DNA of 45,236 nt. It comes from Campylobacteraceae bacterium (GTDB taxonomy: Bacteria; Campylobacterota; Campylobacteria; Campylobacterales; Sulfurovaceae). The stretch covers positions 1 through 45,236 of the forward strand of contig JALWNT010000067.1 of NCBI GenBank assembly GCA_027080995.1. The letters are read 5' to 3'. Shown piece after piece: positions 1 to 45,236 of this stretch. The notes below the pieces were generated by a model. It searched no databases, had not been told where the DNA came from, and was given only the letters and a program-made list of their open reading frames with translations. Position 1 is the stretch's first letter; each line of letters begins with the position of its first letter. A program made the position numbers and the translations under genes.

Positions 1-1650
1 GGTATTCTGATCGTAAGCGTCATCCAGTCCGTCTCCGTCGGCATCGGTGCCGCTGGGAGCCGTGTAATTGCCGGTGCTTTGAGCTTCCACATTATCGGGA
101 ATCCCGTCGTTGTCACTGTCGAGATCCTGGTAGTCGGGGATGCCGTCTCCATCTGTGTCTACTGCATACTGATTGGCATCGCGGCAGCTGGCACCATCGT
201 TGGAACTGGTGGCTACGGATCTGTAGAAGAAAGTAGCAGAAGGATTTGAACCGTTGAAATCGTCGATTTCGTAGATGTAACCGTTGTTGTTGGCTGCGAA
301 GAAATGGCGGGTACCGTCGCTGTCTTTGGTCATGAAGGTCGCTCCCCATCCTGCTGCGAGAGAATTGCCATCGGGAGTGCTTATATCACCGAGAGAAGTA
401 GAAGAGACGGTTCCATCACTCAATTTGACCTTATACAGATCAGTTGTTCCGTTATCAGTGTCTGTTGTCTTCAGTCCATAGGCATACGTTCCGGTGGCAT
501 CGATCGCCATATCTACAAAATCGATTGTTTCGTTTCCTATGGTTTGAACACTTTTATCACTTTTGTTCCAGGAAGCGAGATATTTATCTCCATTGCGAAA
601 ATAGAGTTTTCCGTCATAAAAATCACCCGTAGCACTGACTACGTCGGTATCGCTGTCAACCAATTTGATTTTCCCACTGTAGCGATCGATCTCGATGACA
701 TTTCCTATCTCTATATCGTTTCCGTAATCGTCCTGTCCATCCTCTTTGACCGAAGCGTAGAGTTTTCCGCTTTGCATATCGTAGCCCATGCCGTTGTATC
801 TGACTTTGGGCCCTCCGATGGGAATGTAGACCTTGTTTTCGGGGTCGAACATCTTCAGCTGACCGCTGATGACATGGAAAAATCCGTAGGCGCAGGTTCC
901 TCCCCCCTGGATTTCGACCGAGTCGAGGATGCCGTCATTATCATCGTCAAGGTCTTTGAAGTCGGGGACTCCGTCTTTGTCGGTATCTTTGGGCTCGAAG
1001 TTGAAATTGTCGAACCAGACGGATTGAGCTTTGGGATTATCATCGGTACCGACGCCATCGCCGTTGGTGTAGGTATAACTAAATTCCGTTACATAAGTAT
1101 CGTTAATATCGACTTGCAGTGTGGCTTCAGGATCCTGGGGATTGTATTCCTGGCTGTTATCTTTGGCTTCATAGGCACCGTTTCCATCGTCTTGAATATT
1201 TGAGCCGAGTTGAGCATCGTTGGGATAAATTGTGTTTCCGTGTGTATCTTTGGCTTGAATGATGACTTTGTCATCGTGTAAGTTGTCTCCTGTATCTGCA
1301 TCGATATCTCGCCAGATCAAAGACGAGAGCTTGACAGGGACAGAAAATTTGAAAGTCGTTGTTACGGATTGCGACTTGGTTTTGTAATTCACTTTTTCTT
1401 TTAGATGGTCATGGGAGAGATCTCCGTTATGATCATCCAGCTTCGGTGTGCTGTTTCTAAATCTAGCGGTATTTCCTGTGATATTAACACTGATATCAAT
1501 CCCCGAACCGTCTACATCGGTATAACTACCGCTCAGATCTCCGTCATCCCATCCGGTTGAACTCCAGTCGAAAGTTGCGGCGGAGGCGATGTTGGCCGTC
1601 ACAAATATTGCGGCTGCCGTCTTTAGACTCATTTTTATGATACGATTCAT
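1..1650 (-). CDS. Secreted calcium-binding-repeat protein, 3' end beyond the window
   Basis: The leftward frame is open for all 550 codons from ATG at 1650 to the window edge, so the C-terminus is missing. Residues 1-24 form a signal peptide ending near ANIASA. About 190 residues of beta-rich sequence follow. Two aspartate-rich blocks of the thrombospondin type 3 style ([19 protein letters not shown] near residue 220; [19 protein letters not shown] near 500) bracket a segment with propeller-like phrasing ([23 protein letters not shown]) that recalls the DUF6923 type. A third repeat, [12 protein letters not shown], runs into the edge. Known members of such families are large, calcium-stabilised surface or secreted proteins; adhesion is an inference. 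It lies 47 nt downstream of the small Tat-signal gene and probably shares its promoter and structured leader. Confidence 0.85.
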
Positions 1651-1697
1651 ATTGTGTCCTTCTTAAATTGCTCATTGGGACTATTCTTTATCTTTTA

Positions 1698-1883
1698 TTA
1701 CCATCCGCCTGCATCGCTCGGCGGTCCGCCGAAGTCGGCATGAGTCTTTTCCGGTCGCATCAATGTCCCCAGCACCATGAGAGTCGGAGCACTGTAGGCA
1801 GCCTTTTTGAGAAAGCCGCGGCGCTCTTTTCTTTTCGTTTCGGTGTCTTTCTCCGACACAGCTTGTTTTGTCCGATCCATCAA
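1698..1883 (-). CDS. Small Tat-signal protein of unknown function
   Basis: This 61-residue protein is mostly a twin-arginine export signal: an ERRGFLKK motif near residues 21-28 is followed by a hydrophobic stretch (AAYSAPTLMVLGTL), leaving a tail of about 20 residues rich in Gly and Pro that ends in GGW. The start may be TTG at 1883 or ATG at 1880; AAAGGA lies a few bases upstream and suits either. It is the first gene after the GEMM-like leader and precedes the large secreted protein by 47 nt, which suggests a two-gene transcript. I recognise no function. Small Tat-signal proteins of this kind are common in Proteobacteria beside other exported proteins, but this is only a recollection. Confidence 0.7.
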   Translation of the reverse strand: MMDRTKQAVSEKDTETKRKERRGFLKKAAYSAPTLMVLGTLMRPEKTHADFGGPPSDAGGW

Positions 1884-2008
1884 GAAATCCTTTTATAAAT
1901 ATTGAATTGCAGAGCGATATCCAAGTCAGTGTATATAATTATGTTTAAAGATAAAAGGGAATGTAGAATATTTAGTTGGAAAATCCAAGGCTATACCTCC
2001 ATTTCTAT

Positions 2009-2079
2009 CGAGGCAACCTGGCGATCTCCTTAAAAGACCCATGGCTTTCCGGCCCCGCCTCGCGACGAGTGTGGCTTTT
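2009..2079 (-). ncRNA. GEMM-like (c-di-GMP-I type) riboswitch candidate
   Basis: Read leftward, the leader shows the order expected of a GEMM aptamer: AAAAGCCACAC, a CTCG-TCG-CGAG hairpin, GGCGGGGCCGGAAAGCCA, then a second arm with TGGGTCT, AGATCGCC and AGGTTGCC. From memory, the class consensus has GGGACGCAAAGCCACGGGTCT and ATAGCCGGGTTGCC, so the 3' half fits well. The normally strong GGCAAACC and ACGC positions read GCCACAC and CCGG here. It begins about 15 nt after a good promoter and precedes the Tat-signal and secreted-protein genes. Either it is a divergent GEMM, perhaps with altered ligand preference, or it is a look-alike. No alignment could be run. Confidence 0.5.
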
Positions 2080-2100
2080 CTTATAATTTGCGAATATGTT

Positions 2101-2128
2101 ATAATAGCAAAAATTATTGATTTTTCAA
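2101..2128 (-). promoter_or_regulatory. Sigma-70-type promoter for the Tat-signal/secreted-protein unit
   Basis: On the minus strand TTGAAA (2128-2123) is followed by a 16-nt AT-rich spacer and TATTAT (2106-2101). Transcription would start near 2093, just upstream of the structured leader. The position suits a riboswitch-controlled transcript. Confidence 0.6.
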
Positions 2129-2216
2129 AATGGTTAAAAAGTTTTGATTTCGAATAATGCAAGAACTGGCAAAAGGTCAATTGACCTGCTCTCTAAATTT
2201 TAGGCTAGATCAGCAG

Positions 2217-2496
2217 CGCGACATCCTGCGTCAGAGCCTTCCTATGGCCGACTGGTATGTCGCCAGCGGCTCGATGAATCTGCTCAGCTGCATCGAGACG
2301 GCGATCTTCATCCGCCGCTGCTACGAGCACGCCCGAAAAGGCTTCGTTTTCAACCTCATTGGAGGGCAGAGAGCGGGAGGGGGAGTTTGCCTACTGGCAG
2401 CTTAGGGAAGTGCGGGAGTTGCTCCGTCCGCTGGGAGCGCGGGTGGAGATCGTCGACGGGTATCTGGAGGGAGATATGACGGTCGTCTTGATGTGA
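2217..2496 (+). pseudogene. Decayed class I SAM methyltransferase fragment
   Basis: Translation from 2217 gives RDILRQSLPMADWYVASGSM and continues to RKGFVFNL. This resembles the C-terminal half of class I methyltransferases in which a WYVASGSMN-type strand is followed by a helix and a KGFVFN strand. The frame then runs into nonsense. Shifting by one base at about 2358 restores a credible ending (LEGRERE, FAYWQLREVRELL, a GARVEIVDGYLEGD stretch, then VVLM) that stops at TGA 2494-2496. The SAM-binding N-terminal half is absent and the upstream DNA is AT-rich leader and promoter. The gene is therefore both truncated and frameshifted. It abuts the cupin gene on the other strand. Confidence 0.65.
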
Positions 2497-2506
2497 TGAA
2501 ACCCGA

Positions 2507-2857
2507 TTATTTGTCGTCTTGATACGTTCCTCCGGTATTATCGGGGGTCAACGTGTCCGTTTTTTCGATCAGTAGGCAGAGTACCTCCTCCGTACAAACA
2601 GGACGATGCTCGACTCCTTTGGGAACGACGCACATCTCCCCTTCATTCAGTATGACGATTCTATCCCGAAACTCCAGTTGCATACTTCCGGATACGATGA
2701 AGAAGACTTCGTCCGACTCGGGATGGCTATGGAAATCGAGTGTGCGATCTTTGACTCTGACCAAAGTGAAAGTGTGGTCGTTGGCGCGGGCGATCGTCTC
2801 GTACCGGTAGAGTTGCGGAATCGCTTCGCCCAGCTTTTTCAGGTTGAGTACATCCAT
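2507..2857 (-). CDS. Cupin-domain protein
   Basis: This 116-residue single-domain protein carries both cupin motifs. Motif 1 is FHSHPESDEVFFIVSG with its metal-binding His and Glu residues, and motif 2 is GEMCVVPKGVEHRP with the second His. The length and layout match the small Cupin_2 group, whose members bind a metal and act as isomerases, dioxygenases or small-ligand sensors, so the substrate cannot be deduced. It stands alone on the minus strand, divergent from the EamA transporter gene 176 nt away. Confidence 0.85.
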   Translation of the reverse strand: MDVLNLKKLGEAIPQLYRYETIARANDHTFTLVRVKDRTLDFHSHPESDEVFFIVSGSMQLEFRDRIVILNEGEMCVVPKGVEHRPVCTEEVLCLLIEKTDTLTPDNTGGTYQDDK

Positions 2858-3033
2858 GGTAAATTCCCTCTCTTTTGGAATAGTTTATCGCAAACTGACT
2901 AGATTCCTTTTGATATTCTTCAGCCCCTGTTCCGCTTTGGCCAATCCCGAACGAAAAGAGCAAAAATATTCTATACCTTCACGGATCTTTCATCTTAAAA
3001 TATCGGCATAGATAGGACATAAAAGGATTTCTT

Positions 3034-3933
3034 GTGACAAATAAATCGTTGACTATATTGATGGTTTTGGCTATGGTCGCCTGGGGGAGTACGTGGGTGA
3101 GTGCCAAGATTTTGATGCGATATCTTGACGCGTATTCGCTCATCTATTGGCGTTTTTTACTCTCAGCTATCGGATTGGTCGTCGTCATTAAAATCAGCAA
3201 GGCAAGTTTCAAAATGGATAAAAAAGGATTTGCTTTGGCATTGGTTAGCGCAATGGGACTGATTGCGTATAACTATTTTTTCTTCACGGGGACGCATTAC
3301 GGTCAGGCCGGTTTCGGCGGTGTTCTGGTCACGACGCTCAATCCGATTTTGACCTTTGTCTTTATCGCTGTGATCAGCCGTAAGCTCTTGGATATGAACG
3401 ATTGGGCCGCGTTGCTTTTCGGTGTGGTCGGCGTTTTGATCATATTGAAAATTTGGCGAATCGATATGAGCTTCAATCGTGGAGTGATTTATTTCTTGTT
3501 GGCGGCGGCGACGTGGCCCTGGATCACGATTGTCAGCTCATATTTCAAAGAGGGTTCAGCGTTGACTTTCAGCTTTTATATGTTTAGTATGACGGCGCTG
3601 GGGACGCTGATTGTTTTTTTACATTCGAATATTCCAAGTGTAGCCCTTCTTGATACTAAAGGATGGTTCAATCTGATTGCGCTTTCCTTCTATGGAACGA
3701 CGTTTGGAACATCGGTCTATTTTATGGCTACGAAACACTGGGGCGGTAAAAAAGCGAGTGGCTATTTCTTTTTGGTTCCGGTAAGCGCCATCGTGTTTTC
3801 GTCCGTATTTTTATCGGAGAGGATCGATATCTATACCATGATCGGAGGTCTTCTGACCGTTTTGGCCATTTACCAATTGAATGGATATAATCTTATCAGC
3901 TTGAGAGAGAAGGTGCTGTTTTGGAGAAGTTGA
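3034..3933 (+). CDS. EamA/DMT-family inner-membrane transporter
   Basis: The 299-residue product has about ten hydrophobic helices in two similar halves, the standard ten-helix fold of the drug/metabolite transporter superfamily. The opening (a W-G-S-T-W motif near residues 18-22) and FYGTTFGTSVYF in the second half are characteristic. Family members export amino acids, metabolites or drugs; the substrate is not readable. The start is GTG at 3034, chosen because AAAAGGA lies 6 nt upstream. The end overlaps the AraC regulator gene by 13 nt, so the two are probably translationally coupled and the regulator likely controls this exporter. Confidence 0.9.
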   Translation: MTNKSLTILMVLAMVAWGSTWVSAKILMRYLDAYSLIYWRFLLSAIGLVVVIKISKASFKMDKKGFALALVSAMGLIAYNYFFFTGTHYGQAGFGGVLVTTLNPILTFVFIAVISRKLLDMNDWAALLFGVVGVLIILKIWRIDMSFNRGVIYFLLAAATWPWITIVSSYFKEGSALTFSFYMFSMTALGTLIVFLHSNIPSVALLDTKGWFNLIALSFYGTTFGTSVYFMATKHWGGKKASGYFFLVPVSAIVFSSVFLSERIDIYTMIGGLLTVLAIYQLNGYNLISLREKVLFWRS

Positions 3934-4709
3934 CCCTGACGGGTGGAATTACGTCGGTATACGGCAGATTCAAAAATGCCGGAACCGTAACACATTTTCA
4001 TGAAACCTACAGCATCGGTATCGTAACGCGGGGGGCACATCACTACAAAAAAGGTTCGGTTGAAAAAACTGTCGTAGCCGGAGAAACCAGAGTGATCGCT
4101 CCCTATGAACTTCATGAAACTCTACCGGGAGAGTGGGAATATCTGCATTTTGACATTGCGCCGGATTTACTCTTGGATTTGATACAAGATGTAGAGCAAA
4201 ATCAAGGAATCCAATCGGTCACCTTTTCTCCACACCTTCAGCACAAAGATATACTTTCCACAGGTATGCAACTGTATCAAGCGATTCAACACAATGAACT
4301 TTTGGAATTTGAACAGGCCTTTAGCGATTTTTCGATTGTATTACTGCAGTGTTCCAATTCACTTAATTTCATCTCTGACTTGACATTAGACAAGGTCAAA
4401 CTCGGGAGGGCCATCGAATATATTTTCGATTTTTGGGACGATCCAAATTTGAATGTGGAGGAAATCGCAAGAGCCGTGGGATTTTCTACCTATTACTTTG
4501 CCAGGAGCTTTCGTAAAGCGTTTGCCGTTACCCCACACAAATATATCCAAAGTCTTCGTGTAGAGCGGGCAAAACTACGAGTCATCAGTAGTAACGATCC
4601 ACTGGCGCAAATCGCAGTAGAGTGCGGCTTTAGTGATCAGTCACATATGAATCGGGTCTTCAAGAGAGTTATGGGAATTACTCCAAATATATTGCGAAAT
4701 AGTGTGTGA
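3921..4709 (+). CDS. AraC-family transcriptional regulator
   Basis: The 262-residue protein has an N-terminal cupin-like sensing domain (residues 1-150, with THFHETYSIG near residue 25 and a later ELHETLPG) and a C-terminal AraC DNA-binding domain with two helix-turn-helix units (NVEEIARAVGFSTYYFARSF; DPLAQIAVECGFSDQSHMNR). The start is TTG at 3921, inside the end of the transporter gene. This arrangement of sensor-type AraC protein and small exporter is common, and the likely role is ligand-responsive control of the exporter. The ligand is unknown. Confidence 0.88.
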   Translation: MEKLTLTGGITSVYGRFKNAGTVTHFHETYSIGIVTRGAHHYKKGSVEKTVVAGETRVIAPYELHETLPGEWEYLHFDIAPDLLLDLIQDVEQNQGIQSVTFSPHLQHKDILSTGMQLYQAIQHNELLEFEQAFSDFSIVLLQCSNSLNFISDLTLDKVKLGRAIEYIFDFWDDPNLNVEEIARAVGFSTYYFARSFRKAFAVTPHKYIQSLRVERAKLRVISSNDPLAQIAVECGFSDQSHMNRVFKRVMGITPNILRNSV

Positions 4710-4728
4710 TTGCAACCCCACGATTGAA

Positions 4729-5103
4729 CTATTTTTCTCTTAGCAACCTGGAGAGGATTTGGATATTTCGCTGTAATTCATCCATCTTTTCATTACAGAT
4801 CATATAGGTCGTTTCCGCATCAATATCGACATAATGGTGGGAAATCAGATCACGCAACTTGATGATATTGCTCCAGTATTCGGAAGGAGCGGCTTTCTCG
4901 AGGAATCCCTTTTGATGTTTATCGATATTTTTGAGTGCTTCGCCGATGGTTTGGATACGGAGAATGATACTGTCGAGTTTTTCCAGGCCGTCATCGTCTG
5001 CAAGGAAATCATCGGCACATTCAATAGACGCAAACCTTTTCCGAATGAGCTCAATACTCTCCTCGATAAAGGCCAGGAGCTCTAGGAGAGACAGTTTATG
5101 CAT
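4729..5103 (-). CDS. hepT: HepT-like HEPN ribonuclease toxin
   Basis: This 124-residue all-helical protein belongs to the DUF86/HEPN group. The RX4HXY active-site motif is intact as R84-DLIS-H89-H-Y91, followed by VDID. HepT toxins of type VII systems cleave RNA, and the partner nucleotidyltransferase inactivates them by adding AMP to the motif tyrosine. The gene start overlaps the end of the partner gene by 8 nt, in the usual antitoxin-first order. It converges on the AraC gene with a 19-nt gap. Confidence 0.88.
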   Translation of the reverse strand: MHKLSLLELLAFIEESIELIRKRFASIECADDFLADDDGLEKLDSIILRIQTIGEALKNIDKHQKGFLEKAAPSEYWSNIIKLRDLISHHYVDIDAETTYMICNEKMDELQRNIQILSRLLREK

Positions 5104-5386
5104 AGAGTACTTCGCTTTCTATCTGTCGCTTCAGCCCTTTGCGCATTTTTGGATGGGCATAGATTACGTCGACCTTTTTCCCAAGAGCCTTTTCCAGATA
5201 GAGCCAGAGTCCCGTCATATTATCCAGCCTCTTCTCCCCGAGGATCACATAAAAGTCGATATCGCTCATCTCCGTCTGCTTACCTTTGGCATAGGAACCG
5301 AACAGACCGATCTGCTTGACGTCATATTGCTCTTTTAAGAGCTTTCGATGTTCTCTGATAAAACTCAAAATACCTTCTCTCGTCAT
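5096..5386 (-). CDS. mntA: MntA-like nucleotidyltransferase antitoxin
   Basis: This 96-residue minimal nucleotidyltransferase has the GSX10DXD signature complete (G30-S31 and D42-I-D44), so it is probably catalytic. A third acidic residue is in KKVDVIYA. In HepT/MntA systems this protein AMPylates the HEPN toxin and neutralises it. The gene overlaps hepT by 8 nt and leads the pair. Its upstream side is the 270-nt repeat-bearing gap beside valS. Confidence 0.88.
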   Translation of the reverse strand: MTREGILSFIREHRKLLKEQYDVKQIGLFGSYAKGKQTEMSDIDFYVILGEKRLDNMTGLWLYLEKALGKKVDVIYAHPKMRKGLKRQIESEVLYA

Positions 5387-5558
5387 CGCTCTTTTTCATT
5401 ATATGAGATTTGGCTGTTTGAAACTATTATAGCATAGGCAGCTACGCGGCTTTTCCTCAAAATGCAGGAATAGAAATTGGAGGAATTGAGAATGGATGAT
5501 AGAAAATTTGGTGCATAATATCGCATTACGATGCAATGCCAATACATGTTTGTCGTTT

Positions 5559-5638
5559 CGTCATTCCGGGCTTGATCCGGAATCCAGGGCTACAAATACC
5601 TATGAAACCGTAGATCCTGAATCAAGTTCAGGATGACG
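5559..5638. repeat. Dispersed two-hairpin element, copy A
   Basis: Arm 1 has ATTCCGG and CCGGAAT around a 7-nt loop (5563-5583). Arm 2 has ATCCTGAA and TTCAGGAT around TCAAG (5614-5634). The outer ends are CGTCAT and ATGACG. Copies B (8420-8497, order reversed) and C (13258-13337) share the same two-arm plan, and a related single arm lies at 39828. It fills most of the space between mntA and the 3' end of valS. Confidence 0.8.
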
Positions 5639-5660
5639 AAGGGGAAATTTTTGTGGCTCT

Positions 5661-8294
5661 TTACCCCTGCAAGCTTGTAAGCTCCCCTTTGACCTTCTCC
5701 AGTTTCTGCTCCGCTTCGGCGAGGGCCTGGCGGTTCTGGGCGATGACCTGCTCGGGGGCGTTGGCGACGAATTTTTCGTTGTTCAGCATTCCCGCGAGCT
5801 TCATGATCTCTTTTTCGAGTTTGGCTTTTTGCTTCTCCAACTTGGCGATGATGGGGCCCATGTCGATGTCGGCGGTGGAGATGTAGCTCTCCAGGTGGTC
5901 GCTCACATCCGTGACGGCGGGTTCGGGTTTGTGCTTGACGAACTCCACCGTATCGACCTTGGCCAGTTTTTCGATGAAGGGGCGCATCAGCTCCTCGTCG
6001 ATGGGGGCGCCGAATTTGACGTAGGCTTTTTCGATCCGCTGGTTGGCCTTGTCCACCAGGGTTTTGCAGCGGCGGATCGAGACGATCGCCTCGATGGCCA
6101 GGGCGAAATCCTCCATGATCTTCTCGTCAGGCTTTCCGGCGACGGGGTAGGGGCGGATCATGATCGATTCACTTTCACTCAGATCAGTGCCTCCCAGACG
6201 TTGATAGAGGTACTCGGTCAGGTAGGGCATGAAGGGGTGCAGGAGCTTCATCGACTCCCGGTAGATGCTGCCCAGTTCCGGCACGCTTGCTTTGCTTGCC
6301 TTGCTCAGCTCGATCCCCCAGTCGCAGAACTCTCCCCAAAGGAAGCGGTAGAGTGTCGTGGCCGCGTCGTTGAAGCGGTACTGGTCGATATAGCGGCGGG
6401 TCTCCTCGACGGCCAGATAGAAACGGCTGAGCATGTAGCGCCCCAGGGGCGTTTCGATCCGCTCGGGATCCAGGTCCTCGAAACGCTCGGCGTTCATCAG
6501 GAGGTAGTTGGCGGCATTGTAGAGTTTGTTGGTGAAGTTGCGGCTTAGCTCCAGCTTCTCTTCGCTGAGCTTGATATCCCGTCCCTGGACCGCCAATACC
6601 GCCAGGGTGAAGCGCAGGGCGTCGGCGGAGTATTTGTCGATCATCACCAGAGGGTCGATGACGTTGCCCTTGGATTTGGACATCTTCTCGCCCTTCTCGT
6701 CCTTGACCAGGGCGTGGAGATAGACGTGGGGGAAGGGGAGCTCTCCGGTGAGCTTCTCCCCCATCATCAGCATCCGCGCCACCCAGAAGAATAGGATATC
6801 GAAGCCGGTGATCAGCAGGGAGTTGGGGTAGAACTCCTCCATATCACTCTCGAACCATTTGACATTTTTCAGCGCGTCGCCGTTGCCCCAGCCCAGGGTC
6901 GAAAAGGGCCAGAGTCCCGAGCTGAACCAGGTATCCAGTACGTCGGGATCCTGATGGATGTTGCTGCTGCCGCATTTGGGGCACTCGGTGGGGGTGTCGC
7001 CTTCGAAGGCCCACTGATGGCCGCAGTCGTCACAGTACATCACCGGGATCTGATGTCCCCACCAGAGCTGGCGGCTGATGCACCAGTCCCGCAGGTCTCG
7101 CATCCAGGCGTTGAAGCTGTTGATCCAGTGCTCGGGGAAGAAGCGCACTTCCCCCTCGTTGACCCGGCGGACGGTGTCGGCGGCGAACTCCTTTTTGACG
7201 AACCACTGTTTGCTCACATAGGGTTCGACCACGTTTTTGCAGCGGTAGCAGTGGCCCACCTGGTGGCGGTGTTCCTCGACCTTTTCGAGGAAGCCCTCCT
7301 CTTCGAGTTTTTTGACGACGGGTTCACGGGCCTCCAGCCGCTCCATGCCGGCGAACTCTCCGGCGTACTGGTTGAGGATGCCGTTTTCGTCGAAGACTGT
7401 GATGAAGTCCAGACCGTGGCGCATCCCCACCTCGTAGTCGTTGGGGTCGTGGGCGGGGGTGACTTTGACCACCCCGGTTCCGAACTCCATATCGACGTGC
7501 TCGTCGGCGATGATGGGGATCTCCCGGCCGATGAGGGGCAGCAGGATCGTTTTGCCGATGAGATCCTTGTAGCGCTCGTCGGCGGGGTTGACCATGACGG
7601 CGGTATCGCCGAAGAAGGTCTCGGGGCGGGTGGTAGCCACGACGACGTGGCCGCTGCCGTCGCTCAGGGGATAGCGGATGTAGTAGAGCTTGCCGTCGTG
7701 TTCTTCGTACTCCACCTCGATGTCGCTGAGGGCCCCGTCGTGGGTACACCAGTTGATCATGTAGTTGCCCTGGACGATCCACCCTTCGTCGTACATCCGC
7801 TTGAAGGCGTGTTTGACGGCGTTGGCCAGCCCCTCATCCATGGTGAAGCGCTCCCGGCTCCAAGCGGGGGAGACCCCCAGGCGGCGCAGCTGGGTGGTGA
7901 TGGCGTTGCCGGAGTTCTCTTTCTGCTTCCAGGCCAGCTCCAAGAAAGCTTCGCGGCCGATCTCCTCCTTGGTCTTGCCCTGTTCGAGGAGCTGCTTTTC
8001 GACCACGTTCTGGGTGGCGATGCCGGCATGGTCGGTCCCGGGCTGCCAGAGGGTCTTGTAGCCGTCCATCCGCTTGTAGCGGACGATGATGTCCTGGAGG
8101 GTAAAGGTCAGCGCGTGGCCGATGTGCAGATGTCCCGTGACGTTGGGCGGGGGCATCATGATACAAAAGCGCTTGCCCTCCTGCTGGATCGCTTCGTTGC
8201 CGTCGATCTCGAAATAGCCCCGATCCTCCCAGAGGCGGTAGTAGTCGGCCTCGACGGCTTTGGGGTCGTAGTGGGTCTTTTGGGTTTCGCTCAT
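5661..8294 (-). CDS. valS: Valine--tRNA ligase
   Basis: The 877-residue enzyme charges tRNA-Val in the cytoplasm and removes mischarged threonine. The class I signatures are complete: HIGH at residues 57-60 within GHLHIGHA, and KMSKS near residues 537-541. Also visible are the editing-domain phrase TTRPET, the DWCISRQLWWGHQIP block, paired Cys motifs around CDDCGHQW and CPKCGSS, and a C-terminal coiled coil from about residue 805 (LEKQKAKLEKEI). Length is normal for bacterial ValRS. It is transcribed alone, divergent from hemH across an unusual repeat-filled gap. Confidence 0.98.
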   Translation of the reverse strand: MSETQKTHYDPKAVEADYYRLWEDRGYFEIDGNEAIQQEGKRFCIMMPPPNVTGHLHIGHALTFTLQDIIVRYKRMDGYKTLWQPGTDHAGIATQNVVEKQLLEQGKTKEEIGREAFLELAWKQKENSGNAITTQLRRLGVSPAWSRERFTMDEGLANAVKHAFKRMYDEGWIVQGNYMINWCTHDGALSDIEVEYEEHDGKLYYIRYPLSDGSGHVVVATTRPETFFGDTAVMVNPADERYKDLIGKTILLPLIGREIPIIADEHVDMEFGTGVVKVTPAHDPNDYEVGMRHGLDFITVFDENGILNQYAGEFAGMERLEAREPVVKKLEEEGFLEKVEEHRHQVGHCYRCKNVVEPYVSKQWFVKKEFAADTVRRVNEGEVRFFPEHWINSFNAWMRDLRDWCISRQLWWGHQIPVMYCDDCGHQWAFEGDTPTECPKCGSSNIHQDPDVLDTWFSSGLWPFSTLGWGNGDALKNVKWFESDMEEFYPNSLLITGFDILFFWVARMLMMGEKLTGELPFPHVYLHALVKDEKGEKMSKSKGNVIDPLVMIDKYSADALRFTLAVLAVQGRDIKLSEEKLELSRNFTNKLYNAANYLLMNAERFEDLDPERIETPLGRYMLSRFYLAVEETRRYIDQYRFNDAATTLYRFLWGEFCDWGIELSKASKASVPELGSIYRESMKLLHPFMPYLTEYLYQRLGGTDLSESESIMIRPYPVAGKPDEKIMEDFALAIEAIVSIRRCKTLVDKANQRIEKAYVKFGAPIDEELMRPFIEKLAKVDTVEFVKHKPEPAVTDVSDHLESYISTADIDMGPIIAKLEKQKAKLEKEIMKLAGMLNNEKFVANAPEQVIAQNRQALAEAEQKLEKVKGELTSLQG

Positions 8295-8312
8295 GGATGG
8301 TCCTTTGGACGG

Positions 8313-8375
8313 TTTGCGTGTTGCGTGCTATGTGCTACGTGTTGCGTGTTACGTGCTACGTGTTACGTGTTACGA
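8313..8375. repeat. 7-bp tandem array, G(T/C)T(A/G)CGT x 9
   Basis: Nine head-to-tail 7-bp units follow one another from 8313: TTTGCGT, GTTGCGT, GCTATGT, GCTACGT, GTTGCGT, GTTACGT, GCTACGT, GTTACGT, GTTACGA. The units differ only at two or three positions. The array lies 19 nt upstream of the valS start codon, in its promoter/leader region. Confidence 0.85.
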
Positions 8376-8419
8376 AAAGGTATGACACATCATTGGTTTT
8401 CTCGAAAATTCCCGCTATC

Positions 8420-8497
8420 CGTCATCCTGAACCCGATTCAGGATCCACGCTTACTCAGGCTTTTGAGCCCTGGATTCCGGATCAAGTCCGGAATGAC
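8420..8497. repeat. Dispersed two-hairpin element, copy B (inverted order)
   Basis: This copy begins with the CCTGA-type arm (ATCCTGA/TCAGGAT, from 8424) and ends with the CCGG-type arm (ATTCCGG/CCGGAAT, to about 8493), the reverse of copies A and C. It sits between two opposing 7-bp arrays in the valS-hemH gap. Confidence 0.8.
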
Positions 8498-8506
8498 AAG
8501 ATCGTC

Positions 8507-8553
8507 TCGTAGCACTTAGCACATAACACGTAGCACGTTATACACCACGTAGC
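8507..8553. repeat. 7-bp array in opposite orientation, ACGTA(G/A)C units
   Basis: Units TCGTAGC, ACTTAGC, ACATAAC, ACGTAGC, ACGTTAT, a partial ACACC and ACGTAGC are the reverse complement of the units at 8313-8375. With that array they bracket palindromic copy B. The rest of the 367-nt valS-hemH gap holds nothing else I recognise. Confidence 0.75.
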
Positions 8554-8661
8554 ACAAAATTTCCGCGATTATAGCCAAAAGGACTTTGCCTTTTGATTGG
8601 ATGAGGGGAGAGAGTGGTTTGTGTGCTACTATATCTCTCCAAAGAATCTTCGAGGTGTTTG

Positions 8662-9603
8662 ATGAAAAAAGGTCTCTTGCTGCTCAATATGGGCGGCCCC
8701 AACAATCTCGACGAAGTCGAACTCTTTTTGCGCAATATGTTCGCCGATCCCCGCATCCTGCCGATGAGTGGCTGGATGCGCAAACGGATCGGGTCGATGA
8801 TCGTGCGCAGGCGGCTCGAAGAGGCGCAGGAGAATTACCGCGAGCTGGGGGGCAGGTCGCCCCTGACGCAGATCACATGGTCCCTGGCGGCGAAGGTAGA
8901 GACGCAAAGCGGGGTGCTGGTGCGCCCGGCGATGCGTTATGTGCCGCCTTTTGCCGATCCGGCGCTGCGTGAATTTGCGGAGGAGGGGGTCGAGGAGCTG
9001 GTGCTTTTTCCGATGTATCCGCACTACTCCACGACGACGACGCTCTCTTCGGTGGAGGATGTCGAGGAGCGCTGTGCGGCGATGGGGTATCACCCCAAGA
9101 TCCGGGTCGTCGATCCTTACTACGACGACTACGACTACCTGGCGATTCAGGCAGATCGGATCGCCGAGGCGGCCGAAGGGATCGAAACCCGGGAGTACGA
9201 CCTGATCCTCTCGGCCCACGGTTTGCCGATGAGCATCATCGAAGCGGGAGACCCGTACGAAAAGCAGGTGGAGGCCAACGTCTCGGCGCTCAAGACGATA
9301 TTGAGATGCCGAGGTATTATATTTAAAAATATCAAGCTCGCCTATCAGTCCAAAGTCGGCAACGCCGCCTGGTTGGAGCCCAATCTCAGCGATGTGTTGC
9401 GCCAGCCTGAAAACCTGAAAGTGTTGATTTTCCCTCTGGCTTTTACCGTCGACAACAGCGAAACTCTCTTCGAACTGGACCGGGAGCACCGGGCGATCGC
9501 CGAAAAGATCGGCTACGAAGATTATCGGGTCGCCCGCTGCCCCAACGACGGAGAGGATTTTGCCGCGTTTATCGCCGAAAAGATCGGGAAGGAGAATGCG
9601 TAG
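8662..9603 (+). CDS. hemH: Ferrochelatase
   Basis: The 313-residue enzyme inserts ferrous iron into protoporphyrin IX, the last step of protoheme synthesis. Seen are the N-terminal LLLLNMGGP, the active-site LSAHGLPMSII with its conserved His, AYQSKVGNAAWLEPN, and the C-terminal acidic FAVDNSETLFELD-like block (here FTVDNSETLFELD). The start is ATG at 8662, giving MKKGLLLLNMGG, with GAGGTG just upstream. The last 8 nt overlap the VanZ-like gene. Cytochrome-rich respiration is consistent with the cytochrome c gene elsewhere in the window. Confidence 0.96.
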   Translation: MKKGLLLLNMGGPNNLDEVELFLRNMFADPRILPMSGWMRKRIGSMIVRRRLEEAQENYRELGGRSPLTQITWSLAAKVETQSGVLVRPAMRYVPPFADPALREFAEEGVEELVLFPMYPHYSTTTTLSSVEDVEERCAAMGYHPKIRVVDPYYDDYDYLAIQADRIAEAAEGIETREYDLILSAHGLPMSIIEAGDPYEKQVEANVSALKTILRCRGIIFKNIKLAYQSKVGNAAWLEPNLSDVLRQPENLKVLIFPLAFTVDNSETLFELDREHRAIAEKIGYEDYRVARCPNDGEDFAAFIAEKIGKENA

Positions 9604-9997
9604 ACTTCCGGCCTCCATTCCCTGGCGCAGTCTCTTCTGGTCGGCGTTGGCGCTGATCACCTTTTTGGCGTTGATACCCTGGACGCAGGAGTTGCCCCGG
9701 CCCTTTCAGTGGTCCGACAAACTCAACCATTTCGCCGCGTTCGTCGTCCTCGTCTGGTCGCTCAAAGCGGCCTATCCCCTGAAAAATTGGCAGGCATGGC
9801 TTTGGATGGTTGTCTACGGAGCCGCGATCGAATCGATCCAATCTTTTCTGCCCTGGCGCAGTGCGGAGTGGGCCGATCTGGCTGTCGACGCCCTGGCGGC
9901 TTTGACGGGCCTGCTGCTCTATCCTCTTTTCGAAAGAACTGTCCTCTATTTTTGGGCTATAATTTCGCCTTCTAAAAACAATAAGCAAGGACAATGA
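9596..9997 (+). CDS. VanZ-like membrane protein
   Basis: The 133-residue product has four hydrophobic segments and the VanZ-family hallmarks DKLNHF near residue 40, AIESIQSFLPWR and a following ADLAVDALAALTG. VanZ-like proteins are small inner-membrane proteins of poorly known function; teicoplanin resistance applies only to VanZ itself. The ATG at 9596 overlaps the end of hemH by 8 nt and AAGGAG lies directly before it, so translation is probably coupled. The stop codon abuts the next ATG. Confidence 0.82.
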   Translation: MRRLPASIPWRSLFWSALALITFLALIPWTQELPRPFQWSDKLNHFAAFVVLVWSLKAAYPLKNWQAWLWMVVYGAAIESIQSFLPWRSAEWADLAVDALAALTGLLLYPLFERTVLYFWAIISPSKNNKQGQ

Positions 9998-10387
9998 ATG
10001 AAAAGTATGACCATCAAAGACACCTATCCCATCCAGGCCGCCGAGATCGGCAAGGACGAAGCCCGCTTCGGTACCACTGATGAAATCATCGCCTACCTCA
10101 AAGAGACCGTCGAGGCTCACCCCGTTGCCGCCTACATCGCGACTTTCGATCACTATACCCATACCAAGAATCTTCCCGAGCACAAGATGGATCCTGAAAT
10201 CCTCGATGTCAAACTGATCGTCTTCTGTTTCGGCAAAGAGCTTCCCATCCCCGAAATGGCGGCGGTGCGTCCTCGAAGTATCGCCGTCGTCGAGAAAGCC
10301 GACTCTTTTGTCGTCAGCTTTATGGACGCTCCCAATCCCGTCGCTCACGACGCGATGATCACCTGGGTACAAGGAATTCGGAAGTAA
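9998..10387 (+). CDS. Conserved hypothetical protein (possibly DUF6858)
   Basis: This 129-residue soluble protein has no signal peptide or membrane segment. Recognisable phrases are HPVAAYIATFDHYTHT, KLIVFCFGKELP, RPRSIAVVE and DAPNPVAHDAM. I associate the pattern with an uncharacterised Campylobacterota family (perhaps DUF6858), but not with certainty. ATG at 9998 follows the VanZ-like stop codon directly, with AAGGA about 8 nt upstream. It is the third gene of the hemH transcript. No function can be stated. Confidence 0.75.
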   Translation: MKSMTIKDTYPIQAAEIGKDEARFGTTDEIIAYLKETVEAHPVAAYIATFDHYTHTKNLPEHKMDPEILDVKLIVFCFGKELPIPEMAAVRPRSIAVVEKADSFVVSFMDAPNPVAHDAMITWVQGIRK

Positions 10388-10397
10388 AAGTTACTTC
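10381..10397. promoter_or_regulatory. Perfect inverted repeat overlapping the stop codon, next to a -10 box
   Basis: GAAGTAA-AAG-TTACTTC is a perfect 7-bp dyad that includes the TAA of the preceding gene. TATAAT follows at 10400-10405, only 7 nt before the ATG at 10412. It could be an operator or a weak terminator. If the -10 box is used, the next transcript would be nearly leaderless. Confidence 0.4.
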
Positions 10398-10411
10398 GAT
10401 ATAATGCGATT

Positions 10412-10765
10412 ATGAGAACTCCTGTCGGTTTCAAGGGGCGATATTTCCGCCTCAGTGCCATCACCGCCCTGAATGAGACGCTCTCTCAGCAGAAACGTTC
10501 TGCGAGGATCGTTGAACTTCGTCTGCAAAGAAGAGGGGAGGAGAGTGCAGGAGAAGAAGAGGATCCGCCGCCGGATCTGGCGGATCTGTATGCCGTCGTC
10601 ACTTCCCGCTTTTCGCGCAAAGCCTGCCATTGCAACTGTTTTTTCAAACGAAAATTTCGCCGACTCTGGCATCTTTATAAATTTTTCTTCACCCCGCCGG
10701 GGCGTTATTTCAAGACCAAAACGGGCACTTCCCCTCCATTTTCTCTTTCTGTTTTATCCGTTTGA
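10412..10765 (+). CDS. Hypothetical basic protein, weakly supported
   Basis: This 117-codon frame has codon-third-position bias like its neighbours over most of its length. It has a basic start, an acidic proline segment (EEEDPPPDLADLY), a Cys cluster (CHCNC) and a strongly basic/aromatic tail (RRLWHLYKFFFTPPGRYF). No family is recognised. A TATAAT at 10400 would give an almost leaderless message and no clear ribosome site is seen. A 93-codon frame on the other strand looks less convincing. It could be a real small gene or a remnant. Confidence 0.4.
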   Translation: MRTPVGFKGRYFRLSAITALNETLSQQKRSARIVELRLQRRGEESAGEEEDPPPDLADLYAVVTSRFSRKACHCNCFFKRKFRRLWHLYKFFFTPPGRYFKTKTGTSPPFSLSVLSV

Positions 10766-10876
10766 TTTAAATTCGAGTCTGTTACCCTCTTGATCGAAGC
10801 GCGAATTCAAAATGACGAGCAAGATCTGTTTGATCATAGAAGCGCACTACCTCAAAAGAGACGGTGATATCAAAAA

Positions 10877-10893
10877 AAGCGGTCGGACCGCTT
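10877..10893. terminator. Hairpin with T-run on the minus strand, upstream of metE
   Basis: AAGCGGT-CGG-ACCGCTT is a perfect 7-bp stem. On the minus strand it is followed by at least five further T residues and so looks like an intrinsic terminator in that direction. On the plus strand ATTTATAT follows. It ends 30 nt before the metE start. Confidence 0.5.
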
Positions 10894-10923
10894 ATTTATA
10901 TGAAAAAATATCAAGGAAAGAGA

Positions 10924-13236
10924 ATGTCCAAGATCCAAACCTGGAACATCGGCTTCGGCCGTATCGGCGAAAAGCGTGAGCTCAAATTCGCACTGGAGAA
11001 ATACTGGAGAGGAGAGATCCCCCTGGAGGAACTGGAGACGACGAGCGCCGAGCTGCGCAAGCGCCACTGGGAGTATCAGAAAGAGGCCGGTATCGACGCC
11101 GTCAGCTGCAACGATTTCAGCTGGTACGACCAGACCCTGGATATGGTGGCGACGCTGGGGCTGGAGCCCGAGCGTTTCCGCTCTATCGAGGATCCCGTGG
11201 CACGCTATTTCGCCATGGCCCGGGGGGACGAGCAGCGTCCGGCCATGGAGATGACCAAATGGTTCAATACCAACTACCACTACATCGTCCCCGAACTCAG
11301 CGCCGATCTGAAGGGGAGGGTGGACGCCTCGGGCATCCGGGAGCGCTACGCCGAGGCCAAAGCCGCAGGCATCGCCGCACCCAAGATCAATCTCATCGGG
11401 CCCCTGACTTTCCTGGCCAACGCCAAACGCCCCGACTCCCCCGATCAAAACGCTATCGGACTCTTCGACCGGATTCTCCCGCTCTACGAGGAGCTTCTGC
11501 GGCAGTTGAGCGATCTGGACAACGAAGTGATCATTCAGATGGAAGAGCCTGTTTTTGTCACCGATGAAGCACCGCAGTTCGGACTGCTTATCCGCAACGC
11601 CTATGAACGTCTGGCACAGATCAGCCCCAAAATACGCCTCTATGTGGTGAGCTACTTCGACCATGCCGTCGAAGCGGCCCGTATTTTGACGCAGACCCCT
11701 ATCGCCGGGATCGGGCTCGACTTTCTCTATGACGAGGGGCGCAACCTGGAGGTGCTGACAAGTATCGCCCAGTCGGGCAAGGAGCTCATCGCAGGTGTGA
11801 TCGACGGACGCAACATCTGGCGGACAGATCTGGACGCGAGAAAGCGCCTGCTCGACGAGATCGCCGCAACCGTTCCGGCCGAAAAACTGATTCTGGCTCC
11901 GTCGTGTTCGTTACTGCATATCCCTTTTACCCTGCGTTACGAGCAGAAGTTGGATCCCAAAGTCCGCAGCTATCTGGCCTTTGCCACGGAGCGGCTGGAG
12001 GAGCTGGATCTTCTCAACGCACTCTTCCGGGGTGAGAAACTCAGTGAATCGGGGCGTGCGGCGCTGGAGGCTTCCAGAGAAGCCTTGGCCGCCCGGCGCA
12101 GCGACAGTGCGGTGACCGATCCGGCAGTGCGGGAGCGGATGGCCTCCCTGGATGCCCTGCGATGCAAACGGGAAATCCCCTTCAAAGAGCGGATCATCAA
12201 GCAGCACGAGCGCTTCGGCTACCTCCCCCTGGCCACCACCACCATCGGCAGTTTTCCCCAGACACCGGAGCTGCGCCAGGTCCGCCGCCGCTACAAGCGG
12301 GGCGAGATCACCCAGGAGGAGTATGAGCGCTACATCGAGGAGCAGATCAAAGCCTGCGTGGAGTTTCAGGAGCGTATCGACCTGGAGGTGCTGGTCCACG
12401 GTGAGTTCGAGCGCAACGATATGGTGGAGTATTTCGGCGAGCAGCTCTCGGGCGTAGCCTTCAGCGAAAACGGCTGGGTCCAGAGCTACGGCAGCCGCTG
12501 CGTCAAACCGCCCCTGATCTACGGCGATGTCAGCCGCCCCGAGCCAATGACCGTGCGCTGGTCCACCTACGCCCAGAGCCTGACCGATCGGCCGATGAAA
12601 GGGATGCTGACCGGTCCCGTGACGATCCTTAACTGGTCCTTTGTGCGGGACGATCAGCCCCGCGCCGAGACCTGCTATCAGATCGCTCTGGCGATCCGGG
12701 ACGAGGTGGATGATCTGCAAAAGGCCGGCATCGGGATGATTCAGGTGGACGAAGCGGCCTTCAAAGAGGGCTATCCTCTGCGGGCCGCCAAGCGCCCCGA
12801 CTACGAGCGCTTCGCCCTGGAGAGCTTCTGGATCACGACCAACGTGGCCAAGCCCAAGACCCAGATCCACACCCATATGTGCTACAGTGAATTCAATGAC
12901 ATCATCGACACCATCGAGGCGATGGACGCCGACGTCATCAGCATCGAAACCGCCCGCAGCGGCAACGTCTTGCTGCGGATCTTCAAAGAGCGCGGCTACG
13001 AGATGGAGATCGGCCCCGGTGTCTACGACATCCACTCTCCCCGTGTTCCTTCGGTGGAGGAGATGCGCTCCCAGATCCATGCCCTGCTGGAGGTCCTGCC
13101 GGCCCGTCAGCTCTGGATCAACCCTGACTGCGGCCTCAAGACCCGGGGCTGGCCCGAAGTGGAGGCGAGCCTGGCCAATATGGTCCGGGCGGTCAAAACG
13201 GTCCGCCAAGAGCTGGGGATTGCCGCAGAGCAATAG
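10924..13236 (+). CDS. metE: Cobalamin-independent methionine synthase
   Basis: The 770-residue enzyme transfers the methyl group of 5-methyltetrahydropteroyl-triglutamate to homocysteine, making methionine without B12. The N-terminal folate half begins with IGFGRIGEKRELK, and the C-terminal catalytic half starts near LATTTIGSFPQTPELR. The zinc ligands correspond to H651 and C653 (HTHMCY), the Glu of SIETARSG, and C736 (NPDCGLKTR). ATG 10924 is chosen because AAGGA lies just upstream; an in-frame upstream extension lacks similarity to the family. It is a single-gene unit flanked by a hairpin and repeat copy C. Confidence 0.97.
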   Translation: MSKIQTWNIGFGRIGEKRELKFALEKYWRGEIPLEELETTSAELRKRHWEYQKEAGIDAVSCNDFSWYDQTLDMVATLGLEPERFRSIEDPVARYFAMARGDEQRPAMEMTKWFNTNYHYIVPELSADLKGRVDASGIRERYAEAKAAGIAAPKINLIGPLTFLANAKRPDSPDQNAIGLFDRILPLYEELLRQLSDLDNEVIIQMEEPVFVTDEAPQFGLLIRNAYERLAQISPKIRLYVVSYFDHAVEAARILTQTPIAGIGLDFLYDEGRNLEVLTSIAQSGKELIAGVIDGRNIWRTDLDARKRLLDEIAATVPAEKLILAPSCSLLHIPFTLRYEQKLDPKVRSYLAFATERLEELDLLNALFRGEKLSESGRAALEASREALAARRSDSAVTDPAVRERMASLDALRCKREIPFKERIIKQHERFGYLPLATTTIGSFPQTPELRQVRRRYKRGEITQEEYERYIEEQIKACVEFQERIDLEVLVHGEFERNDMVEYFGEQLSGVAFSENGWVQSYGSRCVKPPLIYGDVSRPEPMTVRWSTYAQSLTDRPMKGMLTGPVTILNWSFVRDDQPRAETCYQIALAIRDEVDDLQKAGIGMIQVDEAAFKEGYPLRAAKRPDYERFALESFWITTNVAKPKTQIHTHMCYSEFNDIIDTIEAMDADVISIETARSGNVLLRIFKERGYEMEIGPGVYDIHSPRVPSVEEMRSQIHALLEVLPARQLWINPDCGLKTRGWPEVEASLANMVRAVKTVRQELGIAAEQ

Positions 13237-13257
13237 GATAAAATATCTTCATAGTCC

Positions 13258-13337
13258 CGTCATTCCGGACTCGATCCGGAATCCGGGGCCTAGAATGTCT
13301 GTAATGCTCCGGATCCTGAATTGAGTTTAGGATGACG
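13258..13337. repeat. Dispersed two-hairpin element, copy C
   Basis: Arm 1 is ATTCCGG/CCGGAAT (from 13262) and arm 2 is ATCCTGAA/TTTAGGAT with one G-T pair (to about 13333). The outer CGTCAT and ATGACG ends match copy A, in the same orientation. It separates metE from the YigZ-family gene. Confidence 0.8.
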
Positions 13338-13413
13338 ACTCGGCAGCCAATCAATTTTTCAGTAGAGGTAATTGAAGCGTTCGCTTCATAAATTCAATGA
13401 CACAGGAGCTATC

Positions 13414-14031
13414 GTGTTCACGATCCGTGAAATCGCCTTTGCCGAAACCATGGAGAAACGCTCCAAATTCCTCAGCTATCTCGTTCCCTATTCAGCCTTC
13501 GATATCGAGCTTCAGCGTCTGCGAGACGAACATCCCAAAGCCAATCATATCGTCCATGCCTTCAGATATATTAACGAATATGAACAGGTCGTCGAAGGGA
13601 GCAGTGACGACGGGGAACCCAGAGGCTGCGCCGGTGTCCCCAGCCTCAACGTTTTGCGGGGGGCGGATCTGGTGGAGTGTGGAGTGCTTACGGTCCGCTA
13701 CTTCGGAGGGATCAAGCTCGGGACCGGAGGGATGGTGCGTGCCTACGGTGCCGCGGCCCGTGCGGCGGTAGAGGCGGCGACACTCACTCCCTATCTGCGG
13801 CAGGAGTCGCTGACGATGGAAGCGCACTATCCCCAGCAGCGTGCACTGGAGTATCTGCTTGAAAAGTATGGTATCCGCACTGTATCACGAGAATTTACCG
13901 AGCAGGGGGTTCTCTGGCGGCTCAAGGGGAGTGCCGGGGAACTTGAGGCTTTTCGCAATGCAGCGGGGCGTACGGCACGATTCTCGGACGATTCAGAGGG
14001 CATTGATGGAGCGGATCCCAAAATATTCTGA
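13414..14031 (+). CDS. yigZ: YigZ/IMPACT-family protein
   Basis: The 205-residue product has the UPF0029 N-terminal domain with the hallmarks AFRY, SDDGEPRGCAGVP, LTVRYFGGIKLGTGGMVRAY, followed by the smaller C-terminal ferredoxin-like domain. Proteins of this family are linked to translation or peptidase-related roles, but the bacterial function is unsettled. I place the start at GTG 13414 because AGGAG ends 5 nt upstream; an in-frame TTG at 13372 lacks a convincing ribosome site. It appears to be a single gene. Confidence 0.9.
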   Translation: MFTIREIAFAETMEKRSKFLSYLVPYSAFDIELQRLRDEHPKANHIVHAFRYINEYEQVVEGSSDDGEPRGCAGVPSLNVLRGADLVECGVLTVRYFGGIKLGTGGMVRAYGAAARAAVEAATLTPYLRQESLTMEAHYPQQRALEYLLEKYGIRTVSREFTEQGVLWRLKGSAGELEAFRNAAGRTARFSDDSEGIDGADPKIF

Positions 14032-14041
14032 AGAACTTCTG

Positions 14042-14064
14042 AAAATTATTGAACAATAATTTTT
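14042..14064 (+). terminator. AT-rich hairpin after the YigZ-family gene
   Basis: AAAATTATT-GAAC-AATAATTTT forms a 9-bp stem ending in a run of five T residues, 10 nt after the stop codon. The stem is all A-T, so it would be a weak terminator. A TACAAT box lies near 14078, upstream of the next gene. Confidence 0.35.
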
Positions 14065-14126
14065 AATTTGGAAATAGATACAATAGATTATTCCGCCTGC
14101 ACTGAAAGTAAAAGGAGTGGCGATCC

Positions 14127-16040
14127 ATGTATGAATATCCGATAGATGAACAGTTCAAAAGATGGTTGGAAGTATCTGGGATTCACGCAGATGATTTCGG
14201 AAATCCCCGGCAATGGAAAGCTGTCGAACGTTTGATCAGCAATCTTCTGGCTGAGAAAAAACGCGAGGTTTTGCGCCTTGAAGAGAGCCTTGAGAGCTCG
14301 GCTGTCGAAATCCAGGAAATGCTTGGAAGTATGCGTCGTATCTTCGATCAGCGTTGCCGTACACTCTCGCAACTGGCATCGTTGGCTTTTTTTATCGTTG
14401 ATGAACGCGGGCGTTGTCTGGAGATACAAGACGGTGTAGGGATACTTTCTGCCGAGGAAGAGGAGCGGGAAGAGTTGCTTGGACGACGGATTGATGAGGT
14501 ACTTACCGCACGTCTAGGACGAAGTATTCTCTCCATCGTCGAAAACGATCAGGAAGGGAATGATCGGAATTTTGAAGTACCCTTTGACAATGCCGAGGGA
14601 CCGGAAGATGTCTGGTTGGTGAGGATGCATAGGTTATCGAAGGCGGAGACCGGTCAGGGGCGTAGAGAATGGGCGGTGATCGTTCGTCGACGTCGTAATG
14701 AGGAAAAAGATCGGTGCGAAGAGAAGACGAAATCCTCTACGCTTCAGATACCATTGCGCGATGCCTTGACCGGATTACCGAATCGTCAGGCTCTGCTGGA
14801 GAGTCTGGAATTGGCATTGGAGCGTGCACAGCGCTATAAGAGGCATGGAGCTATTTTTTTCATCGACCTGGACCGTTTCAAAGAGATCAACGACTCGGTG
14901 GGGCATCAGGCGGGAGACATCGTGTTGAAAGAGATCGCGGATCGGATACGGCGTATTGTTCGAAAATCCGATATCTTTGGACGGCTGGGAGGGGATGAGT
15001 TCCTGCTGATCCTGGAGGAGATATCCAGCGCCGATACACTGATTCATGTTGCTCAGAAAATTATCGATGAGGTCAACCGTCCTATTCGCATCGGGGATAT
15101 GAATTATCATGTGGGAGCGAGCATCGGCATTACGATCTTTCCTCGGGATAGTGTGGAGAGTGAGACTTTACTACGCTACGCCGACCGGGCTATGTACCGG
15201 GCAAAACAAGAGGGAAGAAACCGTTATCATTTCTATTCTCGTGAGATCGATCGGGAGGTTAAAAAGCGCTCCATGATCGAAAAAGTACTCAAAAGTGCTT
15301 TAAGAGAGGAGGCATTTTATCTTCTTTTTCAACCTCGGCTCAATCTGGGGACCGGTACGGTGACCGGAGTGGAAGCCTTGTTACGCCTTGATGAACACTA
15401 TAGTCGAGAGATGATCCCTCCTTCTTTGTTCATTCCCATCGCCGAAGAGAGCGATATTATCCTGAGAATAGGGCATTGGGTCTTTACCCAGGCATGTCGG
15501 ACACTCTATGAGTGGCAGCGTCGGGGTGCACCGTCGATTACGATGACAATCAATCTCTCCCGTCGACAATTACAGCACAATGAGTGGACTCACTTTGTCG
15601 ATGAAACACTCCGAAAGTATCAGATCAAGCCAGAGAGTATCGAATTTGATATTTCAGAGTCAGCATTTATGTCGCTTTCGGATGACGGATACGGAGTGCT
15701 CAAGGATCTGAAAACATTGGGATGCGGTATCTCCATCGATGACTTCGGTACAGGCTCATCTTCTTTAGTTCTTTTTCAGGATTGTGTCGATCGTCTAAAA
15801 ATCGATCGGCGTTTTATTCAGGATATTACCCGAAACGGTCGGGATCGTACCCTTGTGAAAGCCTCCATTGCCATGGCGCAGGCCATGGGGTTGGGGACTG
15901 TCGCCGAAGGTGTGGAAACGGCCGAGCAGAAGCGGTATGTGCAGATAATGGGATGTGGAGAGGTTCAGGGTTTTCTTATCGGAAAACCGGAGGAGTCCGA
16001 TAAAGCGTTGAATTTGATACTTTCGGGCTATAGAAATTGA
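14127..16040 (+). CDS. PAS-GGDEF-EAL c-di-GMP turnover protein
   Basis: The 637-residue protein has no membrane segment. A helical start is followed by a PAS-like domain (about residues 88-195), a GGDEF diguanylate cyclase domain with intact GGDEF at 288-292, and an EAL phosphodiesterase domain beginning near 390. EALLR is at 416-420, DDFGTG starts at 538, and NLS, KIDRRFI, AEGVET and GxxQGF are present, so both activities look possible. LEITES-type sequence reads FDISES, and the usual Tyr after DDFGTG is Ser. The PAS domain probably senses a cytosolic signal. With the GEMM-like leader at 2009 it suggests c-di-GMP signalling in this organism. It is a single gene with AAAAGGAG before ATG 14127. 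Confidence 0.93.
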   Translation: MYEYPIDEQFKRWLEVSGIHADDFGNPRQWKAVERLISNLLAEKKREVLRLEESLESSAVEIQEMLGSMRRIFDQRCRTLSQLASLAFFIVDERGRCLEIQDGVGILSAEEEEREELLGRRIDEVLTARLGRSILSIVENDQEGNDRNFEVPFDNAEGPEDVWLVRMHRLSKAETGQGRREWAVIVRRRRNEEKDRCEEKTKSSTLQIPLRDALTGLPNRQALLESLELALERAQRYKRHGAIFFIDLDRFKEINDSVGHQAGDIVLKEIADRIRRIVRKSDIFGRLGGDEFLLILEEISSADTLIHVAQKIIDEVNRPIRIGDMNYHVGASIGITIFPRDSVESETLLRYADRAMYRAKQEGRNRYHFYSREIDREVKKRSMIEKVLKSALREEAFYLLFQPRLNLGTGTVTGVEALLRLDEHYSREMIPPSLFIPIAEESDIILRIGHWVFTQACRTLYEWQRRGAPSITMTINLSRRQLQHNEWTHFVDETLRKYQIKPESIEFDISESAFMSLSDDGYGVLKDLKTLGCGISIDDFGTGSSSLVLFQDCVDRLKIDRRFIQDITRNGRDRTLVKASIAMAQAMGLGTVAEGVETAEQKRYVQIMGCGEVQGFLIGKPEESDKALNLILSGYRN

Positions 16041-16053
16041 GAGTGTTGCAAAA

Positions 16054-16068
16054 GAGGCCGATGGCCTC
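16054..16068 (+). terminator. Hairpin after the GGDEF-EAL gene
   Basis: GAGGCC-GAT-GGCCTC is a perfect 6-bp stem 13 nt after the stop codon. No T-run follows, so it may act as a processing or Rho-type end rather than a classic terminator. Confidence 0.4.
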
Positions 16069-16080
16069 CGATATGTACAC

Positions 16081-16103
16081 AAAAAAGCAGGGAGAGCTTC
16101 CCT
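16081..16103 (-). terminator. Intrinsic terminator of the leftward folD-lepB-rpiB-hdeD operon
   Basis: On the minus strand AGGGA-AGCTC-TCCCT is followed by GC and six T residues, 18 nt beyond the stop codon of the HdeD-like gene. This is a short but well-formed intrinsic terminator. Confidence 0.65.
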
Positions 16104-16120
16104 AAACTATCATCGGCGGC

Positions 16121-16681
16121 TTAAGCGTTTTTCTTTCCGTTATTACCGGAGAAACTCAGGAGCATGACGCCGTCGAAGAAGAGGCTGATACCGACAAGCA
16201 GGCCGACGAGCCAGACGGTTTGGATGGGATTGCCGATAGCGAGGGCGAAGAAGATCGCGATACCCAGGGAGAGGATGCCGTTGAGCAGAGCGATCCACCA
16301 GTTTTTGTCGGGTCGGATTTTGAACGCCAGGGTGAAATTGGTAGCGGCATCGAGCGCGAAATAGGCGGCGAAGATGATCCCCAATGCCAGGATACCGGGC
16401 AGAGGATGGATGACGATCAGAGCGCCCGCCACAATGAGGATCAAAGTTTTGAGCCAACCGAGCCAGTCGCCTTTGTTGACCTGCCAGGTGTGCATACCGG
16501 CGAAAATACCGCTAAAAAGCAGCAGCCAGCCGAGGAAAAAGACAGTCGTCAGAGACATCAGCCCGGGAAAGAAGATCCCTACAAGTCCCAGCAGCATGAA
16601 AATGATGCCGTAGGCCTTCGCGTATTTGCCGAATTTCTCCAGCATTTCCTGATTTTGATCGAAAAGTTTGTAGTTGAGCAT
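16121..16681 (-). CDS. hdeD: HdeD/DUF308-family inner-membrane protein
   Basis: The 186-residue protein has six hydrophobic helices in two-helix units, with the family pattern LLGLVGIFFPG...TTVFFLGWLLLFSGIF, a second unit around AGALIVIHPLPGILALGIIFAAYF, and a third around NGILSLGIAIFFAL. This fits the HdeD/DUF308 family; acid resistance is known for the E. coli member, but the mechanism is unclear. It is the last gene of the leftward operon, 42 nt after rpiB, and ends at an intrinsic terminator. Confidence 0.88.
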   Translation of the reverse strand: MLNYKLFDQNQEMLEKFGKYAKAYGIIFMLLGLVGIFFPGLMSLTTVFFLGWLLLFSGIFAGMHTWQVNKGDWLGWLKTLILIVAGALIVIHPLPGILALGIIFAAYFALDAATNFTLAFKIRPDKNWWIALLNGILSLGIAIFFALAIGNPIQTVWLVGLLVGISLFFDGVMLLSFSGNNGKKNA

Positions 16682-16723
16682 TTTTTTCCTTTTTTGTACG
16701 GGTGTGTCGATTTTTTTCCGCCG

Positions 16724-17176
16724 TCAGCGGCAGTGGTGATCCTCTTCGATGCGGGCGATCTTCTCGACCCGGCGTTCGTGACGTCCCCCCTCGAAGGAGG
16801 TTTCAATGAAGGCATCGATCATGCTCTGGACGACGCCCATACCTACGACACGCTCTCCGAATCCGAGGATTTGTGCGTTGTTGTGGGCACGGGCCATCGC
16901 CGCGGTGTAGGCGTCGTGGCAGGTGGCCGCCCGGATACCGGGGACTTTGTTGGCGGCGATGGAGATGCCGATGCCGGTGCCGCAGATGACGATGCCGAAA
17001 CTGCCGGGGTCGGCTTTGACCGCTTCGGCGCATTTGCGCCCGTAGTCGGGATAGTCGACCCGGTCGGCGGTCTCGGGGCCGAGGTCGATGATTTCGTGGC
17101 CTTTGGAGCGGACGTAGTCGATGACCTCGGCTTTGTAGTGGAAACCGGCATGGTCGGTGGCGATGTAGAATTTCAT
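16724..17176 (-). CDS. rpiB: Ribose-5-phosphate isomerase B
   Basis: The 150-residue enzyme interconverts ribose 5-phosphate and ribulose 5-phosphate. It shows the RpiB/LacAB pattern: TDHAGFHYK at the start, C65 in VICGTGIG, and HDAYTAAMARAHNNAQ with the catalytic His region. The length is normal. It lies between the M50 protease and HdeD-like genes with 42-nt gaps on both sides and is probably cotranscribed with them. Confidence 0.96.
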   Translation of the reverse strand: MKFYIATDHAGFHYKAEVIDYVRSKGHEIIDLGPETADRVDYPDYGRKCAEAVKADPGSFGIVICGTGIGISIAANKVPGIRAATCHDAYTAAMARAHNNAQILGFGERVVGMGVVQSMIDAFIETSFEGGRHERRVEKIARIEEDHHCR

Positions 17177-17218
17177 TGTTTTACCTCCTGTTGTTTATAG
17201 TGAAAATATAGGTCCGCA

Positions 17219-17869
17219 TCATCCCGGCAGGATCATTCTCAGGATCCAGCCTACGGGGGCGAAAAGGATGTTCGAGAGCGGAGTGAAGAGGATGGCGAAG
17301 AGAATGATCATTCCGTAGGGATAAATCTTTTCATACGCTTCCACGAAGCCGCGCCATCCCATTTTGGCGGCAAAGAAATGCAAAGCCTGGCTGCCGTCGA
17401 GCGGCGGAATCGGCCAGAGGTTGAAGACCGCCAGAACGACGTTGATCATCACGCTCTGGGCGAGGAAGAGATAGATGAAAGCGCTGACGAGCGAATGGGG
17501 CGGATAGGCCAGAGGCAGCAGGGTTGCCGCCAGGATCGCCAGGATAAGGTTGTAGGTGATTCCCGCCAGACTCACGGCGACGGCAGCGCCGTAGCCGCCG
17601 TTATGAATGACGGTATTCATATTGATAGGCACCGGCTTGGCCCAGCCGAAGAGAAAAGGGGCGTGAAACGCATAGAGAAGAGCCGGTACGAGAATCGTGC
17701 CCACCGGATCTATATGTTTAATGGGATTAATGCTCAAGCGTCCCATCGATTTGGCGGTGGTGTCGCCGTAGCGGTAGGCGACCCAGCCGTGCATGATTTC
17801 GTGGCCGACGATGGAGATCACCAGCGCCAAGACGGAAGCGGCAATTTTGAGAAGTTCCACTTCACTCAT
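17219..17869 (-). CDS. Site-2-protease-like M50 metallopeptidase
   Basis: This 216-residue integral membrane protein carries the HEXXH zinc site in GHEIMHGW (near residues 23-30) and the second motif NLWPIPPLDGSQ with the third ligand Asp (about residue 138). Four to six hydrophobic segments are seen. It belongs to the short S2P-like group common in Bacteria, which cut membrane-spanning substrates; no PDZ domain is present. The start codon overlaps the lepB stop (TGATG), so translation is coupled. The substrate is unknown. Confidence 0.9.
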   Translation of the reverse strand: MSEVELLKIAASVLALVISIVGHEIMHGWVAYRYGDTTAKSMGRLSINPIKHIDPVGTILVPALLYAFHAPFLFGWAKPVPINMNTVIHNGGYGAAVAVSLAGITYNLILAILAATLLPLAYPPHSLVSAFIYLFLAQSVMINVVLAVFNLWPIPPLDGSQALHFFAAKMGWRGFVEAYEKIYPYGMIILFAILFTPLSNILFAPVGWILRMILPG

Positions 17870-18840
17870 CAGTCATCCTTGGGGATTTCGTGTTGGAAAG
17901 TGTCGATGTTTCGGCCGACCCGGTCCCAGCGTACGGTGAAACGGTGGCGATTCCAGGCGGCGCGGCACTGGGCGGAGCCGAGGGGGAGGGTCCCGCAGAC
18001 TTTGCGCAATGCCTGATGATCCCGACCGCCGCCGATGCCGCTGTAGACCCGCTCGTAGCTGCGGTACTCGAGACTGAAATAGATCACCCAGGGCTTGCCG
18101 ATGATCAGACTGTAGGGGACCGATCCCCAGAAGCGGCTGTCGTCGGAGTTGTCCCGGTTGTCGCCGATCATGTAGTAGTGGTCGGGTTCCACCTTTTTGT
18201 AGAAGACGTTGACGGGCGAACCGTTGAGCGTGTAAATGTCCGCCTTCAGGGAGGGTACGAAGAGAGGCTTCATATCGATGCGGGCCCGATTGGCGGCGCG
18301 GTAGAGGAGCATCAGGAAGCTGTTGCCGTTGTATTCGGGTTTGTACTGGATCCCGGGGAACTCCTCTTTATAGGGGTTGACGACCCAGAGTTTGCCCAGC
18401 GCGTCGACGATTTTTTTGGCGGGGTAGTGTTGTCGGATCCAGGCGTCTCCCTCGTGGAAGTGGATCAGGAGGTGCTTGTCGTAATAGAGGAGTTCGTCTC
18501 CTCCCACGGCGACGCAGCGCTTGACGAAGTGGGTCTTGCGGTCTTTGGGGACGTAAAAGATGACGATATCTTTGCGCTTGGGACGGGGGCCGTCGATCAG
18601 GTGGCCGTCACCGCGAAAATCGGGAAGGACTTTGAGCCCGATCCAAGGGATTTCGGGGATGGTGACGCCGTAGCTGAACTTTTTGGCGAAAAGAAAATCG
18701 CCGATGAGCAGCGTACGTTTCATCGACCCGCTGGGAATGACGAAGGATTGGGCGACGAAAAAGATCAGCAGCAGGACGATGATGACCGTTCCGGTCCAGG
18801 AGCTGGAGAAGCGGTAGAGCTTGTGGGCGAATTTTTTCAT
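17869..18840 (-). CDS. lepB: Signal peptidase I
   Basis: The 323-residue enzyme removes signal peptides from exported proteins at the outer face of the inner membrane. A single N-terminal membrane helix (about residues 16-32) precedes the catalytic S39 in PSGSM; the general base is K107 in HFVKRCVAVGGD, and GDNRDNSDDSR is the family box. The protein is longer than average because of an insertion between the boxes (about residues 130-210), as often seen in this phylum. ATG 18840 overlaps the folD stop as ATGA. Confidence 0.96.
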   Translation of the reverse strand: MKKFAHKLYRFSSSWTGTVIIVLLLIFFVAQSFVIPSGSMKRTLLIGDFLFAKKFSYGVTIPEIPWIGLKVLPDFRGDGHLIDGPRPKRKDIVIFYVPKDRKTHFVKRCVAVGGDELLYYDKHLLIHFHEGDAWIRQHYPAKKIVDALGKLWVVNPYKEEFPGIQYKPEYNGNSFLMLLYRAANRARIDMKPLFVPSLKADIYTLNGSPVNVFYKKVEPDHYYMIGDNRDNSDDSRFWGSVPYSLIIGKPWVIYFSLEYRSYERVYSGIGGGRDHQALRKVCGTLPLGSAQCRAAWNRHRFTVRWDRVGRNIDTFQHEIPKDD

Positions 18841-19688
18841 CGGACGATCCGGGCTTTGGCCGCCTTGAGCGTATTGCTCAGCAACATCGCGATGGTCATC
18901 GGGCCGACCCCGCCGGGGACGGGGGTGATGTAGCTGCATTTGGGAGCCACATTTTCGAAATCGACGTCACCGACGAGACGTCCGTCTTCGAGGCGGTTGA
19001 TGCCGATGTCGATGACGATCGCCCCCTCTTTGATCATCTCGGCTTTGATCAGACCGGGGACGCCGACGCCGACAATGACGATGTCGGCTCGGGAGGTGTG
19101 CGCGGCCAGGTCTTTGGTATAGATGTGGGTGACGGTGACGGTCGCTTCGGCATTGAGGAGCAGGGCAGCCATCGGTTTGCCGACGATGTTGCTGGCTCCC
19201 ACGACGCAGACATCTTTGCCGCGTAGTTCGATGCCGTACTCTTCGAACATTTTCATAACGCCTAAAGGGGTGCAAGGGACGAAGCTGTCGAGGTTCGTCA
19301 CGAGGCGTCCGACGTTGTAGGGGTGGAAGCCGTCGACGTCCTTGGCGGGATCGATCACTTCGAGGATTCGGTTGGTGTCGATCTGCGGAGGGAGAGGAAG
19401 CTGAACGAGGATGCCGTCGATGCGGGGATTGGCGTTCATCATTTCAATGGTGGCGATGATCTCTTCCTGGCTGATCGTCTCGGGCATTTCGTGGACGATG
19501 GAGTAGAAGCCCACCTCCTTGCACGCTTTGGCTTTCATCTTGACGTACGCTTGGCTGGCCGGGTCGTCGCCGACGAGGATCACCGCGAGGCCGGGGACGA
19601 TTTCGTGTTCGCGGTTGAGGAGGTCGACTTCGTAGCGGACCGCTTCACGGATTTTCTGTGCGAGGGCTTTGCCGTCGATCAATTGCAT
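18837..19688 (-). CDS. folD: Methylenetetrahydrofolate dehydrogenase/cyclohydrolase
   Basis: The 283-residue bifunctional enzyme converts 5,10-methylene-THF to 10-formyl-THF in two steps. Visible are YVKMKAKACKEVG with the catalytic Lys, QLPLPPQID, KDVDGFHPYN, the nucleotide-binding GASNIVGKP and the C-terminal PVPGGVGPMT. ATG 19688 begins the conserved MQLIDGKALA; the longer open frame upstream is not similar to FolD. It leads directly into lepB with a 4-nt overlap. Confidence 0.97.
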   Translation of the reverse strand: MQLIDGKALAQKIREAVRYEVDLLNREHEIVPGLAVILVGDDPASQAYVKMKAKACKEVGFYSIVHEMPETISQEEIIATIEMMNANPRIDGILVQLPLPPQIDTNRILEVIDPAKDVDGFHPYNVGRLVTNLDSFVPCTPLGVMKMFEEYGIELRGKDVCVVGASNIVGKPMAALLLNAEATVTVTHIYTKDLAAHTSRADIVIVGVGVPGLIKAEMIKEGAIVIDIGINRLEDGRLVGDVDFENVAPKCSYITPVPGGVGPMTIAMLLSNTLKAAKARIVR

Positions 19689-19764
19689 ACTGCACTCACT
19701 TTCACTCCATTTTCGGAAAAGATGGGGGAGAAAAATTTTGGGGACATTATAGCGGGAAATCCTG

Positions 19765-20064
19765 TTAGGCTTCGTTGCGGCTTTCGTCTTTGTTTCGCAT
19801 TTCTGTTTCGCTCCTGTCGAGGAGTTCACGGATTTTTTGGGCACCGAGCCTGCCGTCTTTGACGAGAGCCTTTTTGATTCCGCCCAGGGCGATCGGGACC
19901 AAGGAGAGGTAAGAGAGTTCCTTCTTGCGGGCGAGTTCGACGAAGCGGTCGAAGTCTTCACGGATGAAGCGGAGGATTTTCAGGTCGATGTCGATGTTTT
20001 CATGGATCAGTTCGGAGATCTGTTCGGCGATTTTGTCTTGCAACTCTTTTTCGTGTTTTGTCAT
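19765..20064 (-). CDS. Small helical hypothetical protein
   Basis: This 99-residue, highly charged and largely helical protein has no signal or membrane segment; a mildly hydrophobic stretch (YLSLVPIALGGIKKAL) sits in the middle. I recognise no family. It lies 31 nt after the MFS transporter gene and 76 nt before folD, in the same direction, so it is likely part of the same transcript. Confidence 0.7.
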   Translation of the reverse strand: MTKHEKELQDKIAEQISELIHENIDIDLKILRFIREDFDRFVELARKKELSYLSLVPIALGGIKKALVKDGRLGAQKIRELLDRSETEMRNKDESRNEA

Positions 20065-20095
20065 TGTGGGATCTTCCTTCTTCTAGGGCTGTCTC

Positions 20096-21253
20096 CTAGT
20101 GCTGTACTCTTTTCGACGTTCTGAAATTTCCCCAAAGATAGAGCAGATACATCAGCAGCAGTGTCGCAAGCCCCGCCATCGAAAAGAGAATGGCATCGCT
20201 TTCTCCGTAACGCTTCCAGATGAGGCCGATGACCGTCGCGCCTGCCGCACCGAAGAGAGCGACCCCGCCGTAGAAGATCCCGTAGACGGTGCCTTTGTTG
20301 ACCGCTTCGTCGCTGATGCAGGCACGGACGGCGTTGAGTCCCGCGACGGTGAAGATCCCCAGCAGTACGAAGCCCACAATCACCTGCTGCCGGTAGAGCG
20401 CACTCATCGCCCCGAGGCCGAAGAGCATCGCGACCCCTAGAACCGCCCGGGGGCTGGTCCGGTCGATTTGGATGCCGAAGAAGTAACTCAGGAGGGTTTG
20501 GACGAAGTTGTAGAGGACCATCAGCAGCGGGATCGTCGCGACAGAGTAGCCGGCCTCTTTGGCGCTGACGAGAAAGAAGCTGTCGTTGAAGAGAAAGAAA
20601 ACGAAACCGAAATAGAGAAAGAGAAGGGGAAGCAAACCTTTGTCGGCCTGCCAGTCGAAGGACTCGGAACGTTTTTTGCTTCGGTAGGGGACGTCCCGGA
20701 CGAAAAAAAGAACGATCAGTACCGCCAGGATTCCGGGCACGAGAGTCCAGGCAAAGAGTTCCCTAAAGACCGATTCCCCTTTGCCCAGCCAGTAGAGCGC
20801 GGCGAAGGCGATGAGCGCTCCGCTCATCTCTCCGGCGACATCCATCATCTTGTGAAAGCCGAAGCTCCGGCCGCTTTTGCCCTCGCTGTAGGCGGAGATG
20901 AGGCTGTCTTTGGTGGCGGCACGGATCGCTTTGCCCATCCGTTCGGTTCCCCGCAGCAGCGCGACCTGCTGCCAAGTGTCGGCCAGAGCGAGCAGCGGTT
21001 TGGTCAGAGCCGAGACGAGGTAGCCGGTAACGACGAAGGGTTTGACCACTTGCAGCCGGTCACTGAGATAGCCAAAAAGGATCCGGAAGGCGTAGGAGAC
21101 AAAAGTGGCGATCGCGACGACGTATCCGAGTTTGTCGACTCCCTGGTCGAGGGTATAGACGATGAAAATCGGAAGGATCGAGGTTACCATGGCGCTGGCC
21201 ATATCGGTAAAAAAGCTGACGAAACCGAGGGCGATGATGTTTTTGTTGACCAT
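20096..21253 (-). CDS. MFS transporter
   Basis: The 385-residue protein has about twelve hydrophobic helices in two halves, with the MFS loop motif in FGYLSDRLQ between helices 2 and 3 and a second in FFGIQIDRTSPRAVL in the C-terminal half. GTERMGKAIRAATKDSLI matches a group of uncharacterised MFS proteins annotated as general efflux-type transporters. The substrate is unknown. It is the first gene of the leftward folD-lepB operon and is divergent from ovoA. Confidence 0.9.
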   Translation of the reverse strand: MVNKNIIALGFVSFFTDMASAMVTSILPIFIVYTLDQGVDKLGYVVAIATFVSYAFRILFGYLSDRLQVVKPFVVTGYLVSALTKPLLALADTWQQVALLRGTERMGKAIRAATKDSLISAYSEGKSGRSFGFHKMMDVAGEMSGALIAFAALYWLGKGESVFRELFAWTLVPGILAVLIVLFFVRDVPYRSKKRSESFDWQADKGLLPLLFLYFGFVFFLFNDSFFLVSAKEAGYSVATIPLLMVLYNFVQTLLSYFFGIQIDRTSPRAVLGVAMLFGLGAMSALYRQQVIVGFVLLGIFTVAGLNAVRACISDEAVNKGTVYGIFYGGVALFGAAGATVIGLIWKRYGESDAILFSMAGLATLLLMYLLYLWGNFRTSKRVQH

Positions 21254-21362
21254 CCTTATCCCTTATCTGCTTGAATCTTTTTCTCTATGATTGTATCCCA
21301 AAATATTATCGGCACTGCACATTGGGTCGATATAATGGTGTAAAAAGCGAGGAGATTCAGTC

Positions 21363-23468
21363 ATGATCACGCTCTTGCGTCCCCCGTCGCTCTACGGAGA
21401 CGATCCCGAAACGAAACGGGAAGAGATCCGCCGCTATTTCCACAATACCTACGATGCCTTCGAATCCCTCTACGGGCTACTGGCGAGTGACGAGGTCTTC
21501 TATCACCGGCCCGAGCCGCTGCGCCATCCCCACATCTTCTACTTCGGCCATACCGCCGTCTTCTTCGTCAACAAGCTGGTCCTGGCCAAGATCCTGCCGG
21601 GGCGGATCGATCCGGAGCTGGAATCGATCTTTGCCGTGGGGGTGGACGAGATGAGCTGGGACGACCTGGACGAGACACGCTACGACTGGCCGACGGTGGA
21701 GCGGACCCGCCGTTACCGGGAGCGGGTCCGGGAGACCGTCGACGGGCTCATCGACCGCCTGCCGCTCAAACTCCCCATCGACTGGGACTCTCCCTGGTGG
21801 GTGATCCTCATGGGGATCGAGCATGAGCGGATCCATATCGAGACCTCCTCGGTCCTGATCCGGCAGACTCCGCTGGAACTGGTACGACCCTCTGCAGAGT
21901 GGCCCCGTTGCAAAGATACGGCGGCACCTTCGGAAAACGAGCTGGTCGAGGTACCGGAGGGGGCCGTGCATCTGGGGAAACGGAAAAGCGACGACTATTA
22001 CGGCTGGGACAACGAATACGGCAGCCATGAGGCGAAAATTCCATCCTTTCGGGCCGCACGTCACCTGGTGAGCCACGCGGAGTTTCTCGAGTTCGTGGAG
22101 GCCGGCGGTTACAAAGAGGAGCACTGGTGGAGTGAGGAGGGATGGCAGTGGCGCAGTTACAAAGCAGCGGAACATCCTCACTTCTGGCGGCGAAGCGATG
22201 AGGGGTGGCGCTACCGCGCCCTGACGGAGGAGATCCCGCTGCCCTTGGACTGGCCGGTGGATGTGAACCTCCACGAAGCGGAGGCTTTCTGCCGCTGGCT
22301 GGGGGAACGGACCGGCCGGAAGCTGCGGCTGCCCACCGAGGACGAGTGGGTCCGACTCTGCGACCATGCGCGCGTGCCTGATCTCCCCGACTGGGGCGAA
22401 AAAGCGCCGGCCAATATCCATCTGGAGCACTGGGCCAGCGCCGGTCCCGTGGGGCGTTTCCGCCACGGGGAATTCTCCGATCTCATCGGTAACGTCTGGC
22501 AGTGGACCCGCACGCCGATCTACCCTTTCGAAGGTTTCGAGATCCATCCGATCTATGATGACTTCACCACACCGACCTTCGACGGACGGCATTTCCTCAT
22601 CAAAGGAGGCTCCTTCATCAGTGCCGGCGACGAGGCGCTGCGATCGGCCCGCTACGCCTTTCGGCCCCACTTTTTCCAGCATGCCGGCTTCCGCTACGTG
22701 GAGAGCGACTACCGGGAAGAGATCGCCACTGGCCACTACGAGCGGGATGAGCAGGTGAGCCAGTATTGCGAGTTCGGCTGGGGAGGGGAGTATTTCGGCG
22801 TTTCCAACTACCCCGAGCGCTGCGCCCGGATCGCTCTGGAGGCGAGTCAGGGGCGGCGCCGGGAGCGGGCCCTGGATCTGGGATGCGCCATCGGCCGCAG
22901 CACCCTGGAGCTGGCGCAGGGCTTCGGGGAGGTGACGGGGATCGATTTCTCCGCCCGTTTCATCTCCATGGCCGAGGAGATGCGCAGCCGCGGCGTGATC
23001 CGCTATACCCTGCCGGTGGAGGGAGAGTTGACCGAATACCGGGAAGCGAGACTCCCTGAGAGGCTCCTGCCCTATACGGATCGGGTGAGTTTCTGGCAGG
23101 GGGACGCCTGCAATCTCAAGCCGGTCTTCGACGACTACGATCTGGTCACCGCCTTCAATCTCGTCGACCGACTCTACGATCCGGCCAAATTCCTGCGCGA
23201 TATCGCGACCCGGATCCGCCCCGGCGGACTGCTCGTCCTCAGCTCCCCCTACACCTGGATGGAGGAGCACACCCCCAGGGAGAAGTGGCTGGGAGGCCGG
23301 CGAAAAGACGGCGAACCCTACACCACCTTCGAAGCGTTGCAGGAGCATCTGAACCCCGCCTTCCGGCTGCTGCGTACCGAAGAGGTGCCCTTTGTTCTGA
23401 GTGAGACCGCCCGGAAGTTCCAGCATACGATCGCCCAGCTGACGATCTGGGAGCGGCTGGAAGGGTAG
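21363..23468 (+). CDS. ovoA: 5-histidylcysteine sulfoxide synthase/methyltransferase (OvoA)
   Basis: The 701-residue protein makes ovothiol A: its iron domain joins histidine and cysteine with oxygen, and a C-terminal methyltransferase adds the N-methyl group of mercaptohistidine. Seen in order are a DinB-like region with FYFGHTAVFF, the iron motif HX3HXE (H154, H158, E160 in EHERIHIETSS), a formylglycine-enzyme-like domain (RLPTEDEWVRLC, GNVWQWT, KGGSFISAGDE) and a SAM-binding domain from about residue 490 (DLGCAIGRSTLELA). Full-length, fused form. GAGGAG lies 8 nt before ATG 21363. It is a single gene, convergent with the methyltransferase-like gene at 23484. Confidence 0.94.
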   Translation: MITLLRPPSLYGDDPETKREEIRRYFHNTYDAFESLYGLLASDEVFYHRPEPLRHPHIFYFGHTAVFFVNKLVLAKILPGRIDPELESIFAVGVDEMSWDDLDETRYDWPTVERTRRYRERVRETVDGLIDRLPLKLPIDWDSPWWVILMGIEHERIHIETSSVLIRQTPLELVRPSAEWPRCKDTAAPSENELVEVPEGAVHLGKRKSDDYYGWDNEYGSHEAKIPSFRAARHLVSHAEFLEFVEAGGYKEEHWWSEEGWQWRSYKAAEHPHFWRRSDEGWRYRALTEEIPLPLDWPVDVNLHEAEAFCRWLGERTGRKLRLPTEDEWVRLCDHARVPDLPDWGEKAPANIHLEHWASAGPVGRFRHGEFSDLIGNVWQWTRTPIYPFEGFEIHPIYDDFTTPTFDGRHFLIKGGSFISAGDEALRSARYAFRPHFFQHAGFRYVESDYREEIATGHYERDEQVSQYCEFGWGGEYFGVSNYPERCARIALEASQGRRRERALDLGCAIGRSTLELAQGFGEVTGIDFSARFISMAEEMRSRGVIRYTLPVEGELTEYREARLPERLLPYTDRVSFWQGDACNLKPVFDDYDLVTAFNLVDRLYDPAKFLRDIATRIRPGGLLVLSSPYTWMEEHTPREKWLGGRRKDGEPYTTFEALQEHLNPAFRLLRTEEVPFVLSETARKFQHTIAQLTIWERLEG

Positions 23469-23480
23469 GGGATCCTACCC
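23463..23480. terminator. Shared hairpin between convergent genes
   Basis: GGGTAGG-GGAT-CCTACCC is a perfect 7-bp GC-rich stem that includes the ovoA stop codon and lies just past the stop of the leftward gene at 23484. No T-run follows, but its position suits a bidirectional end signal. Confidence 0.45.
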
Positions 23481-23483
23481 GGC

Positions 23484-24092
23484 TCAGTAGAGCAGCCAGA
23501 GATTGCCAAGCCAGCCCAGGTCTTTGAGCCCCTCGATCAGTTCCAGAATCCCCACGATCCAGATGAACCAGAGGGCGCTGAAGATATGCTTGCGGAAGAT
23601 TCTCGGGTTGACCGTGTAGCGTTCCGGTTCATGCAGCAGTGAAATTCTGGGGAAAAAGGCGGGAACCCGCCGGGCATACTCCTCGTACCGCTCGCCGAAG
23701 AGTTTGCGTAGCTTCTGCTCTTCGTTGCGGATGACCCTCGGATAGCCTGCGGCAAAAAAGAGGAGAAAGAGGATTGGGAAGGTAAAGGTCTCCGTGGCCA
23801 TCCCCACCCCGAGAAGCCCCAGAAAACTGAAAAAGTAGAGAGGATTGCGGGTCATGGAGTAGGGGCCTTCGGTTACCAGTGTATTGTCCTTGTAGCCCGC
23901 AATATAGAGCGAACACCACATCCGCCCCAGAGAACCGACTGCCACCAGAAACAATCCAAGGGTAAAGAGGAGATAGGCCACAATCGGCGCCTCCACATCC
24001 CATCGACTCCCCGAGAGAGCATAAAGGACCAAAACTGCCGCCGCGGCAATCCGTGAAAGAAGGATTCTGGATTTTTCAAAACGTATTGACAT
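23484..24092 (-). CDS. Isoprenylcysteine/phospholipid methyltransferase-like membrane protein
   Basis: The 202-residue protein has at least four membrane helices and the ICMT/PEMT-type signature TEGPYSMTRNPLYFFSFLGL (about residues 75-95), followed by RNEEQKLRKLFGERYEEYARRVPAFFP. Bacterial members of this superfamily methylate lipids or other small membrane substrates with SAM; the substrate here is unknown. It is the last gene of the leftward envelope operon, 85 nt after the PAP2 gene, which makes a lipid substrate plausible. Confidence 0.88.
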   Translation of the reverse strand: MSIRFEKSRILLSRIAAAAVLVLYALSGSRWDVEAPIVAYLLFTLGLFLVAVGSLGRMWCSLYIAGYKDNTLVTEGPYSMTRNPLYFFSFLGLLGVGMATETFTFPILFLLFFAAGYPRVIRNEEQKLRKLFGERYEEYARRVPAFFPRISLLHEPERYTVNPRIFRKHIFSALWFIWIVGILELIEGLKDLGWLGNLWLLY

Positions 24093-24177
24093 ATATATCC
24101 TGACGATAAAAATTTTCCAATTCTATAGTATCAATATGAAATGAAGATGAAAAAAATATCCTCAAAGCCGGATTTTC

Positions 24178-24759
24178 TCAAGAATCGTTATGGAAAATTC
24201 GATCTTCGATGCGATAGACTAAGGCATTAAGAGACCTGAGACGGTGAGATAGGGCGACGACGATCCCCGCCGAGGCGAGAGAGACGACCAGGCTGCCCAG
24301 GATATCCAGAGGATAGTGGACGCCGATATAGATCCGTGCCAATCCGCCGATCACCGCAAAGAGCAGCAGCCAGTCCCCCAACCGCCGCGTCGAAGGACAG
24401 AAAAGCAGTGTAAGCGCGATCGATGCCATGAACGTCGTGTGATCGGAGGGGAAAGAGTTTTCCGGTGCATGGGGGATCAAAAGCCTCCCCAGATGATCCA
24501 TAAAAGGCCGGGGATGGAAATAGGCTAAACCGATAAGCTGATTGAACCCCAAACCGAGTAGTGAGGCGTAAAACGCCAGAAGCGCCTCCTCCCTGCGTTT
24601 GGCAAAAAAGTAGAGCCACACTTCGACGGCGATGAAGAGATAGGGAAGCCCCTCGGCCAGGAGAATGCCGAGGAGATCCTGCACCCGGGAATGGCCGGCA
24701 AAGGAGTTGATGGCGAGGAAGAGATCCTGATTGAACGAGAGCATCGAAACCTCCATCAT
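24178..24759 (-). CDS. PAP2-family lipid phosphatase
   Basis: The 193-residue membrane protein has about five to six helices and the three phosphatase motifs: HPRPF, PSDHT and RIYIGVHYPLDILG, with the catalytic His pair present. PSDH rather than PSGH is typical of the BcrC/YbjG undecaprenyl-diphosphatase branch, which recycles the lipid carrier of cell-wall synthesis; this assignment is probable but not proven. It follows the histidine kinase gene by 51 nt in the same direction and is therefore probably part of its operon. Confidence 0.88.
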   Translation of the reverse strand: MMEVSMLSFNQDLFLAINSFAGHSRVQDLLGILLAEGLPYLFIAVEVWLYFFAKRREEALLAFYASLLGLGFNQLIGLAYFHPRPFMDHLGRLLIPHAPENSFPSDHTTFMASIALTLLFCPSTRRLGDWLLLFAVIGGLARIYIGVHYPLDILGSLVVSLASAGIVVALSHRLRSLNALVYRIEDRIFHNDS

Positions 24760-24810
24760 TTTTTCGGAAGCATAGAAAAAAGAGATGAAAAAAGGATGAA
24801 AATCTTTTCC

Positions 24811-26142
24811 TCAAAGGGTGACTTCGACCGTCGTTCCTCTGCTCTCTTCGGAATGAATCTCCAATTGACCCCGGTGCAGATCGACGATTTTATTCACGAT
24901 GGCCAGCCCCAGGCCGAATCCCGGGATTTTGCGGGAGCGGGCTTCGTCCACCCGATAGAAGCGTTCGGTGAGTTTGGCCAGTTGGTCGGACGGGATGCCG
25001 ATCCCTTCGTCGGCAATGCGGAAACGGAGCCGACCGTTCCGGCAATCGAGGGAGAGGATGATCCCTTTGCCTTCGGGGGTATATTTGACGGCGTTGTCTA
25101 AGAGATTGGCAAAGAGGGTGCGCAGGAGGGCCGGGGTGCTCCGGATTTCGCAGGGCTCGAGTGTTTCGATGGAGAGTTTGAGCTTTTTCTTTTTGAACAT
25201 CGGGTCGATGCGCTGCAGCGTCTCCAGCAGGATCTGATCGGCGGCCACGCTTTGGAAGCTCTCCCGGACCGATTCGGGGGTGTGGCGGCTGAGAAAGAGG
25301 AGGTTTTCCACCAGTTCCCGAAGAGTGTGGATCTCTTCAGAGACGGTCTGCAGAGTCTGGCGCAGGCTTGCCGCGTCGCGCTCTTTTCGCAGGGCGATAT
25401 CGACCTCGCCCTGCAAAACCGTCAGCGGAGTGCGAAGTTCGTGGGAGACGTCGCTGTTGAAGCGCTCCATCTCTTCGATCCCGCGGTCCAGGCGCTCGAC
25501 CATGGTGTTGAAGGCGACGATAAGTTCCCGAATCTCGTCGTCGGCCTTGGGCAGCGGCAGCGGGTGGGGCAGGGAGGTGACCGAAGTGCGTGCCGCCATG
25601 GAGGAAGCGCTTCGAATCGGCCGCAGAATCTTTTCGGTGGCGATGTAGGCGGCGATGAGCAGCCCCAGAAGCAGCAGCGGGTCGAGAACGAGCAGTGTGT
25701 CGACCAGATCCTCCACCTCGTTGTTGATTCCCCGATCGACCAGCAGCAACGTTCCCCGAACCGGCTGCTGAATCGGGTAACGGTAAAACAGATCCAGCGT
25801 CTCTTCGTGATCGATGACAAAATAGCTGTTGTGGGGATGTCGGCGGAATCGTCGGAGGTCTTCGGTTCTGAAGTTGTCGCTTTGGGCCGGCAGGCGCTTG
25901 TCCTGAAGCAGCGCGACGGCGACACCCCGGAGGGAGCGGGCATCGAAACGCCCTGACTGCAGGGCTCTAAGCAGCTCCTTCTCGACAAGCTGCAGGGCCA
26001 GAGTATGGAGACGGTTTTGCTGTTTGATATGAAAACTCTGATCGAAGGAGTAGTAGAGCCCGAGGCTGAAAAGCAGCAGGATCGGCGCGACCAGCCCGCC
26101 GAACCAGAGCATCACCCGGATCTTGAGACTACGAAGCTTCAA
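24811..26142 (-). CDS. Sensor histidine kinase
   Basis: The 443-residue kinase has two membrane helices (about residues 12-32 and 150-168) around a periplasmic sensing loop of roughly 120 residues, then a HAMP-like linker, the H-box with H234 in SDVSHELRTPLT, the N-box LLDNAVKYT, and G-boxes DEGIGIP and GFGLGLAIV. The periplasmic loop has no recognised domain. Its start overlaps the regulator gene by 14 nt. Neighbouring PAP2 and DedA genes suggest it senses envelope or lipid-carrier stress. Confidence 0.95.
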   Translation of the reverse strand: MKLRSLKIRVMLWFGGLVAPILLLFSLGLYYSFDQSFHIKQQNRLHTLALQLVEKELLRALQSGRFDARSLRGVAVALLQDKRLPAQSDNFRTEDLRRFRRHPHNSYFVIDHEETLDLFYRYPIQQPVRGTLLLVDRGINNEVEDLVDTLLVLDPLLLLGLLIAAYIATEKILRPIRSASSMAARTSVTSLPHPLPLPKADDEIRELIVAFNTMVERLDRGIEEMERFNSDVSHELRTPLTVLQGEVDIALRKERDAASLRQTLQTVSEEIHTLRELVENLLFLSRHTPESVRESFQSVAADQILLETLQRIDPMFKKKKLKLSIETLEPCEIRSTPALLRTLFANLLDNAVKYTPEGKGIILSLDCRNGRLRFRIADEGIGIPSDQLAKLTERFYRVDEARSRKIPGFGLGLAIVNKIVDLHRGQLEIHSEESRGTTVEVTL

Positions 26143-26788
26143 AACGATACCCCGCTCCCCGTAGGGTCCGGATCTTCTCTTTGCCGATTTTGCGGCGCAG
26201 GTGGTAGAGGGTCACCTGGATGACATTGCTGTCAATATATTCCATCTCGCTCCAGAGACGCTCCCGGATCGCATCGGTGCTTAGTGTCCGGTTCTTGTTC
26301 CGGAGGAAAAAGAGGAGCAGTTCGTACTCTTTGGGCGTCAGCGTCAGGGGCTGGCCGTCACGCCGGACGAGACGGCGGTCGAGGTCGATCGTCAGATCCC
26401 CGACCTCTAAATGGGGTTGCGCTCCGCCCAGGCTGCGGCGATAGAGGGCCCGGATGCGGGCCAGAAGCTCCTCGAAATCGAAAGGCTTGGGGAGGTAGTC
26501 GTCGGCTCCGCCTTCGAAGCCCGTCACCTTGTCCTCGATCTCTCCCCGGGCGGTAAGCATCAGGATCGGGGTGAGGATCCCTTCTGCACGCAGAGAACGG
26601 AGGATCTCGATCCCGCTTTTGCCCGGAAGCATCCAGTCCAGGAGGATCAGGTCGTATCGGCCACTTCGGGCCAGGTACTCTCCCTCTTCTCCCTCGTCAC
26701 AGAGGGTGATCTCGTAGCCTTCCTCTTCGAGTCCGCGGCGCAGCATCGCGCCGGTGCGGGGGTCATCTTCGATGATGAGCAGTTTCAT
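26129..26788 (-). CDS. OmpR-type response regulator
   Basis: The 219-residue protein has a receiver domain with the phosphoacceptor D51 (LLDWMLPG), acidic EDD at 7-9, the switch Thr in MLTARGE and KPF lysine, followed by a winged-helix domain (LTPKEYELL, NVIQVTLYHLRRKIG, IRTLRGAGYRF). It lies between the DedA-PAP2-LssY gene (4-nt overlap) and its kinase (14-nt overlap). It likely controls its own operon. Confidence 0.96.
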   Translation of the reverse strand: MKLLIIEDDPRTGAMLRRGLEEEGYEITLCDEGEEGEYLARSGRYDLILLDWMLPGKSGIEILRSLRAEGILTPILMLTARGEIEDKVTGFEGGADDYLPKPFDFEELLARIRALYRRSLGGAQPHLEVGDLTIDLDRRLVRRDGQPLTLTPKEYELLLFFLRNKNRTLSTDAIRERLWSEMEYIDSNVIQVTLYHLRRKIGKEKIRTLRGAGYRFEAS

Positions 26789-28824
26789 CGTCGTGAGCCT
26801 CCTTTGCCGTTTGTTTCAATCCAGATTACTTTCGCGTCGTCCAGATAGGGTTGGCCGGTGGCGTGTTTGCGGATCCGGGGAGTGCCGACTTTGAGTACGC
26901 GGAGGGCGGCATTCAGATAGAGCCGTTTCAGCGCTTCGGCTGCCTGATTCCGGGCCGGGGCGATCTCGGGGAGATATTCGGGCAGGAGCTTCCAGCGGCG
27001 GCCGGTCACGGCATCCGCAGCCCCCAGATAGACCGGCTGCCCCCGATAGCGCAGGCGGGTCGCCCAGAGATCGAGAAGTTCGGTGCCCAGAGAAGTCTTG
27101 AGGCTCAGACGGCAGATCGGCTCTCTGGCGTGCCAAAAAATCGGCGGGATTTTCAGATCCGCTTTCGGCAGCTCCTTCCATCCGGCATGCAGAAGCCCGG
27201 GGCAGGGATTTTGCTGCGTCACGATGGCCAAAGAGATCGGACGGCTGGGCAGCCCCAGGAGGTTGCGGGTGAAACGGTTCTCCTCGATCCGGAAGTATCC
27301 GGCGGGATCTTTCAGTTCGATGGGGGGCTTGAGGCGATGGGGGGCACGCTTGTAGGGATGGGTCTGGAGATGATAAAGCGCCGCCGCTGCCGCCGTCAAT
27401 GACACGAGGATCGTCAAAAAGCGCGCATGGGGCAGGGGAGGCCGATCGGCCGGAACCCCGCGTGACTCCATCCATTTCAAAAAGGTCACTCCCCCAACAG
27501 CCCAGAGGCTTCCCAGCAGCAGCCCCGCATAGACGTCACTGAGATAGTGCTCTGCCAAATAGATCCGGCTGAAGGCGATAGCCAGTACCAGCACCAGCGT
27601 GGCGAAAAAAAGATCGAGACGACGCCGCAGATCGGTGCTGTGATGGATCAGCAGATAGCCCAGAAAGCCATAGAGGGCCACGGCGATGGTCGCATGGCCG
27701 CTGGGGAAAGACCAGGTAGGCTCGAAATAGTAGGCGATTTCGGGGCGGGGACGGTGAAAGACCAGCTTACCCAGGGTCAGAAAGATCAGAGCTCCCGAGA
27801 CACTCAGCAGCAGAGCGAGGGCTTCACGGTAGCGGCGGTGGAGGAGCAGCCCGGCCAGCACGGCGGCCAGGACCGCCGCCACCTCCGGCGCACGGCCCAG
27901 ATAGGTGATCCAGGTAAAGAGACGGATCAGTTCCGGCGTGCGCCACTGGGCCATCAGGTTGGCGACGATATGGTCGAGGTAGATGATGGGATCCCGGGTG
28001 AGGAGATCTTCGACGATTCCACCAAAAAGGATCAGGATATAGCCCGAAAGCAGCGTCAGGATCGTCAGGGGAAGTCCGCTGAAGCGGTCGCTCCGGAAAC
28101 GGGCCGCCAGGAAGGCGACGAAACGGGGATGCCGTCGGCAGAAACGCTCCACCGGCGCACTGTGGCGAAAGCCCTCGGCCATCCCTTTGAGAATCTCTAA
28201 AAGGATCGGAAGGCTGCGCTGCAAAAAGCGTATCAGCATCCACACAACGACCAGGGCGACCGCCAAAGAGCCGATCACCGCGGCTGTGCGCCCCAGCATG
28301 GTCTGGGCGAGCGTCAACGAGGAGGAGAAGAGATAGCCGATGCCGACAAATTCGAAACCCCAGCCGACAGCTCCGAGAAAGTTCCAAAAGATGAATTTTC
28401 CCCGATTCATCCGTGCCGATCCCGCCAGGAAGGGAACGGTCTCCTTGAATCCCGGGATGAAGCGTGCCAGGAAGATCGAGACCGAACCGTGGCGGTCGAG
28501 AAAGTCGTGGGCTTTTTGAATCGCCGATTCGGGGAGATGGAGCCAGGGTTTGAGAAGTAGTGCACTGCCGTATCGCTTGCCCAGCGTATAGTTGAGCAGA
28601 TCCCCCAGGAAGGCCCCGGCGATCCCGGCGATCAGTACGGCGCCAAAATCCAGAACCCCCTGACCGGCCAGGATCCCCAGAATCAGGAGAATCGTCGATC
28701 CCGGAAGTAGCCAGCCCAGACCGATCAGCGTTTCCCCGAAAGCTGCGATAAAGGCGAAAAGTGGCACAAAACCGCTGAAGCATTCGATCAAAGGAAAGAG
28801 TGTATGGTGAATCCAATCGATCAT
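26785..28824 (-). CDS. DedA-PAP2-LssY fusion membrane protein
   Basis: The 679-residue protein joins three domains. Residues 1-215 are DedA-like (GWLLPGSTILLILGILAG, FLGDLLNYTLGKR, ARFIPGFKETVPFLAG), a family that includes lipid-carrier flippases. About 240-440 is a PAP2 phosphatase with KLVFHRPRP, PSGHAT and SRIYLAEHYLSD. After a membrane helix near 455-470, the last 170 residues fit the LssY C-terminal domain. The fusion occurs in other bacteria as DedA/PAP2 proteins. It begins the leftward envelope operon and overlaps the regulator gene as ATGA. Recycling of undecaprenyl phosphate or phospholipid is an inference. Confidence 0.92.
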   Translation of the reverse strand: MIDWIHHTLFPLIECFSGFVPLFAFIAAFGETLIGLGWLLPGSTILLILGILAGQGVLDFGAVLIAGIAGAFLGDLLNYTLGKRYGSALLLKPWLHLPESAIQKAHDFLDRHGSVSIFLARFIPGFKETVPFLAGSARMNRGKFIFWNFLGAVGWGFEFVGIGYLFSSSLTLAQTMLGRTAAVIGSLAVALVVVWMLIRFLQRSLPILLEILKGMAEGFRHSAPVERFCRRHPRFVAFLAARFRSDRFSGLPLTILTLLSGYILILFGGIVEDLLTRDPIIYLDHIVANLMAQWRTPELIRLFTWITYLGRAPEVAAVLAAVLAGLLLHRRYREALALLLSVSGALIFLTLGKLVFHRPRPEIAYYFEPTWSFPSGHATIAVALYGFLGYLLIHHSTDLRRRLDLFFATLVLVLAIAFSRIYLAEHYLSDVYAGLLLGSLWAVGGVTFLKWMESRGVPADRPPLPHARFLTILVSLTAAAAALYHLQTHPYKRAPHRLKPPIELKDPAGYFRIEENRFTRNLLGLPSRPISLAIVTQQNPCPGLLHAGWKELPKADLKIPPIFWHAREPICRLSLKTSLGTELLDLWATRLRYRGQPVYLGAADAVTGRRWKLLPEYLPEIAPARNQAAEALKRLYLNAALRVLKVGTPRIRKHATGQPYLDDAKVIWIETNGKGGSRR

Positions 28825-28996
28825 TTTTTATCCCTTGAAGGGTAAAACTTTATGTGTCATATTTATTATCGGATAAGAAGATGAAAAAGGGATGAAAGGA
28901 TCGAAAAGAGAACTGTAGTTTTCGTAACGTTCCATAAAAACAGTATGATTCTTTCAAAGAATTTTCAAAAAAGTGAAGTGGATCGGAGTGTTTTCT

Positions 28997-29356
28997 GTGA
29001 CAAAAAAAATGGGAATATTGTTGCCGCTGTTTTTCTGTGTGAATGTCGGTTTTGCCGAAGATTTCATCTCGGAGTTCGAGTACGGGCAGATGCTCTATCA
29101 GAATCCCCGGGGGGTCAGCTGCGTGCCGTGTCACGGCGATCGGGGGCAGGGGGCCGAAATCGCCCGTTATCGGGATGCCCGGGGACGAGAGGTCATCTTG
29201 CGGGGGCCGGATATTCGTCACAGTACGGCCCGGCAGATCGTCGAAGCTCTGCGCAAGGGGCCGGGGGTGATGCCGCGCTATTTCCTGACCGACAAAGAGA
29301 TTCAGGCGATCGTGACCTACATCCGGGAGGTTCAGAGTCGGGAGGCGGAGAGGTAG
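28997..29356 (+). CDS. Small periplasmic cytochrome c
   Basis: The 119-residue precursor has a signal peptide ending near GFA and a single heme motif CVPCH at 42-46. GVMPRYF with the probable Met ligand and a C-terminal helix (EIQAIVTYIREVQ) complete a class I cytochrome of about 100 residues. GTG 28997 is chosen because GGAGTG lies 6 nt upstream and it gives a compact signal peptide; an in-frame GTG at 28973 would add eight residues. The next gene begins at the stop codon. It is divergent from the envelope operon. Confidence 0.85.
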   Translation: MTKKMGILLPLFFCVNVGFAEDFISEFEYGQMLYQNPRGVSCVPCHGDRGQGAEIARYRDARGREVILRGPDIRHSTARQIVEALRKGPGVMPRYFLTDKEIQAIVTYIREVQSREAER

Positions 29357-30070
29357 ATGCGTTTTTGGATGCTGATTTTTTTGACGACGCTCAGCGTATC
29401 GGCCTGGAAGATTCCCTCCGCGACCCGGCAGCTGCTTCTCGTCCTCTCTCCGACGTGGAGGGCCTCGGAGGCGCGTCTCTATCGGCTGGAGCGCCGGGGC
29501 GCTAAATGGCGGAGCGTCGGTACTCCGATCCCGGTAAAGATCGGGGCGAACGGGATGGGATGGGGAGAGGGAATCGCGACTGCACCCCGTACGGGTGAGC
29601 CGAAAAAACGCGAGGGAGATCGGCGCTCGCCGGCGGGCGTCTTCGCTCTGCCTTTTTTCTTCGGGGAATCTCAAAGCCGTTTCGCCTATCCCTATCGGCG
29701 GATGGATGCATACAGTCGCTGTGTCGATGATCGACGCTCTCGCAGCTACAACCGCATCGTCGATCGTCGGAAAGTTCCGACCGATTACCGCAGTTTCGAG
29801 AGGATGGTCTTTCCCAGCGGGCTCTACCGCTACGGCATCTTCGTCGCCCACAATCCACGCCGTCTTCCTGGAGAGGGATCGTGCATCTTCCTGCACATCC
29901 GGAAAAAGAGCGGAGCACCGACCGTCGGTTGTACCGCCATGAGACAGAAGGATCTGCTAAGAGTCATGCACTGGCTCGATGCTGCGAAGCATCCGCTTCT
30001 GATACAAGTCCCCCGTCCGATCCTCCCGCGACTCGTACCGGAACTGAGTCGACTCTCCTTGGAGGATTGA
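29357..30070 (+). CDS. L,D-transpeptidase-like (YkuD) periplasmic protein
   Basis: The 237-residue protein has a short signal peptide and a YkuD-type catalytic region: FLHIRKKSGAPTVGC with the active Cys at residue 192 and the upstream His, plus GDRRSPAGVF. Such enzymes cross-link or modify peptidoglycan, or attach proteins to it. The canonical SHGCxR/N is TVGCTAM here, a variant found in a divergent YkuD group. ATG 29357 directly follows the cytochrome stop codon, so the two are cotranscribed. Confidence 0.88.
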   Translation: MRFWMLIFLTTLSVSAWKIPSATRQLLLVLSPTWRASEARLYRLERRGAKWRSVGTPIPVKIGANGMGWGEGIATAPRTGEPKKREGDRRSPAGVFALPFFFGESQSRFAYPYRRMDAYSRCVDDRRSRSYNRIVDRRKVPTDYRSFERMVFPSGLYRYGIFVAHNPRRLPGEGSCIFLHIRKKSGAPTVGCTAMRQKDLLRVMHWLDAAKHPLLIQVPRPILPRLVPELSRLSLED

Positions 30071-30121
30071 ATTTTCTTGTGTTTTAATTTCTATTTTAAG
30101 GATTAACGTCGAATGAAATTT

Positions 30122-30904
30122 TCAGGACTTTTTCGGAGGAGTGAAAGGGATCCACGCCGGAGTTTCCTCGAGAGGAGGAAAGCCGTCGAGGAGCTCTTCG
30201 GGCGGGAAGTTCTCTTTGTAGGAGAAAGCTTTGCAGCCGTCGACCCAATAACCCAGATAGACCCAGCGTTTGCCGAGTCTACGGGCCAGGCCGATCTGAT
30301 AGATCAGTGAGTAAGTCCCCAGAGAGAGTCGGGCATAGTCGGGATCGTGGAAGAAATAGATGGCGCTGATGCCGTCGTCGAGGATATCGATGAGGTCCAC
30401 TCCGACGAGAATTTCGTCGTGAAAGTAGAGCACTTCGTAACCGAAATCGTGTGCCCCCTCGACGAAGTTTTCGTAATATTCCCTTTCGTTGATCTCCCGA
30501 TGTTTCCACCCGTCTTTTTCGGCTTTCCATCGATGGTAACGGTTGTAGAGTTGCAGATGTGCCGGGGTGATCGTCGGAGAGCGTAGAATGATTTCGGTGG
30601 CGGCGTTTTTGCGGACGACACGGCGTTGGGAACGGCTGGGATGGAACGTCTGCACATCGATACGCAGACTCTTGCAGGCGTTGCATCCTTGACAAATCGG
30701 GTGAAAAAAGTAGTTGCCGAAGCGTCGCCATCCGCGTTGGATAACGGCCGAGGCGAATTCGGGGGTTGCCTGCCGCACATATCGGTAAAGCATCCGAACA
30801 TCCCGTCCCGGAAGATAGGCACAGGGATAATCCAGCATACAAAAATCCGTACTCTCGGGATTGAGGGGATCGGCAGGCTTTTCCATGGCCGTGATTTTAT
30901 CCAA
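30122..30904 (-). CDS. bpt: Aspartate/glutamate leucyltransferase
   Basis: The 260-residue enzyme adds leucine from Leu-tRNA to proteins with N-terminal Asp or Glu, marking them for ClpS/ClpAP degradation. The ATE N-domain has its cysteine set (CQGCNACKSLRIDV) after YRYVRQATPEF, and the C-domain shows SAIYFFHDPDY and GYWVDGC. The start could be 30904 or the internal ATG at 30886; the second begins MEKPADPL. It is divergent from the methyltransferase gene with almost no gap. Confidence 0.92.
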   Translation of the reverse strand: MDKITAMEKPADPLNPESTDFCMLDYPCAYLPGRDVRMLYRYVRQATPEFASAVIQRGWRRFGNYFFHPICQGCNACKSLRIDVQTFHPSRSQRRVVRKNAATEIILRSPTITPAHLQLYNRYHRWKAEKDGWKHREINEREYYENFVEGAHDFGYEVLYFHDEILVGVDLIDILDDGISAIYFFHDPDYARLSLGTYSLIYQIGLARRLGKRWVYLGYWVDGCKAFSYKENFPPEELLDGFPPLEETPAWIPFTPPKKS

Positions 30905-30943
30905 AATTCAGGTAGAATGCCAAAAAAATTTTTCGGAAGTCCC

Positions 30944-31675
30944 ATGCTGCTCTACCAGCCGGAAAAAGGCTATCGCGTCAACAGCGATTCGATTTTCCTT
31001 CTTGATTTTATCCGCCGTTTTCGACCGAAGGGCAAGTTGCTCGATGTCGGTGCGGGAGTGGGGATCCTCTCCCTGGTCTTGGCGCGGGATTTTCCTGTGA
31101 ATGTGACGCTTTCGGAGAAGCGAGGCGAGGCTCTGGCTTACGCTCGGCACAATTTTTCCGTCAATTCCCTGGCGGTCGAGGCGGTCGAAGGGGACTTCCT
31201 CGAAGCGTCGTTCGAGGGAGGATACGATTTTATCGTCTCGAACCCTCCTTTTTATGATCCTCGGGTCACACAGAGCGAAGATCCCGGCCTCAATGCCGCC
31301 CGATACGCCCAGCATCTTCCGCTGGAGGCCTTCGTCGCCAAAGTCCGCCGTCTACTCAAACCGAGAGGGCGTTTCATCCTCTGCTACGATGCCCGGCAGA
31401 GCGATCGCCTGCTTCGCAGTCTGGCTGCGGAGAAATTTCAGGCGGAGGAGTTACGCTATGTCCATCCGAAGATCGATCGTGAGGCCAAAATCGTCATGGT
31501 GGCGGCCCGGCTGCATTCGCGTTCGCTTTGTCGGGTTTTGCCTCCGCTGATCGTCTTTGATGAAGAGAATCGCTATCGTCCCGAAGCGGAGGAAGCCTTC
31601 CGACTGGCCGGAACGCATCTGGTGACGGCGCCGAATCCCCCCGCTAGTGAGACGGCGGATACACACGAAGAGTAA
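30944..31675 (+). CDS. TrmN6-like tRNA adenine methyltransferase
   Basis: The 243-residue product has a class I SAM fold with motif I LLDVGAGVGILSLVLA and the substrate motif NPPFYD typical of N6-adenine methyltransferases, close to TrmN6, which modifies A37 of tRNA1-Val. The opening LLYQPEKGYRVNSDS is characteristic. I choose ATG 30944, because TAGAAT at 30913-30918 looks like a -10 box and GGAAG precedes the codon; ATG 30917 is an alternative. It is followed after 9 nt by the YkgJ-like gene. Confidence 0.87.
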   Translation: MLLYQPEKGYRVNSDSIFLLDFIRRFRPKGKLLDVGAGVGILSLVLARDFPVNVTLSEKRGEALAYARHNFSVNSLAVEAVEGDFLEASFEGGYDFIVSNPPFYDPRVTQSEDPGLNAARYAQHLPLEAFVAKVRRLLKPRGRFILCYDARQSDRLLRSLAAEKFQAEELRYVHPKIDREAKIVMVAARLHSRSLCRVLPPLIVFDEENRYRPEAEEAFRLAGTHLVTAPNPPASETADTHEE

Positions 31676-31684
31676 GGAGAAGAG

Positions 31685-32086
31685 ATGACCAAGGAATCGG
31701 AAGAGACTACGCTGCCCATCCGTGAAGAGGAGGGGTACGACTTTCGTTTCGATCCCAACGCCTGCGCCGCCTGTGAAGGGGCATGCTGTCGGGGAGAGAG
31801 CGGTTACATCTGGATGAAGTTTCCAGAGATCGAAACGATGGCGGCCTATCTGGAGATGACGACGGAGGATTTCGCTAGAATCTACCTTCGCAAAGTGGGA
31901 CATCGATACTCCCTGACCGAGAAGCGGCTGGGGGAGGAGGATTACGCCTGCATCTTTTTCGATGAAACGAAGAGACGATGCAGCGTCTATCCGGTGCGTC
32001 CGCGGCAGTGTCGTACCTTTCCCTTTTGGGAACAGTTCAAAAACGATGACGAGGAAGTGAGGAAAGAGTGTCCGGGTATTTTGTAA
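31685..32086 (+). CDS. YkgJ-type cysteine-cluster protein
   Basis: The 133-residue cytosolic protein carries the family cysteines: CAACEGACC near residues 28-36, CIFFD and RCSVYPVRPRQCRTFPFW further on, and a last Cys in KECPG. The pattern suggests binding of zinc or an iron-sulfur cluster; the role is unknown. Its end overlaps the TPR protein by 19 nt. It lies 9 nt after the methyltransferase and likely forms an operon with both. Confidence 0.9.
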   Translation: MTKESEETTLPIREEEGYDFRFDPNACAACEGACCRGESGYIWMKFPEIETMAAYLEMTTEDFARIYLRKVGHRYSLTEKRLGEEDYACIFFDETKRRCSVYPVRPRQCRTFPFWEQFKNDDEEVRKECPGIL

Positions 32087-33366
32087 AAGCGGGAAAACAT
32101 GCCATCCTTCTTGGCTGCCTTTTTGCAGCGGTTCAGGGTCTCCAGGCACGCTCGACGTCTTTCGACGAAGATACGGCGATCGTCCGAGGATTGCTGGATG
32201 AAGAGGGGGGAAATTACGCCCGGGCACTGCCGATCTTTCTGCAGCTTTACGATCGCACCGGAAAGACGGAATACCTGATACACGCCGCACGATTGGGCAT
32301 GGGAGTCAAAGGGGCGCAGAAGCGGCTCATTGCACGTCTGAGAAGCTGGCTGCGTCGGCATCCTAAAGCGACTCCGGTACATCAGGAAGCGGTACGGCTT
32401 TTGGTAATACTCTATGCCAGAAACGGTGCGTTGGATCGGGCGTATCGCACGGCGAAACGCTGGCTTTCAAAAAGCACGGATCCGAAAGATTTGATCTTGG
32501 CAGCGACGTTGGACGTCGATCTCAAACACTACAAAGAGGCGGTCAATCTGCTGGAGAGTGCCTACGGAAAAACGCTGGACGAAAAGACGCTCCTGCAGAT
32601 CGCCACCCTCGAAGATCACTATCTTCACAATCCGGAAGCGGCGATCACTCTGCTCGAGAGTCATTTGCGGATGCATCCGCAAAGCGATCCTTTGATCTAT
32701 GAGCGTTTGATCGGACTCTACGCCCGGCAGAAACGTTTCGACAAAGTGCTGGATCTCTATCGGCAAATGTACGATCGGTATCCGAGTGAAGCGCTCAAGC
32801 AAAAGATCATCAAACTCGCTCTCTACCAAAGGGATTTTGAAGCGTTGACAAAATTTCTGCAACGGCATCCCGGGAACGAACGCCTGCTCTATTCGCTCTA
32901 CAAAGAGCAGAAACGCTACGGTAAGGCACTCGCTTTGGCGAAGCGACTCTATGCACAGACGCATCAGCCCCGCTGGTTGGCCGAAGAGGCGATTCTCCTC
33001 TACGAAGAGGCGAAGGCGCAAAAGAGGGTCACCCCGAACGTTTTGCAAAAATTCCGTGCGCTTTTCGACCGGGCGCTGAAAGAGGGGGCGGACGACAGCC
33101 TCTATCTGAACTATTACGGCTACACGCTCATCGATCACGGCCTGGACATCGACCGGGGGATCGCTCTGGTGCGCCGGGCGCTCACGCAGCAGCCGAACAA
33201 TCCCTATTACCTCGATTCGCTCGCCTGGGGCCTTTACAAGAAAGGCGAATGTGCCCGGGCGAAAAAGGTGATGGAGAAAGTCGTCGCGGCCGGGGAGATC
33301 AAAGAGCCCGAGATCGAGATGCACCGCAAAAAGATCGAACGTTGCGCCCAACACAGCGTGAAATGA
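32068..33366 (+). CDS. Exported TPR-repeat protein
   Basis: The 432-residue protein begins with a signal peptide (KHAILLGCLFAAVQG) and continues as a string of helical hairpins of the tetratricopeptide type (RALPIFLQLYDRTGKTEYLI; AITLLESHLRMHPQSDPLIY; ALALAKRLYAQT; LDSLAWGLYKKGE). Such proteins scaffold envelope complexes; no catalytic residues are visible. The start is GTG 32068 with AGGA nearby. It overlaps the YkgJ-type gene by 19 nt. A possible terminator-like palindrome follows at 33403. Confidence 0.88.
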   Translation: MSGYFVKAGKHAILLGCLFAAVQGLQARSTSFDEDTAIVRGLLDEEGGNYARALPIFLQLYDRTGKTEYLIHAARLGMGVKGAQKRLIARLRSWLRRHPKATPVHQEAVRLLVILYARNGALDRAYRTAKRWLSKSTDPKDLILAATLDVDLKHYKEAVNLLESAYGKTLDEKTLLQIATLEDHYLHNPEAAITLLESHLRMHPQSDPLIYERLIGLYARQKRFDKVLDLYRQMYDRYPSEALKQKIIKLALYQRDFEALTKFLQRHPGNERLLYSLYKEQKRYGKALALAKRLYAQTHQPRWLAEEAILLYEEAKAQKRVTPNVLQKFRALFDRALKEGADDSLYLNYYGYTLIDHGLDIDRGIALVRRALTQQPNNPYYLDSLAWGLYKKGECARAKKVMEKVVAAGEIKEPEIEMHRKKIERCAQHSVK

Positions 33367-33402
33367 TAAACGACAATGGATCGAGTCTCCCGGAAAGGAA
33401 CC

Positions 33403-33492
33403 GGTTTCACTCGCTGACTTTGGCAGTCGCTAATGCCGTTGGCACCCCTGAGGGGCAGGCGCTCCTTTGTCGCCATCGAGTGAAACCTTTTT
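33403..33492 (+). other. Branched palindrome with terminal T-run
   Basis: GGTTTCACTCG (33403-33413) pairs with CGAGTGAAACC (33477-33487), a perfect 11-bp stem, followed by TTTTT. Inside lie three small hairpins: GGCA/TGCC (33422-33437), CCCC-TGA-GGGG (33445-33455) and GGCG/CGCC (33458-33474). It may end transcription of the TPR gene, but the shape is much larger than needed for a terminator. Confidence 0.65.
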
Positions 33493-33542
33493 GGACGTTC
33501 TTTGATGGGTTTAATTGATATTCTAATGAGAAAAGGGTTCTA

Positions 33543-34343
33543 ATGGCCGATATTTTGGATGAAATCATACGCAAGACACGCAGCGATCTTCAAAAGCGCA
33601 AGGCAGAGTATTCGATGGATTGGCTGGGGCGGTCGCTCTCGTTCAACCCCTTCGTCCCCAGGGATGTCCATGGAGCGCTGCGCTCTACTCCGGACAACCC
33701 CTACCGGATCATCGCCGAAATCAAAAAGGCGAGCCCCTCGAAAGGAATCATACGGGAGGATTTCGATCCGTTGGTGATCGCCCAGGCGTACGAGAAGGGG
33801 GGAGCCGACGCCCTCTCGATCCTCACCGAACCCCACTGGTTCAAAGGGGACGTGGAGTATCTGGGGATGGTGCGCCGCTACGTGGGGATTCCGCTGTTGC
33901 GCAAGGACTTCATCATCGACAAATACCAACTGGTCGAGGCGCTCGCTTTCGGGGCGGACTTCGTCCTGCTTATCGCCAAAGCCCTCAGCCGCAAAGAGCT
34001 CAAAGAGCTTCTGGAGTACACCTGGCATCTGGGGATGGAGGCACTGGTGGAGATCCACGACAAAGGCGATTTGGTCAAAGCGATCTTCGCCGGAGCCAAC
34101 ATCATCGGGATCAACCATCGCAACCTCGAAACCTTCGAGATGGATATGCAACTGAGCGAGCGGTTGATTCCTCTGATCCCCAATTCCAAAATCATCGTCG
34201 CCGAAAGCGGGATCAACGATCACGAGACCGTCGTCGAGCTTTCGAAAATCGGTGCGGACGCCTTTCTTGTCGGAGAACATTTTATGCGCCAGGAGGATAT
34301 TACCTCCGCACTAAGAAAGCTCAAGTACGGTGAGGAAAGATAA
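33543..34343 (+). CDS. trpC: Indole-3-glycerol phosphate synthase
   Basis: The 266-residue enzyme closes the indole ring in tryptophan synthesis. It is a TIM barrel with the signature [15 protein letters not shown] (about residues 56-70), [20 protein letters not shown] with the catalytic Lys, [12 protein letters not shown] and VAESGIND. It is a monofunctional TrpC of normal length. It stands alone, away from other trp genes, which is usual in this phylum. Confidence 0.97.
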
Positions 34344-34420
34344 AGATCAATGATTAAATGACTTAGTAATGATAAATTATTTAAATTTCTTATAAAGAAA
34401 CATTGGATACACTTCTGTTA

Positions 34421-34436
34421 TGTCCCGCCCGGGACA
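34421..34436. promoter_or_regulatory. Inverted repeat before the exported-protein gene
   Basis: TGTCCCG-CC-CGGGACA is a perfect 7-bp dyad 22 nt upstream of ATG 34459. It could be an operator or a short RNA hairpin in the leader. No regulator is linked to it here. Confidence 0.4.
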
Positions 34437-34458
34437 AAAACCACAGAAGGATCGTTCA

Positions 34459-35253
34459 ATGACCTTTCCATTCAAAAAACTTTTTTTCACTCTTACACTG
34501 ACCCTCTTCGCTACGGCGTCGCTCCAAGCCAAAAGCGTCAGCGCCTACTTCAGCGCTCCCTATCATGATGCCAAGACGATCAGGAGCAAGCTCGGCCACG
34601 CCGGATTGCACGTGCTGGCCACCTACCATCCGGCCGGCAAAAGCTATCTCAACGTCATCCTCTATACCAGCGGTACCCTGAAGAAACTGGCTGCCAAACC
34701 CAAACGCGGTTTCGCCGCGGTCGGCCGCGTCCTGGTCAACAGCCGGGCCAAAACCGTTCTGGCGACCAATCCGGAATACTGGCTGCACGCGTTCCTCCAA
34801 AAAGAGTATCGCTCCGGCAGCGGAGCCGCCGTCACCCGCGCCCTGGGCAAGGCTCTGGGGAAACTCTCCCCTACCAAAGACACACTGAGCTCTTCCGATC
34901 TGGCCAAATACCACTTTATGATCGGGATGCCGTACTACGATGAAATGATCACCCTCAAAAGCGGCAAGAAACTTTCGGTCAAAAACCGTCTCTTTACCCT
35001 CACGCTCCCCAACGGAAGCAAGGTCATCGGCGTGCGGATGCCCCGCAGCGTGGAGAGTTTCGTCAGCAAGATCGGAGAGGACAAGGCTCTCGTCCTTCCC
35101 TACCTCGTCCTGATCGAACACGGCAAAGCGATGATCCTCCATCCCAAATACTATCTGGCGATCTCCTATCCCCGCCTCAGTATGGGGCAGTTTATGAAGA
35201 TCTCCAGTACACCCGGTCAGATTGAAAACGCAATCAAAAGATTGGTCAAATAA
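34459..35253 (+). CDS. Exported hypothetical protein
   Basis: The 264-residue protein has a clear signal peptide (KLFFTLTLTLFATASLQA). The mature part mixes strands and helices and is basic (for example LKKLAAKPKRGFAAVG). I recognise no family; the phrases YHFMIGMPYYDEM and RMPRSVESFVSKIGEDKALV stand out. ATG 34459 is preceded by AGAAGG at 8 nt. It sits between trpC and the metallo-beta-lactamase-fold gene and seems to be a separate unit. Confidence 0.82.
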   Translation: MTFPFKKLFFTLTLTLFATASLQAKSVSAYFSAPYHDAKTIRSKLGHAGLHVLATYHPAGKSYLNVILYTSGTLKKLAAKPKRGFAAVGRVLVNSRAKTVLATNPEYWLHAFLQKEYRSGSGAAVTRALGKALGKLSPTKDTLSSSDLAKYHFMIGMPYYDEMITLKSGKKLSVKNRLFTLTLPNGSKVIGVRMPRSVESFVSKIGEDKALVLPYLVLIEHGKAMILHPKYYLAISYPRLSMGQFMKISSTPGQIENAIKRLVK

Positions 35254-35259
35254 GCCTTT

Positions 35260-35283
35260 CTCCCCGCTTCTTCCCTCGGGGAG
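35260..35283 (+). terminator. Terminator-like hairpin after the exported protein
   Basis: CTCCCCG and CGGGGAG form a perfect 7-bp stem with a 10-nt loop, starting 6 nt after the stop codon. T-rich but interrupted sequence follows. Confidence 0.45.
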
Positions 35284-35376
35284 GAGTATTGCATTCTTTT
35301 CCCATTCTTTATCTCTTTTACTCCTCCTGTCCCGAAAATCAGTATAATAATATTAGATATTAAAATATAAGGAGAT

Positions 35377-36345
35377 ATGATGAAAAAGATAATTTCACTG
35401 CTGCTGTCCATCGCGTTTTTCGCATCGACTCTTGGCGCCTGGGAGTTGGGGAAATACGGGGATTTCAAATTCGAACGGATGGGTACAAGCAATGTCTGGA
35501 TCATGCACGGTCCGGCGATGGAGCCCAATCGGGAGAACAGGGGCTTTATGAACAACCCCGCTTTCATCGAAGGCAAAAGCGGATTGATCGTCATCGATCC
35601 GGGTGGGAATTACCGTGTCGGCAAAAAGATCCTCGAAGAGATCGAAAAGGTCAGCAAAAAGCCGATCGTGGCCGTGCTGAACACCCACAAACATGGGGAT
35701 CACTGGTTCGCCAACGTCGCGGTAGCCGAGAAGTATCCCAAAGCGGTCTTCTACGCACATCCCAATATGATCAAAGAGGCTAAAGCGGGGGAGGCCGACA
35801 AATGGTACGGAATCCTCCAGCGCCTGAGCGGCAATCTCGAAGGGAGCCGCCCCTACCGCTATCCCGATCACGAGCTGGTCGACGGCCAGACGATCGAAAT
35901 CGACGGGCAGCACTTTCTCATCCTTCATCCCAAAAAAGCCCACACTGATACGGACATCCTGATCGAGCACAAAGAGAGCAATACGCTCTTTCTCGGAGAC
36001 AACGTGATGAAAAACCGCCTCGGAGGTTTCGACTCCAGCTCAAGCATCCTGGGAAACATCGAGCTGCTGGAAGAAATCATGAGAAACGGCCGTTACGCGC
36101 TTTACGTTCCCGGCCACGGCCCCTCCGGAGCGAAGGGGGAGACCGTCGGCCCCTTCCTGCGCTATCTGAAGACTTTGAAAAAATGGGCGCAAAAAGCCTA
36201 CGACAACGACGAAGAGTACTACGTCTACAAGGATCAGGTGACTCGGGAGCTGGGCTCGATCGCCCACTGGGATGCCTACGACCACCAGATGGGCAAGCAC
36301 CTGAGCAAAGTCTATATGGAGATCGAAGAGAAGGATATGGAATAA
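35377..36345 (+). CDS. Exported metallo-beta-lactamase-fold hydrolase
   Basis: The 322-residue precursor has a signal peptide (IISLLLSIAFFASTLGA). The zinc site HKHGDH lies near residue 108, and HPKKAHTDTD, FLGDNVM and PGHGPSG supply the other ligands. The layout is like periplasmic SoxH and related quinoprotein-associated hydrolases, which suggests a sulfur or redox-linked role, but the substrate is unknown. TATAAT lies at 35343-35348 and AAGGAG before the start. Confidence 0.88.
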   Translation: MMKKIISLLLSIAFFASTLGAWELGKYGDFKFERMGTSNVWIMHGPAMEPNRENRGFMNNPAFIEGKSGLIVIDPGGNYRVGKKILEEIEKVSKKPIVAVLNTHKHGDHWFANVAVAEKYPKAVFYAHPNMIKEAKAGEADKWYGILQRLSGNLEGSRPYRYPDHELVDGQTIEIDGQHFLILHPKKAHTDTDILIEHKESNTLFLGDNVMKNRLGGFDSSSSILGNIELLEEIMRNGRYALYVPGHGPSGAKGETVGPFLRYLKTLKKWAQKAYDNDEEYYVYKDQVTRELGSIAHWDAYDHQMGKHLSKVYMEIEEKDME

Positions 36346-36370
36346 GTGTTTTTTCACACCGAAAAAGACT

Positions 36371-36388
36371 CATTTCGCAATCGAAATG
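36371..36388. terminator. Hairpin after the metallo-hydrolase gene
   Basis: CATTTCG-CAAT-CGAAATG is a perfect 7-bp stem 25 nt after the stop codon. A-rich rather than T-rich sequence follows, so terminator function on the plus strand is doubtful. Confidence 0.3.
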
Positions 36389-36476
36389 ATAAAAACAAAA
36401 CGTAACCTGGTAATAACTGATAAAAGATTTTGGTTGAACCGTTTTTTGAGACTTCTTGATTTTCAGAAGAAAACAC

Positions 36477-36482
36477 TATAAT
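36477..36482 (+). promoter_or_regulatory. -10 box of the 616-residue exported protein
   Basis: TATAAT lies 36 nt before the TTG start, with A/T-rich DNA upstream and AAAAGGAG after it. A -35 element is not clear. Confidence 0.4.
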
Positions 36483-36517
36483 TTTTTTAAATTTTTCAGT
36501 GACAAAAGGAGTAACAA

Positions 36518-38368
36518 TTGGGAATATTTCACGATAAAGGGATAGCGAAAGCGGCAGGAAGTATAGCGATCTACGCTTTATTGGTTTCAAACGTTTTTGC
36601 GACGGAGACGACAGACGGTTACGTGAGCATGCGCAGTGCGGCACAGATCAAAAAACTTGTCGCGGGGAAAACTTTCTATTTCGTTGACAACTACGGTCAC
36701 ATCGAGAGCCACGGAATCTGGGAAAAGAGTGTGGACTGGGGGGTCGTTCGCTTCGATGCCAATGCAAGCCATTTGACCTTTCGTGAATTCGGACGGGGAG
36801 GAGAACACGGGACATTGAGTGTCCAGGCGCTTCCCAATGTGCTGAAAATGGTTGACGAGGATGGAGTGGAATACAGTTATCTCGGAGCCGTAAACCGAAA
36901 ATTTCTCGCGTTTGAAGATGAAGGCTATACCCGTCTTTACAAAAAGAAGAGTGATGCCAGAAAATACATTTCGAAACTGCGCAAAGAACAGCGGGGATTC
37001 ACTCCGTCGATGCTCGTCGGAAAAAGCTATGCGGTCGTTTTTACGGATACGTACGCCCATCCGAATGTCAGCTTCGATCGGGATACGGTGACGATCAGTG
37101 AGGGAGGAACGGAGATGAGTTTCCCCTATCGGCTTGAAAAGGGTTTTTTGGTGATCGATGGAGCAAATGGGACGTTCGGAGTTGCTCTGAATAAAAAAAT
37201 GCCGGGCTATTTCGAAGCGAAACTCTATGCGGGAGAGGGGAACTATCAAGACTACACTGATTGGTTCAAGACTCAATACCATCGCGGAGTGGCGGCTTTC
37301 GGAGATGATGCGCATAAACTGGCCAAATATTTGATCCGAAAGGGTCTAATGGGACACAAGGTGACAAGGGACGGACGTATTCTCGGAGAGGTGACAGGGT
37401 ACTGGGAAGCCGACGGTAATGAGTTTAAATTCAGTCTTCCCAAAGGGGAAACTTTGGAGTTTATGTCTTTCCGTCTGGAGGGAGGCAAAATCTTTTTGAA
37501 AGAACATGATCGCAAGAGCTCTTCCATTCGCCTCTACACCGATGCGAATCAGGCGGAGGCTTTCCTCTCGAATCTCAAAGAGGGGGATGAGAATGTGAAT
37601 CCTTTGAGAAGGATACGCGGCAAAAAACTCTATATGAATCAGGCGGTTTCGGAAGAAGAGAAGGCGATCGATGAATTTACTTTTCTGAAAAACGGTAAAG
37701 CGTTCGTCAAAATTTTCAATCCCCATACGGGGAAGATGAGAGTCGAAGATCGCTTCCGCTATCGTGTCAAAGCGGGAAGTCCTCTCATCGTGACGGTGGA
37801 TAAAGATGGTGAGAGAGAGTATCACCGAATCGTGGATCATGGTAAAAACTGGATCGCCGTACGTGAAACGAGCGGAGATATGAGCTATTTCTATACGAAT
37901 CGTCTGGCCGCTTCGGAGGGAATTCTCACGCTGGATGTCGACGGCGAACCGGATTCCCATGAAGTTCCCTATCGTCTGGATACAGGGGAGGTCGATTTCT
38001 ACGATGCACGAGGGATGCCCATCGCGGCTCCTTCCGATGCTTGGGTGCGTCTAACCGCCCGCAATGATAAGGGTGAATACGATTGGAGTACCCGTATGAG
38101 CTGCAAAGTCCAACCCAATGGGCGCTTCAACGACTACTGCTTCATTCATGCAGAGGATCGTGCATTCTGGGATCGTGTACTCTCGGATCCAGACCGGCTC
38201 TATCAGATCGTTGTTTTCCGCAATCATATCGAACCGCAGAAGGACAATTGGGATTGCGGGGAGGATGTCTACAAGTATGTCGGACAGGATCTTACTCAAG
38301 ACAACTGGCGTCAGATCGTGGTGACTCCGGATGATTATCAGGATCGCAGTTTTGAGCAGTGTCGGTAG
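36518..38368 (+). CDS. Large exported modular protein of unknown function
   Basis: The 616-residue protein begins with an atypical signal sequence (AAGSIAIYALLVSNVFA). The rest appears to be about four similar beta-rich modules of 100-120 residues, each opening with a GK-x-x-Y/F phrase (AGKTFYFVD, VGKSYAVVF, RGKKLYMN) and closing with an R/K-L-Y phrase (TRLYKKKSD, AKLYAGEGN, IRLYTDAN). The C-terminal region adds Cys residues (MSCKVQPN, DYCFIH, WDCGED, EQCR). No family is recognised; the module form recalls small beta-barrel or lipocalin-like proteins. TTG start with AAGGAG 7 nt upstream. Single gene. Confidence 0.8.
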   Translation: MGIFHDKGIAKAAGSIAIYALLVSNVFATETTDGYVSMRSAAQIKKLVAGKTFYFVDNYGHIESHGIWEKSVDWGVVRFDANASHLTFREFGRGGEHGTLSVQALPNVLKMVDEDGVEYSYLGAVNRKFLAFEDEGYTRLYKKKSDARKYISKLRKEQRGFTPSMLVGKSYAVVFTDTYAHPNVSFDRDTVTISEGGTEMSFPYRLEKGFLVIDGANGTFGVALNKKMPGYFEAKLYAGEGNYQDYTDWFKTQYHRGVAAFGDDAHKLAKYLIRKGLMGHKVTRDGRILGEVTGYWEADGNEFKFSLPKGETLEFMSFRLEGGKIFLKEHDRKSSSIRLYTDANQAEAFLSNLKEGDENVNPLRRIRGKKLYMNQAVSEEEKAIDEFTFLKNGKAFVKIFNPHTGKMRVEDRFRYRVKAGSPLIVTVDKDGEREYHRIVDHGKNWIAVRETSGDMSYFYTNRLAASEGILTLDVDGEPDSHEVPYRLDTGEVDFYDARGMPIAAPSDAWVRLTARNDKGEYDWSTRMSCKVQPNGRFNDYCFIHAEDRAFWDRVLSDPDRLYQIVVFRNHIEPQKDNWDCGEDVYKYVGQDLTQDNWRQIVVTPDDYQDRSFEQCR

Positions 38369-38464
38369 AGGACGATCATTATCCCCGGAGGGCAACTTTC
38401 TGAAGGAAAGAAGTCCAATGTGGATGATAATGAAAATGAATTAGGTAACAATTTTTTATAAAAA

Positions 38465-38941
38465 TCAATAAATAATCTTATCCTCTTTTTCTTCCCAAAA
38501 TTCAAGCACTGCACTGCAGTCGGGTAATGGCTGCCGGACGAAAGGAATCGGATCGGGACGTTTCCCGGTGATGATTTCGGTAATGAACGCATCGTCGAAA
38601 CCCGCCTCTGCGGCCTGGGCTTTGGTATTGCAGTAGACGACCCGCTCCAGATGGGCCCAATGGATCGCCGAAAAGCACATGGGGCAGGGTTCTCCCGTAC
38701 AGTAGAGCGTGCAGCCCGTGAGGTGAAAGCGCCCCAGGATCCTGCCCGCTTCCCGGATCGCCAGGATTTCGGCATGAGCGGTAGGGTCGTTGCGTCGGAG
38801 CACTTCATTATGGGCGACGGCGACGATCTCACCTTCATAGACGATGACCGCTCCGAAAGGGCCTCCGTGGCCTGCGGCCACTCCCTTGTGCGCTTCCTGC
38901 GCCGCCAGATGCAGATAGTTTTCGATTTTTTCTTCTTTCAT
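38465..38941 (-). CDS. guaD: GuaD-like nucleoside/guanine deaminase
   Basis: The 158-residue enzyme has the cytidine-deaminase-fold zinc signatures TAHAEI (with the catalytic Glu) and PCPMC. GGPFGAVIV near the start and a C-terminal GFDDAFI place it closest to GuaD-type guanine deaminases rather than TadA tRNA deaminases. It would convert guanine to xanthine. It is a single gene, with adenine deaminase (ade) about 1 kb away; together they suggest purine-base salvage or use. Confidence 0.88.
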   Translation of the reverse strand: MKEEKIENYLHLAAQEAHKGVAAGHGGPFGAVIVYEGEIVAVAHNEVLRRNDPTAHAEILAIREAGRILGRFHLTGCTLYCTGEPCPMCFSAIHWAHLERVVYCNTKAQAAEAGFDDAFITEIITGKRPDPIPFVRQPLPDCSAVLEFWEEKEDKIIY

Positions 38942-39125
38942 GAAAGTATTATAGCTTTTGTGGGTTGGACAAATGAAGTCGATTTGCTTCGTTGTTCGCT
39001 GTTGGCGAAGAATAGGGATAGCCTTTTCAACCCAGGGAACATGAAGTGCGAAGATGCGTTACTCCACAAACGGTTCACTTTTTTGTTTTAAAGTGTCGTT
39101 ATCTCATAGGACAAAGGAGTCAACA

Positions 39126-39632
39126 ATGAAAATGAAAAAGAAAACGATTGCTTGGATGGCAATGATCCTTTCGGTCTCCGCATTCGGAGGAAGCATCAGC
39201 TGGGATGAAACTGTGCAAGTGACACGGAGTGTGCCGGTCTATCGTGATGTGACGATCCGGACACCCTATCAGGTCTGCTGGAGACGATGCGTTCCGGTGG
39301 TCTATCGAAACGGTGTCGAGGAGCCTGTAGCCGCAATCATCGGCGGAGTTGCCGGAGGGGTGATCGGTCATCAGATCGGCAAAGGAAGAGGTCGAGACGC
39401 CGCGACTATAGGAGGCGCTGCGGTAGGAGCGTTGGTCGGGGCCAATTTGGCGGAGTCGAATCGTGGAAGCGACTGTGTCGTGCGCCGTGTCTGTCGGACC
39501 CGTTATCACGTACGAAAGGAGTGCCGACTGGTACGTTATCGAAACATTGCCTGGTACAAAGGGCACAAAATCGTCAAATGGAGCAAGAAGCCGCTGAAGA
39601 AAATCGTATTGCATCTACAGGTTAGCTATTGA
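39126..39632 (+). CDS. Glycine-zipper 2TM envelope protein
   Basis: The 168-residue protein has a signal peptide (TIAWMAMILSVSAFG), then a Cys pair in CWRRC, a glycine zipper (AAIIGGVAGGVIGHQIGKG, followed by ATIGGAAVGALVG) and a basic, Cys-containing tail (RRVCRTRYHVRKECRLV). This is the 17-kDa surface-antigen/YgdR-like form of outer-membrane-associated proteins, but no lipobox Cys is seen. Its role is unknown. ATG 39126 follows AAAGGAG by 6 nt. Confidence 0.85.
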   Translation: MKMKKKTIAWMAMILSVSAFGGSISWDETVQVTRSVPVYRDVTIRTPYQVCWRRCVPVVYRNGVEEPVAAIIGGVAGGVIGHQIGKGRGRDAATIGGAAVGALVGANLAESNRGSDCVVRRVCRTRYHVRKECRLVRYRNIAWYKGHKIVKWSKKPLKKIVLHLQVSY

Positions 39633-39685
39633 GTGTATGTTCGTTTTTTTGTCGTTCGTTTTTCGTTTGTTTGGAGTCCCGTATA

Positions 39686-39733
39686 GGGGATGCGGAAACC
39701 CTATGCCTTTAGGCGGGAGGGAGAAAAATCCCC
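39686..39733. other. Nested hairpin, possible mobile-element end
   Basis: GGGGAT (39686-39691) pairs with ATCCCC (39728-39733). Inside, CCCT/AGGG (39699-39702, 39718-39721) and GCC/GGC (39705-39707, 39712-39714) form a hairpin around TTTA. This resembles the end hairpins of IS200/IS605-like elements, but no transposase or tnpB gene is present, so the origin is uncertain. Confidence 0.4.
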
Positions 39734-39827
39734 GAAAGTTTCATGACAATGATCGAAAATTTGGGGGTGTGTACAAATATTTTCGAAGTGTGGGGTCGCC
39801 ATTTTGCCCAACTCCAGGTGCGACAAT

Positions 39828-39857
39828 CGTCATTCCGGCGAAAGCCGGAATCCAGGG
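39828..39857. repeat. Dispersed hairpin element, single-arm copy D
   Basis: CGTC is followed by ATTCCGGC-GAAA-GCCGGAAT, a perfect 8-bp stem with a GAAA loop, then CCAGGG. It matches arm 1 of copies A-C but with a shortened loop and no second arm. Confidence 0.7.
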
Positions 39858-39860
39858 ATT

Positions 39861-39895
39861 CGGTGGTTTCGAAGCCACCGGCTATTAGTCGGTGG
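39861..39895. other. Two mutually exclusive hairpins beside the ade stop codon
   Basis: CGGTGG (39861-39866), CCACCG (39875-39880) and CGGTGG (39890-39895) follow one another, so the middle segment can pair with either neighbour. This lies 7 nt from the end of the adenine deaminase gene on the other strand, in a 269-nt gap with no gene I can support. Confidence 0.55.
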
Positions 39896-39901
39896 AGCCG
39901 T

Positions 39902-41518
39902 TCACATTATATTGGTACTCTCCCGGCAGGGAGAAATGAAGTGAAATTCCCGGCCGTCGAAGAGGCCGCGGTCGCTGAGCTTGATCTCGGGAATGACGAG
40001 GAGCGCCATAAACGAGAGGGTCATAAAGGGGGCGCTCAGGGGTGAGCCGAGCTCTTCGCGGACAAAGCGGTCGATGGTGGCGTAGCTTGCGGCCGTTTCG
40101 TCGCCGGAGCGGTCGCTCATCAGACCGGCGATGGGCAGAGGCAGGTGGAGTCGGCGGCTGGGGCCTACGGCGGCGATGCCTCCCCGGGAGCGGATGACGA
40201 GGTTGGCGGCCTGGGCCATACTCTCGTCGTCGCAGCCGACGACTACGACGTTGTGGGAGTCGTGGGCGACACTGGAGGCGATGGCCCCCTCTCTCAGGCC
40301 GAAACCCCGGATATGGGCCAGGCCCCGGACGGGGAGGTTTTCGTAGCGGTTGATGACGGCGATTTTGAGGAGGTCGTCGGGATGGGCCGCTTCGGTAGCG
40401 AGCTCCTCTTTGGTGATTAGCTGGTGATCGAGGGCGTGGATCACCTCCATCGTTTCGCAATGGGGGAGACGGAAATCCTCCGCCTTTTTTTCGGAGGCGG
40501 CGAAGCGGTTGGGGGTGGGATCGGGGTGGCGCCCGATCAGAGTTTCTCCGTCGCGGTAGACGCACTCCCCTTTGATCCAGGTTTGGCGGACGGTGAAGCT
40601 CGTGAGATTCTCCACGAGGATAAAATCGGCGAAGTCACCGCTGCGCAGCCGCCCGACGGGGAGGCGGTAGTGCTCCACCGGGTGGCGGCAGGCGATGCCC
40701 AGGACGTCGTAGAGATCGTAGCCCAGCGCCACGGCGCGGCGGACGAGGGCGTCGATGTGCTCTCTTTGCAGGTCGTCGGGGTGGCGGTCGTCGCTGCAAA
40801 ACATCAGGCGATCGGGATATTCGGCGATCAACGGGTGCAGCGCGTCGAAGTTTTTCGCCGCCGAGCCTTCGCGGATCAGGATCTTCATCCCTTTTTCGAT
40901 CTTCTCTTTGGCTTCGTCGTACTCGTAGGATTCGTGGTCGGTCTGGATCCCGGCGGCGATGTAGCGCTCGAGGTCTGCCCCCCGTAGTCCGGGGCAGTGG
41001 CCGTCGACGGGGAGATTCCGCTTCTTCGCTTCGGCGATCTTGGCCAGCATATCGGGATCATTGGCGATGACGCCGGGGAAGTTCATCACTTCGCTCAGGT
41101 AGCCGACCTCCGCTTTGTCGAGGAGGGCGGCGATATTGTCGGGGCTGAGGGTGGCGCCGTTGGTCTCGAAGGGGGTCGCCGGTACGCAGGGCGACGCTCC
41201 GAAGCAGATATGAAAAGGCACCTTGCGGGCGCTCTCTATCATAAAATCCACCCCGGGGATCCCCAGGACGTTGGCGATCTCGTGGGGGTCGCTGACGGTG
41301 GCGACGGTCCCGTGACGCACCGCCAGACGGGCGAACTCCGCGGGGGGGAGCATCGAGCTTTCTATGTGGATGTGGGCGTCGATGAAGCCGGGGAGCAGAT
41401 AGCCTTCGACCTCCCGGCCGAGGGGAGTGACCTTTCGGATCCTTTCTCCGTTGATCATCAAAGCCACGGGGTCGATGCGTCGCCGATCGATGTCGACGAG
41501 ATTGCCTTCGATGGTCAT
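39902..41518 (-). CDS. ade: Adenine deaminase
   Basis: The 538-residue enzyme hydrolyses adenine to hypoxanthine and ammonia. It shows the amidohydrolase metal site DAHIHIESS near residue 47, HGTVATVSDPHEIANVLG, DGHCPGL, and the C-terminal part with AHDSHNVVVVGCDDESM and GGIAAVG, which are typical of Ade. The length is near the usual 550-600. It is divergent from the vapBC unit. Confidence 0.95.
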   Translation of the reverse strand: MTIEGNLVDIDRRRIDPVALMINGERIRKVTPLGREVEGYLLPGFIDAHIHIESSMLPPAEFARLAVRHGTVATVSDPHEIANVLGIPGVDFMIESARKVPFHICFGASPCVPATPFETNGATLSPDNIAALLDKAEVGYLSEVMNFPGVIANDPDMLAKIAEAKKRNLPVDGHCPGLRGADLERYIAAGIQTDHESYEYDEAKEKIEKGMKILIREGSAAKNFDALHPLIAEYPDRLMFCSDDRHPDDLQREHIDALVRRAVALGYDLYDVLGIACRHPVEHYRLPVGRLRSGDFADFILVENLTSFTVRQTWIKGECVYRDGETLIGRHPDPTPNRFAASEKKAEDFRLPHCETMEVIHALDHQLITKEELATEAAHPDDLLKIAVINRYENLPVRGLAHIRGFGLREGAIASSVAHDSHNVVVVGCDDESMAQAANLVIRSRGGIAAVGPSRRLHLPLPIAGLMSDRSGDETAASYATIDRFVREELGSPLSAPFMTLSFMALLVIPEIKLSDRGLFDGREFHFISPCRESTNIM

Positions 41519-41601
41519 TCTGCTCTCCTTTCATCACATTTCAAGGTTCTCTACACTATAACATTTTCACTTGATGATTCAGGCGATTGCGAACGATTCT
41601 C

Positions 41602-41639
41602 TTGACAAAAACCCCTGTTTGTAATACGATTTGTCATAC
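41602..41639 (+). promoter_or_regulatory. vapBC promoter with direct-repeat operator
   Basis: TTGACA (41602-41607) and TACGAT (41625-41630) are separated by 17 nt. Two direct repeats TTTGTAATAC and TTTGTCATAC start 12 nt apart (41618-41627, 41630-41639), covering the -10 region and start site. This suits autoregulation by a ribbon-helix-helix antitoxin. GAAAGGAG precedes ATG 41658. Confidence 0.75.
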
Positions 41640-41657
41640 ACATAGAAAGGAGCCGCT

Positions 41658-41906
41658 ATGCTGACCGTCAGACTTTCGCAAGAGATGGAGCGAAAAATCG
41701 ACGAAGAAGCCCGGTATCGTCGCAGCACGAAAACGGAAGTGGTCAAAGAGGCATTGGACCTTTATTTCCGCCGCAAAGAGCAGCAATTTTCGCCCTTTGA
41801 ACTGGGAGAGGATCTGTTCGGACGCTACGGAAGCGGCCGGAAAGACAACTCCACCCGCTACAAAGAGCGGCTCAAAGAGAAAATCGCCGGGAAAACGGGC
41901 CGATGA
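41658..41906 (+). CDS. vapB: Ribbon-helix-helix antitoxin (VapB-like)
   Basis: The 82-residue protein has a short beta strand (MLTVRLSQEM) followed by two helices (ERKIDEEARYRRST, TEVVKEALDLYF), the ribbon-helix-helix DNA-binding form. The charged C-terminal half (ELGEDLFGRYGSG) would wrap the toxin. It overlaps the PIN toxin gene as ATGA, and direct-repeat operators lie at its promoter, so autorepression with the toxin is likely. Confidence 0.88.
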   Translation: MLTVRLSQEMERKIDEEARYRRSTKTEVVKEALDLYFRRKEQQFSPFELGEDLFGRYGSGRKDNSTRYKERLKEKIAGKTGR

Positions 41907-42316
41907 GGCGTGTGCTCATCGACAGCGGGCCGTTGATCGCCCTTTTTGACCGCAGCGACCGCTACCACGAAAGGGTTCTGGGTTTTCTGAGAAATTTCGA
42001 GGGTGAGCTTGTGAGCAGTTGGCCGGTGCTGACCGAAGTGAGCCATATGCTCGATTTTAACTTGCAGGTGCAAGTCGACTTTTTGGAATGGGTCCATCGG
42101 GGGGCGATCGAACTGCCGGAAATCGGCCGGGATGAATTGGGCGGCTTGATCGAAATGATGCGCCATTACACCGACGTCCCGATGGATCTCGCCGATGCGA
42201 CACTGGTCTATTTGGCCCATCGGGAGAAAATCGAAGAGATTATCAGCATCGACAGCGATTTTTCCATTTACCGAACTCTCAAAAAGCGATTTGTTCGCAA
42301 CATACTTCCCCACTGA
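41903..42316 (+). CDS. vapC: PIN-domain ribonuclease toxin (VapC-like)
   Basis: The 137-residue protein has the PIN acidic residues: D7 in LIDSGP, the Glu of LTEVSHML near 45, and Asp residues in DLADATL and SIDSDF. VapC toxins cut tRNA or rRNA. The family and the 4-nt overlap with the antitoxin gene are clear; the RNA target cannot be read. lipA begins 10 nt downstream, so the toxin gene may carry lipA transcription. Confidence 0.9.
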   Translation: MRRVLIDSGPLIALFDRSDRYHERVLGFLRNFEGELVSSWPVLTEVSHMLDFNLQVQVDFLEWVHRGAIELPEIGRDELGGLIEMMRHYTDVPMDLADATLVYLAHREKIEEIISIDSDFSIYRTLKKRFVRNILPH

Positions 42317-42319
42317 CGA

Positions 42320-42339
42320 GTGACCAATGACCAATGACC
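42320..42339. repeat. 7-bp direct repeat over the lipA start
   Basis: GTGACCA, ATGACCA and ATGACCA follow in tandem, starting at 42320, 42327 and 42334. Each contains a possible start codon in a different frame; only the one at 42327 is in frame with lipA. Confidence 0.7.
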
Positions 42340-43190
42340 AATTCTATAAACCCCGCGTCAAAGCCCCCGATCCGGCTCTGATCGAGCGGACCGATACCGT
42401 GCTGCACCGCCACCGTCTCACCACCGTTTGCGAGGAGAGCGCCTGCCCGAACCGGGCGGAGTGCTACGCCAGGGGGACGGCGACCTTTATGATCCTGGGG
42501 GATACCTGCACCCGGGCTTGCCGTTTCTGCAACGTCAAGACGGGTCGCGGGGCGCCGCCCGATCCCGAGGAGCCGGGGCGGATAGCCGCGGCGGTGCGGG
42601 ACCTGGGGCTGCGCTACGTCGTCGTCACCTCCGTGGACCGGGACGATCTGGGCGATTACGGCTCCGGGCACTTCGCCGCGGTGGTGGAGGCGATCCGCCG
42701 AGAGGCGCCGGGGGTGAAGATCGAGCTGCTTACTCCCGATTTCCGGGGTGAGCGCGAAGCGCTCGATACCGTCATCGCCGCGGCACCCGACAAACTGGCC
42801 CACAACGAAGAGACGGTGCGGCGTCTCTCGCCCACGGTGCGGCCCCAGAGCGACTACGACCGCTCTCTCGCGGTGTTGCGCTACTACGCCGAGCGCTTCG
42901 ACGGCCCGGTCAAAAGCTCGCTGATGGCGGGGCTGGGGGAGAGTGAGGAGGAGTTGGTCCGCACGATGGGCGATCTCTATGCGGCGGGGGTGCGGGAGTT
43001 GACCCTCGGGCAGTATCTGCAACCGACCCCCCGGCACGCTCCCGTCGTGCGCTACCATCCGCCGGAGTTCTTCGACCGGATGAAAACGGCCGCCCTGGAG
43101 CTGGGCTTCGAGGCCGTCGCTTCCGGGGTTCTGGTGCGCAGCTCCTACTACGCCGAGCGCCTCGGCACTCCATCGGGCGTAAAAAAATAA
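42327..43190 (+). CDS. lipA: Lipoyl synthase
   Basis: The 287-residue radical-SAM enzyme inserts two sulfurs into protein-bound octanoate to make lipoyl groups. Both clusters are visible: the auxiliary cluster motif in CEESACPNRAEC, and the radical-SAM CTRACRFC. The C-terminal RSSYYAE with its conserved serine is present. Length is normal. The start ATG lies in a 7-bp repeat and lacks a clear ribosome site, which suggests coupling to vapC translation just upstream. Confidence 0.96.
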   Translation: MTNDQFYKPRVKAPDPALIERTDTVLHRHRLTTVCEESACPNRAECYARGTATFMILGDTCTRACRFCNVKTGRGAPPDPEEPGRIAAAVRDLGLRYVVVTSVDRDDLGDYGSGHFAAVVEAIRREAPGVKIELLTPDFRGEREALDTVIAAAPDKLAHNEETVRRLSPTVRPQSDYDRSLAVLRYYAERFDGPVKSSLMAGLGESEEELVRTMGDLYAAGVRELTLGQYLQPTPRHAPVVRYHPPEFFDRMKTAALELGFEAVASGVLVRSSYYAERLGTPSGVKK

Positions 43191-43238
43191 CAAGACAATC
43201 CAAAAAACCGTCAAGATGTGACCTAGGTTAACATTCAT

Positions 43239-43259
43239 TTGACAAGAAATCGCTACAAT
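43239..43259 (+). promoter_or_regulatory. Possible promoter of the beta-CASP RNase gene
   Basis: TTGACA (43239-43244) lies near TACAAT (43254-43259), but their spacing is too short for one promoter. TATTCA about 16 nt after TTGACA is an alternative -10. Evidence is partial. Confidence 0.35.
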
Positions 43260-43332
43260 TTATTCATCAGGCGGGTCGAAAAGCCGACGGCGGTGATTCG
43301 ACTCAATCAAAAAAATGAAAGGCGGTAGAGAA

Positions 43333-44763
43333 ATGGCGATTTTGGAATCACACGGCGCCGATGAGGTGGTGACGGGTTCGTGTCACCTGTTGAAACTGGA
43401 AAACGGGACGACGATCCTCGTCGACTGCGGGATGTACCAGGGAAAAGTGGAGCACCGCAACTGGGAGCCTTTCGGCTTCGATCCCGCCAAGGTCGATGTA
43501 TTGCTGGTGACCCACGCACACCTCGATCACGTCGGCCGCATCCCCAAGCTGGTCAAGGAGGGCTTTCGCGGGACCATCGTCGCGACGGAGGCGACCTTCG
43601 AGCTGGCCAACGTGGTGCTCCTCGACAGTGCCAAGCTGATGGAGGAGGAGTACCGGACGATGTACCGCAAAGCCCAGCGCCGCGGTGAAGAGAAAAAGGT
43701 CCGCCCCCCGCTCTATACCGTCGAAGATGTGCAAAACGTCTGGCTGCTGCCGACGACCTACGCCCAATACGACAAGACGATCACCGTCGCCAAAGGGGTC
43801 AAGGCGGTCTACCGCAACGCCGGGCATATCCTCGGCTCGGCTTTCATCGAGCTGAGCTACCGGGAAGGGCCCGAAAAGCACAAGATCGTCTTCAGCGGCG
43901 ACCTGGGCAACCTCAAAGCGATCGTGATGCCCAAACAGGAGCAGCCCAAGACGGCTCCGCACCTGGTCATCGAATCGACCTACGGCGACCGGAACCACCG
44001 CCCGATGAAAGAGAGCATCATCGAGTTCAAAAAAGCGGTCAAGAGCACGCTGCTCAACCGCGGTAATGTCGTCATTCCCTCCTTCGCGATCGAGCGGACG
44101 CAGGATATCCTCTGCATCCTCAAGCAGATGTACCTCGACGGGGAGCTTCCCACCTGCAAAGTCTTTCTCGATTCGCCGATGGCGATCCGCGCCACCTCGG
44201 TCTTCAACCGCTACGTCAGCGAACTGAGCCCCCAGTGTCAGGAGTTTCACCGCAAAGACGGGGATGTCTTCGACTTTCCGGGGCTGCACCTGACGGTGGA
44301 TGTGGAGGATTCCAAGCGGATCAACGAGATCGACCACGGCGCGATCATCATCGCCGGCAGCGGGATGTGCACCGGCGGCCGGATCCTGCACCACTTCAAA
44401 CATCAGATTTGGGACCGGCGCAACTGCGTCATCTTCGTCGGTTATCAGGCCGAGGGGAGCCTGGGGCGCGAGATCGTCGACGGCGCGCGCTGGATCAAGA
44501 TCTACCACGAAAAGGTCCGGGTCAAGGCCCGGATCTACACCATCAACGGCTTTTCGGCCCACGCCGACCAGAACGAGCTGATCCGCTGGATGAAAGGGAT
44601 GAAGGAGCTGGGCGACATCTTCCTGGTCCACGGAGAGCTGGACAAGCAGCAGGTGCTCAAAAAGGTCATCAGGAAAAAGCTTGGCAAAAAAGCGGTGATC
44701 GTCGAAGAGGGTGTCGACTACAGGCTCGACGCTTCCCGGACGAAAAAAACCAAATCCAAATGA
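43333..44763 (+). CDS. Beta-CASP metallo-beta-lactamase RNase
   Basis: The 476-residue protein has the lactamase-fold zinc site THAHLDHVG (near residues 58-66), a beta-CASP insertion (FAIERTQDIL, LDSPMA), and the C-terminal GFSAHADQ and HGEL motifs of CPSF73-like RNA nucleases such as YsgK/TTHA0252. It probably processes RNA. The start is uncertain between 43315 and 43333; I prefer the second because it begins the conserved MAILESHG. It is followed after 14 nt by the P-type ATPase gene. Confidence 0.9.
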   Translation: MAILESHGADEVVTGSCHLLKLENGTTILVDCGMYQGKVEHRNWEPFGFDPAKVDVLLVTHAHLDHVGRIPKLVKEGFRGTIVATEATFELANVVLLDSAKLMEEEYRTMYRKAQRRGEEKKVRPPLYTVEDVQNVWLLPTTYAQYDKTITVAKGVKAVYRNAGHILGSAFIELSYREGPEKHKIVFSGDLGNLKAIVMPKQEQPKTAPHLVIESTYGDRNHRPMKESIIEFKKAVKSTLLNRGNVVIPSFAIERTQDILCILKQMYLDGELPTCKVFLDSPMAIRATSVFNRYVSELSPQCQEFHRKDGDVFDFPGLHLTVDVEDSKRINEIDHGAIIIAGSGMCTGGRILHHFKHQIWDRRNCVIFVGYQAEGSLGREIVDGARWIKIYHEKVRVKARIYTINGFSAHADQNELIRWMKGMKELGDIFLVHGELDKQQVLKKVIRKKLGKKAVIVEEGVDYRLDASRTKKTKSK

Positions 44764-44777
44764 GAAAGGAGTAGTCA

Positions 44778-45236
44778 ATGGGACGAAAAAAGCATTACCC
44801 GAAGTCGCATGAACTTCACGATCCGGCGCAGGAAGAAGCGACGCAGGAGGCCCCAGCGCAGCAGCAGCCGTCAGTGAACGAAACGGCCGATACTGCGCAG
44901 GAGGCCGATCCGGCGAAGGGGGAGGCCTCCAAGGCACAGGAGGGCGCACAGAGCGATGCCGCACAAAAAGAGGAGCAGGCCATGGCGGAGCAGGAGGAGA
45001 ACGAGGCCCCTGTGACGACAGATCTGGGCGCCAAAGGTCTGACGAGCGAAGAGGCACAGGAACTCCTCAAGAAATACGGCTACAACGAGATCAAAGCCAA
45101 AGAGGAGAGCTGGCTGCACCGGCTCTTTCGACGTTTCTGGGGGCCGATCCCCTGGATGATCGAGATCGCGGCGATCCTCTCGGCGATCGCCCACCGCTGG
45201 GAAGACTTCACCATCATTATGGTATTGCTCTTTGTC
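44778..45236 (+). CDS. P-type proton ATPase, N-terminus only (cut by window end)
   Basis: The 153 visible codons run off the edge. Residues 1-85 are a polar, Ala/Gln/Glu-rich, probably disordered segment (QEEATQEAPAQQQ, AQEADPAKGEAS). From about residue 86 the sequence matches the start of plasma-membrane H+-ATPases: GLTSEEAQELLKKYGYNEI, FWGPIPWMIEIAAILSAI and the first membrane helix. Such pumps export protons at the cost of ATP. The long acidic extension is unusual. AAAGGAG precedes ATG 44778, and the gene follows the RNase gene closely. Confidence 0.88.
   Translation, partial: MGRKKHYPKSHELHDPAQEEATQEAPAQQQPSVNETADTAQEADPAKGEASKAQEGAQSDAAQKEEQAMAEQEENEAPVTTDLGAKGLTSEEAQELLKKYGYNEIKAKEESWLHRLFRRFWGPIPWMIEIAAILSAIAHRWEDFTIIMVLLFV

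Follow-up and report, generated by a model that had tools for sequence, protein, structure and literature searches.

The window, that is, the whole stretch of DNA that was analyzed, spans 45,236 nucleotides (positions 1 to 45,236 of contig JALWNT010000067.1, assembly GCA_027080995.1) from a Campylobacteraceae bacterium. Upstream of its valS gene lies a block in which two tandem arrays of a 7-nt word face each other across a short interior (Table 1). The left array consists, in order, of the units TTTGCGT, GTTGCGT, GCTATGT, GCTACGT, GTTGCGT, GTTACGT, GCTACGT, GTTACGT, and GTTACGA, while the right array holds five clean reverse-complement units and one degenerate stretch. An earlier note on this DNA had counted nine units opposite about six reverse-complement ones, with a copy of a palindrome between them, and that description was borne out. 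The best pairing of the two arms extends over 31 nt with 84% complementarity. Two other copies of the palindromic element occur in the window, both on the minus strand (5560-5637 and 13259-13336).

Table 1. Features of the valS leader region (window coordinates)
Feature	Position	Strand	Remarks
valS (valyl-tRNA synthetase)	5661..8294	-	5' leader appears to hold the element; named from sequence
Left heptamer array	8313..8375	+	nine GTGYTRC-type 7-nt units
Interior, without an ORF for IVP	8376..8506		131 nt
REP-like double hairpin, inside the interior	8421..8497	+	first half: 34 copies genome-wide
Right heptamer array	8507..8556	-	about six units, reverse complement of left array
Putative valS -10 box, TATAAT on the minus strand	8568..8573	-	conserved over ten congeners; inferred promoter

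The repeat is not confined to this locus. A two-unit pattern allowing up to three mismatches matched the window 14 times, versus 5.5 expected (100 shuffles, maximum 13), and the exact two-unit pattern GTGYTAHGTGYTAH matched the 1.97-Mb genome 76 times, versus 0 for a reversed control. A chance origin was ruled out by the shuffles, the reversed-pattern control, and a block-shuffled control that contained zero runs. The earlier note had proposed searching the genome for the 7-mer arrays, and doing so uncovered about 25 dispersed sites at unrelated genes. Six of them are opposed pairs, located on C10, C60, C63, C67 (the window), and, twice, C71; the pair on C60 (L033/L049) carries the window's motif and brackets an intact IVP ORF.

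The double hairpin in the interior resembles REP/BIME-type palindromes, and a REP-like hairpin also lies within the paired arrays of C63 and of three orthologous valS sites. Nevertheless, most REP copies are found outside heptamer arrays and most arrays are without REP, so the palindrome was set aside as the core of the finding and is treated as a separate repeat family that shares the site. Beside the palindrome copy at 5560-5637, downstream of valS, is a degenerate G/A/T-rich repeat, GGAATTGAGAATGGA (window 5459-5507), which is possibly a decayed array.

The valS DNA is conserved enough for leaders to be compared directly across ten congeners. The whole block, arrays and palindrome together, occupies the same place at valS in four of them (G000, G238, G404, and G398) and is missing in the other six (G058, G400, G131, G399, G003, and G403). 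Comparison of copy number, which the earlier note had also proposed, revealed that both the number and the order of units differ between the occupied species. The motif GCGATTATA(T/G)C, which corresponds to the valS TATAAT -10 box on the minus strand, is retained outside the block in occupied and empty species alike, and the Shine-Dalgarno-like AAGGA of valS lies on the opposite side of the block. Because this putative -10 box is kept outside the block and the start codon lies on its other side, the block is best read as an insertion in the valS 5' leader, between the two, and its conservation suggests that it should be transcribed as part of that leader. The arrays are therefore neither unique to one place, nor invariant, nor lacking in relatives: they recur at dispersed sites and persist in three other species with varying units. 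At C71:2452-2544 there is another gene-less GTGYTAC site, which G398, G238, G401, and G397 retain; G058 has a gene-less ACTAGTA pair in its place, and G400 and G131 have nothing there.

These comparisons did not uphold the proposal that the block forms a promoter region shared by valS and hemH. The gene on the far side of the block varies among the occupied species that were read, with hemH there only in this genome, and neither arrays nor valS were found upstream of hemH in congeners. The proposed folding potential of the imperfect inverted repeat, on the other hand, agrees with RNA structure prediction: the window block has a minimum free energy of -100.9 (z = -6.5), and the valS leader is predicted to fold arm against arm in all four orthologs (z = -5.9 to -7.5), despite their differing units. 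Rfam covariance models gave no match at 8200-8700 up to E = 1, and a known RNA family, such as a riboswitch or T-box leader, was thus rejected as a candidate. The sole Rfam match in the window, just over the gathering score, is a c-di-GMP-I-GGC riboswitch aptamer (RF03167) at 2008-2084 on the minus strand.

One reading of the locus is that the block is a cis-regulatory element, acting on valS (and hemH) either through binding sites that are occupied cooperatively or as a controlling leader RNA. Its location in the valS 5' leader, its retention in four species, and its strong predicted folding would all fit. Yet, six congeners with an intact -10 box lack the block, hemH is not a conserved neighbor, same-motif arrays are scattered among unrelated genes, and no Rfam model matches. 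We consider cis-regulation very improbable as an account of what the block is, and its identity as an insertion element is better supported than the cooperative protein-binding site that had been envisaged, although the block could have gained an effect on valS after insertion.

The C60 pair connects the window's motif to a protein family. A family search identified six genes for the 23S rRNA "intervening-sequence" protein (IVP, or S23) in this genome (PF05635, 23S_rRNA_IVP; TIGR02436), and all six lie between opposed arrays of 7- or 8-nt units, with a different motif for every gene (GTGYTAC, TCGTTTG, TTGGTGTA, GGTGAAT, TTTTGGA, and GTTGGAT). This gene-bearing form, which is about 400 to 500 bp long, consists of an array, a gene for an IVP/S23 four-helix-bundle protein, and an inverted array. 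Across the phylum, the family is present in 50 of 397 genomes, at 0 to 9 copies per genome. In about 95 loci from this set, with 97 IVP genes, the two 150-nt flanks of the conserved domain were compared: the upstream one was aligned without gaps to the reverse complement of the downstream one, and the best match was scored. With a threshold of at least 13, which was chosen on this set, paired arrays flank 65 of the 97 IVP genes; the threshold was reached by 3.9% of mismatched flank pairs and by 0 of 68 control genes from the same loci. A tandem period of 7 scored best for 85 of the 97, while no period was preferred among controls.

The threshold was left unchanged for a second set of 80 named loci, drawn from Bacteroidota, Bacillota, Desulfobacterota, Pseudomonadota, Chloroflexota, Planctomycetota, Nitrospirota, Patescibacteria, and others. 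Here, 60 of 88 IVP genes scored at least 13, compared with 1 of 66 controls, and a period of 7 was best in 74 of the 88. About a third of IVP genes thus fall below the paired-array threshold. In viral contigs from IMG/VR, nearly all of 17 inspected IVP loci display the bracketing by eye; one tblastn query for IVP in named phages returned no match. Taken together, these sets show that inverted arrays, with motifs specific to each element, surround IVP genes in many phyla.

Could such arrays simply grow in place by replication slippage and face each other by chance, without being mobile? Species differ in unit number, and there are many solo arrays and many motifs; moreover, literature cited by PMC4679880 has invoked slippage for heptanucleotide repeats. 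However, matched inverted pairs surround one gene family at frequencies far above controls, whereas mismatched pairs rarely match, and the absence of whole blocks at empty sites already strains such an account. We therefore regard slippage as highly unlikely.

The motif and the protein are also related to one another. Pairs of IVP proteins that are at least 90% identical have identical motifs in three of three cases, while the proportion is 25% at 70 to 90% identity and 2% at 50 to 70%. Because motif identity tracks protein identity, motif and protein appear to travel together, with the motif changing fast. The site after trpB (named from sequence) was followed through 13 congeners and revealed three motifs accompanied by IVP, one gene-less pair, and two empty cases. 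The ends are GTGYTAC in G000, GTCGCAA in G238 and G058, and ACTAGTA in G404, G398, and G401, all with IVP; a gene-less GTGGGTA pair is present in G397 and G402, and nothing is there in G131 and G399. The arms of locus L171, from a Campylobacteraceae MAG, have the same sequence as those of the congener locus L072.

Further comparisons of occupied and empty sites come from cyanobacteria. In a Nostoc plasmid operon of three genes, A-B-C, the element is located at the A|B junction in three plasmids, at B|C in one, and at neither in four; pNsp_c and pC052_A are nearly identical in the sequences flanking the B|C junction. Picosynechococcus PCC 7003 has an element between cas10 and cmr3, where PCC 7002 has none. 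A further comparison, of Calothrix with Tolypothrix, Aulosira, and Nostoc carneum, agrees, and at another site, occupied in Aulosira relative to Tolypothrix and Calothrix, the insertion cuts the C terminus of the upstream ORF. Among related plasmids and species, such elements thus occupy a precise site in some and are missing from it in others, and the occupied and empty plasmid sites in cyanobacteria lead us to conclude that they are mobile. Exact flank matching found no empty sites in IMG/VR viral contigs. Two of those contigs, L259 and L261, share IVP and the downstream flank but have different upstream flanks joined at the left array, a difference that possibly reflects recombination at an array. 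On the Nostoc plasmid pNPM1 (L287), the IVP ORF is interrupted by a second, unrelated insertion that has heptamer-like ends.

Mobility of this kind might suggest a MITE derived from an ordinary DNA transposon, in which an unlinked transposase acts on terminal inverted repeats that are rich in heptamers. Inverted ends, dispersed copies, and empty sites are all in keeping with one, and several plasmid elements appear, by eye at their junctions, to begin and end with TA. The ends, however, are not a fixed terminal repeat but tandem arrays whose motif varies freely; those gene-bearing elements that were examined, including the one with the window's motif, carry IVP and no transposase; and no clean case of target-site duplication was established at the junctions. 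A MITE is, in our judgment, unlikely.

Alternatively, IVP could be a host gene under selection, with the arrays acting as its processing or autoregulatory signals and with recombination between arrays giving the appearance of mobility. At the trpB site, IVP is under purifying selection and strong constraint (dN/dS, 0.02 to 0.07); 142 of 149 IVP genes point in the same direction as the gene upstream of them, compared with a 78% baseline for neighboring ORFs; and orthologous sites keep the element while its motifs change. Against this idea are the different positions within one plasmid operon, the empty sites, the scattered distribution of copies (0 to 9 per genome), and insertion into 23S rRNA. 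Of the alternatives weighed, this is the least improbable one, but we still doubt it.

How, then, should the window block be classified? As in the IVP elements, opposed arrays of one approximately 7-nt motif lie within about 0.6 kb, the motif recurs on both sides of an IVP gene on C60, and the block is polymorphic for presence at a defined site (four species versus six). It does not contain an IVP gene, and neither an IVP ORF nor a remnant of one was found in its 131-nt interior. For this reason, we class the block only as a relative that lacks the gene and behaves like the ends of such an element, and its membership rests on motif, layout, and insertion behavior. With that provision, we think it probable that the block belongs, as a member without a gene, to a family of small mobile elements that end on both sides in tandem arrays of a 7-nt word, facing each other.

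Gene-less arrays are common in this genome, and many of them are solo, with diverse motifs. In a census of 400-kb genome samples, 49 arrays of period 7 were counted here, versus 12 of period 8 and a handful of other periods, and none were found after block shuffling of the sample. The number of gene-less arrays that fit a given motif averages 5.2 for motifs of resident IVP genes, 0.75 for those of other genera's IVP genes, and 0.4 for random C-poor motifs (P = 5e-5). The association is significant only in this genome, there being a weak trend in G225 and G258 (P = 0.14 and 0.31). Likewise, among just five genomes, period-7 arrays per 400 kb numbered 49, 21, and 40 with IVP versus 9 and 0 without it.

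The closest known relative is the 23S rRNA IVS. In Coxiella burnetii, direct heptameric repeats (GACAGAT) lie upstream of an S23p ORF within an IVS that has terminal inverted repeats, and the origin and spread of 23S rRNA IVSs have been called unclear (PMC4990558). Like the IVP elements described here, a 23S rRNA IVS carries an S23/IVP ORF between inverted repeats at its two ends, which pair into a long stem in the RNA. The window copy shares the inverted repeats and, in predicted folds, the long stem; unlike an IVS, it has no ORF and is located in an mRNA leader (that of valS) instead of a 23S rRNA helix. Paired opposed arrays as a general property, element-specific motifs, and spread through operons go beyond the IVS description (PMC4990558). 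In CPR bacteria, IVP ORFs (23S_rRNA_IVP) are distributed over several 16S and 23S insertion sites, which suggests mobility (PMC11270868); that work concerns rRNA only, and its main text does not mention tandem, inverted, or heptamer repeats.

Intergenic heptamers have a literature of their own. The TAACTGA repeats of Beggiatoaceae and cyanobacteria are short intergenic tandem heptamers that are dispersed and phylogenetically scattered, and a mobile element has been considered for them (PMC4679880). The window arrays match STRR and other heptanucleotide repeats in being intergenic tandem heptamers at multiple dispersed sites; however, the TAACTGA repeats were reported as almost all direct, unlike the paired arrays here, and without mention of S23/IVP (PMC4679880). 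Finally, Avd of diversity-generating retroelements belongs to the same four-helix-bundle superfamily, and one IVP of this genome gave a weak match to NF033474, but the layout of a diversity-generating retroelement was not seen. A general IVP-array rule was not found in the literature searched, which covered few subscription journals and no bioRxiv preprints; provisionally, then, the paired-array elements are apparently an undescribed type of mobile DNA.

We propose the following scheme. The arrays would be the recognized ends of the element, and IVP protein may bind them; its solved relatives, 2GSC and 2RLD, are uncharacterized proteins whose entries each contain five chains. In IVP elements, C is nearly absent (4.7%) from the strand of the 5' arm, which disfavors pairing inside one arm. 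By analogy with the 23S rRNA IVS (PMC4990558), transcripts may form a long stem that is cut by RNase III-type processing, and such processing would allow insertions in operons, leaders, and rRNA to be tolerated. Copies without a gene would be derivatives, or relatives mobilized in trans. At the loci examined, the element was not linked to any transposase, reverse transcriptase, or recombinase, and the host may supply the enzyme responsible for moving the DNA or RNA.

More broadly, we see about an even chance that these elements constitute a widespread mobile class in many phyla, with ends built from opposed tandem arrays of an approximately 7-nt word that is interchangeable, an IVP/S23 gene without a recognized catalytic domain as their sole gene, and a mode of movement that is probably host assisted and possibly RNA linked. 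Such a class would be the source of 23S rRNA IVSs and of much intergenic heptamer repetition. In G023, an IVP gene with inverted heptamer arms lies inside 23S rRNA (L139), which suggests that the classical IVS is one destination of a broader family found also in operons, mRNA leaders, plasmids, and viral contigs. Under the rule, scattered intergenic heptamer repeats gain a source that can be tested, and an abundant protein family of little-understood function gains a candidate partner, the arrays. Since motifs are element specific and empty sites exist, binding, processing, and mobility are directly testable in cyanobacteria.

Several further arrays were observed. On contigs C67 and C126 of G400, there are long, regular GTGTTAC arrays with matches spaced 21 nt apart, apparently longer than those elsewhere in the genus. 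Locus L323 (C101, 3610-4128) contains several heptamer arrays in a mosaic inside an outer inverted pair, AATGAGG/CCTCGTT, and looks as if elements had inserted into one another. In the window itself, a solo ATGACCA array (42315-42342) is situated between an ORF for a PIN-type toxin-like protein (41903-42316) and a lipA-like ORF. By eye, the PIN-type protein and the short ribbon-helix-helix-antitoxin-like ORF before it form a likely toxin-antitoxin pair (41659-42316). The ATGACCA array supplies the ATG (42327) of the lipA-like ORF together with the codons for the first residues, MTNDQF.

Follow-up and report, generated by a model that had tools for sequence, protein, structure and literature searches.

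Here we describe a family of MITEs, one copy of which lies upstream of trpC in the 45,236-nt stretch of Campylobacteraceae DNA analyzed (referred to below as the window). The family is dispersed and multi-copy, with terminal inverted repeats and 4-bp target duplications, and we consider it probable that the window element is a MITE copy carrying a selected, RNA-like module. A transposase acting in trans, an orientation bias arising at the replication fork, and a passenger role at trpC would complete this reading. MITEs are usually regarded as worn transposon ends with an interior of no value. Here the interior is the conserved part, with a branched fold, strict loops, and an orientation that follows replication rather than genes.

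The window copy occupies the gap between a TPR protein gene, ending at 33366, and the trpC ATG at 33543. As the initial annotation described, an 85-nt unit is closed by a perfect 11-bp stem (GGTTTCACTCG at 33403-33413 with CGAGTGAAACC at 33477-33487) and directly followed on its 3' side by TTTTT at 33488-33492, 50 nt ahead of the trpC start. The annotation also placed three 4-bp hairpins within the stem and read a rough tRNA-like outline. The plus-strand MFE structure of 121 nt (-46.7 kcal/mol, z -2.40, 4/200 shuffles equally good) does hold three hairpins within the stem, but of 10, 4, and 5 pairs. Two of the annotated hairpins correspond to family hairpins, TGCC/GGCA to P4 and CCCC/GGGG to P3, with the third falling outside the consensus, and the 11-bp stem is the outer portion of a 16-bp helix, P1, on the opposite strand. 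The tRNA outline is superficial, as the annotation suspected, and a tRNA or tmRNA identity was discarded with ARAGORN calling 0 genes in the window. Taken as a single sequence, the window fold is only moderately unusual; the above-chance signal is supplied by its homologs. Features of the region are listed here, with the parts of the core given on its folding strand.

32068-33366, plus strand: TPR protein gene, left neighbor (Pfam TPR_14, 46.4 bits)
33383-33512, minus strand (the core's folding strand): whole element, ~130 bp, from comparison of the flanks with the family consensus
33383-33397, plus strand: left terminal inverted repeat, worn, GAGTCTCCCGGAAAG; consensus GAGTNCTCTGAAAAA, from the family ends
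33403-33487, minus strand: conserved structured core, 85 nt (covariance model R1)
33472-33487, minus strand: P1 5' arm, GGUUUCACUCGAUGGC; 14/16 P1 pairs double-changed among 38 cores
33467-33471, minus strand: 5' side of the internal loop, GACAA; columns invariant or nearly so in alignment A2, and most distant copies keep the loop
33461-33466, minus strand: 5' side of P2, AG[GA]GC, with tandem G.A mismatches (core alignment)
33445-33455, minus strand: apical hairpin P3, CCCC-UCA-GGGG, read from the sequence; same position across the family
33435-33443, minus strand: apical hairpin P4, GCC-AAC-GGC; two pairs vary on both sides (columns 33/42 and 35/41)
33425-33430, minus strand: 3' side of P2, GC[GA]CU (core alignment)
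33419-33424, minus strand: 3' side of the internal loop, GCCAAA; family consensus GCCAGA, with the same column evidence as the 5' side
33403-33418, minus strand: P1 3' arm, GUCAGCGAGUGAAACC; 15/16 pairs formed in the window copy, read from the sequence
33498-33512, plus strand: right terminal inverted repeat, worn, TTCTTTGATGGGTTT; consensus TTTTTCAGAGGGTTC, from the family ends
33543-34343, plus strand: trpC (indole-3-glycerol phosphate synthase), right neighbor (Pfam IGPS, 285.4 bits)

The limits of the window element were taken from the family alignment, since its ends are worn (68% identity to the consensus on the left and 52% on the right) and the bases outside them are unmatched, the putative duplication reading GATC/AATT. 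The right repeat of this copy gave no match in a pattern search allowing 3 mismatches. Covariance model R1, whose training set includes the window copy, scored it at 93.1 bits on the minus strand versus 18.6 on the plus strand. Neither the window hairpin nor 13 related loci reached the Rfam 15 gathering cut-off, and permissive Rfam matches to the window, the distant copies, and the long form were chance-like. The only gathering-level match in these searches was an unrelated c-di-GMP-I-GGC riboswitch at 2008-2084 on the minus strand (60.3 bits), followed after ~360 nt by a large, incomplete ORF that is likewise on the minus strand (1650 down to 1).

Well-preserved copies elsewhere are ~131 bp long and have the terminal inverted repeats GAGTNCTCTGAAAAA...TTTTTCAGAGGGTTC. 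Target duplications could be tested in 55 of 166 filtered copies, whose flanks are distinct and whose two ends each differ from GAGTNCTCTGAAAAA/TTTTTCAGAGGGTTC by no more than 4 mismatches; the remaining copies had worn ends or a missing flank. An exact 4-bp duplication was present in 30/55 (shuffle mean 8.3, with 30 reached in 0/2000), and exact 5-bp windows reached 10/55 at most. At the TPR-trpC site, the element is found in the window genome and in the relative G005. In six other relatives (G001, G003, G004, G006, G008, and G009), a short, element-free gap separates the TPR gene from trpC, and in G011 the gap is longer and lacks the core; the comparison gave no match in G007 and G012 and only a fragment in G002. 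This pattern of presence and absence suggests an insertion at trpC. A mobile palindrome had been one of three proposals in the initial annotation, and the many genomic places of the family, its target duplications, and the element-free relatives support it.

The element has no coding capacity, as the core is 83, 84, 85, or 86 nt long depending on the copy, which would put a common reading frame out of register; these variants speak against a minus-strand protein reading (ATG GCG ACA AAG GAG ...). A DDE-type transposase supplied in trans may have moved the element. A DDE_Tnp_1 (PF01609) parent transposase was found in 0/7 genomes, and there was no transposase domain among 10 recurring neighbor proteins, eight of which have non-transposase domains and two no domain. 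Association with a particular neighbor gene was also rejected: the largest cluster comprised 9/192 loci with a representative lacking a Pfam match, and the bat cluster reflects an orthologous site.

In its own genome (1.97 Mb in 127 contigs), the family occurs at 23 distinct places by nucleotide search (E below 1e-4), counting some that are halves or fragments and with pieces grouped by hand. With the own genome included, 14/60 relative genomes match at E <= 0.001, so the search for further copies proposed with the initial annotation was positive at both levels. A pattern scan of named genomes returned at least 114 stretches. Among the 80 scan matches listed, 75 are in bins labeled Sulfurovum, Nitratifractor, or Campylobacteraceae, and based on these labels we take family f1 to be the Sulfurovum/Nitratifractor family. 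The other five listed matches (L116, L117, L121, L145, and L186) are from other phyla and were taken as chance; L186, the sole one to pass the copy filter, was excluded from most counts and retained in the 166. R1, for which the out-group control failed, matched 15/398 genomes of the order, a count that includes the own genome and has 13 members in f1; the two outside f1, G072 and G102, match weakly and belong to two further Campylobacterales families. Within genus g4, 32/78 genomes have 1 to 25 R1 matches apiece, and among genomes drawn from the phylum 7/397 match, own included and all in f1. There was no match to an exact pattern in viral contigs, nor to a single 146-base copy used as query against plasmids and phages. 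Copies from related genomes are not independent in these figures, and were reduced solely in the distinct-stem and flank-cluster counts.

The core is best described on the minus strand, where it consists of the 16-bp P1, an internal loop (GACAA/GCCAGA), P2 with its tandem G.A, and two apical hairpins. From 121 distinct short cores, 40 were chosen by divergence (L045, L159, and L182_4022 left out); alignment A1 contains 37 of these (without L061, L083, and L201), and alignment A2 contains 38, with L178 added to A1 by hand. Across the 38 diverse cores, 96.0% of P1 and P2 cells are paired on the minus strand versus 85.4% in shuffles, and sliding the partner by 1-3 columns lowers pairing to 28-38%. 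Covariation in the alignment was also above the shuffled level, with 15/21 pairs changed on both sides versus 6.0 in shuffles (0/500 as high) and 67 double-changed cells versus 9.9. Unrelated P1 sequences, such as TCCATGAAAGAATGGC, GTTTTTTAAACTATGC, and GCTCCAAAGAGAGTGC, pair near-perfectly around identical loops. In the aligned sequences, then, the stems turn over completely, with pairing and loops kept.

The folding strand is read as minus since wobble pairs are kept there. In 77 distinct close stems the ratio of G.U to A.C on the minus strand is 36:16 at P1 positions 1-13 and 67:3 at positions 14-16, and in 35 distinct distant stems it is 22:7 and 35:1, a count that omits the distant L296-L302 and L323, whose P1 is shorter or bulged. 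The P2 tandem mismatches are G.A on the minus strand and T.C on the plus strand; in L178 (1506-1589) they are replaced by Watson-Crick pairs (AGGUGC/GCACCU). The minus strand is also the more stable in 30/38 RNA folds. The inner pair 27/60, by contrast, favors the plus strand. The structured small RNA that the initial annotation allowed for is compatible with the covariation and the G.U pairs, though it would be formed by the strand opposite to the one annotated.

A long form of the core was found in 17 distinct copies of 163-170 nt, with an extra domain at the position of P4. This domain includes a hairpin with an invariant GCAG loop, in which 7/9 pairs are changed on both sides and there are zero G.U pairs. 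Overall, 97.1% of cells in the long-form structure are paired, and its alifold energy is slightly better on the plus strand (-96.8 versus -95.2 on the minus strand). Helix-supporting covariation, by which structured RNAs are recognized, is present in both the short and the long forms.

The core appears in several different settings. Of 30 loci gathered by the right end alone, 22 hold it. Outside f1, the core of G102 lies between long perfect or near-perfect repeats, built on CTGATGTTACGCACTTT in 4/5 copies, and that of G072 lies between AGCTTATATTATGCAA; in both genomes 0/200 shuffles were as good, and the shuffle test of ends was clear only in these two. The outer repeats of the G102 copies L297-L301 differ from one another in matched pairs, resembling one long kept hairpin. 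The outer sequence in G011 is different again, and its copy-by-copy tests were mostly not significant. Clear terminal repeats around the copies of G011 and G016 and the single-site Sulfurovum copies were looked for by the same test and mostly not found. Several Sulfurovum copies without significant ends occupy gaps that are orthologous between genomes. In one such gap, flanked by a TPR gene and batD in Sulfurovum-type genomes, the core is found at eight loci (L133, L190, L263, L265, L276, L336, L337, and L340, the last cut ahead of the left gene), always oriented alike. Its P1 has six different sequences there, of which two resemble each other; this could reflect either stem turnover in an ancient copy or insertion on more than one occasion. 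The gap between a helix-hairpin-helix gene and gltX contains the core in four loci, and further sites are the gap separating a pair of hsp20 genes, the hslV-hslU gap (AAA and proteasome domains), and a position next to infB. Neighbor genes were named from the Pfam matches of cluster representatives.

The family could also be an ordinary MITE with a functionless core, its inner conservation reflecting recent spread. The identical 85-nt core in many G001 and G006 copies fits this, as does the patchy distribution, with 46/78 genomes of genus g4 lacking a match. We judge it quite unlikely, however, given that copies from different genera, and copies with unrelated ends, retain the loops. Pairing and loops are, in addition, independent of end wear (Spearman -0.02 and 0.09, n=144 close copies), a biased comparison in that copies were found and filtered via the core, which also raises the figures of 98% P1 pairing and 98% loop identity.

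Copies are oriented with respect to replication. In three single-contig genomes, 18/20 copies have the strand annotated as plus running along the fork (p = 4e-4), with dnaA at the first bases, the terminus assumed opposite, and two hits that overlap at 1.148 Mb in G011 counted as one. Since two locus pairs in G226 and G034 are orthologous, a cautious count is 16/18. Another 93 copies have enough flank to be scored for skew, and the plus strand is on the G-rich strand in 70 (L040 is in both this set and the 20 fork copies). When similar flanks were merged, 53 of 69 scored clusters agreed with the skew (53:16), and 42/49 where |skew| > 0.04. Gene direction does not explain this orientation, as the element follows the skew 25:6 where the gene-rich strand opposes it. 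The bias may arise through loss of copies that place the more stable minus-strand hairpin on the lagging-strand template, or alternatively through insertion at replication forks.

The fork orientation suggests a process on single-stranded DNA and bears directly on the chief rival to a selected RNA-like module, a palindrome acting purely at the DNA level. Here a transposase or a protein of replication would recognize the hairpin or cruciform in its DNA form, with no RNA involved, and template switching in replication would keep the arms identical and generate the paired changes. Near-perfect stems are in keeping with this, as are the complete lack of G.U in the GCAG-loop hairpin and the matched-pair variation of the G102 outer repeats, and such arm correction could yield perfect stems without selection, which weighs against our preferred reading. 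Arm correction leaves unexplained, however, both the G.U pairs kept at P1 14-15 in unrelated stems and the conserved unpaired loops. The strands also differ little with DNA parameters, with the minus strand more stable in 25/38 and means of -20.2 versus -19.6. On balance, we regard the DNA-only explanation as unlikely, though a serious competitor. A module selected as a folded single strand may account for these observations, most simply if it is an RNA from the minus strand; transcription of that strand is favored because the G.U pairs are kept on it.

At trpC itself, and in most tandem gaps that hold distant copies, the plus strand is the mRNA sense strand; the mRNA at trpC would therefore lack the minus-strand fold, which weighs against our preferred reading. 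Two functions in the mRNA were considered. The first, a complex terminator in the initial annotation, is intrinsic termination or attenuation of trpC transcription, as might be expected from the stable stem and the TTTTT behind it at 33488, 50 nt ahead of the gene. As a family property this did not hold up: the 3' side is T-rich (5 or more T among the 8 nt that follow the core) in only 29/165 copies on the plus strand and 39/165 on the minus strand, and copies occur in tandem, divergent, and convergent gaps. A terminator pattern scan was silent at this site, which is uninformative because it allows only loops of 3-8 nt. This function is hard to credit, keeping a slight probability for the window copy taken alone.

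The second is a cis translational switch, in which the Shine-Dalgarno of the next gene is covered by CUCCUUU, an anti-Shine-Dalgarno-like word in the plus-strand mRNA. The word is conserved in close cores, and the window copy is within the trpC leader. Distant copies in tandem gaps, several of them Sulfurovum copies at orthologous intercistronic sites, mostly have the plus strand as mRNA sense (11 versus 1 antisense). Close copies in tandem gaps, however, are split between 38 sense and 34 antisense (from a count of 199 copies, with 73 unassigned and 3 called within an ORF), and P2, including the CUCCUUU word, is changed in many distant copies. We therefore find such a switch very improbable. 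Nothing specific supports a role at trpC, where the copy is lineage-specific and its ends are worn, and the element probably rides there as a passenger, making the gap longer.

The family resembles bacterial MITEs such as ERIC, RUP, NEMIS, and Nezha, named in PMC3733652, in being short and non-coding with terminal inverted repeats and many intergenic copies, and in having strong secondary structure without a transposase of its own. It differs from these in a module of conserved loops and variable helices common to elements with unrelated ends, and in copies oriented by the replication fork. Our literature search found no report of this family, or of such a module or fork orientation in MITEs. 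Like RNA motifs from Rfam and comparative genomics, the core has conserved loops, covarying helices, and long and short forms. Unlike Rfam classes, it reaches the cut-off of no Rfam 15 family, its copies are mobile and numerous, and its status as an RNA is predicted. A term search of PMC2864571, on comparative-genomics RNA motifs, gave no match.

We tentatively propose, with somewhat less than even confidence, that the core is a new Campylobacterales class of structured RNA or single-stranded DNA with 85-nt and ~165-nt forms, an independent, fork-oriented module in MITEs with unrelated ends that works at DNA replication or is filtered by it. If the fold is an RNA, it would be an undescribed class with up to 25 copies in some genomes; if it acts as DNA, the family would offer a natural test of palindrome survival at the fork. 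Both readings can be tested in cultures, as three complete carrier genomes are among those searched.

REP elements are a further point of comparison. In PMC3733652, these are hairpins of 20-40 bp with an unpaired GTAG or CGTC tag, and both the GTAG and CGTC superfamilies are listed in Sulfurovum sp. NBC37-1. REPs and the present family are both dispersed palindromes in the same bacterial group, and CGTC/GTCATTCC-like cargo occurs within the same MITE ends. The ~131-bp element, with its branched core and ends without a GTAG or CGTC tag, falls outside the REP definition. The cargo was recognized by eye in L226, L250, L254, and L255, which have the same ends around a CGTC/GTCATTCC-like palindrome instead of the core. 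The MITE ends seem to carry interchangeable palindromes. L235 (~1465-1515) is a ~50-bp derivative in which both ends are present and the core is deleted between the arms.
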